Part shown: one piece after another, positions 1 to 64,000 of the stretch | Layout of the letters: the number at the start of each line of letters is the position of its first letter | How positions within the stretch are numbered: the first letter of the stretch is position 1 | NCBI RefSeq assembly: GCF_013214175.1 | Contig: NZ_JABSPA010000012.1 | Location: forward strand, 34,463 to 98,462 | Reading direction: 5' to 3' | DNA length: 64,000 bases | DNA from: Colwellia sp. | GTDB lineage: Bacteria; Pseudomonadota; Gammaproteobacteria; Enterobacterales; Alteromonadaceae | Position numbers and translations under genes: made by a program | Notes under the pieces: model-generated | Told to the model about the DNA's origin: nothing | Database searches by the model: none | What the model saw: only the letters and a program-made list of their open reading frames with translations

Positions 1-132
1 AACGGAATTCTCTCAGCTAGCAATACAAGTGCCTTGTCCTAATAACGGTGTGAAACAGTAATTGCTGAAGTTAAAGCGGCTAAAATAGCTAAAGACGCTG
101 CTAGAAAGTAGTTAACACTTAGCTGTTAATTT

Positions 133-157
133 AAAAGCCTACTTCGGTAGGTTTTTT
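133..157 (+). terminator. Intrinsic terminator of repeat unit 1
   Basis: Stem CCTAC / GTAGG with a TTCG tetraloop (138-151), flanked by A-rich sequence and followed by six T. Same structure as in unit 2. Confidence 0.85.
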
Positions 158-315
158 ATGCCTGGATTTACGGGGTTAATTCCAACGGAATTCTCTCAGC
201 TAGCAATACAAGTGTCTTGTCCTAATAACGGTGTGAAACAGTAATTGCTGAAGTTAAAGCGGCTAAAATAGCTAAAGATGCTGCTAGAAAGTAGTTAACA
301 CTTAGCTGTTAATTT

Positions 316-341
316 AAAAGCCTACTTCGGTAGGTTTTTTT
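316..341 (+). terminator. Intrinsic terminator of repeat unit 2
   Basis: CCTAC-TTCG-GTAGG hairpin (321-334) followed by seven T; near-exact copy of the terminator in unit 1. Confidence 0.85.
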
Positions 342-519
342 ATGCCTGCGATTTACGAGGTTAATTCCAACGGAATTCTCTCAGCTAGCAATACAAGTGC
401 CTTGTCCTAATAACGGTGTGAAACAGTAATTGCTGAAGTTAAAGCTGCTAAAATAGCTAAAGACGCTGCTAGAAAGTAGAAAATAATTAACAGCTTTTAA
501 TTAAGATAACTGTTAATAC

Positions 520-547
520 AAAAAAGGATGCTTCGGCATCCTTTTTT
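520..547 (+). terminator. Intrinsic terminator of repeat unit 3
   Basis: AAAAAAGGATGC-TTCG-GCATCCTTTTTT: 12-bp stem, UUCG loop and U-tract. The sequence differs from the unit 1 and 2 terminators, so the strong 3' end is kept while its sequence is not. On the minus strand it also lies downstream of the methyltransferase gene ending at 602. Confidence 0.9.
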
Positions 548-601
548 ATTGCATAAATTCTAGAGTTTATATTATTTAATGAAGCAGTCATTACAACTTA
601 G

Positions 602-1363
602 CTAATTGAGCTGTTGACCATGACGCCAAAATTGTCGCCAGCGCTGCAAAGTTACCTGAGATAGGTAACTGTGTTTATTGCGCTTTATTAACCTGTGTAG
701 CTGCCAATGTGCAGGGGTTAAATGAATAACTATATTAAGGTAATTTGGAATATTAAAATAAGTTATATGGTGATCTGGTTGTAGCTGCTGCAATATGGTT
801 AGGCACAAGTTAATATCACTATCACTAATGTCAGGTAAGTTAATGGACAAACAGGCTTGCGAATTTAATTTGCTGGTTAGTGTTTCAAGTTGCTTAACGA
901 TGGCATCAAAGCCAAATTCTTGCGATTGATAAACATCACAAATAATCCAATCAAGTTCAGCAGCACTTTGCTCTGTTAACCAAGTCATGCCATCAGCACA
1001 GACTATATCCAGTTCAGCCCGCTCAGGATTGAAATATTGCGCAAAACTATCGATAACACCTTGACTGTGATCGATTGTCGTTAACATTATGTCGCTTGAT
1101 AAATGTTGTAAAAATCGTGTTAGGTTGCCACCACCCAGTCCTAATTCAATTATGCGGGTTGGCCTAAAAAAAAGTAGTGGTAACATCAAGGCAATTTGAT
1201 GCGGCAAGGTTAATTGCCAAGGCTTACGTCTGTGCATAACACTTTGCACTATGTCACTAAATGCCATCCAACGATAATAGTCGTTTTCACTAACCGTTAT
1301 TGCATCTTGTTGCTGGCTTAAATACACTAACCGACCTTGGGCTAAATGTTTTGCTAACCGCAT
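602..1363 (-). CDS. Spermidine-synthase-like SAM-dependent methyltransferase
   Basis: Class I Rossmann-fold protein. Motif I is visible as IIELGLGGGNLTRFL, followed by the acidic motif-II region, DIVCADGMTWL and the post-motif DWIICDVYQS. The pattern fits the polyamine-synthase-like family found next to many proteobacterial genes, but the substrate cannot be told from sequence. The open frame extends to an ATG at 1396. That ATG lies inside the terminal repeat of the MITE at 1391-1651 and has no good ribosome site. The ATG at 1361-1363 (protein starting MRLAKHLAQ) has AGGA 8 nt upstream and is preferred, giving 253 aa. Monocistronic, facing the tandem array. Confidence 0.75.
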   Translation of the reverse strand: MRLAKHLAQGRLVYLSQQQDAITVSENDYYRWMAFSDIVQSVMHRRKPWQLTLPHQIALMLPLLFFRPTRIIELGLGGGNLTRFLQHLSSDIMLTTIDHSQGVIDSFAQYFNPERAELDIVCADGMTWLTEQSAAELDWIICDVYQSQEFGFDAIVKQLETLTSKLNSQACLSINLPDISDSDINLCLTILQQLQPDHHITYFNIPNYLNIVIHLTPAHWQLHRLIKRNKHSYLSQVTLQRWRQFWRHGQQLN

Positions 1364-1390
1364 TAACCAATTCCTAAATTTTATTATATT

Positions 1391-1651
1391 ACCCATGATA
1401 CTTCAAAATGCGAGTTTCAGGATAACAGAGTGATACATGATCAAGGCTTATCTTTTTATTAAGGGTGATTCCCTTAAAAATAGATGCAACGATGAGCATG
1501 ATTTACTCAGGTATCCCCGCAGGGCTGGTTTAGAAACGCTTTATACTACGGTATTGATTTTGACAATAGAATAACTATTATCTTCAATCAATACCTTGCC
1601 TAAAGGCGTTTCTAATTCCAGCTGAATTCTGAATTTTGAGGTAACATGGGT
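1391..1651. mobile_element. MITE-like repeat, copy A
   Basis: 261-bp non-coding element whose ends are imperfect inverted repeats: ACCCATGATACTTCAAAAT at the left, and at the right the reverse complement of ACCCATGTTACCTCAAAAT. Near the right is a long internal hairpin, with arm 1532-1558 (AGAAACGC...GGTATTGATT) pairing with 1585-1613 (AATCAATACC...GTTTCT). It matches copy C (31881-32139) along its whole length and a decayed copy near 5676-5850. No transposase is encoded, so mobilisation would have to be in trans. No clear target-site duplication was found. It separates the divergent methyltransferase and GNAT/hotdog genes. Confidence 0.8.
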
Positions 1652-1683
1652 ATAAACACATTGAATAAGAGTAAGAATAGCCA

Positions 1684-2610
1684 ATGAATGTCTGTAGGTC
1701 ACCAAAAACAGCTGTAGAGTTTGAGCAATATTACCAATTACGTTGGCAAGTATTACGTAAGCCATGGGGACAAGCACTTGGTAGCGAACGTGATGGCCTA
1801 GAGCAAGAAAGTTTCCATCGGATGATTATCGATGAAAATAATAAAGTACTAGCGGTTGGTCGTCTTGAGAAAACTAGCCAGTTCAGTGGCCAAATTCGCT
1901 TTATGGCAGTAAGTCTAAAAGCGCAAGGACAAGGTCTTGGTCAGATAATTATCAAAGCGCTAGAGTTGCAAGCACAAAAGTTAGGTATTACTGATTTGAC
2001 TTTAAACGCTAGAGAAAGTGCTATGGCTTTTTATCAGAAGCTCGGTTACCAGTCTCACGGTTTTTCTCATCTATTATTTGATGAAATTAAGCACTTTGCC
2101 ATGAGTAAAGCGTTAACTCATGCTAATAGCCACCAGCTAACATGCTCAAAGGCACTGCAAGATATTTGGCATGATACTATTCCGCTCAGCAAAGCGATGA
2201 ACATTCAAATTAGTTACTTTGATGGTCAAGAGCTTATAACTCATTGTGATGCTAGCTTTAATAAAAACTTACATAACACTATGTTTGCCGGCAGTATTTA
2301 TACTTTGGCAACATTATCAGGTTGGGGCTGGGTGTATCTGCAATTACAGCGCCAGCAACTTCAAGGTGACATTGTTTTAGCCAAGGCAAATATAGAATAT
2401 CATGCCCCGATAACAGGGCCGGGTTATGCAAAAGTTTCTAGCGATTCGGTATCAGGTGACTTCAGTCGATTGGCATTAGGTAAAAATTCTCGAATTAATT
2501 TAACTGCTCATCTTTATAGTGGCGAGCACGTTGCGGCAACGTTTACTGGTAGTTATGTTGTTTTAGCTCCTAAACCTAAAGCAGACCCAATCTTGAAAGT
2601 TAACAAGTGA
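1684..2610 (+). CDS. GNAT acetyltransferase / YiiD-type hotdog thioesterase fusion
   Basis: 308 aa with two domains. Residues ~1-145 are a GNAT fold: the acetyl-CoA loop appears as AQGQGLGQIIIKAL, and the C-terminal RESAMAFYQKLGYQ is typical of the family. Residues ~155-300 are a hotdog domain of the YiiD C-terminal thioesterase type (NKNLHNTMFAGSIYTLATLSG, then ANIEYHAPITG). The same architecture exists in E. coli YiiD (also named FabY), linked to acyl-carrier metabolism; the exact substrate is not deducible here. First gene of a tight cluster: the next gene starts 7 nt after its stop. Its start lies 32 bp from the right end of MITE copy A, so part of its promoter may come from the element. 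Confidence 0.85.
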   Translation: MNVCRSPKTAVEFEQYYQLRWQVLRKPWGQALGSERDGLEQESFHRMIIDENNKVLAVGRLEKTSQFSGQIRFMAVSLKAQGQGLGQIIIKALELQAQKLGITDLTLNARESAMAFYQKLGYQSHGFSHLLFDEIKHFAMSKALTHANSHQLTCSKALQDIWHDTIPLSKAMNIQISYFDGQELITHCDASFNKNLHNTMFAGSIYTLATLSGWGWVYLQLQRQQLQGDIVLAKANIEYHAPITGPGYAKVSSDSVSGDFSRLALGKNSRINLTAHLYSGEHVAATFTGSYVVLAPKPKADPILKVNK

Positions 2611-2617
2611 GAACATA

Positions 2618-3115
2618 ATGAAAAAGTATTGTTTGCTAGTTATAGCGCTAGTTTTTGGCCTAATCCATGGGGTAGTCAGTTTTAATGCCGTTGCCGCTAC
2701 TGATAAGCAAAGCATAACTAAAGTATTAAATAGCTTTCATCAAGCAGCTGCGGATGCAAAGGCGAAGCCTTATTTTGATTTATTTAGCGACGATGCTATT
2801 TTTCTGGGAACAGATGCTAGCGAGCGCTGGAGTAAGGATGAATTTAAAGCGTTTGTCGTGCCATACTTTTCAAAAGGCACTGGCTGGCTATATACGCCAA
2901 CAGAGCGAAATATAAGTTTACTTAAAGCAGGGCAGGTCGCCTTTTTTGATGAGTTACTATCTAGCGAAATTTACGGCACTTGTCGTGGCTCTGGGGTGTT
3001 AATCAACACCGAGCAGGGTTGGAAAATCTCCCAATATAATTTATCAATCCCTATGCCTAACGGTTTAGCTAAAGCGCTAGTGCAGCAAATAAAGTCCTTT
3101 GAGCAGCCTAATTAG
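2618..3115 (+). CDS. Secreted SnoaL/NTF2-like protein
   Basis: 165 aa. An N-terminal signal peptide (KKYCLLVIALVFGLIHGVVSFNAVAA) is followed by a single compact alpha+beta domain with hallmarks of the SnoaL_3/DUF4440 NTF2-like fold: ITKVLNSFHQAAADAKAKPYFDLFSDDAIFLGTDASERW and a closing GWKISQYNLSIP. Such proteins bind or turn over small hydrophobic ligands, but most members have no assigned function. It starts 7 nt after the GNAT/hotdog fusion and ends 15 nt before the YeeZ-like gene, so co-transcription is likely. Family call is fairly safe; role unknown. Confidence 0.8.
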   Translation: MKKYCLLVIALVFGLIHGVVSFNAVAATDKQSITKVLNSFHQAAADAKAKPYFDLFSDDAIFLGTDASERWSKDEFKAFVVPYFSKGTGWLYTPTERNISLLKAGQVAFFDELLSSEIYGTCRGSGVLINTEQGWKISQYNLSIPMPNGLAKALVQQIKSFEQPN

Positions 3116-3130
3116 TAATCTAATACAGTA

Positions 3131-4051
3131 ATGAGAATAATAACGATGAATAAAGCCATGAGTAATACAGTCGCTTCTTCAGCAGATATTTCAGTAAGCC
3201 TTTCTGTAGGTATTGTCGGTTGTGGTTGGTTGGGCAGCGCCTTAGCACAGCAACTGATAAAAGAAGGCGTGGCGGTACTTGCTACGCGCAGTAACTCTGA
3301 TAATACAGCACAGTTGCAGAGCGAAGGTGTCGAAGCGAAAGTATTATCATTACCAGCAGAGCAAGGGCGGTTAAATAGCCATGTCATTTTTAACCAACAA
3401 TGCTTGGTCATCGCTATTACGCCACAATTTAGGCAAGGTCGGCTTGATTACGCTGAAAAAGTACAGCAACTGGTTGTCGGAGCTAAAGCTAGTAGCAGCG
3501 TCGAGAAAATTATATTACTGAGTAGCAGTGCGATATATAACGGTTTATCAGGATTAGTTGATGAAAACAATAAATTGGATTTTTCTGCTGATAAAGTATC
3601 GCTATTAAGCCAAGCTGAGCAAGCGGTACTTCTCTTTAATGAGTCAAATGATAAGCTAACTAATCGTAATGGTTATGTACTTAGATTATCAGGCTTAGTT
3701 GGCCCAAGTCGTCATCCTGGCAAATTTTTACTAAATGGTCGTATGTTGAAAAGTCCACAGGCTATTGTTAACTTGATTCATCAACAAGACGCTATTGGCC
3801 TTATTCAGGCATTATTAACAAGTGATCTTACAGGCGGGATTTTTAATGGTGTTAGCCCTACACAGGTAACTAAAAAGCAATATTATCAGGCTGCAGCAAC
3901 AGCCTTAAAATTACCTGCGCCGGTTTTTGAAGAAGACGCTATGTTATCAGGGGATAAGCCAAAGATCGTTTCAGGTACAAAAACACAAGCGGCGTTAAAC
4001 TATCGTTTTGTTTATGCAGACTTACTCAAATGGCTAGTACAAGGAGAGTAG
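3131..4051 (+). CDS. yeeZ: YeeZ-like NAD(P)-dependent epimerase/dehydratase-family protein
   Basis: 306 aa atypical SDR. Dinucleotide-binding motif VGIVGCGWLGSALAQQL near residues 28-44. The later LRLSGLVGPSRHPGKF and VNLIHQQDAIGLIQALL segments match E. coli YeeZ closely. Substrate unknown for the whole family. The start is uncertain: ATGs at 3131, 3146 and 3158 all precede the Rossmann motif, none with a strong ribosome site, and homologues start close to the motif, so the first ~15-25 residues may not be translated. Third gene of the 1684-4051 cluster. Confidence 0.85.
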   Translation: MRIITMNKAMSNTVASSADISVSLSVGIVGCGWLGSALAQQLIKEGVAVLATRSNSDNTAQLQSEGVEAKVLSLPAEQGRLNSHVIFNQQCLVIAITPQFRQGRLDYAEKVQQLVVGAKASSSVEKIILLSSSAIYNGLSGLVDENNKLDFSADKVSLLSQAEQAVLLFNESNDKLTNRNGYVLRLSGLVGPSRHPGKFLLNGRMLKSPQAIVNLIHQQDAIGLIQALLTSDLTGGIFNGVSPTQVTKKQYYQAAATALKLPAPVFEEDAMLSGDKPKIVSGTKTQAALNYRFVYADLLKWLVQGE

Positions 4052-4296
4052 TTCCTTTTGCTTATGTTTATGTTTAGGTGAGCATTTTTTACGTTCCTAT
4101 CACATGACTAAGTGACGACACCCCGTTGTGTATTAATCGGGGATCCAATTTGTAAAATGTGATGGATCTTCGAAGATGCCTTTTACATCAAGATCGTGAG
4201 TTAACTACATAGAAATTTTTTATATCAAAATGATAATTACACTGAGCGCTAATGCTTTTGTTATACTAGCGCCGTTATTTATTAAAGAGTCTACTT
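4052..4296. other. Intergenic region with hairpins
   Basis: Holds two inverted repeats: CCCCG...CGGGG (4121-4142), and an arm pair GTAAAA (4152-4157) / TTTTAC (4182-4187) closing on the perfect palindrome ATCTTCGAAGAT (4166-4177). Neither is followed by a U-tract. No gene was seen. They may end transcription of the yeeZ cluster or control the next gene. Confidence 0.4.
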
Positions 4297-4569
4297 TTGA
4301 ATTTATTGCCAATAAACATTATTACTCGTCATCAAGCTAAATTGCTGTTTATTGTGGTTTGGGGCCATGTCACTATTTTAGATCTTTGCTACGTTACTTA
4401 TTCAGGGCCGATCTTTTTTTGGCAAGAAAGTTTACAGTTATTCACCGTCATTACTCACCTCACAGTCGCCGCTTTAACCTTGGTTTTTTATTTCATGCTG
4501 ATTAACATAATGACTCGCTTTCGGGAAAGTAACACGCCCAAGCAAGCTAGCAATAGCTCTCCATACTAA
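4297..4569 (+). CDS. Small two-helix membrane protein coupled to dusC
   Basis: 90 aa, family not recognised. Two hydrophobic stretches are visible (about residues 15-37 and 48-71), with a short polar tail (RFRESNTPKQASNSSPY), consistent with a hairpin inner-membrane protein. The start is TTG at 4297, supported by AAAGAG at 4284-4289 with a 7-nt spacer; there is no nearby ATG in frame. The stop overlaps the dusC start (TAATG at 4567-4571), a classical translational-coupling arrangement, so it is probably a real gene. Function unknown; a link to tRNA modification is only positional. Confidence 0.7.
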   Translation: MNLLPINIITRHQAKLLFIVVWGHVTILDLCYVTYSGPIFFWQESLQLFTVITHLTVAALTLVFYFMLINIMTRFRESNTPKQASNSSPY

Positions 4570-5501
4570 TGCGTGTTGTACTTGCGCCTATGGAAGGTGT
4601 GTTAGATTACAGAATGCGTGACTTACTTACGCAAGTAGGTAGTTATGATCTCTGCGTCACTGAGTTTATTCGTGTAGTTGACCAAGTTCTTCCCGATCGT
4701 GTTTTTCATCGTTACTGCCCAGAGTTAATTGATGCCGATGTTTACGGTAGCTGCACTAAAGCGGGCACACCTGTTCGTGTACAGTTATTGGGGCAATACC
4801 CTGAGTATATGGCTGAAAATGCCGCTAAAGTGATTGAGCTTGGTTCAAGTGGCATCGATTTGAACTTTGGCTGCCCCTCTAAAACGGTTAATAAAAGTCG
4901 TGGCGGCTCTATTTTATTAAAAGATCCCGAAAACCTTTATCAAATAATAAAAGCAGTTAAAGATGCAGTACCTAGCGACACCATTGTCAGTGCTAAAATT
5001 CGTTTGGGCTATGAAGACAAAAGCCTAGCCATAGAAAATGCGCAAGCGGTTGAGGCTGCAGGTGCAAGTGAACTTACGGTACATGCCCGTACTAAAGTCG
5101 AAGGTTACAAACCACCGGCACATTGGCAGTGGATTGCTAAAATTAAAAATGCCATTAATATTCCCGTTATCGCTAATGGCGAAATTTGGAATTTAGACGA
5201 TGCTATTAAGTGTCGAGAAGTTTCCGGCTGTACTGATGTTATGGTTGGCCGTGGCGCACTGACTATACCGAACCTAGGGCAAGTCATTAAACAAGAAAGC
5301 GGCATTATGCCGTGGTTAGACGTACTGGCTATGTTATCTGCTTATACAGAATTTGAAACTCACGGCGATAAGAGCAAGTATTACTGTAATCGTATCAAGC
5401 AGTGGCTGAAATATTTAAAAAATCATTATCAAGAAGCAGATGAGTTATTTGTCGAAATTCGACGATTAAAAACGGCAGAAGAGATTAAAGCTGCGTTTTA
5501 A
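4569..5501 (+). CDS. dusC: tRNA-dihydrouridine(16) synthase DusC
   Basis: 310 aa FMN-dependent reductase of uridine in the tRNA D-loop. It opens with MRVVLAPMEGVLDYRMRDLL and carries LGQYPEYMAENAAKVIELG, the catalytic-cysteine motif FGCPSKTVNKSRGG, the HARTKVEGY histidine loop, VIANGEIW and VGRGAL FMN-phosphate motifs. Start, length and the C-terminal helical domain match E. coli DusC (position 16) rather than DusA or DusB. Its ATG overlaps the stop of the preceding membrane-protein gene. An intrinsic terminator follows at 5525-5548. Confidence 0.93.
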   Translation: MRVVLAPMEGVLDYRMRDLLTQVGSYDLCVTEFIRVVDQVLPDRVFHRYCPELIDADVYGSCTKAGTPVRVQLLGQYPEYMAENAAKVIELGSSGIDLNFGCPSKTVNKSRGGSILLKDPENLYQIIKAVKDAVPSDTIVSAKIRLGYEDKSLAIENAQAVEAAGASELTVHARTKVEGYKPPAHWQWIAKIKNAINIPVIANGEIWNLDDAIKCREVSGCTDVMVGRGALTIPNLGQVIKQESGIMPWLDVLAMLSAYTEFETHGDKSKYYCNRIKQWLKYLKNHYQEADELFVEIRRLKTAEEIKAAF

Positions 5502-5524
5502 AACCAGATCGAAAGAGTTAGTTG

Positions 5525-5548
5525 GGGCGACATTGGTTGCCCTTTTTT
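5525..5548 (+). terminator. Intrinsic terminator after dusC
   Basis: GGGCGAC (5525-5531), loop ATTG, GTTGCCC (5536-5542), followed by six T: 7-bp stem with one G-U pair. Confidence 0.85.
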
Positions 5549-5675
5549 GTATTTTCTTTAATTTTTGAGCCTCTACAATTAGCCAAAAAAGTGACAGCGC
5601 TTAATCACAAGGACAAAAATCAGATTGTCGATATTTATTTAAGTCGTCTTGGGCTGCATAGTTGAGTCACGTCCT

Positions 5676-5850
5676 ATAAAATTACGCATTGCAGAGCGTG
5701 GTTAGCTCAGACATTTCATCATATTATCTTGTAAAGTAATTTATGCATCGCTATTGATTTCGACAAGAGAAAATTCATTTACTTTAATTAAGATCTTACC
5801 TGAAGTCGTTGTTAATTCCAGTTTAACCTGACATTTTCATATTCCTAGGT
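5676..5850. mobile_element. MITE-like repeat, decayed copy B
   Basis: Aligns with the right two thirds of copies A and C: the block at 5676-5715 (AGAGCGTGGTTAGCTCAG) matches copy C, and CTATTGATTTCGACAAGAG...TTAATTCCAG matches copy A. The left terminal repeat is not recognisable and the right end (CCTAGGTATA) is mutated. This is an old, probably immobile remnant. The rest of 5502-6019 holds the dusC terminator and AT-rich sequence upstream of the PEP-CTERM gene, with no further gene seen. Confidence 0.65.
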
Positions 5851-6019
5851 ATACGTAAACCCTGAGGTTTAATTGACTAGCCTAATAACTTGGTGTCTAT
5901 TTTTTTTACACACTTACTTGTATCTAAATTTATGGTTTTTAAGTAGTTGAATTTATTGGTATAAATATAATGGTGCCATTTTTGCATACCGTTGTTTTTT
6001 AAATTAATAAGGGAATATA

Positions 6020-6664
6020 ATGCGAAATACGTTTTTAAATACTGTTATAGCTGGGGTTATTTTAACAGGGTGTTTAATTAATAATACTGCTACCGCAGGT
6101 CTAATTGATCGTGGTAACGGTATGATATATGACGACGTGCAAAACATTACATGGATGCAAGATACTAATTATGCTAAGACCAGTGGCTATGATGCTGATG
6201 GTAGAATGAACTGGAGTGACTCTGTAGCTTGGGCTGGGCAACTTGAATTTGGTGGCTATGACGACTGGCGTTTATTTAATGCATCGCCAGTTTGTGAAAG
6301 TGGGGATTTTAACTGTACAGGTAATGAGCTTGGTCATCTCTTTTATAATGACTTTGGGTTAGAGGCTGGTGATTTAGTGGGGGATGCCGCAGGTGACCCA
6401 GAGTTCGATTTGTTTAGTAATATAGAAGTTATATACTGGACTGCCGATTGGTACGATGGCTCTTATGTGCCAGGGCGTAGTAATAATGCATGGACCTTTG
6501 TTAACATGGGGGGGATGCAGAATGGCTACAATATTAGTGCTGAGTTTCATACGTGGGCAGTTCGAGATGGCGATGTTGCCAATGCTATACCTGAGCCAAC
6601 TAGCGTGGCCATATTATCCTTGGGCTTATTTGGTTTAATGTTTAGTAGACGTTCTAGTAAGTAA
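6020..6664 (+). CDS. PEP-CTERM-sorted DUF1566 (Lcl-domain) protein
   Basis: 214 aa exported protein. N-terminal signal sequence (MRNTFLNTVIAGVILTGCLINNTATAG). The body carries DUF1566-type motifs: GLIDRGNGMIYDDVQNITWMQD, a NWSDSVAWA segment and GGYDDWRLFN, ending near HTWAVRDGD. The C-terminus is a textbook PEP-CTERM tail: AIPEPTSVAILSLGLFGLMFSRRSSK (Pro-Glu-Pro, membrane helix, basic end). Such tails are cleaved by an exosortase and usually go with exopolysaccharide production; no exosortase lies in this window. GGGA lies upstream of the ATG. A hairpin terminator follows at 6712-6742. Role unknown beyond surface or extracellular localisation. Confidence 0.88.
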   Translation: MRNTFLNTVIAGVILTGCLINNTATAGLIDRGNGMIYDDVQNITWMQDTNYAKTSGYDADGRMNWSDSVAWAGQLEFGGYDDWRLFNASPVCESGDFNCTGNELGHLFYNDFGLEAGDLVGDAAGDPEFDLFSNIEVIYWTADWYDGSYVPGRSNNAWTFVNMGGMQNGYNISAEFHTWAVRDGDVANAIPEPTSVAILSLGLFGLMFSRRSSK

Positions 6665-6711
6665 TTGCCACTGGAGCATTGAGTATTTACAATTTCAATT
6701 AAAAATTTAGT

Positions 6712-6746
6712 AATGGCTCAATCATTCGATTATTGGGCCATTATTT
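6712..6746 (+). terminator. Hairpin terminator after the PEP-CTERM gene
   Basis: AATGGCTCAAT (6712-6722) pairs with ATTGGGCCATT (6732-6742) over 11 bp with one wobble; a short T-rich tract follows. It could also act on the opposite strand for the genes ending at 6776/6996. Confidence 0.7.
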
Positions 6747-6775
6747 TATGTTTACTTCAGAGCCCAGGAAGCCAC

Positions 6776-6979
6776 TTATAACTTATCAATCCCCTCAGAA
6801 TGACTTGTTGGTATTTTAATCAATAATCTACCACTATGAAGTGCCGTTATTGTTATGTCTAAGCCTTGTTCATAACAAGTTAGTTTACTTGATACGCCGT
6901 AATCATACTTGAAGCCGCACAACTTATCAGGCCTTCCATATAACTTACAAAGGGAAAAGTCAGCGTGTGTAGGTGACAT
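6776..6979 (-). CDS. Possible small protein of unknown function
   Basis: 67-codon frame starting 17 nt downstream of the LysR gene's stop on the same strand. It has three cysteines and no signal peptide, membrane helix or recognised motif; the C-terminal half (LDITITALHSGRLLIKIP) looks beta-rich. No clear ribosome site precedes its ATG. It could be a genuine small gene following lysR, the tail of a decayed gene, or chance. Confidence 0.3.
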   Translation of the reverse strand: MSPTHADFSLCKLYGRPDKLCGFKYDYGVSSKLTCYEQGLDITITALHSGRLLIKIPTSHSEGIDKL

Positions 6980-6995
6980 AGTCTAGCTACTGCCT

Positions 6996-7892
6996 TTAAA
7001 AAGAATGACAGCGCTTAATTTCTTCTATCAGCGCATTTGCCAGCGGTGAGACGATGTTATTTTTTGAGGAGATTAAAACAACGGGTATTTGATAAGAATA
7101 TTTCTCAGGTAAAATAGACTTGAATAGCCCTTTTTCGACCCAGTAATTCGCATAATGGTCGGGTAAATAGCCGATGAATTCTCCAGATAATATTAAGTGT
7201 GCTATGCCTTCATCGTGATAAGCAATGGCGCTGGTTTGATAATTTAAACCGTCATTCCTACTTTCTTTATCACGCATATAGTTACTGGTTATTACTTCGG
7301 CATCTTGTAGCCGTTTATTGATTTCTGCAGGTTTGCAATCAAATAAAGGGTGGTCGACAGCACAATACAAGTAATTATTTTCATTGTGTAAAGGGTAATA
7401 GTCTAAGCCGCGTAGGTGGTGTCTGCTTACACCAATTCCCACCAAAGAACGACCATTGGCTACAGATGTTTCAACCTCTCGTGCTTCACAAACGTTTATA
7501 TCAAACTGAATGTTATTACTTTTTGCTTTTAAGGCACGAATAGTACGAGCAACACCGCAACGAGGATCACTCACTAAAGTATCTATGGTAGCAATAGTTA
7601 CCCGACCTGAAAGTTCATTTTTAGAGCTGGCTACAGTACTGGCAAACGCTTCACATTGTTGTAGTAACTCTAATGATGCTTGATAAGTCACGCGGCCAGA
7701 CTCTGTTATTTCAAAACCACTCCTGCCGCGTTTACATAATTTAATGCCTAAACGAACTTCTAAGTCCGATAAGTGGGAACTAATGGTAGAACGACCTATA
7801 TTTAAACGGGACTCTGCCGCGGACAAACCGCCACATTCAACAATAGCGACAAATATTCTTAATAAACGTAAATCTACGTCATGAACTTGCAC
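6996..7892 (-). CDS. LysR-family regulator divergent from hutHU
   Basis: 298 aa. N-terminal winged helix (residues ~6-65: LRLLRIFVAIVECGGLSAAESRLNIGRSTISSHLSDLEVRLG) and a periplasmic-binding-like effector domain to ~295. It is transcribed away from hutH with a 156-bp shared intergenic region. LysR-type proteins usually control the divergent operon, so control of hutHU by histidine or urocanate is likely though inferred. The same region holds the 14-bp palindrome at 7995-8008. This makes two candidate hut regulators in the cluster, the other being HutC. Confidence 0.88.
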   Translation of the reverse strand: MQVHDVDLRLLRIFVAIVECGGLSAAESRLNIGRSTISSHLSDLEVRLGIKLCKRGRSGFEITESGRVTYQASLELLQQCEAFASTVASSKNELSGRVTIATIDTLVSDPRCGVARTIRALKAKSNNIQFDINVCEAREVETSVANGRSLVGIGVSRHHLRGLDYYPLHNENNYLYCAVDHPLFDCKPAEINKRLQDAEVITSNYMRDKESRNDGLNYQTSAIAYHDEGIAHLILSGEFIGYLPDHYANYWVEKGLFKSILPEKYSYQIPVVLISSKNNIVSPLANALIEEIKRCHSF

Positions 7893-7994
7893 GTATTTAT
7901 TCCCTTCTTTGTTAGTTCGGTAAAACCGGAATGAATTACGATTATTATGTATTTATAAAACAATTAGAGCAAGCTAAAATAAAGGTATTAATAA

Positions 7995-8008
7995 CGCTAT
8001 TAATAGCG
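7995..8008. promoter_or_regulatory. Perfect 14-bp palindrome upstream of hutH
   Basis: CGCTATTAATAGCG, 40 nt upstream of the hutH ATG. It differs from the HutC-type box near hutI (12521-12532), so it is a candidate site for the divergent LysR regulator or another repressor. Binding is inferred from symmetry and position only. Confidence 0.45.
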
Positions 8009-8048
8009 CTTTGCTAAATAAAATAACTAAATAATTAGGATCTTTAAG

Positions 8049-9566
8049 ATGACATTTAAATACGGTATTGATCGCCTGAATCTTGATATTGTCAATGGTA
8101 TTGCTGATGGCAGTATCAAAGCTGAGCTTTGCCAAGAAGCGATAGATAAAATCAATGCAAGCCGCCAAAGAGTAGATAAAATGGCCGCTTCAGATAAAGC
8201 GGTATATGGTATCAACACAGGTTTTGGCCCGTTATGTGATACACAAATTTCACCTGAAGACACTAATTTATTACAAAAAAATCTGCTTATAACCCATGCA
8301 GTAGGTGTTGGTGAGCCAATTGTAAAAGCCATTTCAAAGCTGATGCTGATCACTAAGGTACATGCTTTAAGTCAAGGTTTTTCGGGTATTCGCCTTGATG
8401 TGATAGAACGCATGTTGACCTTTATCAAACTTGATTTGATCCCCGTTGTACCAGAGCAAGGCTCAGTAGGTGCATCGGGTGATTTAGCACCACTTTCTCA
8501 CTTATTCTTACCGCTGCTAAGTGAAGGTGAATTCTGGGTAAGTGAAGAGGGGCAAGCCGATAAAATAGTACCAGCAGCACCGTTACTTCGCGAACATGGT
8601 CTAGATACTATGGTCCTGCAGGCAAAAGAAGGCTTGGCGTTAATTAATGGTACACAATTTATATTATCTCATGGCATCACAGCGTTAACTAAAATGCGTT
8701 ACTTATTAGACCTAGCAGATATGACAGGTGCGATGAGTATCGAAGGCATGCAAGGCAGCCAATCGCCATTTAGAGACGAACTACATCAAGTTCGTGCATT
8801 TAAAGGTAACCTTGTTGTTGCAGCGCGTATGAGAGAGTTCTTTAAAGGTTCACAAAACATGGCTGATCATGAAGAGTGTGATCGTGTGCAAGACCCTTAT
8901 TCATTAAGATGTATTCCACAAGTGCATGGTGCATCACGTAATGCCTATTATCACTTAGAAGAGTTAGTTGAAATTGAAATGAACTCTGTAACGGATAACC
9001 CAATTGTTATCAGTAGCGAAGAAGCGATTTCAGGTGGTAATTTCCATGGTCAACCACTAGCTATGGTGCTTGATTATGTTTCGATTGCCGCATCGGAATT
9101 GGGCAATATTTCAGACAGACGTTGTTACTTGATGTTAGAAGGTTTGCACGGCTTGCCGAGACTATTAACCGCGTCCGGTGGCATCAACTCAGGCATGATG
9201 ATCCCACAATATGCAACCGCGGCACTGGTAACAGAAAACAAATCGCTTTGTTTCCCACCCTCTGCTGATAGTGTGCCTACCTCTATGGGTCAGGAAGATC
9301 ACGTCTCTATGGGTAGTATTTCTGGTAGACAATTAAATCAAATCTTAGGTAATTTAGAGAAAATATTGGCTATCGAGTTAATGTATGCGGCACAAGCTCT
9401 CGAATTTAGACGCCCTAACAAATGCTCTGATATTATTGAATTAAACCACCAAGTGATCAGAGAAAAAGTAGCTAAACTTGAAGAAGATAGACTATTGAAG
9501 CCTGACATCGATGCCATGATTAAATTGGTTAAGACACAAGCGTTTACAGTTAGCTTTAATCATTAA
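8049..9566 (+). CDS. hutH: Histidine ammonia-lyase
   Basis: 505 aa cytosolic enzyme removing ammonia from L-histidine to give urocanate, first step of histidine degradation. The MIO prosthetic group forms from Ala142-Ser143-Gly144 in GSVGASGDLAPLSH. Other family landmarks: YGINTGFGPL (residues 53-62), the QDPYSLRCIPQVHGA segment, and SADSVPTSMGQEDHVSMG near the C-terminal third. Length is normal for bacterial HutH. AGGA lies upstream of the ATG. hutU follows after 16 nt, so the two form an operon; hutC and hutI are in separate units downstream. Confidence 0.96.
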   Translation: MTFKYGIDRLNLDIVNGIADGSIKAELCQEAIDKINASRQRVDKMAASDKAVYGINTGFGPLCDTQISPEDTNLLQKNLLITHAVGVGEPIVKAISKLMLITKVHALSQGFSGIRLDVIERMLTFIKLDLIPVVPEQGSVGASGDLAPLSHLFLPLLSEGEFWVSEEGQADKIVPAAPLLREHGLDTMVLQAKEGLALINGTQFILSHGITALTKMRYLLDLADMTGAMSIEGMQGSQSPFRDELHQVRAFKGNLVVAARMREFFKGSQNMADHEECDRVQDPYSLRCIPQVHGASRNAYYHLEELVEIEMNSVTDNPIVISSEEAISGGNFHGQPLAMVLDYVSIAASELGNISDRRCYLMLEGLHGLPRLLTASGGINSGMMIPQYATAALVTENKSLCFPPSADSVPTSMGQEDHVSMGSISGRQLNQILGNLEKILAIELMYAAQALEFRRPNKCSDIIELNHQVIREKVAKLEEDRLLKPDIDAMIKLVKTQAFTVSFNH

Positions 9567-9582
9567 TAAAAGGCCCATTGCT

Positions 9583-11613
9583 ATGAATACAACGATGAAT
9601 TTTCAAGAGCTAACTCTTTTTCAAGAAGAGATTCAGCAAGGGATCCCAAGCCAATTGCCACCAGCAAAGGCTTATCCTGCAGATGCCAATCGTGCTCCTA
9701 AGCGTAAAGACATTCTATCAGCTGACGAAAAACAGCTGGCAGTAAGAAATGCCTTACGTTATTTCCCTAAAGAGTGGCACCAAGAATTAGCAACAGAGTT
9801 TGCTCAAGAACTAAAAGATTTCGGTCGTATCTATATGTACCGTTTCAAGCCAAGTTATGATTTAACAGCACGCTCGATTAGCGATTATCCGGCTAAATGT
9901 ACTCAGGCAGCGGCAATCATGTTAATGGTTGAAAATAATCTAGATCCTGCTGTTGCGCAACATCCTGAAGAGTTAATTACTTATGGCGGTAACGGTGCAG
10001 TTTTTCAAAACTGGGCGCAATACTTGTTGTCGATGAAGTATTTGAGTGAAATGGAAAGTGATCAAACTTTACATCTTTATTCTGGTCACCCAATGGGATT
10101 ATTCCCGTCTTCAACAGAAGCGCCGCGTGTTGTGGTAACCAATGGCATGATGATCCCTAATTACTCTAAACCAGATGATTGGGAAAAGTTTAATGCCTTA
10201 GGTGTAACACAATACGGACAAATGACAGCGGGTTCTTTCATGTACATTGGCCCACAAGGCATAGTACACGGCACCACTATTACCGTAATGAATGCCTTCC
10301 GTAAAGTTCTTAATAAGGGCGAAACGTCTAAAGGTAAAGTGTTCCTAACAGCAGGTTTAGGTGGCATGAGCGGTGCGCAACCTAAAGCGGGAAATATTGC
10401 TAATTGTATTACGGTTTGTGCCGAAGTGAATGCTAATGCCGCAACTAAACGCCATCAGCAAGGTTGGGTTGACGAGTTAATTGATAACATGGATGAATTG
10501 GTAACACGTGTAAAAGAAGCACAAGCTGCCGAGGAAGTCGTATCAATTGCTTACATAGGCAACATAGTAGATGTATGGGAAAGTTTTTTCGAGAACGAAG
10601 TTTTCATTCATTTAGGCTCAGACCAAACGTCATTACATAATCCTTGGTCGGGCGGTTATTACCCTGTAGACATTAGCTATGAAGAATCGAATCGATTAAT
10701 TCGAGAAGAGCCTGAAGCATTCAAAGTTAAAGTACAGGAAACACTTAGGCGCCATGCCGATGCAGTAAATAAACATACTGCTAAAGGCACTTACTTCTTC
10801 GATTACGGCAACGCTTTCTTATTAGAAGCTTCCCGCGCTGGTGGTGACGTTATGGCTGAAAATGGCATAGACTTTAAATATCCTTCATATGTTCAGGATA
10901 TTCTTGGGCCTATGTGTTTTGACTATGGTTTTGGACCATTCCGTTGGGTATGTGCTTCTGGTAAGTCAGAAGATCTAGATAAAACTGATGCGATTGCCGC
11001 AAATGTGCTTGAAAAATTAATGCAAGAATCGCCTGAAGAAATTCAGCAACAAATGCAAGACAACATTACCTGGATTAAAGACGCCAAGCAAAACAACTTA
11101 GTGGTTGGTTCACAAGCGCGAATTCTTTATGCCGATGCACAAGGTAGAATGGAAATTGCTAAAGCCTTTAACGATGCCATTAATAGCGGTGAAATTGGTC
11201 CTATAGTACTAGGTCGCGATCACCATGATGTAAGTGGCACAGATTCACCATACCGTGAAACGTCTAATATTTATGATGGCAGTCGTTTTACTGCAGATAT
11301 GGCAATTCACAATGTTATTGGTGATAGTTTCCGTGGTGCCACTTGGGTTTCTATCCATAATGGCGGCGGTGTTGGTTGGGGGGAAGTAACCAACGGCGGT
11401 TTTGGTATGTTACTTGATGGTACTGCTGATGCTGAACGCAAACTAAAATCTATGCTGTTGTTTGATGTTAATAATGGTATTGCACGCCGCAGTTGGGCGC
11501 GTAATTCAGAAGCTAATTTTGCGATAAAACGTGAAATGGCAAGGACACCTAAACTTAAAGTAACCTTAGCTAACCTAGTTGATGACGATATTTTAAATAA
11601 CTTATCACTGTAA
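9583..11613 (+). CDS. hutU: Urocanate hydratase, long form
   Basis: 676 aa; converts urocanate to imidazolone propionate with tightly bound NAD. Family marks: LITYGGNGAVFQNW, the NAD-site glycine cluster TAGLGGMSGAQPKAGN (about residues 256-271), TSLHNPWSGGYYPV and the catalytic-cysteine region FGPFRWVCASG (~450-460). It is about 120 residues longer than the ~560-aa HutU common in proteobacteria and has the size of the animal/trypanosome/Bacteroidetes-like type, with an extended N-terminus (~1-90) and C-terminal insertions. No frameshift is visible. Second gene of the hutHU operon. Confidence 0.95.
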   Translation: MNTTMNFQELTLFQEEIQQGIPSQLPPAKAYPADANRAPKRKDILSADEKQLAVRNALRYFPKEWHQELATEFAQELKDFGRIYMYRFKPSYDLTARSISDYPAKCTQAAAIMLMVENNLDPAVAQHPEELITYGGNGAVFQNWAQYLLSMKYLSEMESDQTLHLYSGHPMGLFPSSTEAPRVVVTNGMMIPNYSKPDDWEKFNALGVTQYGQMTAGSFMYIGPQGIVHGTTITVMNAFRKVLNKGETSKGKVFLTAGLGGMSGAQPKAGNIANCITVCAEVNANAATKRHQQGWVDELIDNMDELVTRVKEAQAAEEVVSIAYIGNIVDVWESFFENEVFIHLGSDQTSLHNPWSGGYYPVDISYEESNRLIREEPEAFKVKVQETLRRHADAVNKHTAKGTYFFDYGNAFLLEASRAGGDVMAENGIDFKYPSYVQDILGPMCFDYGFGPFRWVCASGKSEDLDKTDAIAANVLEKLMQESPEEIQQQMQDNITWIKDAKQNNLVVGSQARILYADAQGRMEIAKAFNDAINSGEIGPIVLGRDHHDVSGTDSPYRETSNIYDGSRFTADMAIHNVIGDSFRGATWVSIHNGGGVGWGEVTNGGFGMLLDGTADAERKLKSMLLFDVNNGIARRSWARNSEANFAIKREMARTPKLKVTLANLVDDDILNNLSL

Positions 11614-11624
11614 AATGCTAAATC

Positions 11625-11659
11625 TCAGAGCTATTCCGTATAGATTGGAGTAGCTCTGA
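11625..11659. terminator. Hairpin between convergent hutU and hutC
   Basis: TCAGAGCTATTCC (11625-11637) pairs with GGAGTAGCTCTGA (11647-11659): 13 bp with one mismatch and a 9-nt loop. The U-tract is weak on both sides. Position between convergent genes suggests a bidirectional terminator. Confidence 0.6.
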
Positions 11660-11695
11660 ATTCATTTCTGCTAAAGTGTCGATTTCTAGTCGCGC

Positions 11696-12457
11696 TTAAA
11701 TAACTAAATGGCTACCTAAGCGATACTTATCACCAGGCGATGTCAACATAGCGAAGCTCACCACACCTTGTTTTGACCACGTACGACGTTTTACTTGTAA
11801 ACAAGGCGTGCTCGAATTTATCTCTAATTGTTGACAAATATTTTCGTTGGCTAATACCGCTTCTATTTCGTGAGTTGCTTCTGTTAATGGTGCCACAGAT
11901 GAAAGATATTCATGTGGGGTAATTTGGCTAAAGTCTTGTAATAAATATTCAGGTACTAAACTGGCATTAACATAACGCTGCTCTAATTGAATAGGCTCAT
12001 CATTTTCAAGATGTAAAATTTCTGAATAAAAGACGTGTTCGTTATTTTTCAAGTTTAATAAAATAGCTAACTCTTCAGTAACGGCAATTGATCTAAGTAT
12101 TAATTGTTTAGCTTTATGTTGGTGGCCACGTTCACTAATTTCATCACTAATATTACGAATTTCTAGCAGTGATGATTGCGACTTAAAGGTGGCGACAAAA
12201 GTACCTGCGCCTTGTGAACGTACTAAAATACCCTGCTCAGTTAAATCTTGTAAAGCACGTCTTGCGGTCATTCGGCTAACATCAAATTGCTGAGTTAATT
12301 CATTTTCAGAAGGTACTTTGGCATTTTGTGGCCACTCACCAGACTCAATATTTTCACAGATAAATTGCTTGATTATAGTATACTTAGCAGGCTTATCTTT
12401 CTTTGCAGAACTATTGTTAGTGTTATTACTAGTATGGACAGTAGAATTGGCAGTCAT
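11696..12457 (-). CDS. hutC: Histidine utilisation repressor HutC (GntR family)
   Basis: 253 aa. Winged-helix GntR domain at ~25-95 (IKQFICENIESGEWPQNAKVPSENEL, then SRMTARRALQDLTEQGILVRSQGAGTFVA), followed by a UbiC-transcription-regulator-associated ligand domain (residues ~110-250, RTWSKQGVVSFAMLTSPGDKYRLGSHL near the end), as in HutC repressors that respond to urocanate. The first ~22 residues are Ser/Thr/Asn rich and variable. It diverges from hutI, with the operator 12521-12532 between them, so it probably represses itself and hutI. Confidence 0.92.
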   Translation of the reverse strand: MTANSTVHTSNNTNNSSAKKDKPAKYTIIKQFICENIESGEWPQNAKVPSENELTQQFDVSRMTARRALQDLTEQGILVRSQGAGTFVATFKSQSSLLEIRNISDEISERGHQHKAKQLILRSIAVTEELAILLNLKNNEHVFYSEILHLENDEPIQLEQRYVNASLVPEYLLQDFSQITPHEYLSSVAPLTEATHEIEAVLANENICQQLEINSSTPCLQVKRRTWSKQGVVSFAMLTSPGDKYRLGSHLVI

Positions 12458-12520
12458 GATTATGTTTGAGTTAGCTGAACTTATTTATACAGTCTCATAT
12501 CTTTAATGAAAAGGCAATAG

Positions 12521-12532
12521 TTGTATATACAA
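12521..12532. promoter_or_regulatory. HutC-type operator
   Basis: Perfect palindrome TTGTATATACAA containing the TGTATATACA core known for HutC. It sits in the hutC-hutI intergenic region, 64 nt upstream of hutC and 75 nt upstream of hutI. I found no equivalent copy upstream of hutH. Confidence 0.8.
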
Positions 12533-12607
12533 GTTGCACCTTGGATATTTTCAGGGTAAAATTTTTCTATTATAGTCACTTTAACTTATTCTTTATTAGG
12601 TAGCTCC

Positions 12608-13849
12608 ATGACAAATTCTAAAGACTGGCAAACCCTTTATATCAATGTAAACCTGGCAACCATGACAGATGGCAGTAATAGCTACGGTGAAATAACTCAA
12701 GCAGCTTTAGCTATCAGCAATGGTAAAATTGCTTGGTTAGGTAAAGAAAGTGATTTACCCGCTGACTTCTCAGAAAAAGATAATGATGTTGAAGTGATTG
12801 ATGGTAAAGGACAATGGTTAACTCCTGGCTTGATCGATTGTCACACTCACCTTGTTTATGGCGGTAATCGTGCCAACGAATTTGAAATGCGCTTACAAGG
12901 TAAAAGCTATCAAGAAATAGCAAATGCTGGTGGCGGTATTGTTTCAACCGTTACCGCGACAAGAAAAGCCAGTGAAGAAGAGTTACTGGCCAGCGCTTTA
13001 CCTCGATTAACCGCTTTGCATCAACAGGGTGTCACTACTGTAGAGATTAAATCAGGTTATGGTTTAGATACGGTTAATGAAATTAAAATGCTTAAGGTCG
13101 CTGGTCTGTTAGCTGATGAACTGCCAGTGACAATCAAACGTACTTTTCTTGGCGCCCATGCTTTACCGACAGAATATAAAGACAATGCCGAAGGCTATCT
13201 TGATCTTGTTTGCGATGAAATGTTGCCACAAGTGGTTAATGAAAACTTAGCCGACGCGGTTGATGTTTTTTGTGAAGGCATTGGCTTTAGCCTTGAGCAA
13301 ACCAAGCGTGTTTTTGATGCCGCACAATCGCATAACTTACCGATAAAAGTGCATGCAGAGCAACTATCTAACCTCGGCGCTTCAGAGCTTGCGGCAAACT
13401 ATGATGCCTTGTCTTCTGATCATATTGAGTTTTTAGATGAAGCTGGTATTAAAGCAATGAAGAAATCAGGCATGACCGCGGTTTTATTACCCGGTGCTTT
13501 TTACTTCCTGCGTGAGACACAATTACCACCAATTGAATTACTGCGCAAACATCAAGTACCTATGGCTGTTGCAACGGATGCTAACCCAGGTACCTCACCC
13601 ATTCATAATATTCACTTGATGTTAAATATGGCCTGTACTTTATTTAAATTAACGCCAAGTGAAGCACTGGCAGGTATTACTTGTTACGGTGCTAAAGCAT
13701 TAGGTTTAACCGAATCTAAAGGGCAGTTGGCAGTTGGTTATGATGCTGATATTGCACTATGGAAGATCGAACAACCAGCTGAACTTTGTTATCAATTTGG
13801 CGTAAATCCATTAGCAGCGTTATACCAAGCAGGAAAACGAGTTATTTAA
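12608..13849 (+). CDS. hutI: Imidazolonepropionase
   Basis: 413 aa amidohydrolase that opens the imidazolone ring, giving N-formimino-L-glutamate. Metal-binding [13 protein letters not shown] near residues 75-87, HAEQLS (~258) and [11 protein letters not shown] (~325) are all present, along with the substrate-loop [12 protein letters not shown] lies upstream of the ATG. It is monocistronic and divergent from hutC. No formiminoglutamate-processing enzyme (hutG or hutF) lies in this window, so the last step must be encoded elsewhere. Confidence 0.95.
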
Positions 13850-13981
13850 CTGAGCTTAGGGGGCGGTTTTGAACCGCACATCAGTGTGAATCTACGCTAC
13901 TGAAGTTGCCCTATGGAGTACTACCTACAGTTAACCAACAGAGCTCTGTTATCAAGTATTAGTGCAAAACGGTATTTAAAG

Positions 13982-14683
13982 CTAAATCTGCTGTAAATAC
14001 AGTCGCGCTTGTTGGGGGTTGTTGGCAAAGATGCCATCAACCCCTAATGCTTTCATCTTTTTAATATCTATTAACTTATCAACAGTATAAACATAAACTT
14101 TTAGTCCTCGTTGGTGAGCATCTATGACAAATTCGGCATTAACATAGTCGAGCACAATATGGACAGAATAAGCTGCTAATTGCTGAGCAAATTGGGCATT
14201 ACCTAGTGGCAGGCCAGCGGTTAATGCACCTAGGCTAAATTCAGGCCTTTGTCGATATATTGCTTGTAATAAATGGTGGTTAAATGAAGAAAGTAATATT
14301 TGTTTGAAGTTTAATTTAAGCACTGCTTTAGCATTGTCTAAACAGTCGAATAGTAGTGACATGTCCTTTATTTCAATGCCTTTAAGCTCAATATTAATAA
14401 CACTCTGCTTAGTAACTACCGCTAACACCTCATCTAAAGTAGGAATTATCGCTCCCTTACCGGCATTCAGTTGGCGTAATTGAGCATAGCTATGTGCTAT
14501 TAATAAGCCACTTCCTGATGTGGTGCGCTCAAGATAGCGATCATGAATAACCATTAACTTGCCATCAACATGGTGGATATCGAATTCAACACCATCGCTA
14601 TTAGCAGTGCATGCGGCGTTAAATGCTAGTAAGGTATTTTCCGGTTCAATGGCGCTGGCGCCACGATGTGCAAAAATTAGCAT
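13982..14683 (-). CDS. Cytosolic glycerophosphodiester phosphodiesterase
   Basis: 233 aa, no signal peptide. GDPD catalytic landmarks: MLIFAHRGASAIEPENTLLAF (His-Arg pair and Glu), VEFDIHHVDGKLMVIHDRYLERTT (metal-binding Glu-Asp and catalytic His), then VINIELKG and a closing GVDGIFANNPQQA. This resembles UgpQ-type enzymes that release glycerol-3-phosphate from deacylated phospholipids. Convergent with hutI, divergent from rluF. A short GCGGTT/AACCGC hairpin (13863-13877) lies between hutI and this gene. Confidence 0.9.
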   Translation of the reverse strand: MLIFAHRGASAIEPENTLLAFNAACTANSDGVEFDIHHVDGKLMVIHDRYLERTTSGSGLLIAHSYAQLRQLNAGKGAIIPTLDEVLAVVTKQSVINIELKGIEIKDMSLLFDCLDNAKAVLKLNFKQILLSSFNHHLLQAIYRQRPEFSLGALTAGLPLGNAQFAQQLAAYSVHIVLDYVNAEFVIDAHQRGLKVYVYTVDKLIDIKKMKALGVDGIFANNPQQARLYLQQI

Positions 14684-14772
14684 AGTGTTTTGCAGATGAT
14701 TAATACATTGGTGATACTTTTGAGTATAATAGTGATAATTAAAAATGCACCAAAATATAAGTAGCGATTACC

Positions 14773-15738
14773 TTGACCACTTCAATCTTCCCAAAACGTT
14801 TAAACAAATACATTAGTGATTCTGGCTTCTGTTCGCGCCGTAGTGCCGATAAAATGATAGAAGATAACCGTGTCACCATTAATGATAAAGTGCCAGAGTT
14901 AGGTACCAAAGTGTTAGAGGGGGATGTCGTTAAAGTAGACGGCTATAATATCGAGCCAATTAGTGATGATAAATCGGATCGTATCTATATTGCTTATAAC
15001 AAGCCTACTGGTATTACCTGTACTACGGAAAAACATGTAAGAGGTAATATTATTGATGCTATTGGTCATAAAAAACGCATATTTCCTATTGGTCGTTTAG
15101 ATAAGCCTTCGGAAGGTTTGATTTTTCTCACCAGTGATGGCGATATTGTTAATAAAATATTACGTGCAGAAAATGCCCACGATAAAGAATATATAGTGAC
15201 AGTAGATAAACCCATCAGCGAACGCTTTATTCAACGTATGTCTCGTGGTGTGCCTATTCTAGGGACTATAACTAAACCTTGTATTGTGCGGGTGGAAAGT
15301 CGTTTTGTTTTCACTATTGTATTAACTCAGGGCTTAAATCGTCAAATTCGCCGCATGTGTGAATATCTTGATTATGACGTTCTAAAACTTAAACGTTCAC
15401 GTATTATGAAAGTTGAACTGGGCAATTTAAGTCCAGGGCAGTGGCGAGATTTAACTACGGCGGAAATGGCTGAAATTAATACTGCGGTACAGCACTCTAG
15501 TAAAACAGCGATTGATACTGCTCAGCCTAAAGCAGCATTGAGCCTGGACGAATTGGCCAAAAAAATAGATGAAGACCTTAATATAAGTAAGAAGAGTCCG
15601 TATGAGTACACACCTAAAAAAGCGGCACCTGATGACCAAGATACACCAAAAAAATTAAGTGCTAGTGATATCTGGTCTACTACAAAGAGTAGTAAACCAG
15701 CAGGACGAAATACGCTTAAACTCACTCCTAAGAAGTAG
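14773..15738 (+). CDS. rluF: 23S rRNA pseudouridine(2604) synthase RluF
   Basis: 321 aa. N-terminal S4 RNA-binding domain ([30 protein letters not shown], residues 9-38) and RsuA/RluF catalytic domain with [18 protein letters not shown] (catalytic Asp) and the [15 protein letters not shown] motif of RluF. The start is TTG at 14773, placed by homology because the next ATG would delete half of the S4 domain. Residues ~245-321 form a Lys/Ser/Pro-rich tail beyond the catalytic domain. Its last 11 bp overlap the convergent tubulin-like gene. Confidence 0.9.
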
Positions 15739-18004
15739 GCTTAGCTGGTTTTGTCGGTTTTTTATTAAGTGAGATAACTTGAGTTTTACTGATTCGATGA
15801 CGGTATATTTCACGTAAATAATGAATCGATTTTTTCACACTATTAATGGTTAAACGTATATCGTTAATAGAAACAAACTTTTTGTTATCACGTACTAATT
15901 CACGATATTTTTTTTCATACATGGGTTTGATGGCATACCAATTGGTGTCGAGTATTTTTGCGGGGTTTTCATGTTCAATTAACATGGCCTCGAGCTTTGA
16001 CTCATCAAATTCAGGTGCTTTAATAAAATCAATAATGGCGATGTCCAACGAGTCGTCAAAACGATATTCCTCTTTAGCAAAGCAGCGTTTAATGTAAGAG
16101 ACAATCAGCGTTAAAAAGTCATCACTCAAACATGGGCTTTTGGCTATTAAGGTGGTTAACGATAAATTAGCTGAAGCACCAATAACCAAAGCATAACGTT
16201 TCAATGTGGTATTGGGGAACAAGTTGTTTAAATGCATTTTCAGTTTATTTAAGTCCATATAAGACAATTTATAGTCTTTAGGCAGTGAAATAATAGAAAC
16301 GATTGATGAGCAATTTTTAAAAAAGTGTAAATCGTTTAAATGCTTAGCATCAAAGCCAGAGGTCTTGTATTTCCCTAATGCGGCTCGGTATTGTTCTGAC
16401 TCTATCGGTAATAAACTTACCCCCTCAATAGCTTGCGTTGTATTATTAAAATGCGGTAAATCAATAGAACGGAAAAATAGATCATCTACATCCAATGCCA
16501 CTTTCTCACCATTAAAGCTGGGTTGTTTTTGCTCATCGGCAACAGACGGCGAGTCAGCAACGACCGATTCGGCATAGGCGATGGCCACTGGGCCGGCTAA
16601 ACTCATAAATAAGTCATTGGCATCTAAGCGTATAGTCTCACCAATATCAATTCCCGCACGACGGAAGTAATTATCATCATAATCCGTGGTCACGGCTTGC
16701 GCGGTTAAAATATTAAAAATTTGTTGGCTGATATATTGGTTGGCATGTTTTTCCATGGTATTAACATCAATATATTTAATATCGCCATTGGTATCACTTT
16801 CCTCGGCATAGCGCATTATATCGTTCGAGATTAGCATCATGGCATTCCAAGGCCGAATTCGATAAGGAGCTTGACCATCAACATGCTCTTTTTCATTCTC
16901 TAGGTTATAAGAAAAGTCCCATTCTTCGGCTAAATACTTACATAATAAACGTCCAGCATTGATATGAAGTGCTTCGGATACTTCAACACTGGGATCGTTT
17001 ATATTGGGTAAAATACAAATGCCACTGGTGAAAATAGGCTCAAAAACAAAATTTTGTCCGTGGGTGGCTATTTCTTTTTCGGAGCGAATCTCAAAGGTTT
17101 TACTCATGTAAGAATATTGCTGTGCTAAACCAAATTCTGAAGCCATGCCTGAGCCTGTGCCGCCGCCGGCACTGAAGATATAAAAATATAAGCGTGATTG
17201 ATTGGCCTTGATGCCACAAGAGTCAATAAGGTAAGAATGTATAAACTGCCAATCAGGGTTGCTGAAGTGTTCGGTTTCTTTATTGAGGATCATTTTGGCA
17301 AGGTATTGCCCTAATATAGGTGCGTTACCGGCACCACCAGCATGCACCTCAGATAAATCCATTATTTTTAATTTATTGTATTCATCAAGGAAATTTTTGT
17401 CGTAATTTTGTGAAGAATAGCGAATTCTACCTTCAATATCTTTATCTAAATCACCCAGCATAACGAGTGGTTCAATTAAAAATACTGGTTTGTCTGATTT
17501 TTTATCTTGTAGCTTTAAGCTGCGCTTTATCCACTTTAACGAACTGCCTTCACGCTCTTTGGCTTTTTTCATTTCGTTATGAAATTCATTAAGATAATAA
17601 TTGCGGGCGCTGTGCACTAATGAGGCAACATCTAAAGCGATATTTGAGCCGCATCGTCCTAAGCCTATAAGACAAACAGAAGGAAAGGGCTGGGATTTTT
17701 TTGGTTGATCTTCTTGGTCAGCGGGGACTGGGTAAACATCATCTCGCAAGGTATCTAAATTGCTTAAAATACGCGATAAGTCTTTTTCAGTAAAATATAA
17801 GTGCGTTGGGTCAGCAGATTTACTAACACTTTTAATATTTTTATCTGTTTTTACTATGATATCAAAATCATCGCTAGGACTAGTGCCAGCAGAGCTCGAA
17901 ATCACAGTTTTATTTTTATGGTCAACTTGCTGTTTTTTTGCTGTTGTCTGTGTTGTAGACTGCGCTGTTTTAGTCGCTTTTGCCGTGGTGTTTTTCGTGT
18001 GCAT
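15728..18004 (-). CDS. Tubulin/FtsZ-superfamily protein (tubulin-like GTPase)
   Basis: 758 aa. Three GTP-site elements occur in the right order: [20 protein letters not shown] (residues 110-129), [12 protein letters not shown] (221-232), and the tubulin signature [16 protein letters not shown] (GGGTGSG at 280-286). A T7-like loop RLDANDLF (459-466) keeps the D-x-x-D spacing of FtsZ (Asp461, Asp464), but Arg459 replaces the usual Asn; a similar ALDVDDLF occurs at 503-510. The G-box to T7 distance is ~180 residues against ~100 in FtsZ, implying an insertion, and the first ~60 residues are Lys/Thr/Ser-rich. It is not the cell-division ftsZ (no dcw neighbours, twice the length). Probably of the bacterial tubulin_2/FtsZ-like families suggested to remodel membranes; function unknown. 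Monocistronic, overlapping convergent rluF by 11 bp. Confidence 0.85.
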
Positions 18005-18186
18005 CCATTGTCTCCGTAATATTTATCTTATTAGCACAGTTAAATATAGGAGATAAATTTGAAAATAGCCTAATAAAAGTCAACTGATTCAAGCTATTAA
18101 TTTAATTATCATGGTTAGCTCGTCGATATAAACACTTCCTTGTGCTTAATCGTAATAATCTTAGGCATTTCTGCAGTCGTAAAGGC

Positions 18187-20082
18187 TTATACTTTGTTAA
18201 TATTAGCTAAAGTTGCTGACAATTCAGTGATTACTTGGCTATCTTCTATGGTTGATGGAATTTCAACTTTTTCGCCATCAATCATTTGCCTAAGGGTTTT
18301 TCGTAAAATTTTACCTGAACGTGTTTTAGGCAATCGGTCAATAATAAACAAATTTTTTAATGAAGCTATTGCGCCAATGCTAGTACGAATACTTTGCTTC
18401 AACTCCTTCTCCAACTGTGTATCACAGGTACTGATGCCATTTTTTATTACCACTAACCCTAATGGTACTTGCCCTTTTAATGAATCATTAATGCCAACTA
18501 CGGCACATTCTGCGACTGCGGGGTGAGCCGATAAAACTTCTTCCATTTCACCCGTTGATAATCGGTGACCGGCAACATTAATAACATCATCGGTGCGGCC
18601 CATGATGAAAAGGTAGCCATCTTCATCAATATAGCCGCCATCTCCAGTCAGGTAATAACCAGGGTAAGTTGATAAATAGCCGGAAAGTAATCTTTGTGGA
18701 TCTCGATAAATTGTTGCTAAGCAGCCAGGAGGCAATGGTAGCTTTATTACCACGCTACCTTGTTGTCCCGCAGGAACTTGCTGGCCATGTACATCCAGAA
18801 TTTGTACATTATAGCCCGCAACAGCAGGTCCAGAAGAGCCAGCCTTGGTTGTCATCATATTACCATTGCCGTCATCTAGTGGTGTACTGGCAATTGCCCA
18901 ACCCGTTTCTGTTTGCCACCAATGATCGATTATCGGTAATTGAGTTTTTTCTTTGAGCCAACGGTAAGTGGCTGGGTCTAAGCGTTCGCCAGCGAGGTAA
19001 AGGCGTTTTAATGAGGAGAGATCGTAATCCTTAAGGAAGTCACCTTCAGGATCTTCTTTACCTATGGCTCGAAAGGCGGTGGGAGCTGTGAATAATGCAT
19101 TGACCTTATACTCCGCGCAGACCCGCCAAAAAGCACCTGCATCAGGTGTTTTAATGGGTTTACCTTCATAAATAATACTGGTACAACCCGCCATTAAGGT
19201 GCCATAAATAATATAAGAATGGCCGACAACCCAACCAACATCTGAAGCAGCCCAAAAGGTATCGCCTGGCTGCATGCCGTAAATATTTTTCATGCTATAA
19301 AGCATAGCGACAGCATGACCGCCGTTATCTCTGACTACGCCCTTGGGTTTGCCCGTAGTTCCCGAGGTGTACAAAATATAGAGTGGGTCGGTGCTCTTAA
19401 CCGCTACAGGGGGGATTTCTACAGCAACATCCATTTGTGTTTGCCAATCAAGATCTCGGTTTTTTATCAGCTGCGCTTGAACTTGTTCTCTTTGATAAAT
19501 GATGCAGCTTTTAGGTTTATGAATGGCTTTTTCAATAGCATCATCAATTAAAGGTTTATAGGCAATGACTTTAGCTATTTCAATACCACAACTGGCACTA
19601 ACAATGACTTTCGGCTCGGCATCATTGATACGCACGGCAAGCTCGTTAGCAGAAAAACCACCAAAAACTACCGAGTGAATTGCGCCAAGCCTAGCACAAG
19701 CAAGCATAGCGATAGCCGCTTGGGGGATCATCGGCATATAAATTAATACGCGATCTCCCTTAGTAACTTCTTGAGATCTGAGCACATCAGCAAATTTAGC
19801 CACCAAACTAGTGAGTTCACTATAGGTAAATTTTTGCTTGAGTCCAGTGACTGGCGAGTCGTATATTAGGGCGGTTTGTGCGCCACGACCTTGTTCAACA
19901 TGATAATCTAAAGCGAGGTAACAAGAATTTAACTCGCCATCGACAAACCACTCATGCCAAGAGTCACTGTTTGTCGACAATATTGTTTGTGGTGTTTTAT
20001 ACCAAGCTACAAGCTTTGCTTGCTCATGCCAGTAACTTTCCGGTGAGTTTATTGCTAATTCTTGTCGCTCAGAGTTATTCAT
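18187..20082 (-). CDS. prpE: Propionate/acetate-CoA ligase (PrpE-like)
   Basis: 631 aa AMP-forming acyl-CoA synthetase. P-loop YILYTSGTTGKPKGVVRDNGGH, the acyl-site WWQTETGWAIAS, the adenylate-binding YLTGDGGYIDEDGYLFIMGRTDDVINVAGHR hinge, and the C-terminal PKTRSGKILRKTLRQM lysine, whose acetylation usually shuts off this family. The VVRDNGGH context and the N-terminus (SPESYWHEQAKLVAWYKTP) fit propionyl-CoA synthetase better than Acs. No methylcitrate genes are adjacent. It could supply acyl-CoA from odd-chain hydroxyalkanoate breakdown, which is speculative. Confidence 0.88.
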   Translation of the reverse strand: MNNSERQELAINSPESYWHEQAKLVAWYKTPQTILSTNSDSWHEWFVDGELNSCYLALDYHVEQGRGAQTALIYDSPVTGLKQKFTYSELTSLVAKFADVLRSQEVTKGDRVLIYMPMIPQAAIAMLACARLGAIHSVVFGGFSANELAVRINDAEPKVIVSASCGIEIAKVIAYKPLIDDAIEKAIHKPKSCIIYQREQVQAQLIKNRDLDWQTQMDVAVEIPPVAVKSTDPLYILYTSGTTGKPKGVVRDNGGHAVAMLYSMKNIYGMQPGDTFWAASDVGWVVGHSYIIYGTLMAGCTSIIYEGKPIKTPDAGAFWRVCAEYKVNALFTAPTAFRAIGKEDPEGDFLKDYDLSSLKRLYLAGERLDPATYRWLKEKTQLPIIDHWWQTETGWAIASTPLDDGNGNMMTTKAGSSGPAVAGYNVQILDVHGQQVPAGQQGSVVIKLPLPPGCLATIYRDPQRLLSGYLSTYPGYYLTGDGGYIDEDGYLFIMGRTDDVINVAGHRLSTGEMEEVLSAHPAVAECAVVGINDSLKGQVPLGLVVIKNGISTCDTQLEKELKQSIRTSIGAIASLKNLFIIDRLPKTRSGKILRKTLRQMIDGEKVEIPSTIEDSQVITELSATLANINKV

Positions 20083-20210
20083 TATCTTGACCTTACAATC
20101 TATATGGGTAGTGATACCTTAAAACTGTCGACAAAATTAACCTATTAGACTTTAGCCTAATATTTGAGCATTTTATACTGGTAAGCTAGTTGGTGAGTTA
20201 TTTAGCTATA

Positions 20211-20753
20211 TTATTTCTGCACTGACATTTGATAATGAACCGCATCAAAATCGCCAATGGGATCAGTATGTAAATAAGCTCTGACAAAGCTCATGCCCAT
20301 TTTTTTCATCACGCCTACAGAAGCCAAGTTATCGGCTACCGCTAACGCAGAGACATGGCTAACATCAGAAAGAGTGATAACTGCATTCTTAATAGCTATT
20401 GCCGCCTCTGTAGCGTAACCTTTGCCCCAAGTGCTTTGGAAAAAACGCCAGCCTAATTCTAAGTCTTTAAAGTTTGGTGAGTCAGTAAAAAACGCCATAG
20501 GGCGGATTAATACCCAACCTAAATACTCATCAGTTACCTTGTCTGATACTTGCCAAATCCCCCAGCCTAACTTGTCATCACGGTACTTCTCCATACGCGG
20601 AATAAATACACTGTTAATTTTATCCATGCTGGTGGCTTGGCCGCCAGTTAGGAATTTCATCACTTGTGGGTCTTGATCTAATTGCCATAGCGCTTGGGCA
20701 TCTTGAGAATCCATTAACCTAAACTTAAGGCGTTCAGTATTATTGATTTGCAT
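20211..20753 (-). CDS. RimJ/RimL-type GNAT acetyltransferase
   Basis: 180 aa from the preferred start. GNAT fold of the RimJ/RimL subgroup: TERLKFRLMDSQDAQALWQLDQDPQVMKFL at the N-terminus, LGWRFFQSTWGKGYATEAA as the acetyl-CoA binding loop, and SVGVMKKMGMSFVRAY near the end. The frame extends upstream to 20789, but the ATG at 20751-20753 has AGG at a 6-nt spacing and matches the family start, so the 12 extra residues are unlikely. Substrate unknown: ribosomal protein, amino acid or antibiotic are all possible in this family. Confidence 0.85.
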   Translation of the reverse strand: MQINNTERLKFRLMDSQDAQALWQLDQDPQVMKFLTGGQATSMDKINSVFIPRMEKYRDDKLGWGIWQVSDKVTDEYLGWVLIRPMAFFTDSPNFKDLELGWRFFQSTWGKGYATEAAIAIKNAVITLSDVSHVSALAVADNLASVGVMKKMGMSFVRAYLHTDPIGDFDAVHYQMSVQK

Positions 20754-20847
20754 AATAAACCTATTAAAAAATGATAAGAAAGCAAACATAACGCAATCTA
20801 CTTTTCGTTATGTTTGGTTAAATTTTATTACAATGCTAACAAGGGCT

Positions 20848-23679
20848 TTATGATTGTTGCAGCAAAGGTTTTAAAAATCTCGCTGTATGTGAGGTTTTAT
20901 GTTTTGCTACTTGCTCAGGTGTGCCTGCAACTAATATTTCACCACCACCCGAACCACCTTCTGGGCCTAAATCGACAATCCAGTCAGCGGTCTTTATCAC
21001 ATCTAAATTATGCTCAATTACTACTATGGTATTACCATGGTCACGTAATCGATGAATAACATGCAGTAATTGTTTAATATCGTGAAAATGTAAACCTGTG
21101 GTCGGCTCATCTAATATATATAAAGTTTTACCGGTATCACGTTTTGATAATTCTTTTGATAGCTTAACGCGCTGCGCTTCACCACCAGAGAGTGTCACTG
21201 CAGATTGGCCTAATTTGATATAACCTAAACCAACATCAAGTAAGGTTTGCAGTTTACGTTTTATTGCTGGAATGGCTTGGTAAAACTCATAAGCATCTTC
21301 AATGGTCATATCCAATACTTCATGGATATTTTTACCTTTATATAAAACTTCTAAGGTTTCACGGTTATAGCGCTTAGTTTTACAAACATCACAAGGCACG
21401 TAAACATCGGGTAAAAAGTGCATTTCCACTTTGATCATACCATCACCCTGACAGGCTTCACAGCGACCACCTTTAACGTTAAAGCTAAAACGGCCCGACT
21501 TATAGCCACGTGAACGCGACTCTTGCGTGGCGGAAAAAATGTCACGTACCGCAGTAAATATACCGGTATATGTTGCCGGATTTGAACGTGGTGTTCTACC
21601 AATAGGGCTTTGATCAATTTCGATAACTTTATCTAAATGCTCTAATCCATGAATGCTTTTATAGGGGGCCGGTTCATCAATGGTGGCACCATTTAGCTCA
21701 ATATGAGCGAGTTTGTATAGGGTGTCGTTGATCAGTGTCGATTTTCCTGAGCCGGAAACACCAGTAATACAGGTCATTAAACCTGTTGGAATAACTAAAT
21801 TAACATCCTTTAAGTTATTGCCGCTGGCGCCTTTTAGTTTTACCACGGCTTTTTTATCAAAGGCATGACGTTTTTTCGGTATTTCAATACGTTCGACACC
21901 TGAAAGGTACTTACCCGTGAGTGACTCCTTACAGGCTAAAATATCATCTACTGTACCTTGGGCGATAATCTCGCCGCCATGCACGCCTGCGCCTGGACCA
22001 ATATCAATAACAAAATCGGCCGCGCGAATGGCATCTTCGTCATGTTCAACGACAATCACGGTATTACCTAAGTCCCTGAGGTGTATCAAGGTGCTAAGTA
22101 AGCGTTCATTATCCCGTTGATGCAAACCAATAGAGGGTTCATCTAATACGTACATTACTCCCACTAAACCTGCGCCAATTTGGCTGGCTAAACGTATTCG
22201 CTGTGCTTCACCACCAGATAGGGTATTAGCGCCGCGTGATAGATTAAGGTAATTAAGGCCAACATTGACTAAAAATCCTAAACGTTCGTTGATCTCTTTT
22301 AAGATTTTTTCAGCGACTTGTCCTCTTTGTCCGGTTAACGCTAAACCTTGGAAAAAGGCTAATGCTTCACTAATTGATAGTTCGGCGATTATGTTTAGCG
22401 GTGTGTCAGCAATAAAAACATTGCGCGCCTCTAATCGTAAGCGACTGCCATTACAGTCTGGACAATGATGTGAGTTAAGGTATTTGGCTAACTCTTCACG
22501 TACCGAGTTTGACTCAGTTTCTTTGTAACGGCGCTGCATATTATTGATGATGCCTTCAAATGCATGTTTACGCATCACCACATCACCACGGTCGTTCATA
22601 TACTTAAATTCAATTTCTTGTTCGCCACTGCCATAAAGCACAACTTTTTGTGCTTCAGTGGATAATTTTTTAAAAGGCTTATCAACGTTAAAGCCATAAT
22701 GCTGGGCAAGGGCTTGCAGCATTTGAAAGTAGTAAAAATTACGTTTGTCCCAGCCACGGACTGCGCCGCCGGCAAGGCTTAACTCTTCATTGGCAATAAC
22801 GCGATTACTATCGAAGAATTGCTCAATACCTAAACCATCACAAGTTTGACAGGCGCCGGCTGGATTATTAAAGGAGAATAAGCGCGGCTCTAATTCTTGC
22901 ATGCTGTAGCCACAATGTGGGCAGGCAAAATTAGCAGAGAAAAGCAGTTCTTCTCGGTCGGGCTCATCCATGAAAGCGATTTTGGCGGTACCATCGGTTA
23001 AGCTTAATGTTGTTTCAAAAGACTCAGAAAGGCGTAATTGAATCTCATCACGCACTTTTAAACGATCAACGACAACTTCTATGGTGTGTTTTTTATGTAA
23101 CTCTAATGGCGGTGGATCGGATAAGTCACATACTTCACCATCAATGCGGGCGCGAATAAAACCTTGCGCGGCTAAGTTATCAAGCAGTTTTACATGTTCG
23201 CCTTTACGCTCTTGGATAATAGGAGCAAGTAGCATCACCTTCGTGCCTTGCTCAAGCTCTAAAACTTTATCAACCATTTGTGAAACGGTTTGTGCTGCCA
23301 GTGCTTGACCATGCTCCGGACAACGCGGTTCACCCACTCGGGCATAAAGTAAACGCAAGTAATCGTATATCTCAGTGATAGTACCTACGGTTGATCGCGG
23401 ATTATGAGAGGTAGATTTTTGTTCAATGGATATAGCGGGCGATAAACCTTCAATATGATCAACATCCGGCTTTTCCATTAACGATAAAAATTGACGAGCA
23501 TAAGCTGAAAGTGATTCTACATAACGGCGTTGCCCTTCAGCGTAGAGCGTATCAAAGGCAAGAGAAGATTTTCCTGAGCCAGAAAGACCGGTAATTACCA
23601 CGAGTTTATCTCGAGGTATTGTTATACTAATGTCTTTGAGGTTGTGTGTGCGAGCCCCTCTGACTACAATACTTTTCAT
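20848..23679 (-). CDS. uvrA: Excinuclease ABC subunit A
   Basis: 943 aa, full length. DNA-damage recognition ATPase of nucleotide excision repair. Two ABC modules: Walker [10 protein letters not shown] (~32-40) and GVSGSGKST in the second half, two LSGGEAQR signatures, and two zinc modules (CPHCGYSM...CQTCDG and CEACQGDG...CDVC). An SOS box lies ~96 nt upstream (23775-23790), so LexA control is expected. Divergent from yajR; in E. coli uvrA is divergent from ssb, which here lies 11 kb away. Confidence 0.97.
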
Positions 23680-23774
23680 GCGTTTTTAACCCAACTTACG
23701 ATAAAATAGAACCGACGATTATGTCATATAATTTACAGTATAAAAACTAAACTAGGGCAGAATATCAAATTAAA

Positions 23775-23790
23775 CTGTTTATTTTTACAG
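23775..23790. promoter_or_regulatory. LexA/SOS box upstream of uvrA
   Basis: CTGTTTATTTTTACAG, a perfect CTGT-N8-ACAG gammaproteobacterial SOS box, 96-111 nt upstream of the uvrA ATG on the minus strand. The spacer is T-rich rather than alternating AT. Confidence 0.75.
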
Positions 23791-23917
23791 TGCTCTGTTA
23801 GCTCTCTGGGAAAGGAAAAAACGGAGATATGTCATTAAGCAGACGAACCAACAATTACCATGACGACCAAACTATCTTGTCCTTAACCTCCTGTTTTCAT
23901 TGTTGGGATTTTGTTGT

Positions 23918-23940
23918 ACTAGTTTGCGTGCTAAACTAGT
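23918..23940. promoter_or_regulatory. Inverted repeat upstream of yajR
   Basis: ACTAGTTT-GCGTGCT-AAACTAGT: perfect 8-bp arms with a 7-nt centre, ending 48 nt before the yajR ATG. Could be an operator or a leader hairpin. The rest of 23680-23988 holds only the SOS box and AT-rich sequence. Confidence 0.4.
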
Positions 23941-23988
23941 GGCAAATTTTTCCGCGTTCTTCATTTTATTTTAGGTTTTAGCAACGTT

Positions 23989-25353
23989 ATGAGTGTTTCA
24001 GGTTTAAACCGTATTGAGAAAAAAGCCGCCTTTTCCTTAGCCAGTGTCTTTGGTGTGCGCATGTTAGGCTTATTCATGATATTACCCGTGTTTGCCATCT
24101 ATGGTGAGCAACTAACGGGATATAGCCCCATGTGGTTAGGGCTAGCCATTGGTGCTTATGGCTTAACACAAGCTTTATTACAAATACCTATGGGAATCCT
24201 ATCTGATAAATTTGGCCGAAAGCCGGTTATCTTAGCTGGGCTAGTGGTGTTTCTTATTGGTAGTGTTATTGCCGCCATGTCAGACACTATTTATGGCGTG
24301 GTCTTAGGGCGAGCGGTTCAAGGTATGGGAGCTATCGCCAGTGCTATTTTAGCTTTGGCTGCTGATTTAAGCCGCGAAGAGCAAAGACCAAAAGTGATGG
24401 CAACCATTGGTATGTGCATCGGTTTGTCTTTTACTTTGGCCATGATTTTAGGGCCGATTGTTGCGGATGTTTTTGGTTTAAGTGGTTTATTCTGGTTTAC
24501 CGGTTTATTAACTATTATCGCTATGTTTATGATCCAGTTTATGGTGCCAAATTCGGTAAACAAAGCGCCGCGTGGCGATAGTGTTGCTTTGCCCGCGCAG
24601 ATTCTTACCTTAATTCGCCATCCGCAATTGTCTCGCTTGAACTGGGGCGTTTTTATATTACATATGGCATTAACCGCCTGTTTTGTTACCTTGCCTAAAC
24701 AGTTTATTGCCAGTGGTTTGGCATTAGAAAATCACTGGCAAATATATTTACCTACCTTGCTGGGATCATTTTTCTTGATGGTACCTTTCATGATTATTGC
24801 CATTAAAAAACAAAAAGAAACGCCAATGTTTAGTGCGGCGGTCACTTTATTAACGGTAGCGTTATTTTCGCTGTGGTTATTACCAACAGGCTTTTGGAGT
24901 TTGGTATTATCGATGGTCTTATTCTTTACCGCTTTTAATTATTTAGAAGCAACCATGCCATCAATTTTATCGCGCATTGCACCAGCTGGTCTGAAAGGTA
25001 GTGTTATGGGCGTTTATTCAAGCAGCCAATTTTTAGGAGCGTTTGTCGGCGGTATTTTAGGCGGTTTCATTGCCAGTCAATATGGTGAACAAACTATCTT
25101 TTTAGTGATGGCTATTGCAAGTCTAGTTTGGTTACTACTCACTTTTGGCATGCAGAAACTTAAAAAATCGAAAAGTTTTAGTTTTGCAACTAGCATCACT
25201 TGCGAACAAGAAGCCGAACAAATGGCTGAGCAGTTAATTAATATGCCAGGTGTTATCGAAGCAACCCTAGTACATACAGAAGCGGTCGCCTATTTAAAAG
25301 TTGATGAAAAAAGCGTTGATTTACTAGCCGTTAAAGCTTTATTACAAGGGTAG
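23989..25353 (+). CDS. yajR: YajR-type MFS transporter with C-terminal YAM domain
   Basis: 454 aa, the same length as E. coli YajR. Twelve membrane helices are visible to about residue 390. The MFS loop motif appears as GILSDKFGRKPVILAG and motif C as GMCIGLSFTLAMILGPIVAD. The cytoplasmic tail (~395-454, TCEQEAEQMAEQLINMPGVIEATLVHTEAVAYLKVDEKSVD) is the ferredoxin-like YAM domain characteristic of YajR. The physiological substrate of this proton-driven exporter is not established. A strong terminator follows at 25400-25437. Confidence 0.9.
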   Translation: MSVSGLNRIEKKAAFSLASVFGVRMLGLFMILPVFAIYGEQLTGYSPMWLGLAIGAYGLTQALLQIPMGILSDKFGRKPVILAGLVVFLIGSVIAAMSDTIYGVVLGRAVQGMGAIASAILALAADLSREEQRPKVMATIGMCIGLSFTLAMILGPIVADVFGLSGLFWFTGLLTIIAMFMIQFMVPNSVNKAPRGDSVALPAQILTLIRHPQLSRLNWGVFILHMALTACFVTLPKQFIASGLALENHWQIYLPTLLGSFFLMVPFMIIAIKKQKETPMFSAAVTLLTVALFSLWLLPTGFWSLVLSMVLFFTAFNYLEATMPSILSRIAPAGLKGSVMGVYSSSQFLGAFVGGILGGFIASQYGEQTIFLVMAIASLVWLLLTFGMQKLKKSKSFSFATSITCEQEAEQMAEQLINMPGVIEATLVHTEAVAYLKVDEKSVDLLAVKALLQG

Positions 25354-25399
25354 AGACTTAAACTACTCTATTGTAAGTTAGCGTGTAATGCGTAATAAA

Positions 25400-25437
25400 A
25401 ATCCCTCACTATTAAAATTAGTTGAGGGATTTTTTTT
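25400..25437 (+). terminator. Intrinsic terminator after yajR
   Basis: AATCCCTCA (25400-25408) pairs with TGAGGGATT (25423-25431), followed by a run of eight T. Confidence 0.9.
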
Positions 25438-25459
25438 GGATAAAGCAAACTAGCAAAAT

Positions 25460-25499
25460 CGCGCTAAACTAAGGGTTACCTTATCCCTTATTTAGCGCG
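25460..25499 (+). promoter_or_regulatory. Long hairpin directly upstream of the dodecin start
   Basis: CGCGCTAAACTAAGGG (25460-25475) pairs with CCCTTATTTAGCGCG (25485-25499) with a single bulged C and a 9-nt loop. It ends 8 nt before the dodecin ATG, and no U-tract follows. The only Shine-Dalgarno-like sequence (TAAGGG) is locked inside the 5' arm, so it is a candidate translational control or mRNA-stabilising element. Confidence 0.55.
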
Positions 25500-25507
25500 T
25501 GACTAAC

Positions 25508-25723
25508 ATGTCTAATCATCACACTTACAAAAAAATTGAAATGGTTGGTTCATCTAAAACCAGTATCGAAGATGCCATAGGAAATGCCTTAGCTGAGTGT
25601 AATAAAACTATCAAAAATATGGATTGGTTTGAGGTCACAGAAACCCGTGGTCATATAGTTGATGGTGCTGTCGGCCATTATCAAGTCACTTTGAAAATAG
25701 GCTTTAAAATAGCGTCAAGCTAA
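25508..25723 (+). CDS. Dodecin
   Basis: 71 aa from the ATG at 25508 (a GTG at 25499 would add three residues but falls inside the hairpin stem). Dodecins assemble into hollow dodecamers storing flavins. Family features: YKKIEMVGSSKTSIEDAIGNALAECNKTIKNMDWFEVTETRGHI, with the flavin-stacking Trp and the Gln in GHYQVTLKIGFKI. No ribosome site lies between the upstream hairpin and the start codon, which is unusual. Preceded by the yajR terminator, so it has its own promoter. Confidence 0.92.
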   Translation: MSNHHTYKKIEMVGSSKTSIEDAIGNALAECNKTIKNMDWFEVTETRGHIVDGAVGHYQVTLKIGFKIASS

Positions 25724-25757
25724 CTTAGCTTTGTTCAAGTAGCGTATTTAACTAGCC

Positions 25758-26243
25758 TTATTTGAGTGCAGCAATGTAATCTTCTAGCTTATTGACGCCA
25801 AGCATCATTGTTATATCATCATCTTGTTGTTTGCCAAGTAATGCCATGCCCATAGGGGATTGGGGTGTAACGACAGTGATGTTTTGCTCAGCTAACTGAA
25901 AGCGAAAGCCCCCTGCGGCAGGGCCGAGAAAAAACCAGTGCTTGGCTTGCTTATCTGCTGATAACTGTACTAACGCCCCAAGGGCGATATAACTATCAAC
26001 ATTGAACTCAAGGATCTCTAGTGCGGTATAGGTATCAATGGCATGCTGAAATTCATTCACTCGCTTAGATAGTCCTTCTGCTAAGTAGCTCGCTTCTATC
26101 GCTAAGGTATCATATTGTGTTTCCGCGACACTTTGGTCATCAACAGCAGCGGCATGTGCTTCATTGGCAGCATCAATAGCTTGTTGAAGCTCTTTTGCTA
26201 ATGCCGTGACAATAAGATTAATTAACTGTTTTTTATTGGGCAT
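25758..26243 (-). CDS. GreA/GreB-family transcription factor relative
   Basis: 161 aa. Residues ~5-75 are predicted coiled coil; the DDQSVAETQYDTLAIEASYLAEGLSKRV segment mirrors the acidic-tip region of GreA. Residues ~85-160 match the Gre C-terminal FKBP-like domain (GALVQLSADKQAKHWFFLGPAAGGF, TPQSPMGMALLGKQQDDDI). Gre proteins enter the RNA polymerase secondary channel and promote transcript cleavage. This is a divergent paralogue rather than GreA or GreB themselves, and whether it cleaves, inhibits or only binds is open. Convergent with the dodecin gene. Confidence 0.82.
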   Translation of the reverse strand: MPNKKQLINLIVTALAKELQQAIDAANEAHAAAVDDQSVAETQYDTLAIEASYLAEGLSKRVNEFQHAIDTYTALEILEFNVDSYIALGALVQLSADKQAKHWFFLGPAAGGFRFQLAEQNITVVTPQSPMGMALLGKQQDDDITMMLGVNKLEDYIAALK

Positions 26244-26418
26244 AAAATTTTATTCTATCGCTATTTTAGATGTTTTAGTCAGTAACTGATAACTACTTAG
26301 TTGGTAACCATCAGGGCTCTACTTTTAGGTAATGTTAACCCGAATATTTTACCATAACTTGTGTTTTTATCTAAATGTCAGTAAATTATGTATCTAAATT
26401 AACTGGTACGACCAATAG

Positions 26419-28473
<2,055 letters not shown>

Positions 28474-28588
28474 GCGTTATTTGAGCCTATCTATCGAGAT
28501 ATCAATAGTTAACCGAAGAAAAAGCCTATATTTGTTCGGTTTATTATTGATATACTGTCGCGAATTAATTTTTTTTAGATAGAGCACA

Positions 28589-29917
28589 GTGCAAAAAATA
28601 ATTGTCGATGGCGGTGATATTGAATTTTATACCACCCCTAAAGAATATAAGCAGCAGTTGTTATTATTAATTGAGGGTGCGCGTCAGCGTATCTTCATTA
28701 CTGCTTTGTATTTACAAGATGATGACGCAGGTCGGGAAATCCTCCATGCGTTATACCAAGCTAAAGCAAACTTCCCCGAGCTAGATATTAATATCTTTGT
28801 CGACTTTAACCGTGGTCAACGTGGCTTAATAGGTGAAAAAGAGAGCTTAGGTAACCGTGCTCTGTATTTACAGTTAGCGCAAGACTACCCGCAAACGGTC
28901 AACATTTATGGTGTGGCGGTTAAGCGTAAAGAAGTCTTTGGCGTTTTACACCTGAAAGGCATGGTCTTCGATGATAAGCTTTTCTATACAGGTGCAAGTA
29001 TTAACGATATTTATTTACACCAAGGTGAACGATACCGTTTAGACCGTTACTGTACTATTAATAGTCCTGAATTAGCTGAAAGTTTTTGTCATTACTTAAC
29101 TGATACCTTTATTGGTTCAGGTCTGTCGCCTCTGCTTAATCAAGCATGGTTACCTGATGCCATAGAGCAAAAGAGAAATCTTGCGACGTTAAAAGCCCGA
29201 TTAAGAAAGTCCCACTACATTGTTGCTCAGCAGCAAAGTAATAGTCAGTCCAAGCTAGTCAGTGATAAAACCTTTATTACTCCGCTAGTAGGCTTTGGTC
29301 GCCGTAAAAATCAGCTTAACCAAGCTACCCGTCATTTAGTGCAACAAGCTGACAATAACATAGTGCTTTTCACGCCGTATTTTAATCTACCTCATGCCCT
29401 TGCTCGAGATGTTATTAAAGCATTAAAACGTGGTGTTAAAATCACTGTGGTTGTTGGCGATAAAACAGCGAATGATTTTTTTATTAGTAATGATGAAGAC
29501 TTTAGCACTATCGGTATCATTCCTTACGTTTATGAAATGTTATTAAAGCGTTTTGTTAAGCGTTACCAAAGTTTTATCGATAAAGGCTTATTGAATATTC
29601 ATTTGTGGAAAGATAAAGATAATAGTTTTCACCTTAAAGGTTTACGTGTTGATGATCGCTACCATTTAATTACCGGCAGTAATTTAAACCCGCGTGCTTG
29701 GGCACTGGATCTAGAAAATGGTTTACTTGTCGATGATGCAAGTAAGCAGCTTTTACAAAAAACCAATGATGAATTACTGGGTATTTTAGTGGATACCACT
29801 AAAATAGTGCATTATTCAGATATTGAATCAGTTGATGACTACCCGGAAAAACCGCAGAAATTATTGAAAAAAATACGTGTTGCACAAATTGATAGGGTTT
29901 TAAAACGATTCCTTTAG
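28589..29917 (+). CDS. pssA: CDP-diacylglycerol-serine O-phosphatidyltransferase
   Basis: 442 aa, phospholipase-D superfamily. Two HKD motifs: HLKGMVFDDKLFYTGASIND (~residues 118-137) and HLKGLRVDDRYHLITGSNLN (~349-368). It makes phosphatidylserine, precursor of phosphatidylethanolamine, at the inner-membrane face. The start is GTG at 28589 after AGAG at a short spacing; the protein start (QKIIVDGGDIEFYTTPKEYK) fits homologues. A weak AACCGAA/TTCGGTT hairpin lies upstream (28511-28541), and a 13-bp palindrome follows. Confidence 0.93.
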   Translation: MQKIIVDGGDIEFYTTPKEYKQQLLLLIEGARQRIFITALYLQDDDAGREILHALYQAKANFPELDINIFVDFNRGQRGLIGEKESLGNRALYLQLAQDYPQTVNIYGVAVKRKEVFGVLHLKGMVFDDKLFYTGASINDIYLHQGERYRLDRYCTINSPELAESFCHYLTDTFIGSGLSPLLNQAWLPDAIEQKRNLATLKARLRKSHYIVAQQQSNSQSKLVSDKTFITPLVGFGRRKNQLNQATRHLVQQADNNIVLFTPYFNLPHALARDVIKALKRGVKITVVVGDKTANDFFISNDEDFSTIGIIPYVYEMLLKRFVKRYQSFIDKGLLNIHLWKDKDNSFHLKGLRVDDRYHLITGSNLNPRAWALDLENGLLVDDASKQLLQKTNDELLGILVDTTKIVHYSDIESVDDYPEKPQKLLKKIRVAQIDRVLKRFL

Positions 29918-29921
29918 TACT

Positions 29922-29952
29922 ATTGATTACAGTAAAAAATACTGTAATCAAT
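29922..29952. terminator. Hairpin between convergent pssA and the Omp85-like gene
   Basis: ATTGATTACAGTA (29922-29934) pairs perfectly with TACTGTAATCAAT (29940-29952), loop AAAAA. There is no U-tract on either strand, so termination efficiency is uncertain. Confidence 0.55.
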
Positions 29953-29990
29953 CGTTGGAGCACTAACAAGCCTATTACATGCTAAAACCC

Positions 29991-31841
29991 TTAAAATGAT
30001 TTCTTGGCCTGCACTCTAATTTCAAAGCTATTAATATCAGGATTATCACTTTGCGGAAAAGCAAAGTCGATATGAATAATAGGGTGATTGCCACCCGAGT
30101 GAGGGGAGTGCAAGCGCAAACCTAAGCCTGCAGAGCCTAGCCAACCATGCTCTATGTTTTTAACGGTCGACTCTCCATACGTTCGACCCGCATCAACAAA
30201 AGCAACACCGGCTATATCAAAGAGTTTGAATAGATTTACTTGTGGATAGTATCTGATTTCAGAAGTGACTTTAATACTACTTTGGCCATGTTGATATTGT
30301 AAAGGGAAGCCACGTAAACCGGTATTTCCGCCCATGGTTACCGGCTGGTCTAGGTACTGATTTTTACTGGTAACATTGGCATTACTTAAATAAAAGCCCC
30401 AACTTTTATTTAGCTGATAAAAATATTCAGCTGTTAACTTTACCCATAAACGACTATCTCTATGTTGATAGATATCATTCGCCAGTGCAAAGTCAAGTAA
30501 TAGCAAGGCATTGTTATATAGATTAAAACCTTTTTTCACCCGCATTTTCCATACCGTCCACGCTGCGTTTTCTTTATTACCATTGCCTATGCCTAGGCGA
30601 GATTTAAGCTGCCAGCCATGATTAAAGTCTTCTATTTGGGTGATCAAGTGAACGTTGGTTAATTCTCTAAAGTCCTTTTCAATATATTCAAAAGCAAACC
30701 AGGGGTAGAGTAAATCCCTATCCGTAGGACGAATATTGGTTAGTGGCGGGCTGGTTAAGTCACTACTATCCTGACTCGACAGCGCTGAAAAAGTATCTTT
30801 ATCTTGTGTTATGCCAACCCGGTATCTCAGTAAACGGCTATCACTATTAAAGTTTAACCAAGCATAGCTGGCTTCTAGGTAACTAATATCATGAGCATAA
30901 ATACTCTGATTTTGACCGTTTTGGAAAAGTGTATCGTTACGGGATTCTTCATTAAAACCGATATTATAAGCCGTTTTGGTATGAAAACTGGCAAACATTT
31001 TATGTAAAAATAAGCTAGTTTGTTGGCCATCGTCATTATCAGCAAATCGTAATTTAACCTCAGTATTTTGTTTTTGAAAAAGCGGCACGGTAGCCTTTAA
31101 CTTGTAGCCAGAGCGCTGGGTGTTTTTGTACGCTTCAATTTCAGTATCTATACCTAAACCGAGTAAATTACGCTCCTTAATACCAAAACTGTAAGTGTTT
31201 ATACCTCCTTTACGACCGAAACTTACCGTTGGCATGAGTGACCAGTTGTCCCACGTGGTTACTGTTATATTTTTAAGATTTTCATCACTAGTGACTTCGG
31301 CATCCCTTAAGTATTTCCTGCTACGTAAATGGCGCTCAAGCTCGGCCATATCAGCAAAGGTTTTTATGCACTTATTAACAAAAAAGCTGGCTTCATTTTC
31401 TAAGGTGGCAATTTTGGTATCAATGTGGATAGCATTGGCCCAGCGATGTAAAAAAGTTATACCTTCTTCACTTTCATCAAAGATAGTTTGTGGTTTGAAT
31501 ATCACTTTGGGTTGGCTGGTATCACACAATATATTTTCATTTGAGGGTTCAATAGCAGCCTTGTTATAAGTTTGTGTACTGGCTGAATCATCATGGGTGA
31601 AATTGGCAATGCTGGATGAGGTATTTACTTGTTTAGTGTTTTGTTTAACTGCTTGATTACCTACTTGCTCGGCGGCAGAGACAGCACCACAGAAAGTGGC
31701 AGTGAGTAAGCCGACCATTAACAAGAACGGCAGGCTAGTTATTGTCTTATCTCGCCAAATAAGTGAGGTTGCTTTTATGGGGGGTGACGATATGACATTA
31801 CATTTTTTTATTTTTTTTATGACTGCTAATAAAAACTGCAT
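29991..31841 (-). CDS. Omp85/BamA-superfamily outer-membrane protein
   Basis: 616 aa. Signal-anchor-like segment near residues 35-57 (ITSLPFLLMVGLLTATFCGAVSAA), a low-complexity linker, then one POTRA-like module (~120-210: KCIKTFADMAELERHLRSRKYLRDAEVTSDENLKNITVTTWD). It ends in a beta-barrel with alternating aromatic strands, carrying the superfamily loop-6 motif GGNTGLRGFPLQY and a terminal Phe. It resembles surface-antigen (D15) proteins rather than BamA itself, which has five POTRA domains. The role may be lipid or protein insertion, unproven. The N-terminus upstream of the hydrophobic segment is long and a later start is possible. Confidence 0.82.
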   Translation of the reverse strand: MQFLLAVIKKIKKCNVISSPPIKATSLIWRDKTITSLPFLLMVGLLTATFCGAVSAAEQVGNQAVKQNTKQVNTSSSIANFTHDDSASTQTYNKAAIEPSNENILCDTSQPKVIFKPQTIFDESEEGITFLHRWANAIHIDTKIATLENEASFFVNKCIKTFADMAELERHLRSRKYLRDAEVTSDENLKNITVTTWDNWSLMPTVSFGRKGGINTYSFGIKERNLLGLGIDTEIEAYKNTQRSGYKLKATVPLFQKQNTEVKLRFADNDDGQQTSLFLHKMFASFHTKTAYNIGFNEESRNDTLFQNGQNQSIYAHDISYLEASYAWLNFNSDSRLLRYRVGITQDKDTFSALSSQDSSDLTSPPLTNIRPTDRDLLYPWFAFEYIEKDFRELTNVHLITQIEDFNHGWQLKSRLGIGNGNKENAAWTVWKMRVKKGFNLYNNALLLLDFALANDIYQHRDSRLWVKLTAEYFYQLNKSWGFYLSNANVTSKNQYLDQPVTMGGNTGLRGFPLQYQHGQSSIKVTSEIRYYPQVNLFKLFDIAGVAFVDAGRTYGESTVKNIEHGWLGSAGLGLRLHSPHSGGNHPIIHIDFAFPQSDNPDINSFEIRVQAKKSF

Positions 31842-31880
31842 CGCGTACCTAAGTTAAGGTTAAATGAGTGATTTTTTGAG

Positions 31881-32139
31881 ACCCATGATACTCCAATATT
31901 CGAGTTTCAGGATACCTGAGCGATTCATGATCAAGGTGCCTTTTTTTATTAATGGTACTCCCTTAAAAAAATATGCACCGAAGAGCGTGATTTGCTCAGT
32001 CATCTCCGTCGGACTGGTTTCGAAACGATTTATACTGCGTTATTAATTTCGATAAGGGAACAACCATTATCTTCAACAAAAGCCTTGTCTAAAACGTTTC
32101 TAATTCCAGCTGAATTCTGCATATAGAAGTAACATGGGT
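31881..32139. mobile_element. MITE-like repeat, copy C
   Basis: 259 bp, matching copy A along its length. Left end ACCCATGATACTCCAATAT; right end reads, reverse-complemented, ACCCATGTTACTTCTATAT. The flanks extend the inverted repeat: GTTAAATGAGTGAT at 31859-31872 has its complement ATCACTCATTTAAC at 32146-32159. Full symmetry therefore runs from 31859 to 32159, suggesting the real ends lie there. It lies between the Omp85-like and amidohydrolase genes and encodes nothing convincing. Confidence 0.82.
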
Positions 32140-32203
32140 ATATATATCACTCATTTAACTATAGCTCTACTGGATGAAGTTGCTTAACCTTAGCTGAGGT
32201 TAT

Positions 32204-33820
32204 TTAGTTTTTCGCTCGTTTAATGCTATCAATTTTCTTTATTTTAGCTTGTTCAACCATTGTTTTTACTTGTTTGAGGAGTAACTTGGCATCATAAACA
32301 ATACCGTCTTTTACCGTGTAATTAACGCCACCTGCACGGATGGGTTTATTGTTTTCATCTAGGCGAAAGTGGCCCGTACCATAAAGTACTTTAAAGTTAC
32401 GTAATGGATTCTCACCAACTATCACTAAGTCTGCCTTTTTACCTACACGGATAGAGCCAATTTCATCCGCCATGCCAAGCGCTTCAGCGCCATTAATGGT
32501 TGCTGCTTGAATAACTTCGAGGGCATTAAAACCTGCTTCTCGCAGTAACTCTAATTCTCGAATATAACTAAAGCCATATATTTTAAAGATATAGCCAGAG
32601 TCTGAGCCTACGGTTACTCGACCACCATGATTTTTATAATCGTTTACGAAGCTCATCCATTGTTGGTAGTTTTTCTTCCAAGCAATTTCATCATCCGTGG
32701 TCCAATCAAACCAATACGAGCCATGTGCATTACGACTAGGCTGGAAGAAGTCCCATAATGTTGGCAAGGTATATTCTTTATGCCAGTCGGCATTCATATC
32801 ACGCATTAAGTCACGATTTGCTTCATAAATAGTAAAGGTTGGGTTTAAGGTTAAATCTAAACTGAGTAATTCATCACGCACGCTTAACCATTTTTCGCTG
32901 TTTTGTTTTGCTGCTTGTTGCCATAATCGTCCGGCTTCGGCAAACCTATGCTGTTCATTATTATAATTATAATCGGGTGAATAATTTTGAATATGCTGAT
33001 GTTCAAATAAGGCTTCAGGCAAACCATACCAATGTTCCATTGAGGTCAGACCTAAACGGGCTGAATCAAGTACGTTCATATTGGTTACGTCAAGTTGGGC
33101 ATGATGCATCATACTGCCTAGCCCTTGTTTTTTAGCTTCGTTAAGTGCTGCTGTCATTATCTTCGGTGTTGCGCCAAAAAACTTAATACCTTTAGCGCCT
33201 TTTTTAGGGATAGATTTCACCCATTTTTTTGCTTGTTTAGCCGTCGTTATGCTTTCATCTAAACCTAAGCCAAAAACAAAGTAGGGCATAATGCGTGGCG
33301 CGGCAATGGTATTTTCTTCACTGCGCTTTACATGCTCCATAACCCAATCAATACCATTAAAAGTTCCCGGCTCACGCACTGTGGTAATACCATGAGCTAG
33401 CCAGAGCTTAAAGACATACTCAGCTGGAATATTATCGGCACTGCCGCCAATATGACCATGCATATCAATAAAGCCAGGCAGTACATATTGACCCTCAATG
33501 TTAATTTCTTTATCACCCGGGCGAGCTTTCGGGCGACGTGCTAGCGCAATAGGTACGCCTGGGTTACCAACATTAACGATTTTTACAATGCGGTCATTTT
33601 CAATAACAATATCCATGGGACCACGTGCAGGCGCACCTTCGCCATTGATAACAATACCACCACGAAGAATAAGTCGCTTATAGGGACCTTCACCCGTGGT
33701 ACGTTCTGGGGCTTTGGCATCACCTGAGGCTAATGCAGCGGTGGCAGTGGTTAGATTGATGACTAATGTGATAGCTAGGTAAGCACAAAAACAGCCAAGT
33801 AAGGATAAAGATTTATTCAT
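32204..33820 (-). CDS. Exported amidohydrolase
   Basis: 538 aa. Signal peptide MNKSLSLLGCFCAYLAITLVINLTTATAALA, then a composite beta-sandwich/TIM-barrel amidohydrolase of the imidazolonepropionase/dihydroorotase-like group. Metal ligands show in VLPGFIDMHGHIGG (~residues 115-128), MMHHAQLD, the SMEHWYG histidine and GGRVTVGSDSGYIF (catalytic Asp). The NGAEALGMADEIGSIRVGKKADLVIV tail is typical. A Lys-rich C-terminus follows. Relatives act on cyclic amides, dipeptides or lactones in the periplasm; the substrate here is not deducible. Monocistronic. Confidence 0.87.
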   Translation of the reverse strand: MNKSLSLLGCFCAYLAITLVINLTTATAALASGDAKAPERTTGEGPYKRLILRGGIVINGEGAPARGPMDIVIENDRIVKIVNVGNPGVPIALARRPKARPGDKEINIEGQYVLPGFIDMHGHIGGSADNIPAEYVFKLWLAHGITTVREPGTFNGIDWVMEHVKRSEENTIAAPRIMPYFVFGLGLDESITTAKQAKKWVKSIPKKGAKGIKFFGATPKIMTAALNEAKKQGLGSMMHHAQLDVTNMNVLDSARLGLTSMEHWYGLPEALFEHQHIQNYSPDYNYNNEQHRFAEAGRLWQQAAKQNSEKWLSVRDELLSLDLTLNPTFTIYEANRDLMRDMNADWHKEYTLPTLWDFFQPSRNAHGSYWFDWTTDDEIAWKKNYQQWMSFVNDYKNHGGRVTVGSDSGYIFKIYGFSYIRELELLREAGFNALEVIQAATINGAEALGMADEIGSIRVGKKADLVIVGENPLRNFKVLYGTGHFRLDENNKPIRAGGVNYTVKDGIVYDAKLLLKQVKTMVEQAKIKKIDSIKRAKN

Positions 33821-33944
33821 TTATTTATCTCTAATATTGATGGTATTTCTAAATATGGTTAAGATACTATATCTTATATGTAAAAGTAATATAGCTGTAG
33901 ATAAATGCATTGCAGTAACGTTAATAAAGATAAAAAGGTTAATT

Positions 33945-34349
33945 ATGTTCAGTGAAAAAATGATGCCACACTTCAGTGATACTGACGCTTTAGGTCACAT
34001 AAATAATACTAAACCGCCCATTTGGTTTGAAGGTGCACGAGCACCAATTTTTAAATTTTTCACCCCCGATTTAGATCCAAAGAAATGGCAACTTATTATT
34101 GCTAAAATAGAAGTGTCTTATCATGGTCAACTCTTTTATGGTCAAGAAATAGAGATAAGAAGCTACATTAGTCGAGTTGGTGGCGCTTCGTTTGATGTTT
34201 ATCAAGAGCTGTGGCAACACGGTGAAAAATGTGTATCGGGTACGGCCGCCATGGTCAATTTTGATTATAAAGCACAAAGTTCGAAAAAAATATCCGATGA
34301 TATTCGAGCACAGCTCTCTGAACACTTGATAGACCTAAACGCATATTGA
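33945..34349 (+). CDS. Acyl-CoA thioesterase (4HBT hotdog)
   Basis: 134 aa from ATG 33945. FSDTDALGHINNTKPPIWFEGAR is the 4-hydroxybenzoyl-CoA thioesterase-type active-site segment (catalytic Asp in DTDALGHINN). The rest follows the single-hotdog pattern (IAKIEVSYHGQLFYGQEIEIRSYISRVGGASF). An open frame reaches back to 33837, but AAAAAGG lies 6 nt before the 33945 ATG and the domain starts there, so the 36 upstream codons are probably leader sequence. Likely hydrolyses short- or medium-chain acyl-CoA; substrate unknown. Confidence 0.88.
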   Translation: MFSEKMMPHFSDTDALGHINNTKPPIWFEGARAPIFKFFTPDLDPKKWQLIIAKIEVSYHGQLFYGQEIEIRSYISRVGGASFDVYQELWQHGEKCVSGTAAMVNFDYKAQSSKKISDDIRAQLSEHLIDLNAY

Positions 34350-34657
34350 TTGCTAATGTTCAGTTTTACGTAGTCAAACTTTAACGTTTTGCTGCTAATT
34401 CGTTGTGATAACAATTAATTAGTCGACAAGATCAGCGCTGTGTTTTTACCCTGTGATAAGCAAGCTATTTTCTACGAGCTTTTTAAAAGAGAATAAAATA
34501 AAATAAATGGCCTGTTTAACAAAAAATCACTCGAATTTGATCGCCGCTCACTATAGAATTACCCTCTTAAACTAAATTTCAAAGACAGATTTTCTTTCTA
34601 TGTAAATAGATAAAGAAACGGCACATGTCTTAATAGCTCAATTAATAGGATATTTTC
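34350..34657. other. Intergenic region upstream of ssb
   Basis: AT-rich, no gene seen. I looked for an SOS box (CTGT-N8-ACAG) and found none. The ribosome site AGGA lies just before the ssb ATG. Confidence 0.5.
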
Positions 34658-35335
34658 ATGGCGGGTGTAAATAAAGTAATCATAGTAGGTAACTTAGGTA
34701 AAGATCCTGAGGTACGTTTTATGCCAAATGGCGGCGCAGTAGCAAATATTACTGTAGCAACGTCAGACTCATGGAAAGATAAACAAACTGGTGAGCAAAA
34801 AGAAAAAACAGAATGGCACCGTGTAGTTATGTTTGGCAAACTAGCTGAAATTGCTGGTGAGTACCTTAAAAAAGGTTCAAAAGTATACCTTGAAGGTTCT
34901 TTACAAACACGTAAGTGGACCAATCAACAAGGTCAAGATCAATACACTACTGAAATCGTATTACAAGGCTTCAACGGCGTAATGCAAATGTTAGATGGTA
35001 AATCGTCTCAAGGTCAGAGCGGTGGTTTCTCTAATCAAGGGCAGCAACAGCAAGGTGGCTTCCAGCAACAAGCTCCACAACAGTCTGGTGGTTTCTCTCA
35101 ACAACAAGCGCCAGCACAACAAGGTGGCTTTGCTCCTCAACAACAAGCGCCAGCGCAACAAGGTGGTTTTGCTCCTCAACAGCAAGCACCAGCGCAACAA
35201 GGTGGTTTTGCTCCTCAACAGCAAGCACCAGCGCAACAAGGCGGCTTTGCTAATCAAGGTCAGCAAAAGCAGCAAGCTCCAAAAGTAAATCCACAAGAAC
35301 CATCAATTGATTTTGATGATGATATTCCATTTTAG
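34658..35335 (+). CDS. ssb: Single-stranded DNA-binding protein
   Basis: 225 aa. OB fold in residues 1-110 ([73 protein letters not shown]). A Gln/Gly-rich linker contains four 13-residue repeats of the type [13 protein letters not shown]. The acidic tip DFDDDIPF recruits repair and replication partners. The linker is expanded relative to E. coli Ssb (178 aa). AGGA with a 7-nt spacer precedes the ATG; a strong terminator follows. In related genera ssb lies next to uvrA and the MFS gene; here ~9 kb separates it from yajR. Confidence 0.97.
35099..35254 (+). repeat. Four 39-bp tandem repeats in the ssb linker
   Basis: Units at 35099, 35138, 35177 and 35216, differing at a few positions, each coding [13 protein letters not shown] (last unit ends AN). 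In-frame and period 39, so copy number can change without breaking the gene. Confidence 0.9.
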
Positions 35336-35380
35336 GCTTCCGGTTGTTCTTTTTGTAAAGACACCTTAAAGTAAAATATA

Positions 35381-35418
35381 AAACCTCTATTGAATGTTAA
35401 ATTGATAGAGGTTTTTTT
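35381..35418 (+). terminator. Intrinsic terminator after ssb
   Basis: AAACCTCTAT (35381-35390) pairs with ATAGAGGTTT (35405-35414), followed by a T-run. Confidence 0.9.
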
Positions 35419-35550
35419 GTGTCTATACTTTTTGTCTTTATATGGTGAGTAGAGTTAGCATCTGCTGTGGCACAAGTAATTTTAATGAGCAACCGTGGTG
35501 ATTACTCCATAACTGGAAAATTACCTAGCCATTGTTTTGGTCTAGACTTG

Positions 35551-35556
35551 TATAAT
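35551..35556 (+). promoter_or_regulatory. Candidate -10 box of the adenine deaminase leader
   Basis: Perfect TATAAT 62 nt upstream of the riboswitch aptamer. No good -35 hexamer at 16-18 bp. Transcription from here would place the hairpin AGCTAGTCATT/AATGACTAGCT (35581-35613) and the aptamer in the 5' leader. Confidence 0.4.
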
Positions 35557-35617
35557 AAAATGAGGCAATATAGAATAGTAAGCTAGTCATTTCTTTAGAT
35601 GCAATGACTAGCTTTCC

Positions 35618-35684
35618 CTTCGAATAATCCCAATGATAGGGATTTTTGGTCCCTACCAGGAACCAATAAATCCTGATTACGAAG
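35618..35684 (+). promoter_or_regulatory. Purine (adenine-type) riboswitch aptamer, divergent
   Basis: Aligns base by base with the Vibrio vulnificus add aptamer. P1: CTTCG/CGAAG plus TAATC/GATTA (35618-35629 with 35675-35684). The J1/2-P2 segment TAATCCCAATGATAGGG corresponds to UAAUCCUAAUGAUAUGG; L2 keeps its GG; J2/3 ends in CTACC; P3 AGGA/TCCT (35658-35661, 35671-35674); L3 keeps the CC that pairs with L2. The specificity base in J3/1 (GATTA, T35677, equivalent to U74) is U, as in adenine sensors. Odd points: P2 has C-T mismatches, J2/3 is TCCCT instead of UUUCU, and a competing hairpin TAGGGA/TCCCTA (35637-35655) is possible. The downstream gene is an adenine deaminase, which supports the call. 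Confidence 0.8.
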
Positions 35685-35744
35685 AGTTTAGCGCTTTAGT
35701 GCTTTTCTCTTGGTACGAATAATATTTCTTCACAGAAAAGTACT
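35682..35744 (+). promoter_or_regulatory. Proposed expression platform of the riboswitch
   Basis: AAGAG-TTT-AGCGC-TTTA-GTGCT-TTT-CTCTT (35682-35711) forms a hairpin whose first strand overlaps the 3' strand of aptamer P1. The alternative pairing AGTGCTTTTC (35698-35707) with GAAAAGTACT (35735-35744) excludes it. In addition GTCCC (35649-35653) in the aptamer could pair with GGGAC (35765-35769) at the ribosome site. These overlaps suggest ligand-controlled translation; pairing is inferred by eye. Confidence 0.45.
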
Positions 35745-35776
35745 GAATGAACCTTTTAATTATTGGGGACTAAGTC

Positions 35777-36784
35777 ATGAAAGAATTTATTCAATCCTTA
35801 CCTAAGATCGAACTGCATCTTCATATTGAAGGCACACTTGAACCTGAACTAATGTTTGAGCTAGCAAAGCGAAACGAGGTTGATATACCCTTTAATTCAG
35901 TTACTGAAGTTAGGGATGCTTATAATTTCCATAACCTGCAGTCATTCTTAGACATTTACTTCCAAGGAGCCAATGTACTTATCCATGAGCAAGATTTTTT
36001 TGAGCTAACTTGGGCCTACTTACTGCGCTGTAAAGAAGATAAAGTTTTACATACCGAAGTGTTTTTTGACCCGCAAGCACATACCGAGCGTGGTATTAGC
36101 TTTGATACTGTGGTTAACGGTATTCATCGGGCGTTAGTCAAAGCGGCAACGGAATTAAATATTAGCAGTAAACTAATTATGTGTTTCTTACGCCACTTAG
36201 ATGAAAAGTCAGCATTTGAAACCTTAGCGCAAGCACAAGCACATAAAGATAAAATTATTGCAGTCGGCCTTGATTCAACCGAGGTTGGTAACCCTGCGGG
36301 TAAATTTGAGCGAGTCTTTAAAAAAGCACTTGAGCAAGGTTTTTTAACCGTTGCCCATGCTGGAGAAGAAGGTTCAGCAAGTAATATCTATGAGGCATTA
36401 AATTTACTAAAAATTACTCGCATTGATCATGGCGTTCGTTGTACCGACGATGAAGAGTTAGTAAAGCAGTTAGTCACAGAGCGTATTCCACTGACTGTTT
36501 GTCCACTCTCTAATATTAAGCTAAAAGTATTTGAGTGTATGGAGCAACACAATATAGTGTCTCTGCTGCGAAAGGGCGTTTGTGTCACCATTAATTCTGA
36601 CGATCCCGCCTATTTTGGTGGCTATATGACAGATAATTTTTTGGCAGTAAATAATGCGCTACCGATGAATAAATCTGAAATTGCCCAATTTACTTTAAAT
36701 GCTATTGAGGCGAGCTTTATTTCTCAAAGTGAAAAACAGCGACTAACATTAGCTACACAAGATTATATAGAATTGCATCAATAG
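35777..36784 (+). CDS. Adenine deaminase (adenosine-deaminase superfamily)
   Basis: 335 aa zinc hydrolase. Metal ligands His14 and His16 in IELHLHIEGTLEPEL, HAGEEG at ~194, and SDDPAYFGGYMTDNF near residue 276. The IEGTLEPEL and SDDPAYFGGY signatures mark the adenine-deaminase branch (Aah1/Pseudomonas type), which converts adenine to hypoxanthine, rather than true adenosine deaminase; many automatic annotations call these add. Preceded by an adenine-type riboswitch, so purine salvage is probably switched on by its own substrate. Ribosome site GGGGA upstream of the ATG. Monocistronic. Confidence 0.92.
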   Translation: MKEFIQSLPKIELHLHIEGTLEPELMFELAKRNEVDIPFNSVTEVRDAYNFHNLQSFLDIYFQGANVLIHEQDFFELTWAYLLRCKEDKVLHTEVFFDPQAHTERGISFDTVVNGIHRALVKAATELNISSKLIMCFLRHLDEKSAFETLAQAQAHKDKIIAVGLDSTEVGNPAGKFERVFKKALEQGFLTVAHAGEEGSASNIYEALNLLKITRIDHGVRCTDDEELVKQLVTERIPLTVCPLSNIKLKVFECMEQHNIVSLLRKGVCVTINSDDPAYFGGYMTDNFLAVNNALPMNKSEIAQFTLNAIEASFISQSEKQRLTLATQDYIELHQ

Positions 36785-37097
36785 ACTTTGATTAAATAAC
36801 GACAAATATTTTATTAGATTACCAACATAAACATAAAGATATGCATAACAAAGCAGCTTTTTATAGACTATTTTCTCTTGCTATATTCTGGCTGCTTTGT
36901 AGCTTAGTTTTTTATCATCATGCCATATTACTACCCTTTCACCAGCTACTAATATCCCCCTGAACGGTTAAATACGTTTAATCACTGGCAAGCAGCTTAA
37001 TTCTAATAGCACTCAAGACGTTGGCACTAAAGTACCATATTGCACAATAAGGCAATGCGCCATGATGGCACATCACACAGTCAACTAAGCCAACCTT
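36785..37097. other. Intergenic region with a large inverted repeat
   Basis: ACAAAGCAGC (36848-36857) and GCTGCTTTGT (36891-36900) form a perfect 10-bp stem with a 33-nt loop; no U-tract directly follows. Possible terminator of the deaminase transcript. No gene seen. Confidence 0.4.
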
Positions 37098-38051
37098 ATG
37101 TTATCTACAATAAAGCACATACTTTGGGTGTCTCTACTCTTTATCAGTCTCCCTACTTTAGCTATGTCTCAGACATTAGCTAACTTCCAACCATTAAATA
37201 GCTTTGGTGATAATCCTGGTGAGTTAACCGCAAGTTACTTATCGCCATCTAAACAGGCTAAATCCCTGGTGGTACTTTTACACGGCTGCGTGCAAAAGGG
37301 TGAAACTCTAGCGAAGCAAAGTGGTTTTGTCGCGTTAGCTAAGCAATATAATTTTACCTTGTTGTTACCACAGCAAAGCCAAAAGAATAATGTAAAGTCG
37401 TGTTTCAATTGGTTCTCAGAGCAAGATAGCGCTAAAGATCAAGGGGAAGTGTTGTCGATCAAAAATATGATCAGCGCAGTAAAATCCCAAACAGGCATAG
37501 AGCAGGTTTATATTGCTGGTCTTTCTGCCGGTGGCGCTATCACCAGTGCGCTGTTAACGCACTACCCAGAGTTATTTACTGCAGGCGCTGTTATTGCCGG
37601 TCTACCTTACCCTTGCGCGAATGATCTCGCTAAAGCTATTTCTTGTATGAGAAATGGTCCCTCACAATCAGCAACTGAATTAGTTAACCTAGCAAAAAAG
37701 GGTAATGAAACCGTCAAGAAGTGGCCAAGACTTATTGTTATCACCGGCAGTAATGACAAAGTAGTTAACCCGAAAAACTCATCGCGATTGGCTGTACAGT
37801 GGTCAAAATTAGCTGAAAAACCGCTAGCAACAAGTAAAATATCATCAGCAGATTTCCAGCTAACCCTTTGGCAAGATAATGATAAACCGCCACAGGTAAA
37901 ATTAGTTGAAATTAATGACCTTGGTCATGGCTTAACGGTTAATTCCGCGTTTGGTAATAGAGATGCTAGTGCACCTTTTTTGTTTGAATCTTCCCTCGAT
38001 AGCGCCCTCGATATCGTAAAATTCTGGAGGTTAAAAGAAAAAACTCTCTAA
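37098..38051 (+). CDS. Secreted PHB-depolymerase-family esterase
   Basis: 317 aa. Signal peptide to about residue 24. Alpha/beta-hydrolase of the esterase_phb (PHB depolymerase/feruloyl esterase) type: oxyanion motif LLHGCVQ (61-67), nucleophile elbow GLSAGG with Ser143, an acid in ITGSNDKVV, and His in NDLGHGL. It lacks the accessory domains of the larger depolymerase at 49335. Expected to cleave short polyester or oligomers outside the cytoplasm. It lies just before the TonB receptor gene, 136 nt apart, fitting a polymer-uptake locus, though the exact substrate is inferred. Confidence 0.85.
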   Translation: MLSTIKHILWVSLLFISLPTLAMSQTLANFQPLNSFGDNPGELTASYLSPSKQAKSLVVLLHGCVQKGETLAKQSGFVALAKQYNFTLLLPQQSQKNNVKSCFNWFSEQDSAKDQGEVLSIKNMISAVKSQTGIEQVYIAGLSAGGAITSALLTHYPELFTAGAVIAGLPYPCANDLAKAISCMRNGPSQSATELVNLAKKGNETVKKWPRLIVITGSNDKVVNPKNSSRLAVQWSKLAEKPLATSKISSADFQLTLWQDNDKPPQVKLVEINDLGHGLTVNSAFGNRDASAPFLFESSLDSALDIVKFWRLKEKTL

Positions 38052-38187
38052 TATTCAATGGTTAAGCTCTATGGTACTATAGTACAGATTAACTTTGTCT
38101 AATTTTGTTATAGAGTTTTAACATCAGTAAAAAACATCACAATAATCTAAAAAAGCTGATTCAATATAATTATAATAAGGCACTAAT

Positions 38188-40440
38188 ATGAAACGCTATA
38201 ACAAGAAATTAAGTTACCTCGCTTTAGCTATTGCCAGCGCAATAACCACCAACATTACCTTTGCAGCAGAAGCGAATGAGTCATCAACCGCTGAAAATAA
38301 CTCGGGTCTCGAACGTATAGAAGTTACCGCACGTAAAACGGCAGAAACTCTGCAAAATGTACCTGTCGCCGTTACCTCAATTGGTGCTGAGCAACTTGAG
38401 CAAAATGGCATTAGTGTTATGACTGAGGTGCAACAGTTTTCGCCAAATACCACCTTGCAAAGTAGCCGTGGCACAAACTCTACCTTAACAGCATTTATCC
38501 GTGGTGTTGGTCAAGAAGATCCGCTTTGGGGTTATGAACCCGGTGTTGGTATTTATGTTGACGATGTTTATATTGCCCGTCCACAAGGTGCAGTGCTAGA
38601 TATTATTGATGTTGAACGTATTGAAGTATTACGGGGACCACAAGGTAGCTTATACGGTAAAAATACCATAGGTGGCGCTATTAAATACGTTACCAAAAAA
38701 ATGTCAGGGGATAGGGAGTTCGATCTCACGGCTACCTTTGGTAACTACGGCCGCCAAGATTACAAAGTAGCCGGTAAAATCCCTGTTATTGATGACAAAT
38801 TTTATGTTGGTTTTGCTTTAGCCAGCTTATCTCGTGATGGTTATGGTGAATTTCTTGAAACATCATTAGCTAACCAAGATACTGAAAACTACAACAAAGA
38901 TGTTTTTGCTGGCCGTATTACATTGGAGTTTACCCCCACTGATGATTGGTTCTTCCGTTTTAACTACGACAATACTAAAGATGAGTCGAATGCAAAAGGT
39001 GGTTACCGTTTATTACCCAGTATGTTAACGGATGCGCCGGTACCTGATAGCGTTTATGACTCATATACAAGTTTACCAACAGAAAATTTAGTTGAAAATG
39101 AAGGTTGGAGCTTAACAGCAGAGTACTTTATTAATGATTTTTGGTCAGTAAAATCAGTAACGGCAGCACGTGAAAATTATTCACCAACCAATATTGATTT
39201 TGATAATACGCCATTACAAATTTTTGATGTTCCTGCTGTCTATGATGATGAGCAGTTTTCACAAGAATTCCAGTTAAATTACGATGGTGAGAATTTAACT
39301 TTTGTTTCTGGTTTATATTATTTTGATTCAGAGTCTTGTGGTCATTACGACGCCATTATATTTCAATCGATGACTGTTGATCAAAGTGGCTGTAATAACA
39401 GTGAAAGTTATGCAGTATATGGACAAGGTTCTTATAATGTCACCGATAAATTATCCTTTACCTTAGGTGCTCGTTTTACCGAAGAAGAGAAAACTGCCAA
39501 TGTGACTAAAGACGTTTATGGCTCGATAGAATACCCAATATCAGGATGGATACCCGGTTATATCCGCGGTGATTTAGCGCAGACGGAAGTACTAAATGGT
39601 AATAAATCATGGTCACGATTTACTCCTAAAGTGGGAGCAGAATATCAAATTGATGACGATATGATGGTATTTGCCAGTTATTCACAAGGTTTCAAGTCAG
39701 GTACTTTTAATCCGCGAGCATCTACTAATGAACCCGCGGTGAATCCTGAAATAGTAGATTCAGTTGAGTTGGGCATTAAAAGTGAATGGTTTGATCAATT
39801 ACGCGTAAATGCTACTGTTTTTGCCTTAGAGCATAAAGATCGTCAATATAAAAGTGTCGCGCCAAATGAAGACCCTACAGTGCTAGATTCACGTTTAGGT
39901 AACATTGGTCAATCTGAAGCGATAGGCTTAGAGCTTGAAATGCATTATGCAGCGACAGAGTCACTAAATTTTAACTTTGCTCTTGGTTATATTGATAGTG
40001 AATTCACTGAAGTACTCAGCTGGAATGGCAGTGGCTATGATGATATCTCTGATATTTATACCGTAGCCAACACCCCAGATACCACAGTTAACTTTGGTGT
40101 TACCTACGATATTGAAAGTTCTGTCGGCTCCTTCGTGGTAAATAGTAATTATTACTATCGCGGTGATTATGCCTTAGTTGAGCTTGACAATAGGTTAACT
40201 CAAGAAGCTTATGGTTTACTAAACCTTGGTATCAATTGGTACAGCAATGATGGTGATTGGACAGCAGCACTGCATTGGAAAAATATTACCGATGAAGAGT
40301 ACATGGTTGGCGCCTATGACTTTACTGGTGGACAAGATGATGATGGTAATTGGTTACCAGGTTTTGGTGGTGATACTACCTTGATTGCTTATTACGGCGA
40401 TCCATCGACAGTTTCACTAACCATAGGTTATCAATTCTAA
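38188..40440 (+). CDS. TonB-dependent receptor
   Basis: 750 aa. Signal peptide (MKRYNKKLSYLALAIASAITTNITFAAEA). TonB-box-like segment GLERIEVTARKTAETLQNVPVAVTSIG, plug domain (~50-165, IRGVGQEDPLWGYEPGVGIYVDDVYI and VLRGPQGSLYGKNTIGGAI), then a 22-strand barrel ending in SLTIGYQF with terminal Phe. This is the type common in marine bacteria for uptake of organic substrates, not clearly a siderophore receptor. Its neighbours suggest oligomers of 3-hydroxybutyrate or a related ester; this is inference from context. A strong terminator follows. Confidence 0.92.
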   Translation: MKRYNKKLSYLALAIASAITTNITFAAEANESSTAENNSGLERIEVTARKTAETLQNVPVAVTSIGAEQLEQNGISVMTEVQQFSPNTTLQSSRGTNSTLTAFIRGVGQEDPLWGYEPGVGIYVDDVYIARPQGAVLDIIDVERIEVLRGPQGSLYGKNTIGGAIKYVTKKMSGDREFDLTATFGNYGRQDYKVAGKIPVIDDKFYVGFALASLSRDGYGEFLETSLANQDTENYNKDVFAGRITLEFTPTDDWFFRFNYDNTKDESNAKGGYRLLPSMLTDAPVPDSVYDSYTSLPTENLVENEGWSLTAEYFINDFWSVKSVTAARENYSPTNIDFDNTPLQIFDVPAVYDDEQFSQEFQLNYDGENLTFVSGLYYFDSESCGHYDAIIFQSMTVDQSGCNNSESYAVYGQGSYNVTDKLSFTLGARFTEEEKTANVTKDVYGSIEYPISGWIPGYIRGDLAQTEVLNGNKSWSRFTPKVGAEYQIDDDMMVFASYSQGFKSGTFNPRASTNEPAVNPEIVDSVELGIKSEWFDQLRVNATVFALEHKDRQYKSVAPNEDPTVLDSRLGNIGQSEAIGLELEMHYAATESLNFNFALGYIDSEFTEVLSWNGSGYDDISDIYTVANTPDTTVNFGVTYDIESSVGSFVVNSNYYYRGDYALVELDNRLTQEAYGLLNLGINWYSNDGDWTAALHWKNITDEEYMVGAYDFTGGQDDDGNWLPGFGGDTTLIAYYGDPSTVSLTIGYQF

Positions 40441-40479
40441 CTTTAGCCGAGGGCTAGGTTAAAATAGTAGAAACAAATT

Positions 40480-40511
40480 AAAAAGAGCTGGCACTTGTCA
40501 GCTCTTTTTTT
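40480..40511 (+). terminator. Intrinsic terminator after the TonB receptor
   Basis: AAAAGAGCTG (40481-40490) pairs with CAGCTCTTTT (40499-40508), 8-nt loop, T-tract. Confidence 0.9.
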
Positions 40512-40553
40512 CATACTAACTTAATTAACGTTAATCTTGTTTTAGGAGCTTAT

Positions 40554-41222
40554 ATGTCACCAGCAAAAGTAATTATTGCTGACGATCATCCATTATTTCG
40601 CAGTGCGCTTAAACACGCCATAGTGGAGTGTATTGATGATGCCGGTACGTTAGAAGCAGACAACTTTAGTGAGTTGTTAACGGCTATTGAAGCAACGCCG
40701 AGTTTAGAAATTATTTTTCTCGATTTACATATGCCAGGTAACAACGGTTTTACCGGTTTAACGCAATTGCAAAATCATTATCCTGATTTAGTGGTGATTA
40801 TGGTTTCTTCTGATGATAATGATGAAACTATGCAAAAAGCCATTAACTTTGGCGCTGCGGCATTTATTCCTAAATCCGCTGATTTAACCACTATCGCTAG
40901 TGCCATAGATACGGTCTTAGCGGGTGATATCTGGTTACCGGAACTAATAGAAAAAAATGAAAATCAGCAAGTCGCGCTTGCCAACCAGCGCTTAGCTAAA
41001 CAACTTGCACAATTAACGCCACAACAGTATGTAGTGCTAACCAAAGTAGCCGACGGTCAGCTCAATAAGCAAATCGCTTATGATCTCAATATTAAAGAGA
41101 CCACGGTAAAAAAGCATGTTTCGGCTATTTTAGAAAAGCTGGAGGTGAATAACCGTACTTTAGCAGGGCTAGCGTATCAGCAATTAATGTTAGCACCTGG
41201 GGAAAATACTTCTCCTAAGTAA
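40554..41222 (+). CDS. NarL/LuxR-type response regulator
   Basis: 222 aa. Receiver domain (1-120) with acidic pocket Asp10-Asp11 in IIADDHPLF, phospho-acceptor Asp57 in FLDLHMPGNNG, and the conserved Lys in AFIPKSA. LuxR-type helix-turn-helix at ~150-212 (LTPQQYVVLTKVADGQLNKQIAYDLNIKETTVKKHVSAILEKLEVNNR). Possible partner is the hybrid kinase encoded at 42210-45743 on the opposite strand, which belongs to a type often found beside such regulators. Its 3' end runs directly into the 14-bp tandem repeats at 41216-41285. Confidence 0.92.
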   Translation: MSPAKVIIADDHPLFRSALKHAIVECIDDAGTLEADNFSELLTAIEATPSLEIIFLDLHMPGNNGFTGLTQLQNHYPDLVVIMVSSDDNDETMQKAINFGAAAFIPKSADLTTIASAIDTVLAGDIWLPELIEKNENQQVALANQRLAKQLAQLTPQQYVVLTKVADGQLNKQIAYDLNIKETTVKKHVSAILEKLEVNNRTLAGLAYQQLMLAPGENTSPK

Positions 41223-41285
41223 CTTCTTATAGGTAGTTTCTCGTAAGTAGCTTCTAGTAAGTAAATAATCATAAGTAACTGCTCA
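41216..41285 (+). repeat. Five 14-bp tandem repeats at the regulator's 3' end
   Basis: Units TAAGTAACTTCTTA, TAGGTAGTTTCTCG, TAAGTAGCTTCTAG, TAAGTAAATAATCA and TAAGTAACTGCTCA in register, most beginning TAAGTA. The preceding coding 14-mer (GAAAATACTTCTCC) resembles the unit, so the array seems to have grown out of the gene end. Function unknown. Confidence 0.75.
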
Positions 41286-41341
41286 TAACAAAGAGCTAAT
41301 AACTTTTAGCTATTATGGTTAATAATATAGTTGCAGATAGT

Positions 41342-42076
41342 TTATTTTATTAAGCTACAAGGTGGGATATTTTCATTGAATAAAGCTAGGAAACTTGGGT
41401 GTTTATCTAAAAATATTTTACTAAAATATACTCCCATGTTTTTTTTGCCTACTTCGATACTTAAATATTCATCCATAGATCTATCTAGGTTTTTGACCAT
41501 AAGCGCAAAAACCAAAGAGTTCTCTAACACCGCATCCATTCGACCCGCATCGAGCATTCTCATTAATACTGTTTCGCTAAGGTGCTCAGCGCCAATATTG
41601 TAATTATTTATTTTTAAATAATTCATAGCGTTTGAGCTAAATCTAGCGCCTACAGTAAAACTTTCCTTTATATAGTCAATGGAATATAACTCTACCTTAG
41701 CGGGGAAGTATTTTTTTAAAAAATAGAATTTACGTATTTGTGGGATAAAAACCCTTGATAGCTCAGCATAGCCATCTCTTTTGTCACTTTGAGAGGCTGA
41801 GAAAAAACCATCTAAGGCGCCAGACTTAGTTAACGCTTGCGCGCGAGACCAAGGCAGTTTATTTATTTCATAAGGCTGTTTAATACGCGCCATCACACAG
41901 TCTACAGCTTCAACCGCAACACCAGTCGCACCTGATTTCAAGTCAATATGATAGGGTGGCCATGCCACTTTGGTCCCTAGTTTTATCGTATACGAGGGCT
42001 CTGCCTGAATAGCTGGGCAAAGGAGTAAAGATATCAAAAATAAAAAGTAAGGCTTTAAAGAGGGCATGGGTAACAA
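41342..42076 (-). CDS. Periplasmic solute-binding-like protein (PBPb family)
   Basis: 244 aa. Signal peptide to about residue 25 (LFLISLLLCPAIQA). Family-3 binding-protein features: YTIKLGTKVAWPPYHIDLKSGATGVAVEAVDCVMARI near the start, a central LDGFFSASQSDKRDGYA, and a late LSETVLMRMLDAGRMDAVLENSLVFALM. No ABC permease or ATPase is nearby, so it may act as a sensor accessory or orphan. It sits between the response regulator and the transporter-domain kinase. A second protein of the same general type is encoded at 48250. Confidence 0.8.
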   Translation of the reverse strand: MLPMPSLKPYFLFLISLLLCPAIQAEPSYTIKLGTKVAWPPYHIDLKSGATGVAVEAVDCVMARIKQPYEINKLPWSRAQALTKSGALDGFFSASQSDKRDGYAELSRVFIPQIRKFYFLKKYFPAKVELYSIDYIKESFTVGARFSSNAMNYLKINNYNIGAEHLSETVLMRMLDAGRMDAVLENSLVFALMVKNLDRSMDEYLSIEVGKKNMGVYFSKIFLDKHPSFLALFNENIPPCSLIK

Positions 42077-42209
42077 TTCCTAAAAATAGTCATGCTACTA
42101 TTAAAGTTTACTGGCTAATTTGTGTTTAGCAAGGTTAGTTCTGCTGATTAATTTGACCGGTGCTTCAGGTAAAAACTCTTATATATTAAAAGCCAGTAAA
42201 TACTCACTA

Positions 42210-45200
42210 TCAGGCAATCATTTGCCTAATTATGCGCTTTAACGCTAGCGATTTTACCGGCTTTCTTAAAAACAAAAACTTGCCGTCACTGGTGTGTTGT
42301 CTAACTTGCTCGGAAGGATCGGCAGAGCATATTACACAAGGACTTTGCCAATTTTCTTTGTTCAATAAACTTTTCACTAAATCTACACCATTGGCATCGT
42401 TGTCAAGGTGATAATCGGCAATGATAAAACGAGGGGCCTGTTGCATGTCTTTAGTCACCTTGCTTAGTGATGCTTGATCTTTAGCGGTATAGACATTACA
42501 GCCCCACTCAGTAAGCTGTGAAGATATCGCGGTTAGCATAAGCGCATCATTATCGATAACCAACACTGACATATTGGCAAAGTTATCGCTGCTGGAGTCT
42601 GATTTTTTACCGTTAATGGTTGATATTTCACTGCCGCCATTAACCGCACTAGGCTGCACTCGAGGTACTTCAATCATAAAGCCCGTGCCTTTGCCAACGG
42701 TCGATTTAACTGATATTTTCGAACCAAGCAGGCCAGTCATGCGCTCTGCAATGGCTAAACCTAGACCAAGGCCAGGTATTTCACGGTTTTGTTCTAAACG
42801 CTCAAATTCTTGAAAAATAGTTTGTTGTTTATCTGCTGCTATACCTGGACCGTTATCCCAAACTTCGATGCGAACCATGTCTTTGTTATGACGAACACCC
42901 AATACTATTTTGTTGGCTATAGCTGCTTTATCACCGGTTTTATCGCGGCAATAATGCACAGCATTTGATAAAAAGTTCTGTATTATTCGTCGTAACATAC
43001 GTTTATCTGAATTGACCCAAGTGGAGCTAGCTTGATAGCTAAAGTTGATGTCATCTTGCTGAGCTAAAACAGTAAACTCATTTTTTAGCGGTATTAATAA
43101 CTCATCTAGCGCAAAGTGCTTTTTCTCAATGCTCTCTGAGTTATGATCAAGGCGTGATATTTCGACCAAATCGGAAAGCAGTGCTTCAACAACATTTAGG
43201 GAATCATCAATATTATTGGCCAACTGCGCTAACTCTTTCGTTGCAACTTTCTTTTTCAGCATAGAGGTAAACAGTGATAAGGCATTAAAGGGTTGCATCA
43301 AATCATGGCTGGCGGCCGCTAAAAAACGGGTTTTACTGCTATTGGCTGCTTCTGCTTCAGCTTTGGCGTGTCTTAGCTCTTGCGTCCTTTCTTCAACACG
43401 CTTTTCTAAACTTTCGTTGGATTTTTGTAAGGCTTTTTCGGCTTCAATATGGGCGGTAATATCAGAAAAGGTACTAACAAAGCCACCACCTGGCATAGAT
43501 TGCCCTCTGATTTCTAATACTATGCCATTGGGCATAGTACGCTGAAAGTAATGGTTATGGCCCATGCGCATATGCTCAATACGTCGAGCAATTAAAGCTT
43601 CACTTTCTACGCTAGTACAGCTATCTATATGCGTATTCGATTCAGTACCCGTAGCAATATTTATTTCACTGCCTACACCCGTAATAACGCCTTTATCAAT
43701 GTTATAGCGCAGTAATTCTGCCACTGACTTTCCTGCTGTTACAAAACCTTCAGGATAATCAAGTAATTGAATATAGCGTTGGTTCCAGGCTACTAAGCGC
43801 ATATCGGCATCAATGACACTAATGCCTTGCTCAATATTCTCCACTCCTGATTGTAATAATTCACGGTTAAAGCGGAATATTTGGTTAGCTTCATCAACAA
43901 TACTAACGACATCTTCTAAGGGCATTTCTTGTGAAGTTGAAGCGGCTTTCATTACCATGCGTGTTGAGGCAGAGCCAAGTACTCCGGAAAGCTGTAAGCG
44001 GGTATATTCAATGAGCTTCTGGTTTTTATTACTACTGTTTTTATTAGTATTTAGATCACTTTTAGCAAAGCTAACCAAGGCTTCAGCTGCTTCCTTATCA
44101 ATAAAGCGCATTAATAAACTGTATAAGTCATCTAGGGATAAGTTTCGTTCAAACTGATTTTGGCTTTTATTAACAAAGTACTCGGCTTGTAATTTTTCAC
44201 CGACACTGCGCCGGCTTACCATTGAGACGATAACGTAGCAGGTAAGGTTAAATAGCAAGCTGTAAAAAACCCCATGGCTAGTACTATCTAGAAAATTCAT
44301 CCCAAAAAGGGCAGTAGGTTTTAACCAAGTGATATGCCATAAACCGGTTTCAAGCCATTGGCTAGTTGGCATTAATGCTGGCAGTAATAAGGTATAAAAC
44401 CAAACAAAACTACCAACAATTAAGCTCGTTAAGGCCGCTTTAGTATTAGCTTTACGCCAATACAGCGCGCCGATTGTCGCTGGGGCAAATTGAGAGAGTA
44501 AGACAAACGAGAGCAAGCCAATGGTGGCAAGATGGTTTTGCTGGGCAATGATACGCTCAAAAACAAACGCCAGCAGTAAGATAATGGCGATGGAACCCCG
44601 GCGTAAGTTAAGTAATAGCCCTGATAACTGCTGAGTTTCCTTGATATTAAATAAGCGGAATTTCAATACCAAGGGGGTTAATACTTCAGTTGCCACCATA
44701 GTACTAAGCACAATAGCCGCGACTATAACCATGCTAGTGGCCGCGGCTAAGCCGCCAATATAAACAGTGATACCTAACCAGGCTTGTTGATAAAAAAGCG
44801 GGATGGTTAACACATAGGTATCGGCATCGACACTACCGCCAGGAAAGGTTAACTGGCCAGCGATGGCAATGGGTAAAATAAAGACATTAATTAATAGCAG
44901 GTATAAAGGGAACAACCAACGGGCTGTTTTTAACTCTTGTTGATGGTGGTTTTCAATCATCATCATATGAAACTGTTGCGGCAAGATAAAGATAGTAATT
45001 GCCCCCAATACCGCATGGGCGACAGCAAGGTAGGCTGAGTTTGTACCGGTAATTGAACTGATGTTTTTACCTTGGCTAAGTAAGTCGCTAAAGCCATCAA
45101 AAATAAAGAAAGTCGCGAAAATACCTATCGCCGTTAAGGCGAATAATTTAATAATTGAGCTAAAAGCGATAGCCAATACTAGCCCTTGGTTTTGCTTATT

Positions 45201-45743
45201 GGCGGCTATTTGGCGAGTACCAAATAAAATACTGAAGAAGATAAGTACGATAGTGACAACAAAAGCCGTGCTAATGCCTGATTGATAAGTGCCTGTTAAT
45301 AAATCAAAGCTGGTACTGATGGCGCGAAGTTGCAGGGCGATATAAGGGATAATGCCTAGTAGCGCGACAATGGTAACCAGAGCGGCGACTTTGGGTGAAC
45401 GATCGTAGCGAAAGGCAATAAAGTCGGCAATAGAGGTTAAATTTTGCTGCTTAACAATCAGCAGGATTTTTTGCAACATTGGCCAAGCCAATACGAAAGA
45501 AAGAATAGAACCAATATAAATCGGCGCGAGCCAAGCGCCTGTGGTCGCTGCTTGACCGACCGTGCCGTAAAAAGCCCATGAACTACAACTAACCCCTAGC
45601 GACAAGCTATATACCCAAGGTTTGCAGCTCCAGTTTTCAGGGGCTTGATTTTGCCCCCAGTGAGCAACAATAAAGAGTAGTGCTAAGTAGGCTATGGAAA
45701 GAACGGTGATAAGCCAAGTATCAAGTGAAAGCCAAACTAACAA
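42210..45743 (-). CDS. Hybrid sensor kinase with sodium/solute-symporter domain
   Basis: 1177 aa. Residues ~1-510 form a 12-14-helix SSS-type (PutP-like) transporter domain. Then a linker, a PAS domain (~640-760: QGISVIDADMRLVAWNQRYIQLLDYPEGF), coiled coil (EKRVEERTQELRHAKAEAEAANSSKTRF), and HisKA with phospho-His near 813 in AAASHDLMQPFNAL. The HATPase_c domain shows N (FLSNAVHYC), G1 (VWDNGPGIA) and G2 (GLGLGLAIAERM) boxes, and a C-terminal receiver (VLVIDNDALML...FIIADYHLDNDANG, phospho-Asp near 1110) closes the protein. The architecture is that of CbrA-like kinases that may couple solute flux to signalling. Likely senses a carbon substrate for this locus; the ligand is unknown. Confidence 0.93.
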   Translation of the reverse strand: MLVWLSLDTWLITVLSIAYLALLFIVAHWGQNQAPENWSCKPWVYSLSLGVSCSSWAFYGTVGQAATTGAWLAPIYIGSILSFVLAWPMLQKILLIVKQQNLTSIADFIAFRYDRSPKVAALVTIVALLGIIPYIALQLRAISTSFDLLTGTYQSGISTAFVVTIVLIFFSILFGTRQIAANKQNQGLVLAIAFSSIIKLFALTAIGIFATFFIFDGFSDLLSQGKNISSITGTNSAYLAVAHAVLGAITIFILPQQFHMMMIENHHQQELKTARWLFPLYLLLINVFILPIAIAGQLTFPGGSVDADTYVLTIPLFYQQAWLGITVYIGGLAAATSMVIVAAIVLSTMVATEVLTPLVLKFRLFNIKETQQLSGLLLNLRRGSIAIILLLAFVFERIIAQQNHLATIGLLSFVLLSQFAPATIGALYWRKANTKAALTSLIVGSFVWFYTLLLPALMPTSQWLETGLWHITWLKPTALFGMNFLDSTSHGVFYSLLFNLTCYVIVSMVSRRSVGEKLQAEYFVNKSQNQFERNLSLDDLYSLLMRFIDKEAAEALVSFAKSDLNTNKNSSNKNQKLIEYTRLQLSGVLGSASTRMVMKAASTSQEMPLEDVVSIVDEANQIFRFNRELLQSGVENIEQGISVIDADMRLVAWNQRYIQLLDYPEGFVTAGKSVAELLRYNIDKGVITGVGSEINIATGTESNTHIDSCTSVESEALIARRIEHMRMGHNHYFQRTMPNGIVLEIRGQSMPGGGFVSTFSDITAHIEAEKALQKSNESLEKRVEERTQELRHAKAEAEAANSSKTRFLAAASHDLMQPFNALSLFTSMLKKKVATKELAQLANNIDDSLNVVEALLSDLVEISRLDHNSESIEKKHFALDELLIPLKNEFTVLAQQDDINFSYQASSTWVNSDKRMLRRIIQNFLSNAVHYCRDKTGDKAAIANKIVLGVRHNKDMVRIEVWDNGPGIAADKQQTIFQEFERLEQNREIPGLGLGLAIAERMTGLLGSKISVKSTVGKGTGFMIEVPRVQPSAVNGGSEISTINGKKSDSSSDNFANMSVLVIDNDALMLTAISSQLTEWGCNVYTAKDQASLSKVTKDMQQAPRFIIADYHLDNDANGVDLVKSLLNKENWQSPCVICSADPSEQVRQHTSDGKFLFLRKPVKSLALKRIIRQMIA

Positions 45744-45941
45744 ATGCAGTGCCTTTTATTATGGTCAAAGAGCATGGTAAACGAGTGCGGTAAATAGGTG
45801 CTAAAAGTTATCGGTAAATAATGTTATCGCTAGCATACCACGCCAGTTGTAGCAGGGTAGTGAACTAAGGTAGTAGTTATTTGCTAGCCGTCATACGCTA
45901 ACCTAACGATAAATATTCTCCTGGATTAGAAACTATCACAT

Positions 45942-47168
45942 ATGAAAATCAGTAACAAATACTTGGTTGAAGCCATTGTTTTTATTAGTTATGTACTCTT
46001 TGCTATGGCTTGGGTTGGTGGCACAGCAAGTATGGGACAAATCATGGCGACTATGCATGTTGATAGTTTAGCCTCCGCTAGCTTTATCAGTGGTGCAGTC
46101 ACCTTGGCTAAAATTGTTGGTACCTTTGGTGCAGCCTGGGTTGCGCTAAAGTTTGGTATTAAATACGCATTTTTTATTGCTAGCCTATTTATTGTTATTG
46201 GTTTATTAACGCCATTAGCGCCTAATTATGAATTACTGCTACTTAGTCGGTTTCTTATGGGCTTAGGTGGCGCCTTTATGATTGTTTATTTTAACCCTAT
46301 TGTTATGCACTGGTTTCCAGCGGATGAGCGTCCGGTGATTAACGGCCTGAATGCCGTGGCTTTTAATATCGGTACTGGTATTGTGCTGTGGAAAATGGCT
46401 GAAATTAATCAGTTCACTGGAGATTGGAAGGTTAGCCTAACTGCTTTTTCTATTGCTAGTTTATTACTTAGCTTTGCTTGGTTATTGGTAAAGTTCGAAC
46501 TTGAAAGCGATGAGCAAAACCAAGATGGAAACGCCGTGGCCAATTACAGTTATATCGATGGTCTTAAAGATAAGTTTAATTGGGCTTATGGTTTAACTTA
46601 CTCTGGGCTATTGGCGTTTTATATTTGTTTATTTACCTTCTATCCTAAAGCCGGTATTAGCCAAAGTAAGTGGGTGATTGGTTTTGGTATTGTCGGCACA
46701 TTAGCAGGTATTATTTACAGTAAAAAAATGCCACTGCGTCTACCCGTTATTCGTTGGTCTGGTGCTGTCATGGTGATAACCATTATTGGTGTGTCGTTTA
46801 GTAGCAGTGAGTGGTTACAAACTTTATCAGCCATAGTATTAGGTTTTTTCATTTTCTTCCCTATCACTGCTTTGGTTTCTATTCCCCATGAATTACCCAA
46901 AATGACCGGGCAACGTATTACCGTGGTATTTAGTTTGTTCTACTCAATCAGCTACTTAATTTCTACGGTTATCTTATGGTTATTTGGCAAGTTAGTGGAT
47001 ATCAATCAAGGTGATTACACCGTCTCATTTATTCTCATTTCAATAGTCAGTAGTACCTTTTTTATTGGGAGTTTTTTCTTGCCTGAAACAGGAAAGGTAA
47101 AAGCAGCCATCACTAATGAAGGTGATGATAAAAGCAAAGCAAGTGAGGACAAATTATGCGCGGAATAA
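45942..47168 (+). CDS. MFS transporter
   Basis: 408 aa with about 12 membrane helices. The N-terminus (YLVEAIVFISYVLFAMAWVGGTASMGQIM) and the conserved loop after helix 2 (ALKFGIKYAFFIASL) fit the major facilitator superfamily, of the nitrate/cyanate-like branch by overall look. Its last 13 bp overlap the start of the next gene, a hydrolase, indicating a coupled carrier-enzyme pair. By context it may import 3-hydroxybutyrate or its oligomers; sequence alone does not show this. Confidence 0.85.
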   Translation: MKISNKYLVEAIVFISYVLFAMAWVGGTASMGQIMATMHVDSLASASFISGAVTLAKIVGTFGAAWVALKFGIKYAFFIASLFIVIGLLTPLAPNYELLLLSRFLMGLGGAFMIVYFNPIVMHWFPADERPVINGLNAVAFNIGTGIVLWKMAEINQFTGDWKVSLTAFSIASLLLSFAWLLVKFELESDEQNQDGNAVANYSYIDGLKDKFNWAYGLTYSGLLAFYICLFTFYPKAGISQSKWVIGFGIVGTLAGIIYSKKMPLRLPVIRWSGAVMVITIIGVSFSSSEWLQTLSAIVLGFFIFFPITALVSIPHELPKMTGQRITVVFSLFYSISYLISTVILWLFGKLVDINQGDYTVSFILISIVSSTFFIGSFFLPETGKVKAAITNEGDDKSKASEDKLCAE

Positions 47169-48136
47169 TCTCTCCTAAGTTAGTCGGTTTTCTTGATAAA
47201 TCTAATAAGGCTATGGCCGATGCCAAAGCTAAAGCCAAAAAAAATGGCCAGGGCTTTAGTGTCGACTTAGTTAGACAAGGTTTGGATAACTTAGCGCCGT
47301 TAATTGGCGCTGGGCCACATATGGACATAGTAAAAAACAGTTACTTAGCAACAGCTAGCCATAATATTCCCGTGCGCATTTATAACCCAGCAGCTAATGA
47401 TACTTTACCGGTATTACTGCACTTTCATGGCGGCGGCCATATGTGCGGTAGCATCGATTTATACGACCCTATTAGCCGTAAGCTCGCTATTGCGGCGCAG
47501 GCCATTGTTATTTGTGTAGATTACCGCTTAGCACCAGAGCATCCATATCCTGCGGGTCTAGATGATTGTCAGCAAGTACTTAGGCACTATCAAAGCTTAC
47601 TTTTTGATATGAAACATAGTGACCAGCTTTATATTGCTGGCGATAGTGCCGGTGGCGCCATTTGTACTAGTTTAGTGATGAATAACCAGCATAATGAATT
47701 GCTGAACTCTTCAGTCAAAATAGCTAAGCAGATTCTAATTTACCCGAGTGTAGATTACACCATGAGTAGCGCTTCTATTGATGAAAATGGTCAAGGTTTT
47801 TTATTAGAACAAGATAAAATACATTGGTATTTTCAGCAGTACTTTCATGCCAATAGCCTAGACCAGGCTAAAATAACAAAAGCTTCGCCGTTATTCGGAG
47901 AGTTCTCAGCAAACATGCCAAGCACTTTAGTGATCACTGCAGGTTGTGATCCACTTAGAGATGAGGGCATTGCTTATGCTAAGTCATTAACAGAAGTAGG
48001 TGTAGCAGTTGAACACCATTCATTTGACGGTATGACTCACGCCTATATGTTACTTGATGAACTGGTTAGTGAAGAATGTTTAGCGACTTACCGGCTTATT
48101 AATGAATTTGTTAAGGCGGATTCTGACAACAAATAA
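47156..48136 (+). CDS. HSL-family alpha/beta hydrolase
   Basis: 326 aa cytosolic esterase of the hormone-sensitive-lipase group. Oxyanion motif HGGG at 91-94 in LLHFHGGGHMCGS, DYRLAPEHPYPAGLDD (122-137), nucleophile Ser164 in AGDSAGGAI, acid in TAGCDPLRDEG, and His in FDGMTHAYML. It starts inside the MFS gene (ATG at 47156, 13-bp overlap), so the two are translationally coupled. A role in splitting imported hydroxybutyrate oligomers or another ester is inferred from neighbours. Confidence 0.9.
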   Translation: MRGIISPKLVGFLDKSNKAMADAKAKAKKNGQGFSVDLVRQGLDNLAPLIGAGPHMDIVKNSYLATASHNIPVRIYNPAANDTLPVLLHFHGGGHMCGSIDLYDPISRKLAIAAQAIVICVDYRLAPEHPYPAGLDDCQQVLRHYQSLLFDMKHSDQLYIAGDSAGGAICTSLVMNNQHNELLNSSVKIAKQILIYPSVDYTMSSASIDENGQGFLLEQDKIHWYFQQYFHANSLDQAKITKASPLFGEFSANMPSTLVITAGCDPLRDEGIAYAKSLTEVGVAVEHHSFDGMTHAYMLLDELVSEECLATYRLINEFVKADSDNK

Positions 48137-48249
48137 GCTTTATTATTTCCTTTGGTATTTCTCATCTTTACCGAGCTTAATTGCTCAGTTTTTATATGGC
48201 TATGTCGTATGGCTATGTTTTATATAACTAGATTTTGAAAACTAAGGGG

Positions 48250-49041
48250 TTACCAAGGTTTTACGCTCGAATCTATGCCGTATTTTTTGAATAAATCATT
48301 AAGTTTATTTTTTACCGTAGGCAACTTTAAAACTTCATCAAATTTATAAGCCGTTATTGTCGAGCTTTGTTGGTTTACTAAAAATGCGGTGTTATAAATT
48401 TGATCCGGGATATCACTCTTATAAAGCAGGCTCATATCAATAGTATTGGTCTTAGTCTTTTTAAAATACTGACTGGCAAGGTTACCAATAATGCCAATCT
48501 CTGCTCGTTTAAATAAAACCATTCTAGCAACATGGACTTCACTTCTGGTTAGGCTCATTTTATGCACATTGCTTAAAAACATCTGATCAGTATTATAGCC
48601 AGCAAATTTATATGAGTAGCCTAGCACCCCAGCCTTAGTTAACTCATCGAGATTATCAAAATAAGATTGATCGAGTGCATTCTCTTTTAATGCATATAAT
48701 TCATTTGCTACGGTTACTGAGAATTTTGTTTTTGTCAGATATGAATGAGTTGATTTTGGTAGCCAAATCATAGCCATTAAAAATAAAGCATCAAACTTTT
48801 TTTCTTGCACAGATTTAATAAGCCTTTTTGAGGGCAGAGTATTAAGAAAGAAGTTAAATTCATGCTGCGACTCATTTAAAATTTTCACTAATTCAAAAGC
48901 TAAACCCTGTTCTTTTTCAGTATTTATTATCAGTGGATAATAACCATCTTCAATTAAAAGATTAACATCTACTTTAGCGAAGCTTTGAGCTGAGAATAGA
49001 GCGCTACAAATTAATAGTAATAAGAGCTTAAAGTACGGCAT
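48250..49041 (-). CDS. Periplasmic solute-binding-like protein
   Basis: 263 aa. Signal peptide (FKLLLLLICSALFSAQSFA). The rest is a PBPb-like fold: VNLLIEDGYYPLIINTEKEQGLAFELVKILNESQHEFNFFLNTLPSKRLIKSVQEKKFDALFLMAMIW, and later YKFAGYNTDQMFLSN and VARMVLFKRAEIGIIGNLA. It is only distantly like the protein at 41342 and also lacks ABC partners. Probably a soluble periplasmic sensor or binding protein of this locus; ligand unknown. Convergent with the hydrolase gene. Confidence 0.75.
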   Translation of the reverse strand: MPYFKLLLLLICSALFSAQSFAKVDVNLLIEDGYYPLIINTEKEQGLAFELVKILNESQHEFNFFLNTLPSKRLIKSVQEKKFDALFLMAMIWLPKSTHSYLTKTKFSVTVANELYALKENALDQSYFDNLDELTKAGVLGYSYKFAGYNTDQMFLSNVHKMSLTRSEVHVARMVLFKRAEIGIIGNLASQYFKKTKTNTIDMSLLYKSDIPDQIYNTAFLVNQQSSTITAYKFDEVLKLPTVKNKLNDLFKKYGIDSSVKPW

Positions 49042-49283
49042 ATTATTTTCCTAACAAAATTATTATCAATGACTGTATTGCACGAATAATCTGCTTTTAA
49101 ATTATAGCTAAAGTGTAGTCATCACTGATTTTAATGTAAGTTTTAACGAGAGAAAAGATTGCTCTGATTATTTTTAGCAAACAAAGAAATATTCGAGCTT
49201 TCAACGCACAAGTAATGCCTATATTGAATTAACTCATGTAATGAAGAAAAATGATTGTAAATTTTTTTTTAAAATTAATCACC

Positions 49284-49318
49284 AAAAGTCACGCTAAAAA
49301 TTTTAGCGCGACTTTTTT
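49284..49318. terminator. Bidirectional terminator after the PHB depolymerase gene
   Basis: AAAAGTCACGCTAAAA (49284-49299) and TTTTAGCGCGACTTTT (49301-49316) form a near-perfect 16-bp inverted repeat with T-runs on both strands; the minus-strand gene ends at 49335. Confidence 0.85.
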
Positions 49319-49334
49319 ATTTTAACCTCCGGCT

Positions 49335-51404
49335 TTACGGACAAGTCCCTATAGAAAAGAAGTTGTCTGCTGTTTGCGCAAGCGTTGCTGAGTAAAAGAT
49401 ATTATAAAGCCCCAATGCTTCCCCTGAGCCAATAGCATAAGCATAAAAACCATTGGTGGTTGCTCTATTCGCTTGTACATGTGCATAGTTGCTGCTAGTA
49501 AATTGCTGACAAGTAAATATAGGATCAGGGATGTCACCATCAGGGGTGGCATCACAAACATTACCTAAGCCGTCGTTATCATTATCAGCTTGATCGACAT
49601 TGCTGGTGTTAGGGCAGTTATCTGCACTATCAATTATGCCATCATTATCGGTATCGTTATCAGGGGTGTTATTGTTTATAACACAACTTTGACTTGGACC
49701 CGCACAGCTAGGTTCGCCATCAGCTATCCATTGACACTGCTCACTGCCAGCAGGATATTCACGCATAGTGAACTCATTGCTGCCAAAAGCCAAGTAACAA
49801 GCAGAGTAACTGTTCCCCCAAGTGATATGACCAGAATTAATGTGTAGATTGTAATCACCAATAACACCAGCGTCTATGGTAAAGGTTACTGTTTCAGTAC
49901 TTGATAGGTCTGTAGTATCTGTCGCGGTTACCGTTGCATTTTGCCCACCACCAGCTAAGTTACATTGCTCGGCAGCAAAGTTATTTTCTGAAATATTTGC
50001 ACTGATATCACCATTAGCAAAGCTCACTACCACACTGGCTAAATCTTGGTTTATATCAATAACACTGCCAGTTATTGATATACATTGACCGGCAACAACG
50101 AGGTTAATATTTGATAATACAGGCGCAGTTTCTGGTGGCTCTGGGCCTACTCTAGTAGTGACAGATGCACTATCACCAGTTTTTCCTTCATTGTCGGTAG
50201 CTGTCGATGTTACTTGATATAAACCATCAGCTAGCAAAGTGGAAGTTACACTATAAGCTCCATCAGCAACGGCGGCTTGACTGTTTAGTGTTTCAATTAA
50301 TACTGCAGTGCCTGAATCTAATGTATAAATATTTAAAGAGACATTACTTACACTTCCTTCATAATCAATGGCATTACCGCTAATAACTATATGACTACTT
50401 TCATCAACGGCGCTGTGATTGCTGATGGTTGGGCCTGAATTTCTATCGACACGTTTATTATTTTCAGCGAAGTATTGTCCTAGGTAGCTAGCAAAGTTAA
50501 TGCTGTTGCCTGCGATATAATCACCACCTGCGCCTGCACCACCTGACCAAGAATGGTCTAAGTTATCAAACCATAACATGGCGATTCGATTATCAGTCCA
50601 CAGTGTTTCAGCAGCACTATGGCCTGAGCCTTCTGAAATGATGTTGCTGCCAGTTAATTGGCTTACCCCGTAAACATTGGCAAAACCATCAGAATTTTGT
50701 TGGTTATAACAGGTATTTACTGCGGTATCGGCAGTGCCGTGGCCAATTGCGGCTATTTGAGTAGCAAAGTGATTTTTGGCTGTGCCTGCGTATCCTTCAC
50801 AACGTGCCTTAAAAGTTGTCGGGGATACAGTTTCGCAAGTTGTTATTGCACCATTTGAACTCGTACCTATCGTTGGGCCGGCGCTAGGGGCGACACCGGA
50901 AAAAATATCAGGAGCTAAACAAGCAACTTGTGCAGACATAGCTCCGCCAGAAGATAAGCCAGCTATGTAGATTTGTTTGGCATCGATAGTTTGGTTGCTA
51001 TCACTTGATAAGGTATTGGCTAAGTTGATCAGGTTTTTATAATCGCCCGCCGTTCTAGCTATACTGCCTTGCCAATAGGACCAGCAGCTATAGCCTGCTT
51101 TATTCATCGCATCAGGTATCGCGATTACCATGCCATATGTTTCAGCAGCGACTTCTAAATTGGCAGTTAAAAAATTATCTATCGGTTGCACACAGCCATG
51201 CAACACTATTAGTAGCGACTTGCCTTCGCCTATGGGTGACATTGAATCAGGGGTGTATATATGGACCTTGTTAAAGCCACCAATTGCGACGTTTTGCTGC
51301 CAACTTCCGCCGTAAGCGCTTAGCGGTATCACCAGTAGTAAGGTTAATAGTTTTATTATTACGTTAACGTTTATTTTTATACTCAATGCTAATAATATCT
51401 TCAT
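49335..51404 (-). CDS. Extracellular poly(3-hydroxybutyrate) depolymerase
   Basis: 689 aa from the preferred ATG at 51404, which has AGG 7 nt upstream; the frame extends to 51452 without a good site. Signal peptide, then an esterase_phb catalytic domain (to ~residue 320): oxyanion LHGCVQP, lipase box GLSSGG with Ser151, acid near GHGTADTAVN, and His in LDHSWSGG. Two Ig/cadherin-like modules follow, then thrombospondin-3-type calcium repeats (DTDNDGIIDSADNCPNTS, ADNDNDGLGNVCDATPDGD). A Cys-bounded C-terminal domain (TCQQFTSSNYAHVQANRA...FFSIGTCP) is typical of polymer-binding tails. It hydrolyses PHB granules outside the cell; key enzyme of the locus. Confidence 0.92.
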   Translation of the reverse strand: MKILLALSIKINVNVIIKLLTLLLVIPLSAYGGSWQQNVAIGGFNKVHIYTPDSMSPIGEGKSLLIVLHGCVQPIDNFLTANLEVAAETYGMVIAIPDAMNKAGYSCWSYWQGSIARTAGDYKNLINLANTLSSDSNQTIDAKQIYIAGLSSGGAMSAQVACLAPDIFSGVAPSAGPTIGTSSNGAITTCETVSPTTFKARCEGYAGTAKNHFATQIAAIGHGTADTAVNTCYNQQNSDGFANVYGVSQLTGSNIISEGSGHSAAETLWTDNRIAMLWFDNLDHSWSGGAGAGGDYIAGNSINFASYLGQYFAENNKRVDRNSGPTISNHSAVDESSHIVISGNAIDYEGSVSNVSLNIYTLDSGTAVLIETLNSQAAVADGAYSVTSTLLADGLYQVTSTATDNEGKTGDSASVTTRVGPEPPETAPVLSNINLVVAGQCISITGSVIDINQDLASVVVSFANGDISANISENNFAAEQCNLAGGGQNATVTATDTTDLSSTETVTFTIDAGVIGDYNLHINSGHITWGNSYSACYLAFGSNEFTMREYPAGSEQCQWIADGEPSCAGPSQSCVINNNTPDNDTDNDGIIDSADNCPNTSNVDQADNDNDGLGNVCDATPDGDIPDPIFTCQQFTSSNYAHVQANRATTNGFYAYAIGSGEALGLYNIFYSATLAQTADNFFSIGTCP

Positions 51405-51751
51405 AAGAAAACCTGCTTTTTTATTTATTATAATTATCCGTTGGTTGAACATCCTTGTGCGTTTTTTGCACAGTAGCTACTCTAGGCAATTTCATCGTAA
51501 AAAGAAGTGGCACCTTAGTAGTATCGGTAAGTGAACAAGGAAAATAATTAGCTTTAGTTTTTAGCTTTGATAACTGATTTTTTGGGATGTGAGCTATAAA
51601 GGTTCACTGCTTGAGGATTTTAAAGGCAGGTTTTAAAAGAAGTTATATCTTTGAATAAGTATTTTTGAGTACTAATATTTGAGTAATGCCAAGTTAGCTA
51701 AGCCATTAACTCGGTAAGTCGCTTATGGCTTAGTTAACTTGGCGTTAAAGC
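51405..51751. other. Intergenic region with a long hairpin
   Basis: CCAAGTTAGCTAAGCCAT (51689-51706) and ATGGCTTAGTTAACTTGG (51725-51742) pair over 18 bp with one mismatch, just beyond the stop of the minus-strand CMD gene. Probable 3' end of the bdh-thiolase-CMD transcript, although the U-tract is poor. Nothing else seen. Confidence 0.5.
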
Positions 51752-52135
51752 TTATTCGTTTATCAATACTTCTTGTGCGGCGCGAAAGGCTTCTTGCGCC
51801 GCAGGTGCGCCACAATAGACGGCACTATGCAGCAGCACTTCTTGAATTTCTTCAATGCTGGCGCCATTATTGAGTGCGCCGCGAATATGACCTTTTAATT
51901 CTTGTGGCGCTTTTAGAGCAGCCAACATGGCAATAGTAACTAAGCTGCGGGTTTTTAAGTCTAACCCAGGCCTTTGCCACGTTGATCCCCAACCATGATC
52001 ATTAATGAATTCTTGCATCGGTTGAGTCAAATCAGTCGCTTTAGCTAAGGCGCTATCAACAAAGTCATCACCCATGACTTTTCGTCTGATAGTTTCGCCA
52101 GCAGATTTTTGTGAGTTAGTTTTATTATCCAACAT
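51752..52135 (-). CDS. Carboxymuconolactone-decarboxylase-family protein
   Basis: 127 aa, all-helical CMD/AhpD-like fold: RRKVMGDDFVDSALAKATDLTQPMQEFINDHGWGSTWQRPGLDLKTRSLVTIAMLAAL, then ELKGHIRGALNNGASIEEIQEVLLHSAVYCGAPAAQEAF. This closely follows the PcaC (4-carboxymuconolactone decarboxylase) pattern and lacks the CxxC of AhpD peroxidases. No other protocatechuate gene is nearby, so an aromatic-pathway role is doubtful; it starts 2 nt after the thiolase stop and is clearly co-transcribed with it. Real function in this operon unknown. Confidence 0.85.
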   Translation of the reverse strand: MLDNKTNSQKSAGETIRRKVMGDDFVDSALAKATDLTQPMQEFINDHGWGSTWQRPGLDLKTRSLVTIAMLAALKAPQELKGHIRGALNNGASIEEIQEVLLHSAVYCGAPAAQEAFRAAQEVLINE

Positions 52136-52137
52136 AA

Positions 52138-53322
52138 CTAAAGTGCCTCAATAGCGATAGCCACTGCTTCACCGCCGCCAATACATAAACTGGCAACACC
52201 TTTAGTTAATTTTCTATTGAGCAGGGCATGTAATAACGTAGTGACTATACGCGCACCACTTGCGCCAAGGGGATGCCCTAAAGCACAGGCACCGCCATTC
52301 ACATTCACTTTAGCGGTATCAAGATTTAGTTCATTTACAGCTAACATGGTAACCATGGCAAAGGCTTCGTTAATTTCCCAAAGATCGACATCATCTTGTT
52401 GCCATTGTGCTTTGGCTAATAAAGCATTGATAGCGCCAATGGGCGCAAGGGTGAAATCTTTGGGTGCTTGTGCATAACTGGCATGAGCAACAATGCGCGC
52501 TAATGGTGTTAGCCCTTTTGCTCTGGCAGTTGATTCTTTCATCAGTATTAATGCTGCCGCGCCATCTGAAATCGATGAGGCATTGGCCGCAGTAATGGTG
52601 CCTTCTTTGGCAAACACAGGGCGCAAGCTAGGGATTTTATCTTTATTAACTAAGGCTGGCGCTTCGTCGATCGTTACGAGCGTATCGCCACGTCGACTTT
52701 TTACTGTAAAGGGCGCGATTTCATTAACAAATGCACCTGATTCGATAGCTTGTGTGGCTTTAGCTAATGAATTGATGGCAAAGCTGTCCATATCTTCACG
52801 GGTTAAGTGATGTTCATCAGCGGTATCTTGAGCAAAGCAGCCCATGGCTTTATTTTCATAAGCGTCTTCTAAACCGTCCATCATCATATGATCGTTTATA
52901 TTGCCGTGACCCATACGAAAACCCGCTCGAGCATTGGCTAACATATAAGGCGCATTAGTCATGCTCTCCATACCGCCAGCAATAACAATATTCATCGAAC
53001 CAGCTTTAATGAGATCATGGGCAAACATCATTGCTTTAATTCCTGAACCACACACTTTATTAATGGTGGTAGCGCCAACTTTTTCAGGTAGACCTGCTTT
53101 TAATGTTGCTTGTCTTGCAGGGGCTTGACCAAGGCCAGCGGGTAAAACACAGCCCATGATCACTTCATCAACATCACTACTTTCAAGTGCGGTACTTGCT
53201 AGAGCACTTTCAATGGCTGCTGCGCCTAAATCGGTTGCACAAACACCTTTAAAACAACCTTGAAAGCTGCCCATAGGAGTACGTTTTGCGGCGACAATAA
53301 CAATTGAGTCTTCTGAGTTCAT
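52138..53322 (-). CDS. Acetyl-CoA C-acetyltransferase (thiolase)
   Basis: 394 aa biosynthetic/degradative type II thiolase. Acyl-carrying Cys91 in NKVCGSGIKAMMFAHDL, the NEAFAMV motif, His in GGACALGHPLGASGARIV (~350) and the second Cys in ASLCIGGGEAVA (~380). It would cleave acetoacetyl-CoA to two acetyl-CoA, the last step of 3-hydroxybutyrate catabolism. Lies between bdhA (117 nt upstream) and the CMD gene (2 nt downstream) on the same strand. Confidence 0.93.
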   Translation of the reverse strand: MNSEDSIVIVAAKRTPMGSFQGCFKGVCATDLGAAAIESALASTALESSDVDEVIMGCVLPAGLGQAPARQATLKAGLPEKVGATTINKVCGSGIKAMMFAHDLIKAGSMNIVIAGGMESMTNAPYMLANARAGFRMGHGNINDHMMMDGLEDAYENKAMGCFAQDTADEHHLTREDMDSFAINSLAKATQAIESGAFVNEIAPFTVKSRRGDTLVTIDEAPALVNKDKIPSLRPVFAKEGTITAANASSISDGAAALILMKESTARAKGLTPLARIVAHASYAQAPKDFTLAPIGAINALLAKAQWQQDDVDLWEINEAFAMVTMLAVNELNLDTAKVNVNGGACALGHPLGASGARIVTTLLHALLNRKLTKGVASLCIGGGEAVAIAIEAL

Positions 53323-53439
53323 ATCAATTTATTTCCAATAGCTTAATTGCGATTAATATAAGGCGTTAAAGGGGCGCGAGATAATTTATTTACTTAATAT
53401 TGGCTATCTGCTGATTACCTATTATCTATCTATTGGCTA

Positions 53440-54222
53440 TTACTGAGCCGTCCACGCGCCATCCATAGGTAAAGATGAACCGGTAATACTGCGCGCACTA
53501 TCACTGCAAAGAAATAGAATGAATTCACCAATTTTGCGTGGGTCCATCATTTCAGGTAACGGCTGTTTGGCGGTAATTAGTTGATATTTTGCTTGCTCAA
53601 AACTACTGTTTTCTTTTTTGGCAATATCAGTGATTTGATCATTAATAAGGGGGGTATCTACCCAACCTGGACATATAGCATTGGCAGTGATGCCATGCTC
53701 GGCACATTCCAGCGCAACCACCTTAGTAAAGCCAACAATGCCATGTTTTGCTGCGCAATATGCGGCTTTATTCTTCGAAGCAACTAAACCATGCACCGAA
53801 GCTATATTTATAATTCGGCCCCATGAGTTCTCTTTCATACCTGCTAAAGAATGTTGAGTCGTATGAAAGGCCGCGGTTAAATTAATGGCAATGATGGCAT
53901 TCCACTTGTTCTCAGGAAAAGTGTCTACCGCTTCAGTATGTTGAATGCCGGCATTGTTGATCAATATATCAATCGAGCCCATGGTCTTGATTGCTTTGGT
54001 CATAAAAACACTAATGGCGTCTGAGTCCATTAAATTGGCGTTATCGAACAGAGTTTTAATTTGATATTTATCACTAAATTCGCGTGCCAGGCTGGCACCT
54101 TCTTTATCACTCATTAAGCCGTGTAGCACTAAATTAATGCCTTGTTCAGCTAATACATGAGCACTGGCTAAGCCAATACCACTGGTTGAGCCGGTGATAA
54201 GTGCTGTTTTACCTTGTAGCAT
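53440..54222 (-). CDS. bdhA: 3-hydroxybutyrate dehydrogenase
   Basis: 260 aa from the ATG at 54222, which has AAAGGA at a 6-nt spacing; the open frame continues to 54258 but the upstream codons look untranslated. Classical SDR: ITGSTSGIG near residues 9-17, NNAG, Ser142 in NIASVHGLVASKNKAAY, Tyr155 and Lys159 (AAYCAAKHG). The CPGWVDTPL, VHGLVAS and GITANAICPGWV segments match bacterial (R)-3-hydroxybutyrate dehydrogenases. It oxidises 3-hydroxybutyrate to acetoacetate with NAD. Probably first gene of the bdhA-thiolase-CMD unit. Confidence 0.92.
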   Translation of the reverse strand: MLQGKTALITGSTSGIGLASAHVLAEQGINLVLHGLMSDKEGASLAREFSDKYQIKTLFDNANLMDSDAISVFMTKAIKTMGSIDILINNAGIQHTEAVDTFPENKWNAIIAINLTAAFHTTQHSLAGMKENSWGRIINIASVHGLVASKNKAAYCAAKHGIVGFTKVVALECAEHGITANAICPGWVDTPLINDQITDIAKKENSSFEQAKYQLITAKQPLPEMMDPRKIGEFILFLCSDSARSITGSSLPMDGAWTAQ

Positions 54223-54562
54223 AGTGTTTCCTTTGATAAAGATTAAAAAGATCAGCATATCCTTATGCTGATAAACGGCTCGTATTTTGAGGTGAAACTA
54301 TTTGCACCTAGCACAAGCAGTATGCGGAAATTTATTGCCTTACCTTAGCTGAATTAAGGGCGAGTTGATTTACTACCTTAGTGCCATTAGCTAGCAGGAC
54401 TATTTACTCAAGGCATGACTGATAGTAGATAAATCTAGCTATGTAAATACTTTTTTGAAGGGGGGAGTTTTAAGGCTTATTTTGAAGGATTAGTTTGATG
54501 AGCTTTCATCCATTAACCTAAGTTGATTGACTTAGGTTAGTCGCTAGTTTGATTCATTCGAT
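54223..54562. other. Intergenic region between bdhA and the lysR gene
   Basis: Holds the hairpin AACCTAAGT-TGATTG-ACTTAGGTT (54515-54538), 25 nt after the lysR stop, likely its transcript end. The remainder should carry the bdhA promoter; no clear operator or gene was seen. Confidence 0.45.
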
Positions 54563-55471
54563 CTACTTAACTGATGAGATATCTTGTGAGAAATTACGCT
54601 GGATAATTCTTAAAAACTCAGTGGCAGCATGAGAAAAAACATGCCTGCGCTTACTGATAATGCCGACACGGCGGCTTATAACAGGTTCATTTATTTGACA
54701 ATAGTTAAGCTTCAGCGCCGAGAGTTGTTGCTGATAAAGTGAGGGGATAACACTAATTCCTAAGTCATTAGCCACCATTTGTACTACGGTTGCTAGCTGA
54801 TTTGCTTCAAAAGCAATATCGAGAAATATGCCCTCTTTGGCTAAGGTTTCATCGAGTAATAAGCGGATACTTGATGGTCTTTGCAGTGTTATGAATGGGT
54901 ATTGACTAAGCTGCTGCCATTGAATGTTCTTTGTGTTAGCTAGCGGGTGGCTCTGTGGAAAAACAGCGATAAATTTGTCGGTAAAAAGGGTCTCGAAGTT
55001 AAGATCATCAGAATTACCAGGATCAAAGCTGATGGCGAACTCTACTTTTCCTGAACGCACCATGGCTACTGCATCTTCAGCGATGACATCATGAACTTTT
55101 ACTTTTACTGCGGGGTATTGGTTATTGAAATCCACCAGTTGTTTTGGCAATAAAGTACTAGCAAAAGAGGGCATGGCAGCAAAGGATAAATTGCCGCGCT
55201 TAAGCGCAAAACTTTCATGCAGTTCGACCAAGGCATTATCAAAATCAGTTAACAAGCGTTTTGCTACCGGTAGAAATAGCTCACCTTCAGGAGATAAGGC
55301 TAGGGCTCTGGTTGAGCGAGCAAAAAGTTGACCACCAACGGTTGCTTCTAAGTTTTTGATAGTGACACTTAAAGCTGGTTGTGAAATATGTAACAGCTCA
55401 CAAGCCTCGGCAAAACTCTTTACTTGGGCAATGGCAAGGAATGCGCGGATCTGTTTTAAGGTGATATTCAT
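54563..55471 (-). CDS. LysR-family regulator of the ketone-body genes
   Basis: 302 aa. Winged helix at residues 1-60 (MNITLKQIRAFLAIAQVKSFAEACELLHISQPALSVTIKNLEATVGGQLFARST) and a two-lobed effector domain (FAAMPSFASTLLPKQLVDFNNQYPAVKVKVHD, then ANQLATVVQMVANDLGISVIPSLY). Divergent from scoA with a 186-bp shared region containing the dyad at 55513-55528. Upstream of bdhA on the same strand, so it can influence both arms of the pathway. Effector perhaps 3-hydroxybutyrate or acetoacetate, unproven. Confidence 0.9.
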   Translation of the reverse strand: MNITLKQIRAFLAIAQVKSFAEACELLHISQPALSVTIKNLEATVGGQLFARSTRALALSPEGELFLPVAKRLLTDFDNALVELHESFALKRGNLSFAAMPSFASTLLPKQLVDFNNQYPAVKVKVHDVIAEDAVAMVRSGKVEFAISFDPGNSDDLNFETLFTDKFIAVFPQSHPLANTKNIQWQQLSQYPFITLQRPSSIRLLLDETLAKEGIFLDIAFEANQLATVVQMVANDLGISVIPSLYQQQLSALKLNYCQINEPVISRRVGIISKRRHVFSHAATEFLRIIQRNFSQDISSVK

Positions 55472-55512
55472 TTTATGCTCACATCGGCGTATTAATTTAT
55501 TAGGAAACTATT

Positions 55513-55528
55513 TATAGCTGTACCTATA
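55513..55528. promoter_or_regulatory. LysR-type dyad between lysR and scoA
   Basis: TATAG-CTGTAC-CTATA, an inverted repeat with the spacing typical of LysR recognition sites (T-N11-A type), 42 nt upstream of lysR and 130 nt upstream of scoA. Confidence 0.45.
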
Positions 55529-55657
55529 GATATCATTTATAAGTAAAAGTTATCAATAGTTAAGATTAATCAATTTAACAAATGCATGCAATTAGTTAAA
55601 ACTGCTAAACACTTAAAACTTACTTAGGGCTTTTCATCAAAGTGGAAAGTAATACAG

Positions 55658-56365
55658 ATGTCAGGATTTGATAAAGTTGTGTATAGCTATGAAGAAGCGA
55701 TGGCAGGGTTAACGGATAACATGACCATTATTGCCGGCGGCTTTGGCCTCTGCGGTATTCCAGAAAACTTAATCAGTGAGATAAAACATAAAGGCACCCG
55801 AGGACTTACTCTCGTTTCTAATAACTGTGGTGTTGATGGTTTTGGTCTTGGCTTGTTATTACCTGATCGCCAGATTAGTAAAATAATTGCCTCATATGTT
55901 GGTGAGAACGCTGAGTTTGAACGACAAATGATGTCAGGAGAGCTAAGTGTTGAGTTAACCCCCCAAGGAACTTTGGCTGAAAAAATGCGCGCTGGTGGTG
56001 CTGGTATTCCTGCATTTTACACGGCCACGGGGGTCGGTACACCTGTGGCTGAGGGTAAAGATGAACGCCAGTTTAATGGTCGTGATTATATTTTAGAAGA
56101 GGCGATAGTGGGTGACTTTGCCATAGTGAAAGCGTGGAAAGCCGATAGATACGGCAATCTAGTGTTTAGAAAAACAGCGCGTAACTTTAACCCTTTAGCG
56201 GCAACCGCTGGAAAAATAACTGTGGTTGAAGTGGAAGAGATCGTTGAGCCAGGGCAACTGGACCCAGATGAGATTCACACGCCGGGTATTTATGTTAACC
56301 GCTTAATTCAAAGTACTTTTGAAAAACGTATTGAACAGCGTACTACACGACCTGCAGGAGAATAA
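55658..56365 (+). CDS. scoA: Succinyl-CoA:3-ketoacid CoA-transferase subunit A
   Basis: 235 aa class I CoA-transferase alpha subunit. Glycine-rich [16 protein letters not shown] (27-42), [16 protein letters not shown], the oxyanion/CoA-site [15 protein letters not shown], and [19 protein letters not shown]. It transfers CoA from succinyl-CoA to acetoacetate together with subunit B, whose gene starts 2 nt after this stop. Feeds acetoacetate from BdhA to the thiolase. Divergent from its probable LysR regulator. Confidence 0.94.
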
Positions 56366-56367
56366 TC

Positions 56368-57027
56368 ATGGCTTTATCAAGAGATCAAATCGCACAGCGT
56401 GTCGCGCAAGAATTACAAGATGGCTTTTACGTAAACTTAGGTATCGGCATACCAACGCTGGTAGCAAACTTCATTCCTAAAGACATAGAGGTGATGCTGC
56501 AATCAGAAAACGGTTTATTGGGTATGGGCGCTTTTCCAACAGAGGACGAAGTTGATGCCGATTTAATCAATGCCGGTAAACAAACGGTAACTATGGCTGC
56601 TGGCGCGTCAATTTTTGATTCCGCCGAATCCTTTGCCATGATACGTGGTGGCCATGTTGATTTAACTGTATTAGGTGCATTTGAAGTGGATGTTAATGGC
56701 AACATTGCTTCTTATATGATCCCAGGAAAGCTCATCAAAGGCATGGGTGGTGCTATGGATTTAGTGGCGGGCGCTGACAATATTATCGTTACTATGACCC
56801 ACGCTTCAAAACATGGTGAGTCTAAATTACTCAGTAATTGTACTTTACCCTTAACAGGTAAAGGCTGTATCAAAAAAGTATTAACGGATTTAGCTTTTAT
56901 TGAAATAAAAGCAGGGCAATTTCATTTACTTGAACGGGCACCAGGCGTGTCGGTGGCAGAAATTATCGAGTTAACTCAAGGTGAGCTGGTGATTGAAGGC
57001 GATATTCCTGAGATGAAATTTAGCTGA
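56368..57027 (+). CDS. scoB: Succinyl-CoA:3-ketoacid CoA-transferase subunit B
   Basis: 219 aa beta subunit. Catalytic Glu47 in MLQSENGLLGMGAFPTEDEVDADLINAGKQTVT; the VNLGIGIPTLVANF N-terminus and GGHVDLTVLGAFEVD and IPGKLIKGMGGAMDLVAGA motifs are standard. Ribosome site GGAG overlaps the end of scoA. Closed by a strong intrinsic terminator at 57046-57072, so scoAB is a two-gene operon. Confidence 0.95.
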   Translation: MALSRDQIAQRVAQELQDGFYVNLGIGIPTLVANFIPKDIEVMLQSENGLLGMGAFPTEDEVDADLINAGKQTVTMAAGASIFDSAESFAMIRGGHVDLTVLGAFEVDVNGNIASYMIPGKLIKGMGGAMDLVAGADNIIVTMTHASKHGESKLLSNCTLPLTGKGCIKKVLTDLAFIEIKAGQFHLLERAPGVSVAEIIELTQGELVIEGDIPEMKFS

Positions 57028-57045
57028 TAGCCGTTTTCTATAGCG

Positions 57046-57072
57046 AAAAGGCGAACATGTGTTCGCCTTTTT
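57046..57072 (+). terminator. Intrinsic terminator after scoAB
   Basis: AAAAGGCGAAC-ATGT-GTTCGCCTTTTT: 11-bp stem, 4-nt loop, U-tract. Confidence 0.93.
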
Positions 57073-57111
57073 ATTTTGGTCTTTTACGAAGAAAATATGA
57101 AGTAATTAGTA

Positions 57112-57390
57112 TTACTGACGACAGACAATAGCCGGATTAATATTGATCACACCCGCTTCGTTGATAGTGGCAATTTTGTCATTTTGCTTCAATATTGCCA
57201 GAGTAGTATCACCAAAGTTACGTACATAGGTGAGTAGGTAACCAAATTGTCCTAAGCTACACACCGCATATTGTTGGCTAAGGTTAAGTTTGTCCCATAA
57301 GGTGTCTTGATCGTAGCTCTGCTGTCTGCTGTCGGTTAAAAAAGCATTGATAGACCTTGATTCATTGTTCTGTATTAAGTTATTTAGCAT
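57112..57390 (-). CDS. Hypothetical protein
   Basis: 92 aa, family not recognised. Cytosolic-looking, no signal or membrane segment; two Cys (YAVCSLGQFG and the C-terminal VCRQ). Residues ~45-85 look like a small beta-rich domain (LGQFGYLLTYVRNFGDTTLAILKQNDKIATINEAGVININPAIV). AGG lies 8 nt before the ATG, supporting translation. It stands alone between the scoAB terminator and the RND operon. Confidence 0.6.
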   Translation of the reverse strand: MLNNLIQNNESRSINAFLTDSRQQSYDQDTLWDKLNLSQQYAVCSLGQFGYLLTYVRNFGDTTLAILKQNDKIATINEAGVININPAIVCRQ

Positions 57391-57759
57391 GATTTTTACC
57401 TAACTCTTTAGCTAGTGGAGAGATAATAACCAATTATGACCGGTGACACTGTTGAGAATTGTTGGGCTGATGTTGCTTTTTGTACAGTCTATTTTGCTAA
57501 CCAGTGCCGTTAAAATAAATAAAAATTTTGTTACCTTTCTCATGTGCTACTAATTTATTTAGGCTAAGTGGTTAAATACTTATCAATTAGTTAATTTGAC
57601 AAAAATAATTATGAAAAACACTAACTTATTAGTTAAATTAACCAGTTTTGTTTGGGTTATATTGTGTAATCAAGTGTAACTTACTGTTACATATGGAAAA
57701 TGATTAAGTGGCATAGCCTGTGCTATTTTTAATGCAATATTAAAAATACGGAAATACCC
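57391..57759. other. AT-rich intergenic region before the RND operon
   Basis: Should contain the divergent promoters of the 57112 gene and the RND operon. TTGACA at 57596-57601 is a possible -35 without a convincing -10. A 22-codon ATG frame at 57611 has no clear support. No operator recognised. Confidence 0.35.
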
Positions 57760-58914
57760 ATGCTTACTTTTTCTAAAACATTATTTGCAAAAACATTAGC
57801 TTCAAAAAAATTACTACTTTCTTCTATGCTGCTTACCACTGTTTTTCTAACGGCTTGTTCAGAGCCAGAAGCTAAAGAAGAGCAGGAAATTGCAGAATTT
57901 GCCATACCAGTGATGGTGGCAAGTATCGAACGTAAAGATATTTCCTCAAACTTCCATACCACAGCGACTCTTGAGTCTCGTAATGAAGCGGAGATTATCA
58001 CCCGCGTTACAGGCATCATTGAAGAGCTAAGTGTTGAAGAAGGTGATTTTGTCGAAAAAGGTCAACTGCTTGCTAAAGTTGATGCCAGACGTTATCAATT
58101 AGCACTCGATAAAGCTGAAGCCGAGTTAGCGGGTTTTGAGCAGGAGTTAAAGCGTTTATCTTTAATGGCTGAAAAGCAACTGGTCAGTGCACAAGCATCA
58201 GATAAGTTGAAATATCAACATCGAGCTGCAGTAGCTGCGAAAGAGTTGGCTGCGCTAGACTTAAAGGATAGCCAAATTGTTGCACCAATATCAGGTTATA
58301 TTTCTGAACGCTTTATCAAAACAGGCCACTTTACTCAAGGTTACCAAAAGCTATTTCATATTGTTGATCAATCAAGCTTACAAGCCGTGGTTTATTTACC
58401 TGAGCATAAGCTGAGCTATGTACAATTAGGACAACAGGCGGTATTACAGTTCAGTGCCCGTCAAGGTAAACAATTTGTTGCTCAGATACGTTCAATCTCG
58501 CCAGTAATCGACAGTCGCAGCGGTACCTTCAAAGTGATTTTATCCCTAGGTAATGACCACTTGCAGTTAAAGCCTGGTATGTTTGCACAAATAGCGCTGA
58601 CTTTTGATACCCACCAAGACACCTTAACCATTCCAACAGATGCCATCATTACCCTTGATAACATAAGCAAAATTTACTTAGTAAAAGATAATAAAGCGGT
58701 AGAAGTGTTAATCAATAAAGGTTTTGTACAAGAGCAACTTACTGAAATAAGCGGCGAGTTAGATGAAGGTGACATTGTGGTGGTTAATGGCCACCATAAC
58801 CTTAAAGCCAATGCCTTGGTGGAAATTTTAAATGCCAAAGCCAGTGATGATGATGCTCTCGAGGATGAAGCACTAACTGATACTGATACTGCTATAGCAA
58901 AAACCACTAAATAG
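57760..58914 (+). CDS. RND efflux periplasmic adaptor lipoprotein
   Basis: 384 aa membrane-fusion protein. Lipoprotein signal with lipobox LTAC (Cys33). Barrel-sandwich halves (TATLESRNEAEIITRVTGIIEELSVEEGDFVEKGQLLAKVD and LKDSQIVAPISGYISERFIKTGHF) flank a short helical hairpin; then a beta-barrel (LQAVVYLPEHKLSYVQLGQQAVL) and a membrane-proximal domain. Acidic, Asp-rich C-terminus. It links the inner-membrane RND pumps encoded downstream to an outer-membrane channel, which is not encoded here. Substrates unknown. Confidence 0.9.
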   Translation: MLTFSKTLFAKTLASKKLLLSSMLLTTVFLTACSEPEAKEEQEIAEFAIPVMVASIERKDISSNFHTTATLESRNEAEIITRVTGIIEELSVEEGDFVEKGQLLAKVDARRYQLALDKAEAELAGFEQELKRLSLMAEKQLVSAQASDKLKYQHRAAVAAKELAALDLKDSQIVAPISGYISERFIKTGHFTQGYQKLFHIVDQSSLQAVVYLPEHKLSYVQLGQQAVLQFSARQGKQFVAQIRSISPVIDSRSGTFKVILSLGNDHLQLKPGMFAQIALTFDTHQDTLTIPTDAIITLDNISKIYLVKDNKAVEVLINKGFVQEQLTEISGELDEGDIVVVNGHHNLKANALVEILNAKASDDDALEDEALTDTDTAIAKTTK

Positions 58915-58927
58915 AGAGTCAAAGAGG

Positions 58928-59047
58928 ATGAATATTTTGATTGATAGACTGTTTTTTGTGGCTGCTAAACATCCAATAGCCACCCTATGTTTAATTTTTA
59001 CTGCATTACTGATCAGTAGTGTAAATACCATTGGAGCCTTATCATGA
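58928..59047 (+). CDS. Possible 39-aa membrane protein coupled to the RND permease
   Basis: 39-codon frame filling the gap between adaptor and permease: begins MNILIDRLFFVAAKHP, then a hydrophobic stretch (IATLCLIFTALLISSVNTIGALS). Its TGA overlaps the permease ATG (ATGA at 59044-59047), suggesting translational coupling. AGAGG directly abuts its ATG, closer than ideal. The sequence resembles the N-terminal cytoplasmic helix plus TM1 of RND pumps, so it may be a decayed duplicate of a permease start or a leader peptide. Confidence 0.45.
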   Translation: MNILIDRLFFVAAKHPIATLCLIFTALLISSVNTIGALS

Positions 59048-62000
59048 GTATTGTTGATGTAGCAATAAAACGTCCGGTCACGGTGTGGATGTTTACTTTT
59101 GCGGTAATGCTTTTTGGTTTAGTGGGTTTATCTCGTCTGGCGGTTAATCTATTACCTGATCTGTCATACCCAACGTTGACCGTGCGAACTAACTATACCG
59201 GCGCTGCTCCGGCAGAAATTGAGCAGTTAATTACCAAACCCATTGAAGAAGCTGTCGGTGTGGTAAAAGGCTTACGGAAAATAAGTTCAGTCTCTAAAGC
59301 AGGCCAGTCAGACGTGTTACTTGAGTTTGAGTGGGATGTTGCTATGGATATTACCAGCTTAGAAGTCAGAGAGAAACTTGACCTTATTAGTTTACCTCTT
59401 GATGTGCAAAAGCCACTGATTTTAAAGTTTAACCCGTCTTTAGATCCCATTATTCGTTTGGGTTTACAAACCTCAGATAATTCAGTAGCTGGCTTAACCA
59501 AGCTAAGAACCTATGCCGAATATGATGTTAAACGACAATTAGAGTCACTGCTTGGGGTGGCGTCGGTAAAATTAGGTGGTGGTCTAGAGCAAGAATATCA
59601 AGTGATTATTGATCAACACAAATTGGCGCAGCTTAACTTAAGTAGCCAAGAGATAATTAATAGAATTAATGCCGAGAATATAAATATTTCAGCAGGTAAA
59701 TTAATTGAGGGTAATACCCAATACCTAGTACGCACGCTGAATCAATTTACCGATATCCGTCAAATTGGCGAGTTGGTGGTTTATCGTGAAAACGGACAAA
59801 TTATCACCCTAAACGATATTGCCACCATAGTTGATGGTTACAAAGAACGTACCGATGTGACTCGTATTAATGCTGTTGAAGCGGTTGAGTTAGCCATCTA
59901 TAAAGAAGGTGACGCTAATACGGTACAAGTGGCTAAATTAATCAATAATAAACTCGACGCTATCAATAAATCATTAGGCGATCGTTATCAATTAACTGTG
60001 GTCTATGATCAATCAACCTTTATTTCTAATGCCATTAGCGAAGTGAAATCAGCGGCGTTAATTGGTGGCTTGCTGGCCATGTTAATCTTGTATCTGTTTT
60101 TACGTTCGATTATCCCAACACTCATTATTTCACTGTCAATCCCGGTCTCTGTTATTGCTACCTTTAACATGATGTACGGCAATGGCATCAGTCTTAATAT
60201 TATGTCTCTTGGCGGTATTGCCTTAGCAACGGGCTTATTGGTTGATAATGCCATCGTGGTGCTGGAAAATATTGCCCGTTATAAAGAGCAGGGCTTGAGT
60301 GCTGTTGAAGCGGCTAGAAAAGGTACTAAAGAAGTGAGTGGCGCAATTATAGCCTCGACATTAACGACGCTGGCTGTTTTTGTGCCGTTAATTTTTGTCG
60401 AAGGTGTAGCCGGCCAACTCTTTGCCGATCAAGCGATGACAGTTGCCTTTGCCTTAATTGCCTCATTAATTGTCGCCTTAACATTGATTCCTATGCTAGC
60501 TTCAAGACAGGCCTCTCAAGAGAGAGAAGAAAGCGAAACAAGTAGCAATGCTGGAAGTAATGCCAAAAACAGTACCACAAACAATGCTGCTGTTGATGAC
60601 AGTAAAACTAGTTTTAAAGCACTAGTTTGGTATAAAAAAATAACTTTTATTTTAACCTTGCCACTTAAGCTGGTCTTTATTTGGTTGCCAATGTTGATTA
60701 CCCGTATTGTGCTGTTGGCTTTTCATGGCGTGAATAAGGTTGCTTCCTTTGTAATGAAGCCACTCACTGCCGGCTTTAACTTTATCTTTGATAAGTTCGC
60801 TTCCCTCTATAGTAAATCGTTAACATTTGCCTTGAAACATGGCGTTGCTACATTATTGATAAGCTTGACCTTTGCTGGCTCTGCATTTTTCATATTACCT
60901 AAAATTGGCGTGGAATTATTACCGCCGTTGGCACAAGGAGAATTTTACCTTGAACTTGAGCTTGCTCCGGGTACACCACTGGCCGTAACCGACCGCACCA
61001 TCAATAAAATAGCTAAACAATTACAACAAGATAAGCGAATTAAAAGTACCTACTCATTAACCGGGCGCGGTAGCTTGATGACCAGTAATGCTGATAAAGG
61101 TGGAGAACATCAGGCTAGATTGCAAATTATGCTACATGACAGTCAAAATGAAGCGCAAGTCATGGCTGATATTCGTCAATATACACAAAAGCTTGTTGGC
61201 GCGACCACGCAATTAAATCAACCAGAGTTGTTTACTTTTAGTAAACCAATCAGCATTGAATTAGCAAGTTATGATCTGGACTTGTTATCAAGCTACAGCA
61301 AACGTTTAACACAATTGATGCAGCAAGACCCACAGTTTGTCGACGTAGCGAATAGCCAACGTCAAGGTCAGCCAGAGTTAGCCATACATTTTAACCAGAA
61401 GAAAATTGCCCAGCTAGGTTTAAACTCCCCTGATATCGCCAGACTTGTCGCGGTTAAAATCGGCGGTAATATAGCCAGTAAATATACCTTACTTGATCGC
61501 AAGATAGATATATTAGTGCGTAGCGATAAAAAGCAACGAGACTCCATTGGTGATTTAAGAGAGCTGGTTGTTAACCCTAATGATGATTTCCCTATCACCC
61601 TAGAAAGTATCAGTAATATTGTCGAGACAGTTGGCCCCGCGCAAATTAATCGTATTAATCAACAACGTGTTGCCGTTATTAGCGCAAATATTGCTATGGG
61701 CGATCAAAATAGTGCCTTAGCTCGGGCGAATGAGTTAATAAAACAACTAAAACTGCCGCTAACTGTCATACCAACTTTTGGTGGCCAAAGTGAAGAAATG
61801 CAGCAGTCATTTACTTCTATGCTGATGGCATTAACCTTGGCAGTATTTTTAGTTTACTTAGTGATGGCATCTCAGTTTGAGTCGTTATTACAGCCATTAT
61901 TAATCTTGTTCAGTGTACCGTTAGCAGCTGTTGGCTCTATTTATGGCTTATATTTATTTGGCAGCAATATCAGTGTCATCGTCTTTATTGGTTTGATCAT

Positions 62001-62376
62001 GTTAGCGGGGATTGTCGTTAATAATGCCATTGTCTTATTGGATAGGATCAACCAACTACGCGAACAAGGCTTGGATAAAATTAGCTCGATAAAGCAGGCT
62101 GCTGAGTCTCGCTTACGTCCTATTATAATGACAACATTGACCACGGCCCTTGGTCTGCTTCCTATGGCCTTAGGCATGGGGGAGGGCTCTGAACTTAGAA
62201 CTCCAATGGCGATTACCGTTATCAGTGGTTTACTTTGCTCAACGTTATTAACCTTAGTGGTTTTACCTGTGCTGTATCAGTTATTCGATAATAAGAAGTT
62301 TGCTGAAGGCGTTGAGACGGTTGCAGGTAATAATGCACCTGGAATAAACCCATTAGTGGAGCCTCAAAATGTCTAA
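59044..62376 (+). CDS. RND efflux permease (AcrB/MdtB family)
   Basis: 1110 aa inner-membrane proton-driven pump. Starts MSIVDVAIKRPVTVWMFTFAVMLFG, the usual RND TM1. TM4 carries GGIALATGLLVDNAIVVLENIARYKEQG with the proton-relay Asp. After TM6 there is a long Ser/Asn-rich insert (~residues 485-530) before the second half; the latter contains GLIMLAGIVVNNAIVLLDRINQLREQG. Two large periplasmic domains are present. Its stop overlaps the start of a second permease gene by 8 bp, so the operon encodes an adaptor with two pumps, as in MdtABC-like systems. Confidence 0.93.
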   Translation: MSIVDVAIKRPVTVWMFTFAVMLFGLVGLSRLAVNLLPDLSYPTLTVRTNYTGAAPAEIEQLITKPIEEAVGVVKGLRKISSVSKAGQSDVLLEFEWDVAMDITSLEVREKLDLISLPLDVQKPLILKFNPSLDPIIRLGLQTSDNSVAGLTKLRTYAEYDVKRQLESLLGVASVKLGGGLEQEYQVIIDQHKLAQLNLSSQEIINRINAENINISAGKLIEGNTQYLVRTLNQFTDIRQIGELVVYRENGQIITLNDIATIVDGYKERTDVTRINAVEAVELAIYKEGDANTVQVAKLINNKLDAINKSLGDRYQLTVVYDQSTFISNAISEVKSAALIGGLLAMLILYLFLRSIIPTLIISLSIPVSVIATFNMMYGNGISLNIMSLGGIALATGLLVDNAIVVLENIARYKEQGLSAVEAARKGTKEVSGAIIASTLTTLAVFVPLIFVEGVAGQLFADQAMTVAFALIASLIVALTLIPMLASRQASQEREESETSSNAGSNAKNSTTNNAAVDDSKTSFKALVWYKKITFILTLPLKLVFIWLPMLITRIVLLAFHGVNKVASFVMKPLTAGFNFIFDKFASLYSKSLTFALKHGVATLLISLTFAGSAFFILPKIGVELLPPLAQGEFYLELELAPGTPLAVTDRTINKIAKQLQQDKRIKSTYSLTGRGSLMTSNADKGGEHQARLQIMLHDSQNEAQVMADIRQYTQKLVGATTQLNQPELFTFSKPISIELASYDLDLLSSYSKRLTQLMQQDPQFVDVANSQRQGQPELAIHFNQKKIAQLGLNSPDIARLVAVKIGGNIASKYTLLDRKIDILVRSDKKQRDSIGDLRELVVNPNDDFPITLESISNIVETVGPAQINRINQQRVAVISANIAMGDQNSALARANELIKQLKLPLTVIPTFGGQSEEMQQSFTSMLMALTLAVFLVYLVMASQFESLLQPLLILFSVPLAAVGSIYGLYLFGSNISVIVFIGLIMLAGIVVNNAIVLLDRINQLREQGLDKISSIKQAAESRLRPIIMTTLTTALGLLPMALGMGEGSELRTPMAITVISGLLCSTLLTLVVLPVLYQLFDNKKFAEGVETVAGNNAPGINPLVEPQNV

Positions 62377-64000
62377 TAGCAAGTTCAACTTAACGGCGCT
62401 GGCTATTAAGAAGCCAGTAACCACCTTTATGCTTTGTCTCACTATGTTGATGATGGGCATGGCTGCAACTCAGTTACTGCCTCTGGAGAAATGGCCAGGT
62501 ATAGACATTCCCGAAATGATGATCAGTGCGCCATATCAAGCATCAACGCCAGCAGAAGTAGAGCGTTTAGTAACCAAACCGCTTGAAGAGGCACTGGCAA
62601 CTATGGGCGGCATACAGCGACTCAGTTCTCGCTCAACAGAACATGGCGCAGAAATAAGTATTGAAGTTGCATGGGAAAGTAGCCTAACGGGTAAATCGAT
62701 AGAAGCGCGGGAAAAAATTGATGCGGTGCGGCATTTATTACCGGAAGATTTACAACGGGTGTTTGTCTATCAATTTTCTACCGCAGATATGCCTATTTTA
62801 ACATTACGTATTTCCAGTGAACGTGAATTACAAAATAGCTTTCAACTGCTTAATAATTATTTGAAAAAGCCACTTGAGCGCATGTCAGGGGTTTCAAAAG
62901 TTGAGCTTTATGGCGTAGATCAACGACAAATTTCTATCCGGTTAATAAGTGAAAGAATGGCAAGTCACAATGTTGATGTTAGACAGTTAACACAAATACT
63001 GCAGGCGCATAACTTTACTATAAATGCCGGTTCGCTAAAGTCAGCAACCAACACTATTCGCATCAGTCCGAAAGGAGAGTTTACCCAGTTAAATGATATT
63101 AGAGAGTTGATGGTTAAAGATAATGTTTATCTTGGTGATGTGGCCCAGGTGCTATTTGAGCAGCCAGAAAGAATCGACGGTCGACACTTAGATAGAAGTT
63201 ACGCCATCGGTGTCAATATTTTTAAAGAGTCTAGCGCTAACCTAGTTGATGTTGCCGGCCGAGTGGTTAGTGCCGTTGATGAAATATCTAATAGTCCTCA
63301 GTTTAATGGCATCAATATTTTTATGATGGAGGACCAGGCGAAAGGGGTAACCGATTCTTTGTCTGATTTATTGATGGCCGGTGGCATTGGCGCCACATTG
63401 TCATTTATTGTGCTATTTCTATTTCTGCGCAACACTACCGCCACTATTTTAGTGGTTGCTTCCGTGCCTTTTTCAATTTGTATAACCTTAGCTGTGATGT
63501 ACTTTTTAGGTTACACACTCAATATTCTATCAATGATGGGGCTATTATTAGCGGTCGGTATGTTGGTTGATAATTCTGTGGTGATCACTGAATCTATCGC
63601 TGCGGAGCACCGCAATAATCCTGCAAGTACTAAACAAGAAAAAATTGACAATATATTGCGCGGTGTTGATAAAGTCTCGTTAGCGGTAATGACGGGTACA
63701 CTAACCACAATGATAGTGTTTTTGCCCAATATCATTGGCGAAAAAGTACAATTGACGGTTTTCTTAGAGCATGTCGCTATCGCCATTTGTATATCATTAG
63801 CGGCATCATTATTGATTGCCAAAACCTTATTACCCTTGCTGTTAAGTAAGATGCCACTAGAAAGTCTGGCAGCAAAACCTAGCAAGGCAACAATAAAAAA
63901 ACTGGCAAATAAATCGACTAACACATCGTCTAATTCAATGGCTAATCAAGAGAACAGTGCCGCAGGTGATAAAGGCAGTATGCGCTACAAAAAAAGCCTG
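62369..64000 (+). CDS. Second RND efflux permease, truncated by window end
   Basis: Open from ATG 62369 to the last base (544 codons, no stop). Begins MSNSKFNLTALAIKKPVTTFM, followed by TPAEVERLVTKPLEEALATMGGIQRL, and TM4 with LLLAVGMLVDNSVVITESIAAEHRNN. It shares the RND plan of the preceding gene but is clearly a different paralogue. Overlaps the first permease by 8 bp, in line with a heteromeric or paired pump. The missing C-terminal half lies outside the window. Confidence 0.92.
   Translation, partial: MSNSKFNLTALAIKKPVTTFMLCLTMLMMGMAATQLLPLEKWPGIDIPEMMISAPYQASTPAEVERLVTKPLEEALATMGGIQRLSSRSTEHGAEISIEVAWESSLTGKSIEAREKIDAVRHLLPEDLQRVFVYQFSTADMPILTLRISSERELQNSFQLLNNYLKKPLERMSGVSKVELYGVDQRQISIRLISERMASHNVDVRQLTQILQAHNFTINAGSLKSATNTIRISPKGEFTQLNDIRELMVKDNVYLGDVAQVLFEQPERIDGRHLDRSYAIGVNIFKESSANLVDVAGRVVSAVDEISNSPQFNGINIFMMEDQAKGVTDSLSDLLMAGGIGATLSFIVLFLFLRNTTATILVVASVPFSICITLAVMYFLGYTLNILSMMGLLLAVGMLVDNSVVITESIAAEHRNNPASTKQEKIDNILRGVDKVSLAVMTGTLTTMIVFLPNIIGEKVQLTVFLEHVAIAICISLAASLLIAKTLLPLLLSKMPLESLAAKPSKATIKKLANKSTNTSSNSMANQENSAAGDKGSMRYKKSL

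Follow-up and report, generated by a model that had tools for sequence, protein, structure and literature searches.

An adenine riboswitch by descent, probably degraded, ahead of an intact adenine-deaminase-type gene in Colwellia

Does the leader of an adenine-deaminase-type gene in Colwellia sp. still hold a working adenine riboswitch? The initial annotation of the DNA analyzed here (the window, i.e., 64,000 nucleotides of contig NZ_JABSPA010000012.1) had described a divergent adenine-type purine riboswitch in front of an adenine deaminase gene, and had left two readings side by side, a variant with altered ligand preference or kinetics and a decaying switch. We conclude, with a probability of roughly 0.7, that the element is a recently degraded adenine riboswitch in which control by adenine has been lost or strongly reduced.

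Identity of the aptamer and of the downstream gene

The Rfam Purine covariance model (RF00167), with which the initial annotation had proposed to scan the leader, matched window positions 35600-35699 on the + strand with 37.3 bits, marginally above the gathering score of 37 (E = 0.021 for the whole window and 2.7e-4 for 801 bases). This was the sole Purine match above the cut-off in the genome (5.01 Mb); one more match (20.4 bits, E = 4.8), considered as a possible second purine riboswitch, was taken as chance. A covariance model built from 21 relatives with the window excluded (R1) recovered the aptamer with 71.0 bits (E = 4.7e-15). Relatives were the best 80 of 149 loci from a protein scan of genome contigs, and 76 of these 80 loci (L079-L082 being left out) entered the Rfam scans. 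The leader of the related gene carried a Purine aptamer in 45 of the 76 loci (44.6-79.3 bits), including the nearest relative (L003; 94% protein identity, 68.8 bits), and R1 matched 49 of the 80 loci plus the window; a 51st match of this model, on the minus strand of the window (16.2 bits, E = 0.74), was discarded. On these sequence comparisons, the element is of the adenine type, as the annotation had proposed, and it is an adenine riboswitch by descent, with a common origin with intact switches at the same locus.

The gene and the signals around it are as follows.
35551..35556, + strand: possible -10 element TATAAT of the leader promoter, read directly; tentative
35765..35769, + strand: Shine-Dalgarno-like GGGGA; G35768 is derived in the window
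35777..36784, + strand: intact adenine-deaminase-type gene, 335 aa (NF006850, PF00962, 3ou8)

The 335-aa protein scored 538.6 bits against NF006850 (cut-off 419; NCBIfam name, adenosine deaminase) and 304 bits against PF00962 (A_deaminase). The closest PDB entries were 3ou8 together with 3pan, 3pao and 3pbm (E = 6.4e-118), then 3rys (E = 3.4e-98), and the next adenosine deaminases followed far behind (6n91, E of approx. 2e-29). We take 3ou8 and its set to be Pa0148, a protein reportedly shown to deaminate adenine in a work whose title PMC6281700 lists among its references. PA0148 is termed an adenine deaminase in PMC6629668. By homology, the gene is closest to the adenine-deaminase (PA0148 type) branch of the ADD family, which agrees with the activity named in the annotation and makes that activity a predicted one. 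Its sequence has changed alike on both branches (21 sites on the window branch and 25 on the L003 branch, with 12 ambiguous), i.e., the gene evolves no faster on the window branch than on the L003 branch.

The TATAAT at 35551-35556 was absent from the list given by a consensus scan. Base 35768 is A in L003 and in the seven outgroups compared; the derived G could boost translation, or it could base-pair with the P2 5' strand now that this strand is free. A terminator-like hairpin with a T tail (window 35380-35415) follows ssb, ahead of the riboswitch leader, and is one of 2 terminator-like sites found as compared to 0.2 expected in shuffles. Among the best 80 of 149 loci, ssb also lies upstream (within 2 kb) in L003, L005 and L006 only.

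Retained and lost parts of the aptamer

Aptamer nucleotides are numbered as in add/xpt, nucleotide n presumably being window position n+35603. The numbering agrees with the contacts named in PMC6817744. The parts of the aptamer and the folds discussed below are as follows.
35618..35684, + strand: purine (adenine-type) riboswitch aptamer, degraded, 67 nt (RF00167, R1, corresponding leaders of relatives)
35618..35624, + strand: P1 5' strand; A35623 stands in place of U20, and U20-A76 is broken
35618-35622/35680-35684 plus A21-U75: P1 pairing, read directly
35628..35634, + strand: former P2 5' strand; T35628 in place of C25
35635..35641, + strand: L2; GG (37, 38) retained at 35640-35641, T36 changed to G at 35639
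35642..35648, + strand: former P2 3' strand; TTT in place of GGG at 35645-35647
35649..35656, + strand: J2/3; C35652 in place of U49, seen in no other of the 50 aligned rows
35657..35675, + strand: P3 and L3, same as in L003; P3 is 35657-35661/35671-35675
35663-35664, + strand: CC of L3, read directly
35676..35684, + strand: J3/1 (U74 = T35677) and P1 3' strand, same as in L003
35637..35655, + strand: competing hairpin TAGGGA/TCCCTA (35637-35642/35650-35655), read directly
35618..35684, + strand: predicted rod fold, the minimum free energy (MFE) structure of the isolated aptamer region

Most of the letters expected of an adenine aptamer are in place. P1, the GG of L2, the CC of L3, P3 and the U at T35677 can all be read as the annotation had them; the letters allow 6 of 7 pairs in P1 and 5 of 5 in P3, P3 being absent from the predicted MFE structure, and the GG/CC letters for a putative L2-L3 kissing contact are present. 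The letters of A23-G46-C53 and A66-G38-C60, given in PMC3764141 as two fully conserved triples, are intact. PMC6817744 names five uridines directly in ligand binding (U22, U47, U49, U51 and U74); in our alignment U22, U47, U51 and U74 are unchanged in the window and U49 is C. Position 74 is T in 49 of the 50 rows of the alignment, the window among them; L031 alone departs.

Two structural features are lost. The mismatched P2 and altered J2/3 noticed in the annotation were borne out by the letters, i.e., P2 has three C-T mismatches (35629-35631 against 35645-35647) and J2/3 contains TCCCTA (35650-35655), which can form the competing hairpin also pointed out there. In addition to what the annotation had observed, the top P1 pair U20-A76 is gone, as A35623 faces A35679. 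The U49-(U20-A76) triple under the pocket, described in PMC6817744, is broken, the window having A20 and C49. Only 4 of 7 P2 pairs are possible, one of them a lone U-G; this is the fewest among 22 leaders, and the window alone among these leaders lacks three of the seven pairs. Across the 22 leaders (window included), the aptamer helices have 6 pairs with two-sided changes, a number reached in 0 of 500 shuffles, and 4 of these pairs are in P2, indicating that P2 is maintained among the relatives. The covariation in P2 that the annotation had suggested looking for hence exists in the relatives (4 of 7 pairs with two-sided changes), whereas the window's own changes are non-compensatory mismatches. 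The element belongs to the lineage of adenine riboswitches and, of the structural features tested, lacks two, P2 and the U49 triple.

Seven clustered substitutions

Over the 67 nt of the aptamer, the window differs from L003 at 7 sites, every one within 35623-35652, i.e., T35623A (position 20), C35628T (25), T35639G (36), G to T at each of 35645-35647 (42-44) and T35652C (49). All seven are derived in the window, as L004 and six other outgroups side with L003 at each. Their combined effect is the loss of three P2 pairs and of the U49-(U20-A76) triple, and P3, L3, J3/1, the P1 3' strand and both helices of the expression platform (X and Y, see below) show zero changes from L003. Neither A20 nor C49 is seen in any of the 49 aligned homologues. 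T25 is present in 12 of 50 rows (window included) and is found in well-scoring relatives, and G36 is likewise found in good-scoring relatives, L2 being GGG in several Photobacterium and Vibrio.

Across the remainder of the compared stretch, polarization by L004 gave 6 window-derived, 4 L003-derived and 2 ambiguous sites; one of the six, 35608, is doubtful as six of seven outgroups side with the window. On the window branch, 7 of 30 core sites changed as compared to 6 of 185 outside the core (p = 0.0005, a value that flatters since the core was drawn round the changes), and on the L003 branch 0 of 30 core sites changed. For the whole aptamer, unpolarized, there was no excess (7 of 67 aptamer sites differ, and 11 of 148 elsewhere in the leader; p = 0.44). 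An origin of the cluster by template switching was considered and rejected, because the best inverted copy of equal length explains a net 2 of the 7 changes, no better than in 60 random same-site versions (mean gain 1.9; 7 of 60 reach 3); the best direct copy also gains 2.

Predicted refolding of the aptamer

Folds were predicted with ViennaRNA, which leaves kissing loops, ligand and Mg2+ out of account. For the isolated aptamer, pair probabilities were 0.00 for P2 and 0.01 for P3 in the window as compared to 0.98 for both in L003, and P1 was still paired with a probability of 0.82 in the window. Instead of the three-way junction, the predicted MFE structure is a rod in which the P1 core is followed by pairing of 22-26 with 72-76 and then of 36-47 with L3 and P3. 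Holding P1 and P3 together is predicted to cost 5.5 kcal/mol in the window as compared to 0.2 kcal/mol in L003 at 37 C (7.8 kcal/mol in the window at 10 C); an alternative forcing cost of 20.5 is inflated by a forced lone U-G pair. With P1 and P3 forced, the TAGGGA/TCCCTA hairpin, slightly extended, occupies the P2-J2/3 region. Rod-compatible pairs total -21.0 kcal/mol in the window vs. -8.8 kcal/mol in L003. In predictions for the full leader, P1 falls to 0.00 and P3 is at 0.30, so that the isolated rod is only partly retained in the longer RNA.

Expression platform

The annotation had drawn an expression platform that shares the P1 3' strand, and such a platform is found in the relatives.
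35678..35715, + strand: helix X (anti-P1), 35678-35686 with 35707-35715; G35712 breaks one pair
35698..35744, + strand: helix Y, 35698-35707 with 35735-35744; mutually exclusive with X

X and Y overlap at 35707 and hence exclude each other, and X also excludes P1. Over 22 sequences, X is paired in 97.0% of cells, with 6 of 9 pairs invariant; as none of its pairs has two-sided changes, X is without covariation support, and the inner hairpin of the platform shows one-sided changes only. Y is paired in 90.2% of cells and has two-sided changes at 2 pairs (7 cells); 0 of 500 shuffles reach 7 cells and 187 of 500 reach 2 pairs.

In the ligand-free full leader at 37 C, the window is predicted to form X with 0.13 and Y with 0.86 probability, the same as L003, and the mean unpaired probability of the Shine-Dalgarno region is 0.20 in the window vs. 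0.40 in L003. X reaches at least 0.88 in 14 of 20 other leaders. G35712 is common to the window and L003. An earlier weakening of the platform coupling, ahead of the damage to the aptamer, is no more than possible, as 6 of the 20 other leaders have X at or below 0.11 without the G35712 change. With the aptamer imposed on these leader predictions, the start region did not open in any consistent way, and relatives vary widely; an ON/OFF prediction for the full leader was dropped for this reason.

Persistence and apparent loss of the switch among relatives

Within the genus, a protein match at E <= 1e-60 was found in 22 of 39 genomes, 18 of them with at least 71% identity, and the leader model matched 10 of these 18 close homologues; an eleventh leader match (25.9 bits), in a genome without such a protein match, was taken as chance. 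A BLAST search with the leader found matches in 12 of 39 genus genomes, partial ones in G062 (query 107-212) and G008 (query 191-231). No trace of the aptamer was seen, by eye or by model, in the leader of L013 (82% identity). R1 gave weak matches in L012, L029 and L031 (50.9, 37.5 and 33.3 bits), which are below the Rfam cut-off; these copies (L012:1837-1913, L029:1852-1930 and L031:1857-1933) look degraded and stand before intact ade genes, with changes elsewhere than those of the window. Judged by sequence, loss or degradation of the switch with retention of the gene seems to have happened in several relatives; where a gene lacks the switch, it may also be that none was ever present or that the gene lies in a different context.

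Other leaders show variation of their own. A leader from a Colwellia MAG (L007:1835-1912) has a covarying loop-loop pair G37A/C61U, a covarying P1 pair and U22A. The G37A/C61U double change was studied as a laboratory mutant of the guanine switch in PMC5480868. Three Vibrio leaders (L062:1695-1786, L071:1711-1801 and L074:1710-1800) exceed the model by 18-19 bases, which seem to lie in the P2/L2 part of the aptamer. In a Marinobacter MAG, a xanthine riboswitch (RF03054, 48.6 bits; L078:4180-4239, minus strand) lies approx. 1.2 kb downstream of ade. Three plasmid records had partial leader matches (75.5-77.0% identity), and viral contigs had no exact match to the 23-base pattern of the window allele.

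Discussion

The ancestor of this leader would have been a standard adenine riboswitch turning on translation of adenine deaminase, in which adenine would close P1, the P1 3' strand would leave helix X, Y would form and the start region would be exposed. We infer this logic from the conserved, mutually exclusive helices and from V. vulnificus add, whose ribosome site is uncovered by adenine (PMC5847336). The element shares with add (RF00167; PMC5847336, PMC8191784) its place before a deaminase gene, P1, P3, the GG of L2 and CC of L3, U22, U47, U51 and U74, and a platform competing for the P1 3' strand; unlike add, it has three C-T mismatches in P2, lacks the triple through U20A and U49C, and has a rod as its predicted MFE structure. 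In this lineage, comparison indicates that the seven clustered substitutions destroyed P2 and the triple; the aptamer is now predicted to favor a single rod tying up L3, J2/3 and J3/1, for which reason adenine binding or control would most likely be lost or strongly weakened. Translation would then be set by the ligand-free fold. Loss is also favored by the strong aptamers of relatives in the same place, as compared to the marginal score in the window with the gene intact, and by the degraded look of other relatives. Several points count against it. The gathering score is still passed, barely, and P3, L3, J3/1, X and Y are unchanged from L003, where a long-dead element should show changes. Four of the binding uridines, the L2/L3 letters and those of both fully conserved triples are intact, the aptamer as a whole has no excess of changes, P1 stays largely paired in isolation, and T25 and G36 are known from well-scoring relatives. 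As our literature search found no mutational studies of U49C, U20A or P2 loss, we infer their effect on binding; a search for purine riboswitches in Colwellia brought up one paper, on lysine riboswitches. Overall, the window element is most likely unresponsive to adenine and at best a crippled adenine riboswitch.

A weakened but working switch of low affinity or altered kinetics, in which adenine and L2-L3 kissing would together impose the three-way junction in spite of the poor P2, is unlikely. Four of the five binding uridines and the L2/L3 letters are retained, the absence of changes in P3, L3, J3/1, the P1 3' strand, X and Y would suit a switch in use, and ligand binding persists with L2-L3 base pairs disrupted (PMC8191784), so that the fold tolerates some damage; these points have to be set against three consecutive mismatches in P2, the loss of U20-A76 and of its triple partner U49, and the predicted cost of holding P1 and P3, which is higher still at 10 C. 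An altered ligand specificity within the purine scaffold, the other half of the "variant" reading in the annotation, is very improbable because U22, U47, U51 and U74 are unchanged, though U49, counted as ligand-binding in PMC6817744, is not. J2/3 is changed, as in known variant classes, and xanthine-II, guanine-II and 2'-dG variants (PMC9295807) share with the window changes in the joining regions of the same scaffold; unlike these variants of guanine riboswitches, the window keeps U51 and position 74, has no insertions in J2/3 or J3/1 and has lost a helix. Most of its changes break helices, and the gene is still of adenine-deaminase type. Of the annotation's two readings it is decay, not altered ligand preference, that the evidence favors.

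The rod itself invites the reading that selection reshaped the leader into a control hairpin independent of ligand and perhaps dependent on temperature or Mg. New or stronger rod pairs result from six of the seven changes, and 30 of 2187 possible same-site variants have an MFE at least as low; the signal fades under other null models (342 of 3000 when seven core changes are drawn at random; 160 of 3000 when the substitution types are kept and their places in the core randomized), and the test was picked after the fold had been seen. We thus did not retain the rod as strong evidence of selection, and these model-based chance tests are suggestive at most. The P1 part of the rod is moreover gone in the full-leader prediction, and the allele was found in none of the 38 other genus genomes searched, leaving new function a distinctly improbable explanation. 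That the allele occurs in only one of 39 genus genomes would also fit a sequencing or assembly error, which is hardly credible given seven substitutions without an indel in an assembly rated 100% complete in 19 contigs. A riboswitch caught in conversion, from a ligand-binding three-way junction to a stable rod that still holds the P1 3' strand, which would leave a cold-sea bacterium with a ligand-independent leader (always on, or a thermosensor), is rather doubtful.

Recent degradation of an adenine riboswitch, our preferred reading, bears on how riboswitches are lost. Intact leaders of Colwellia, Psychromonas and Moritella (L003, L014, L019 and L022-L025) share the corresponding leader, the platform helices and the gene with the window; they score 68.8-79.3 bits with Rfam as compared to 37.3 in the window, the seven core changes being specific to the window. 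A match that clears the Rfam gathering cut-off by a narrow margin can be a switch that has probably ceased to work. The element is ordinary in kind and of some use as a natural experiment on how riboswitches are lost: the window and L003 form a natural pair, with gene and platform near-identical and an aptamer that went from strong to barely recognizable, which allows a direct test of riboswitch loss and of the fate of the controlled gene.
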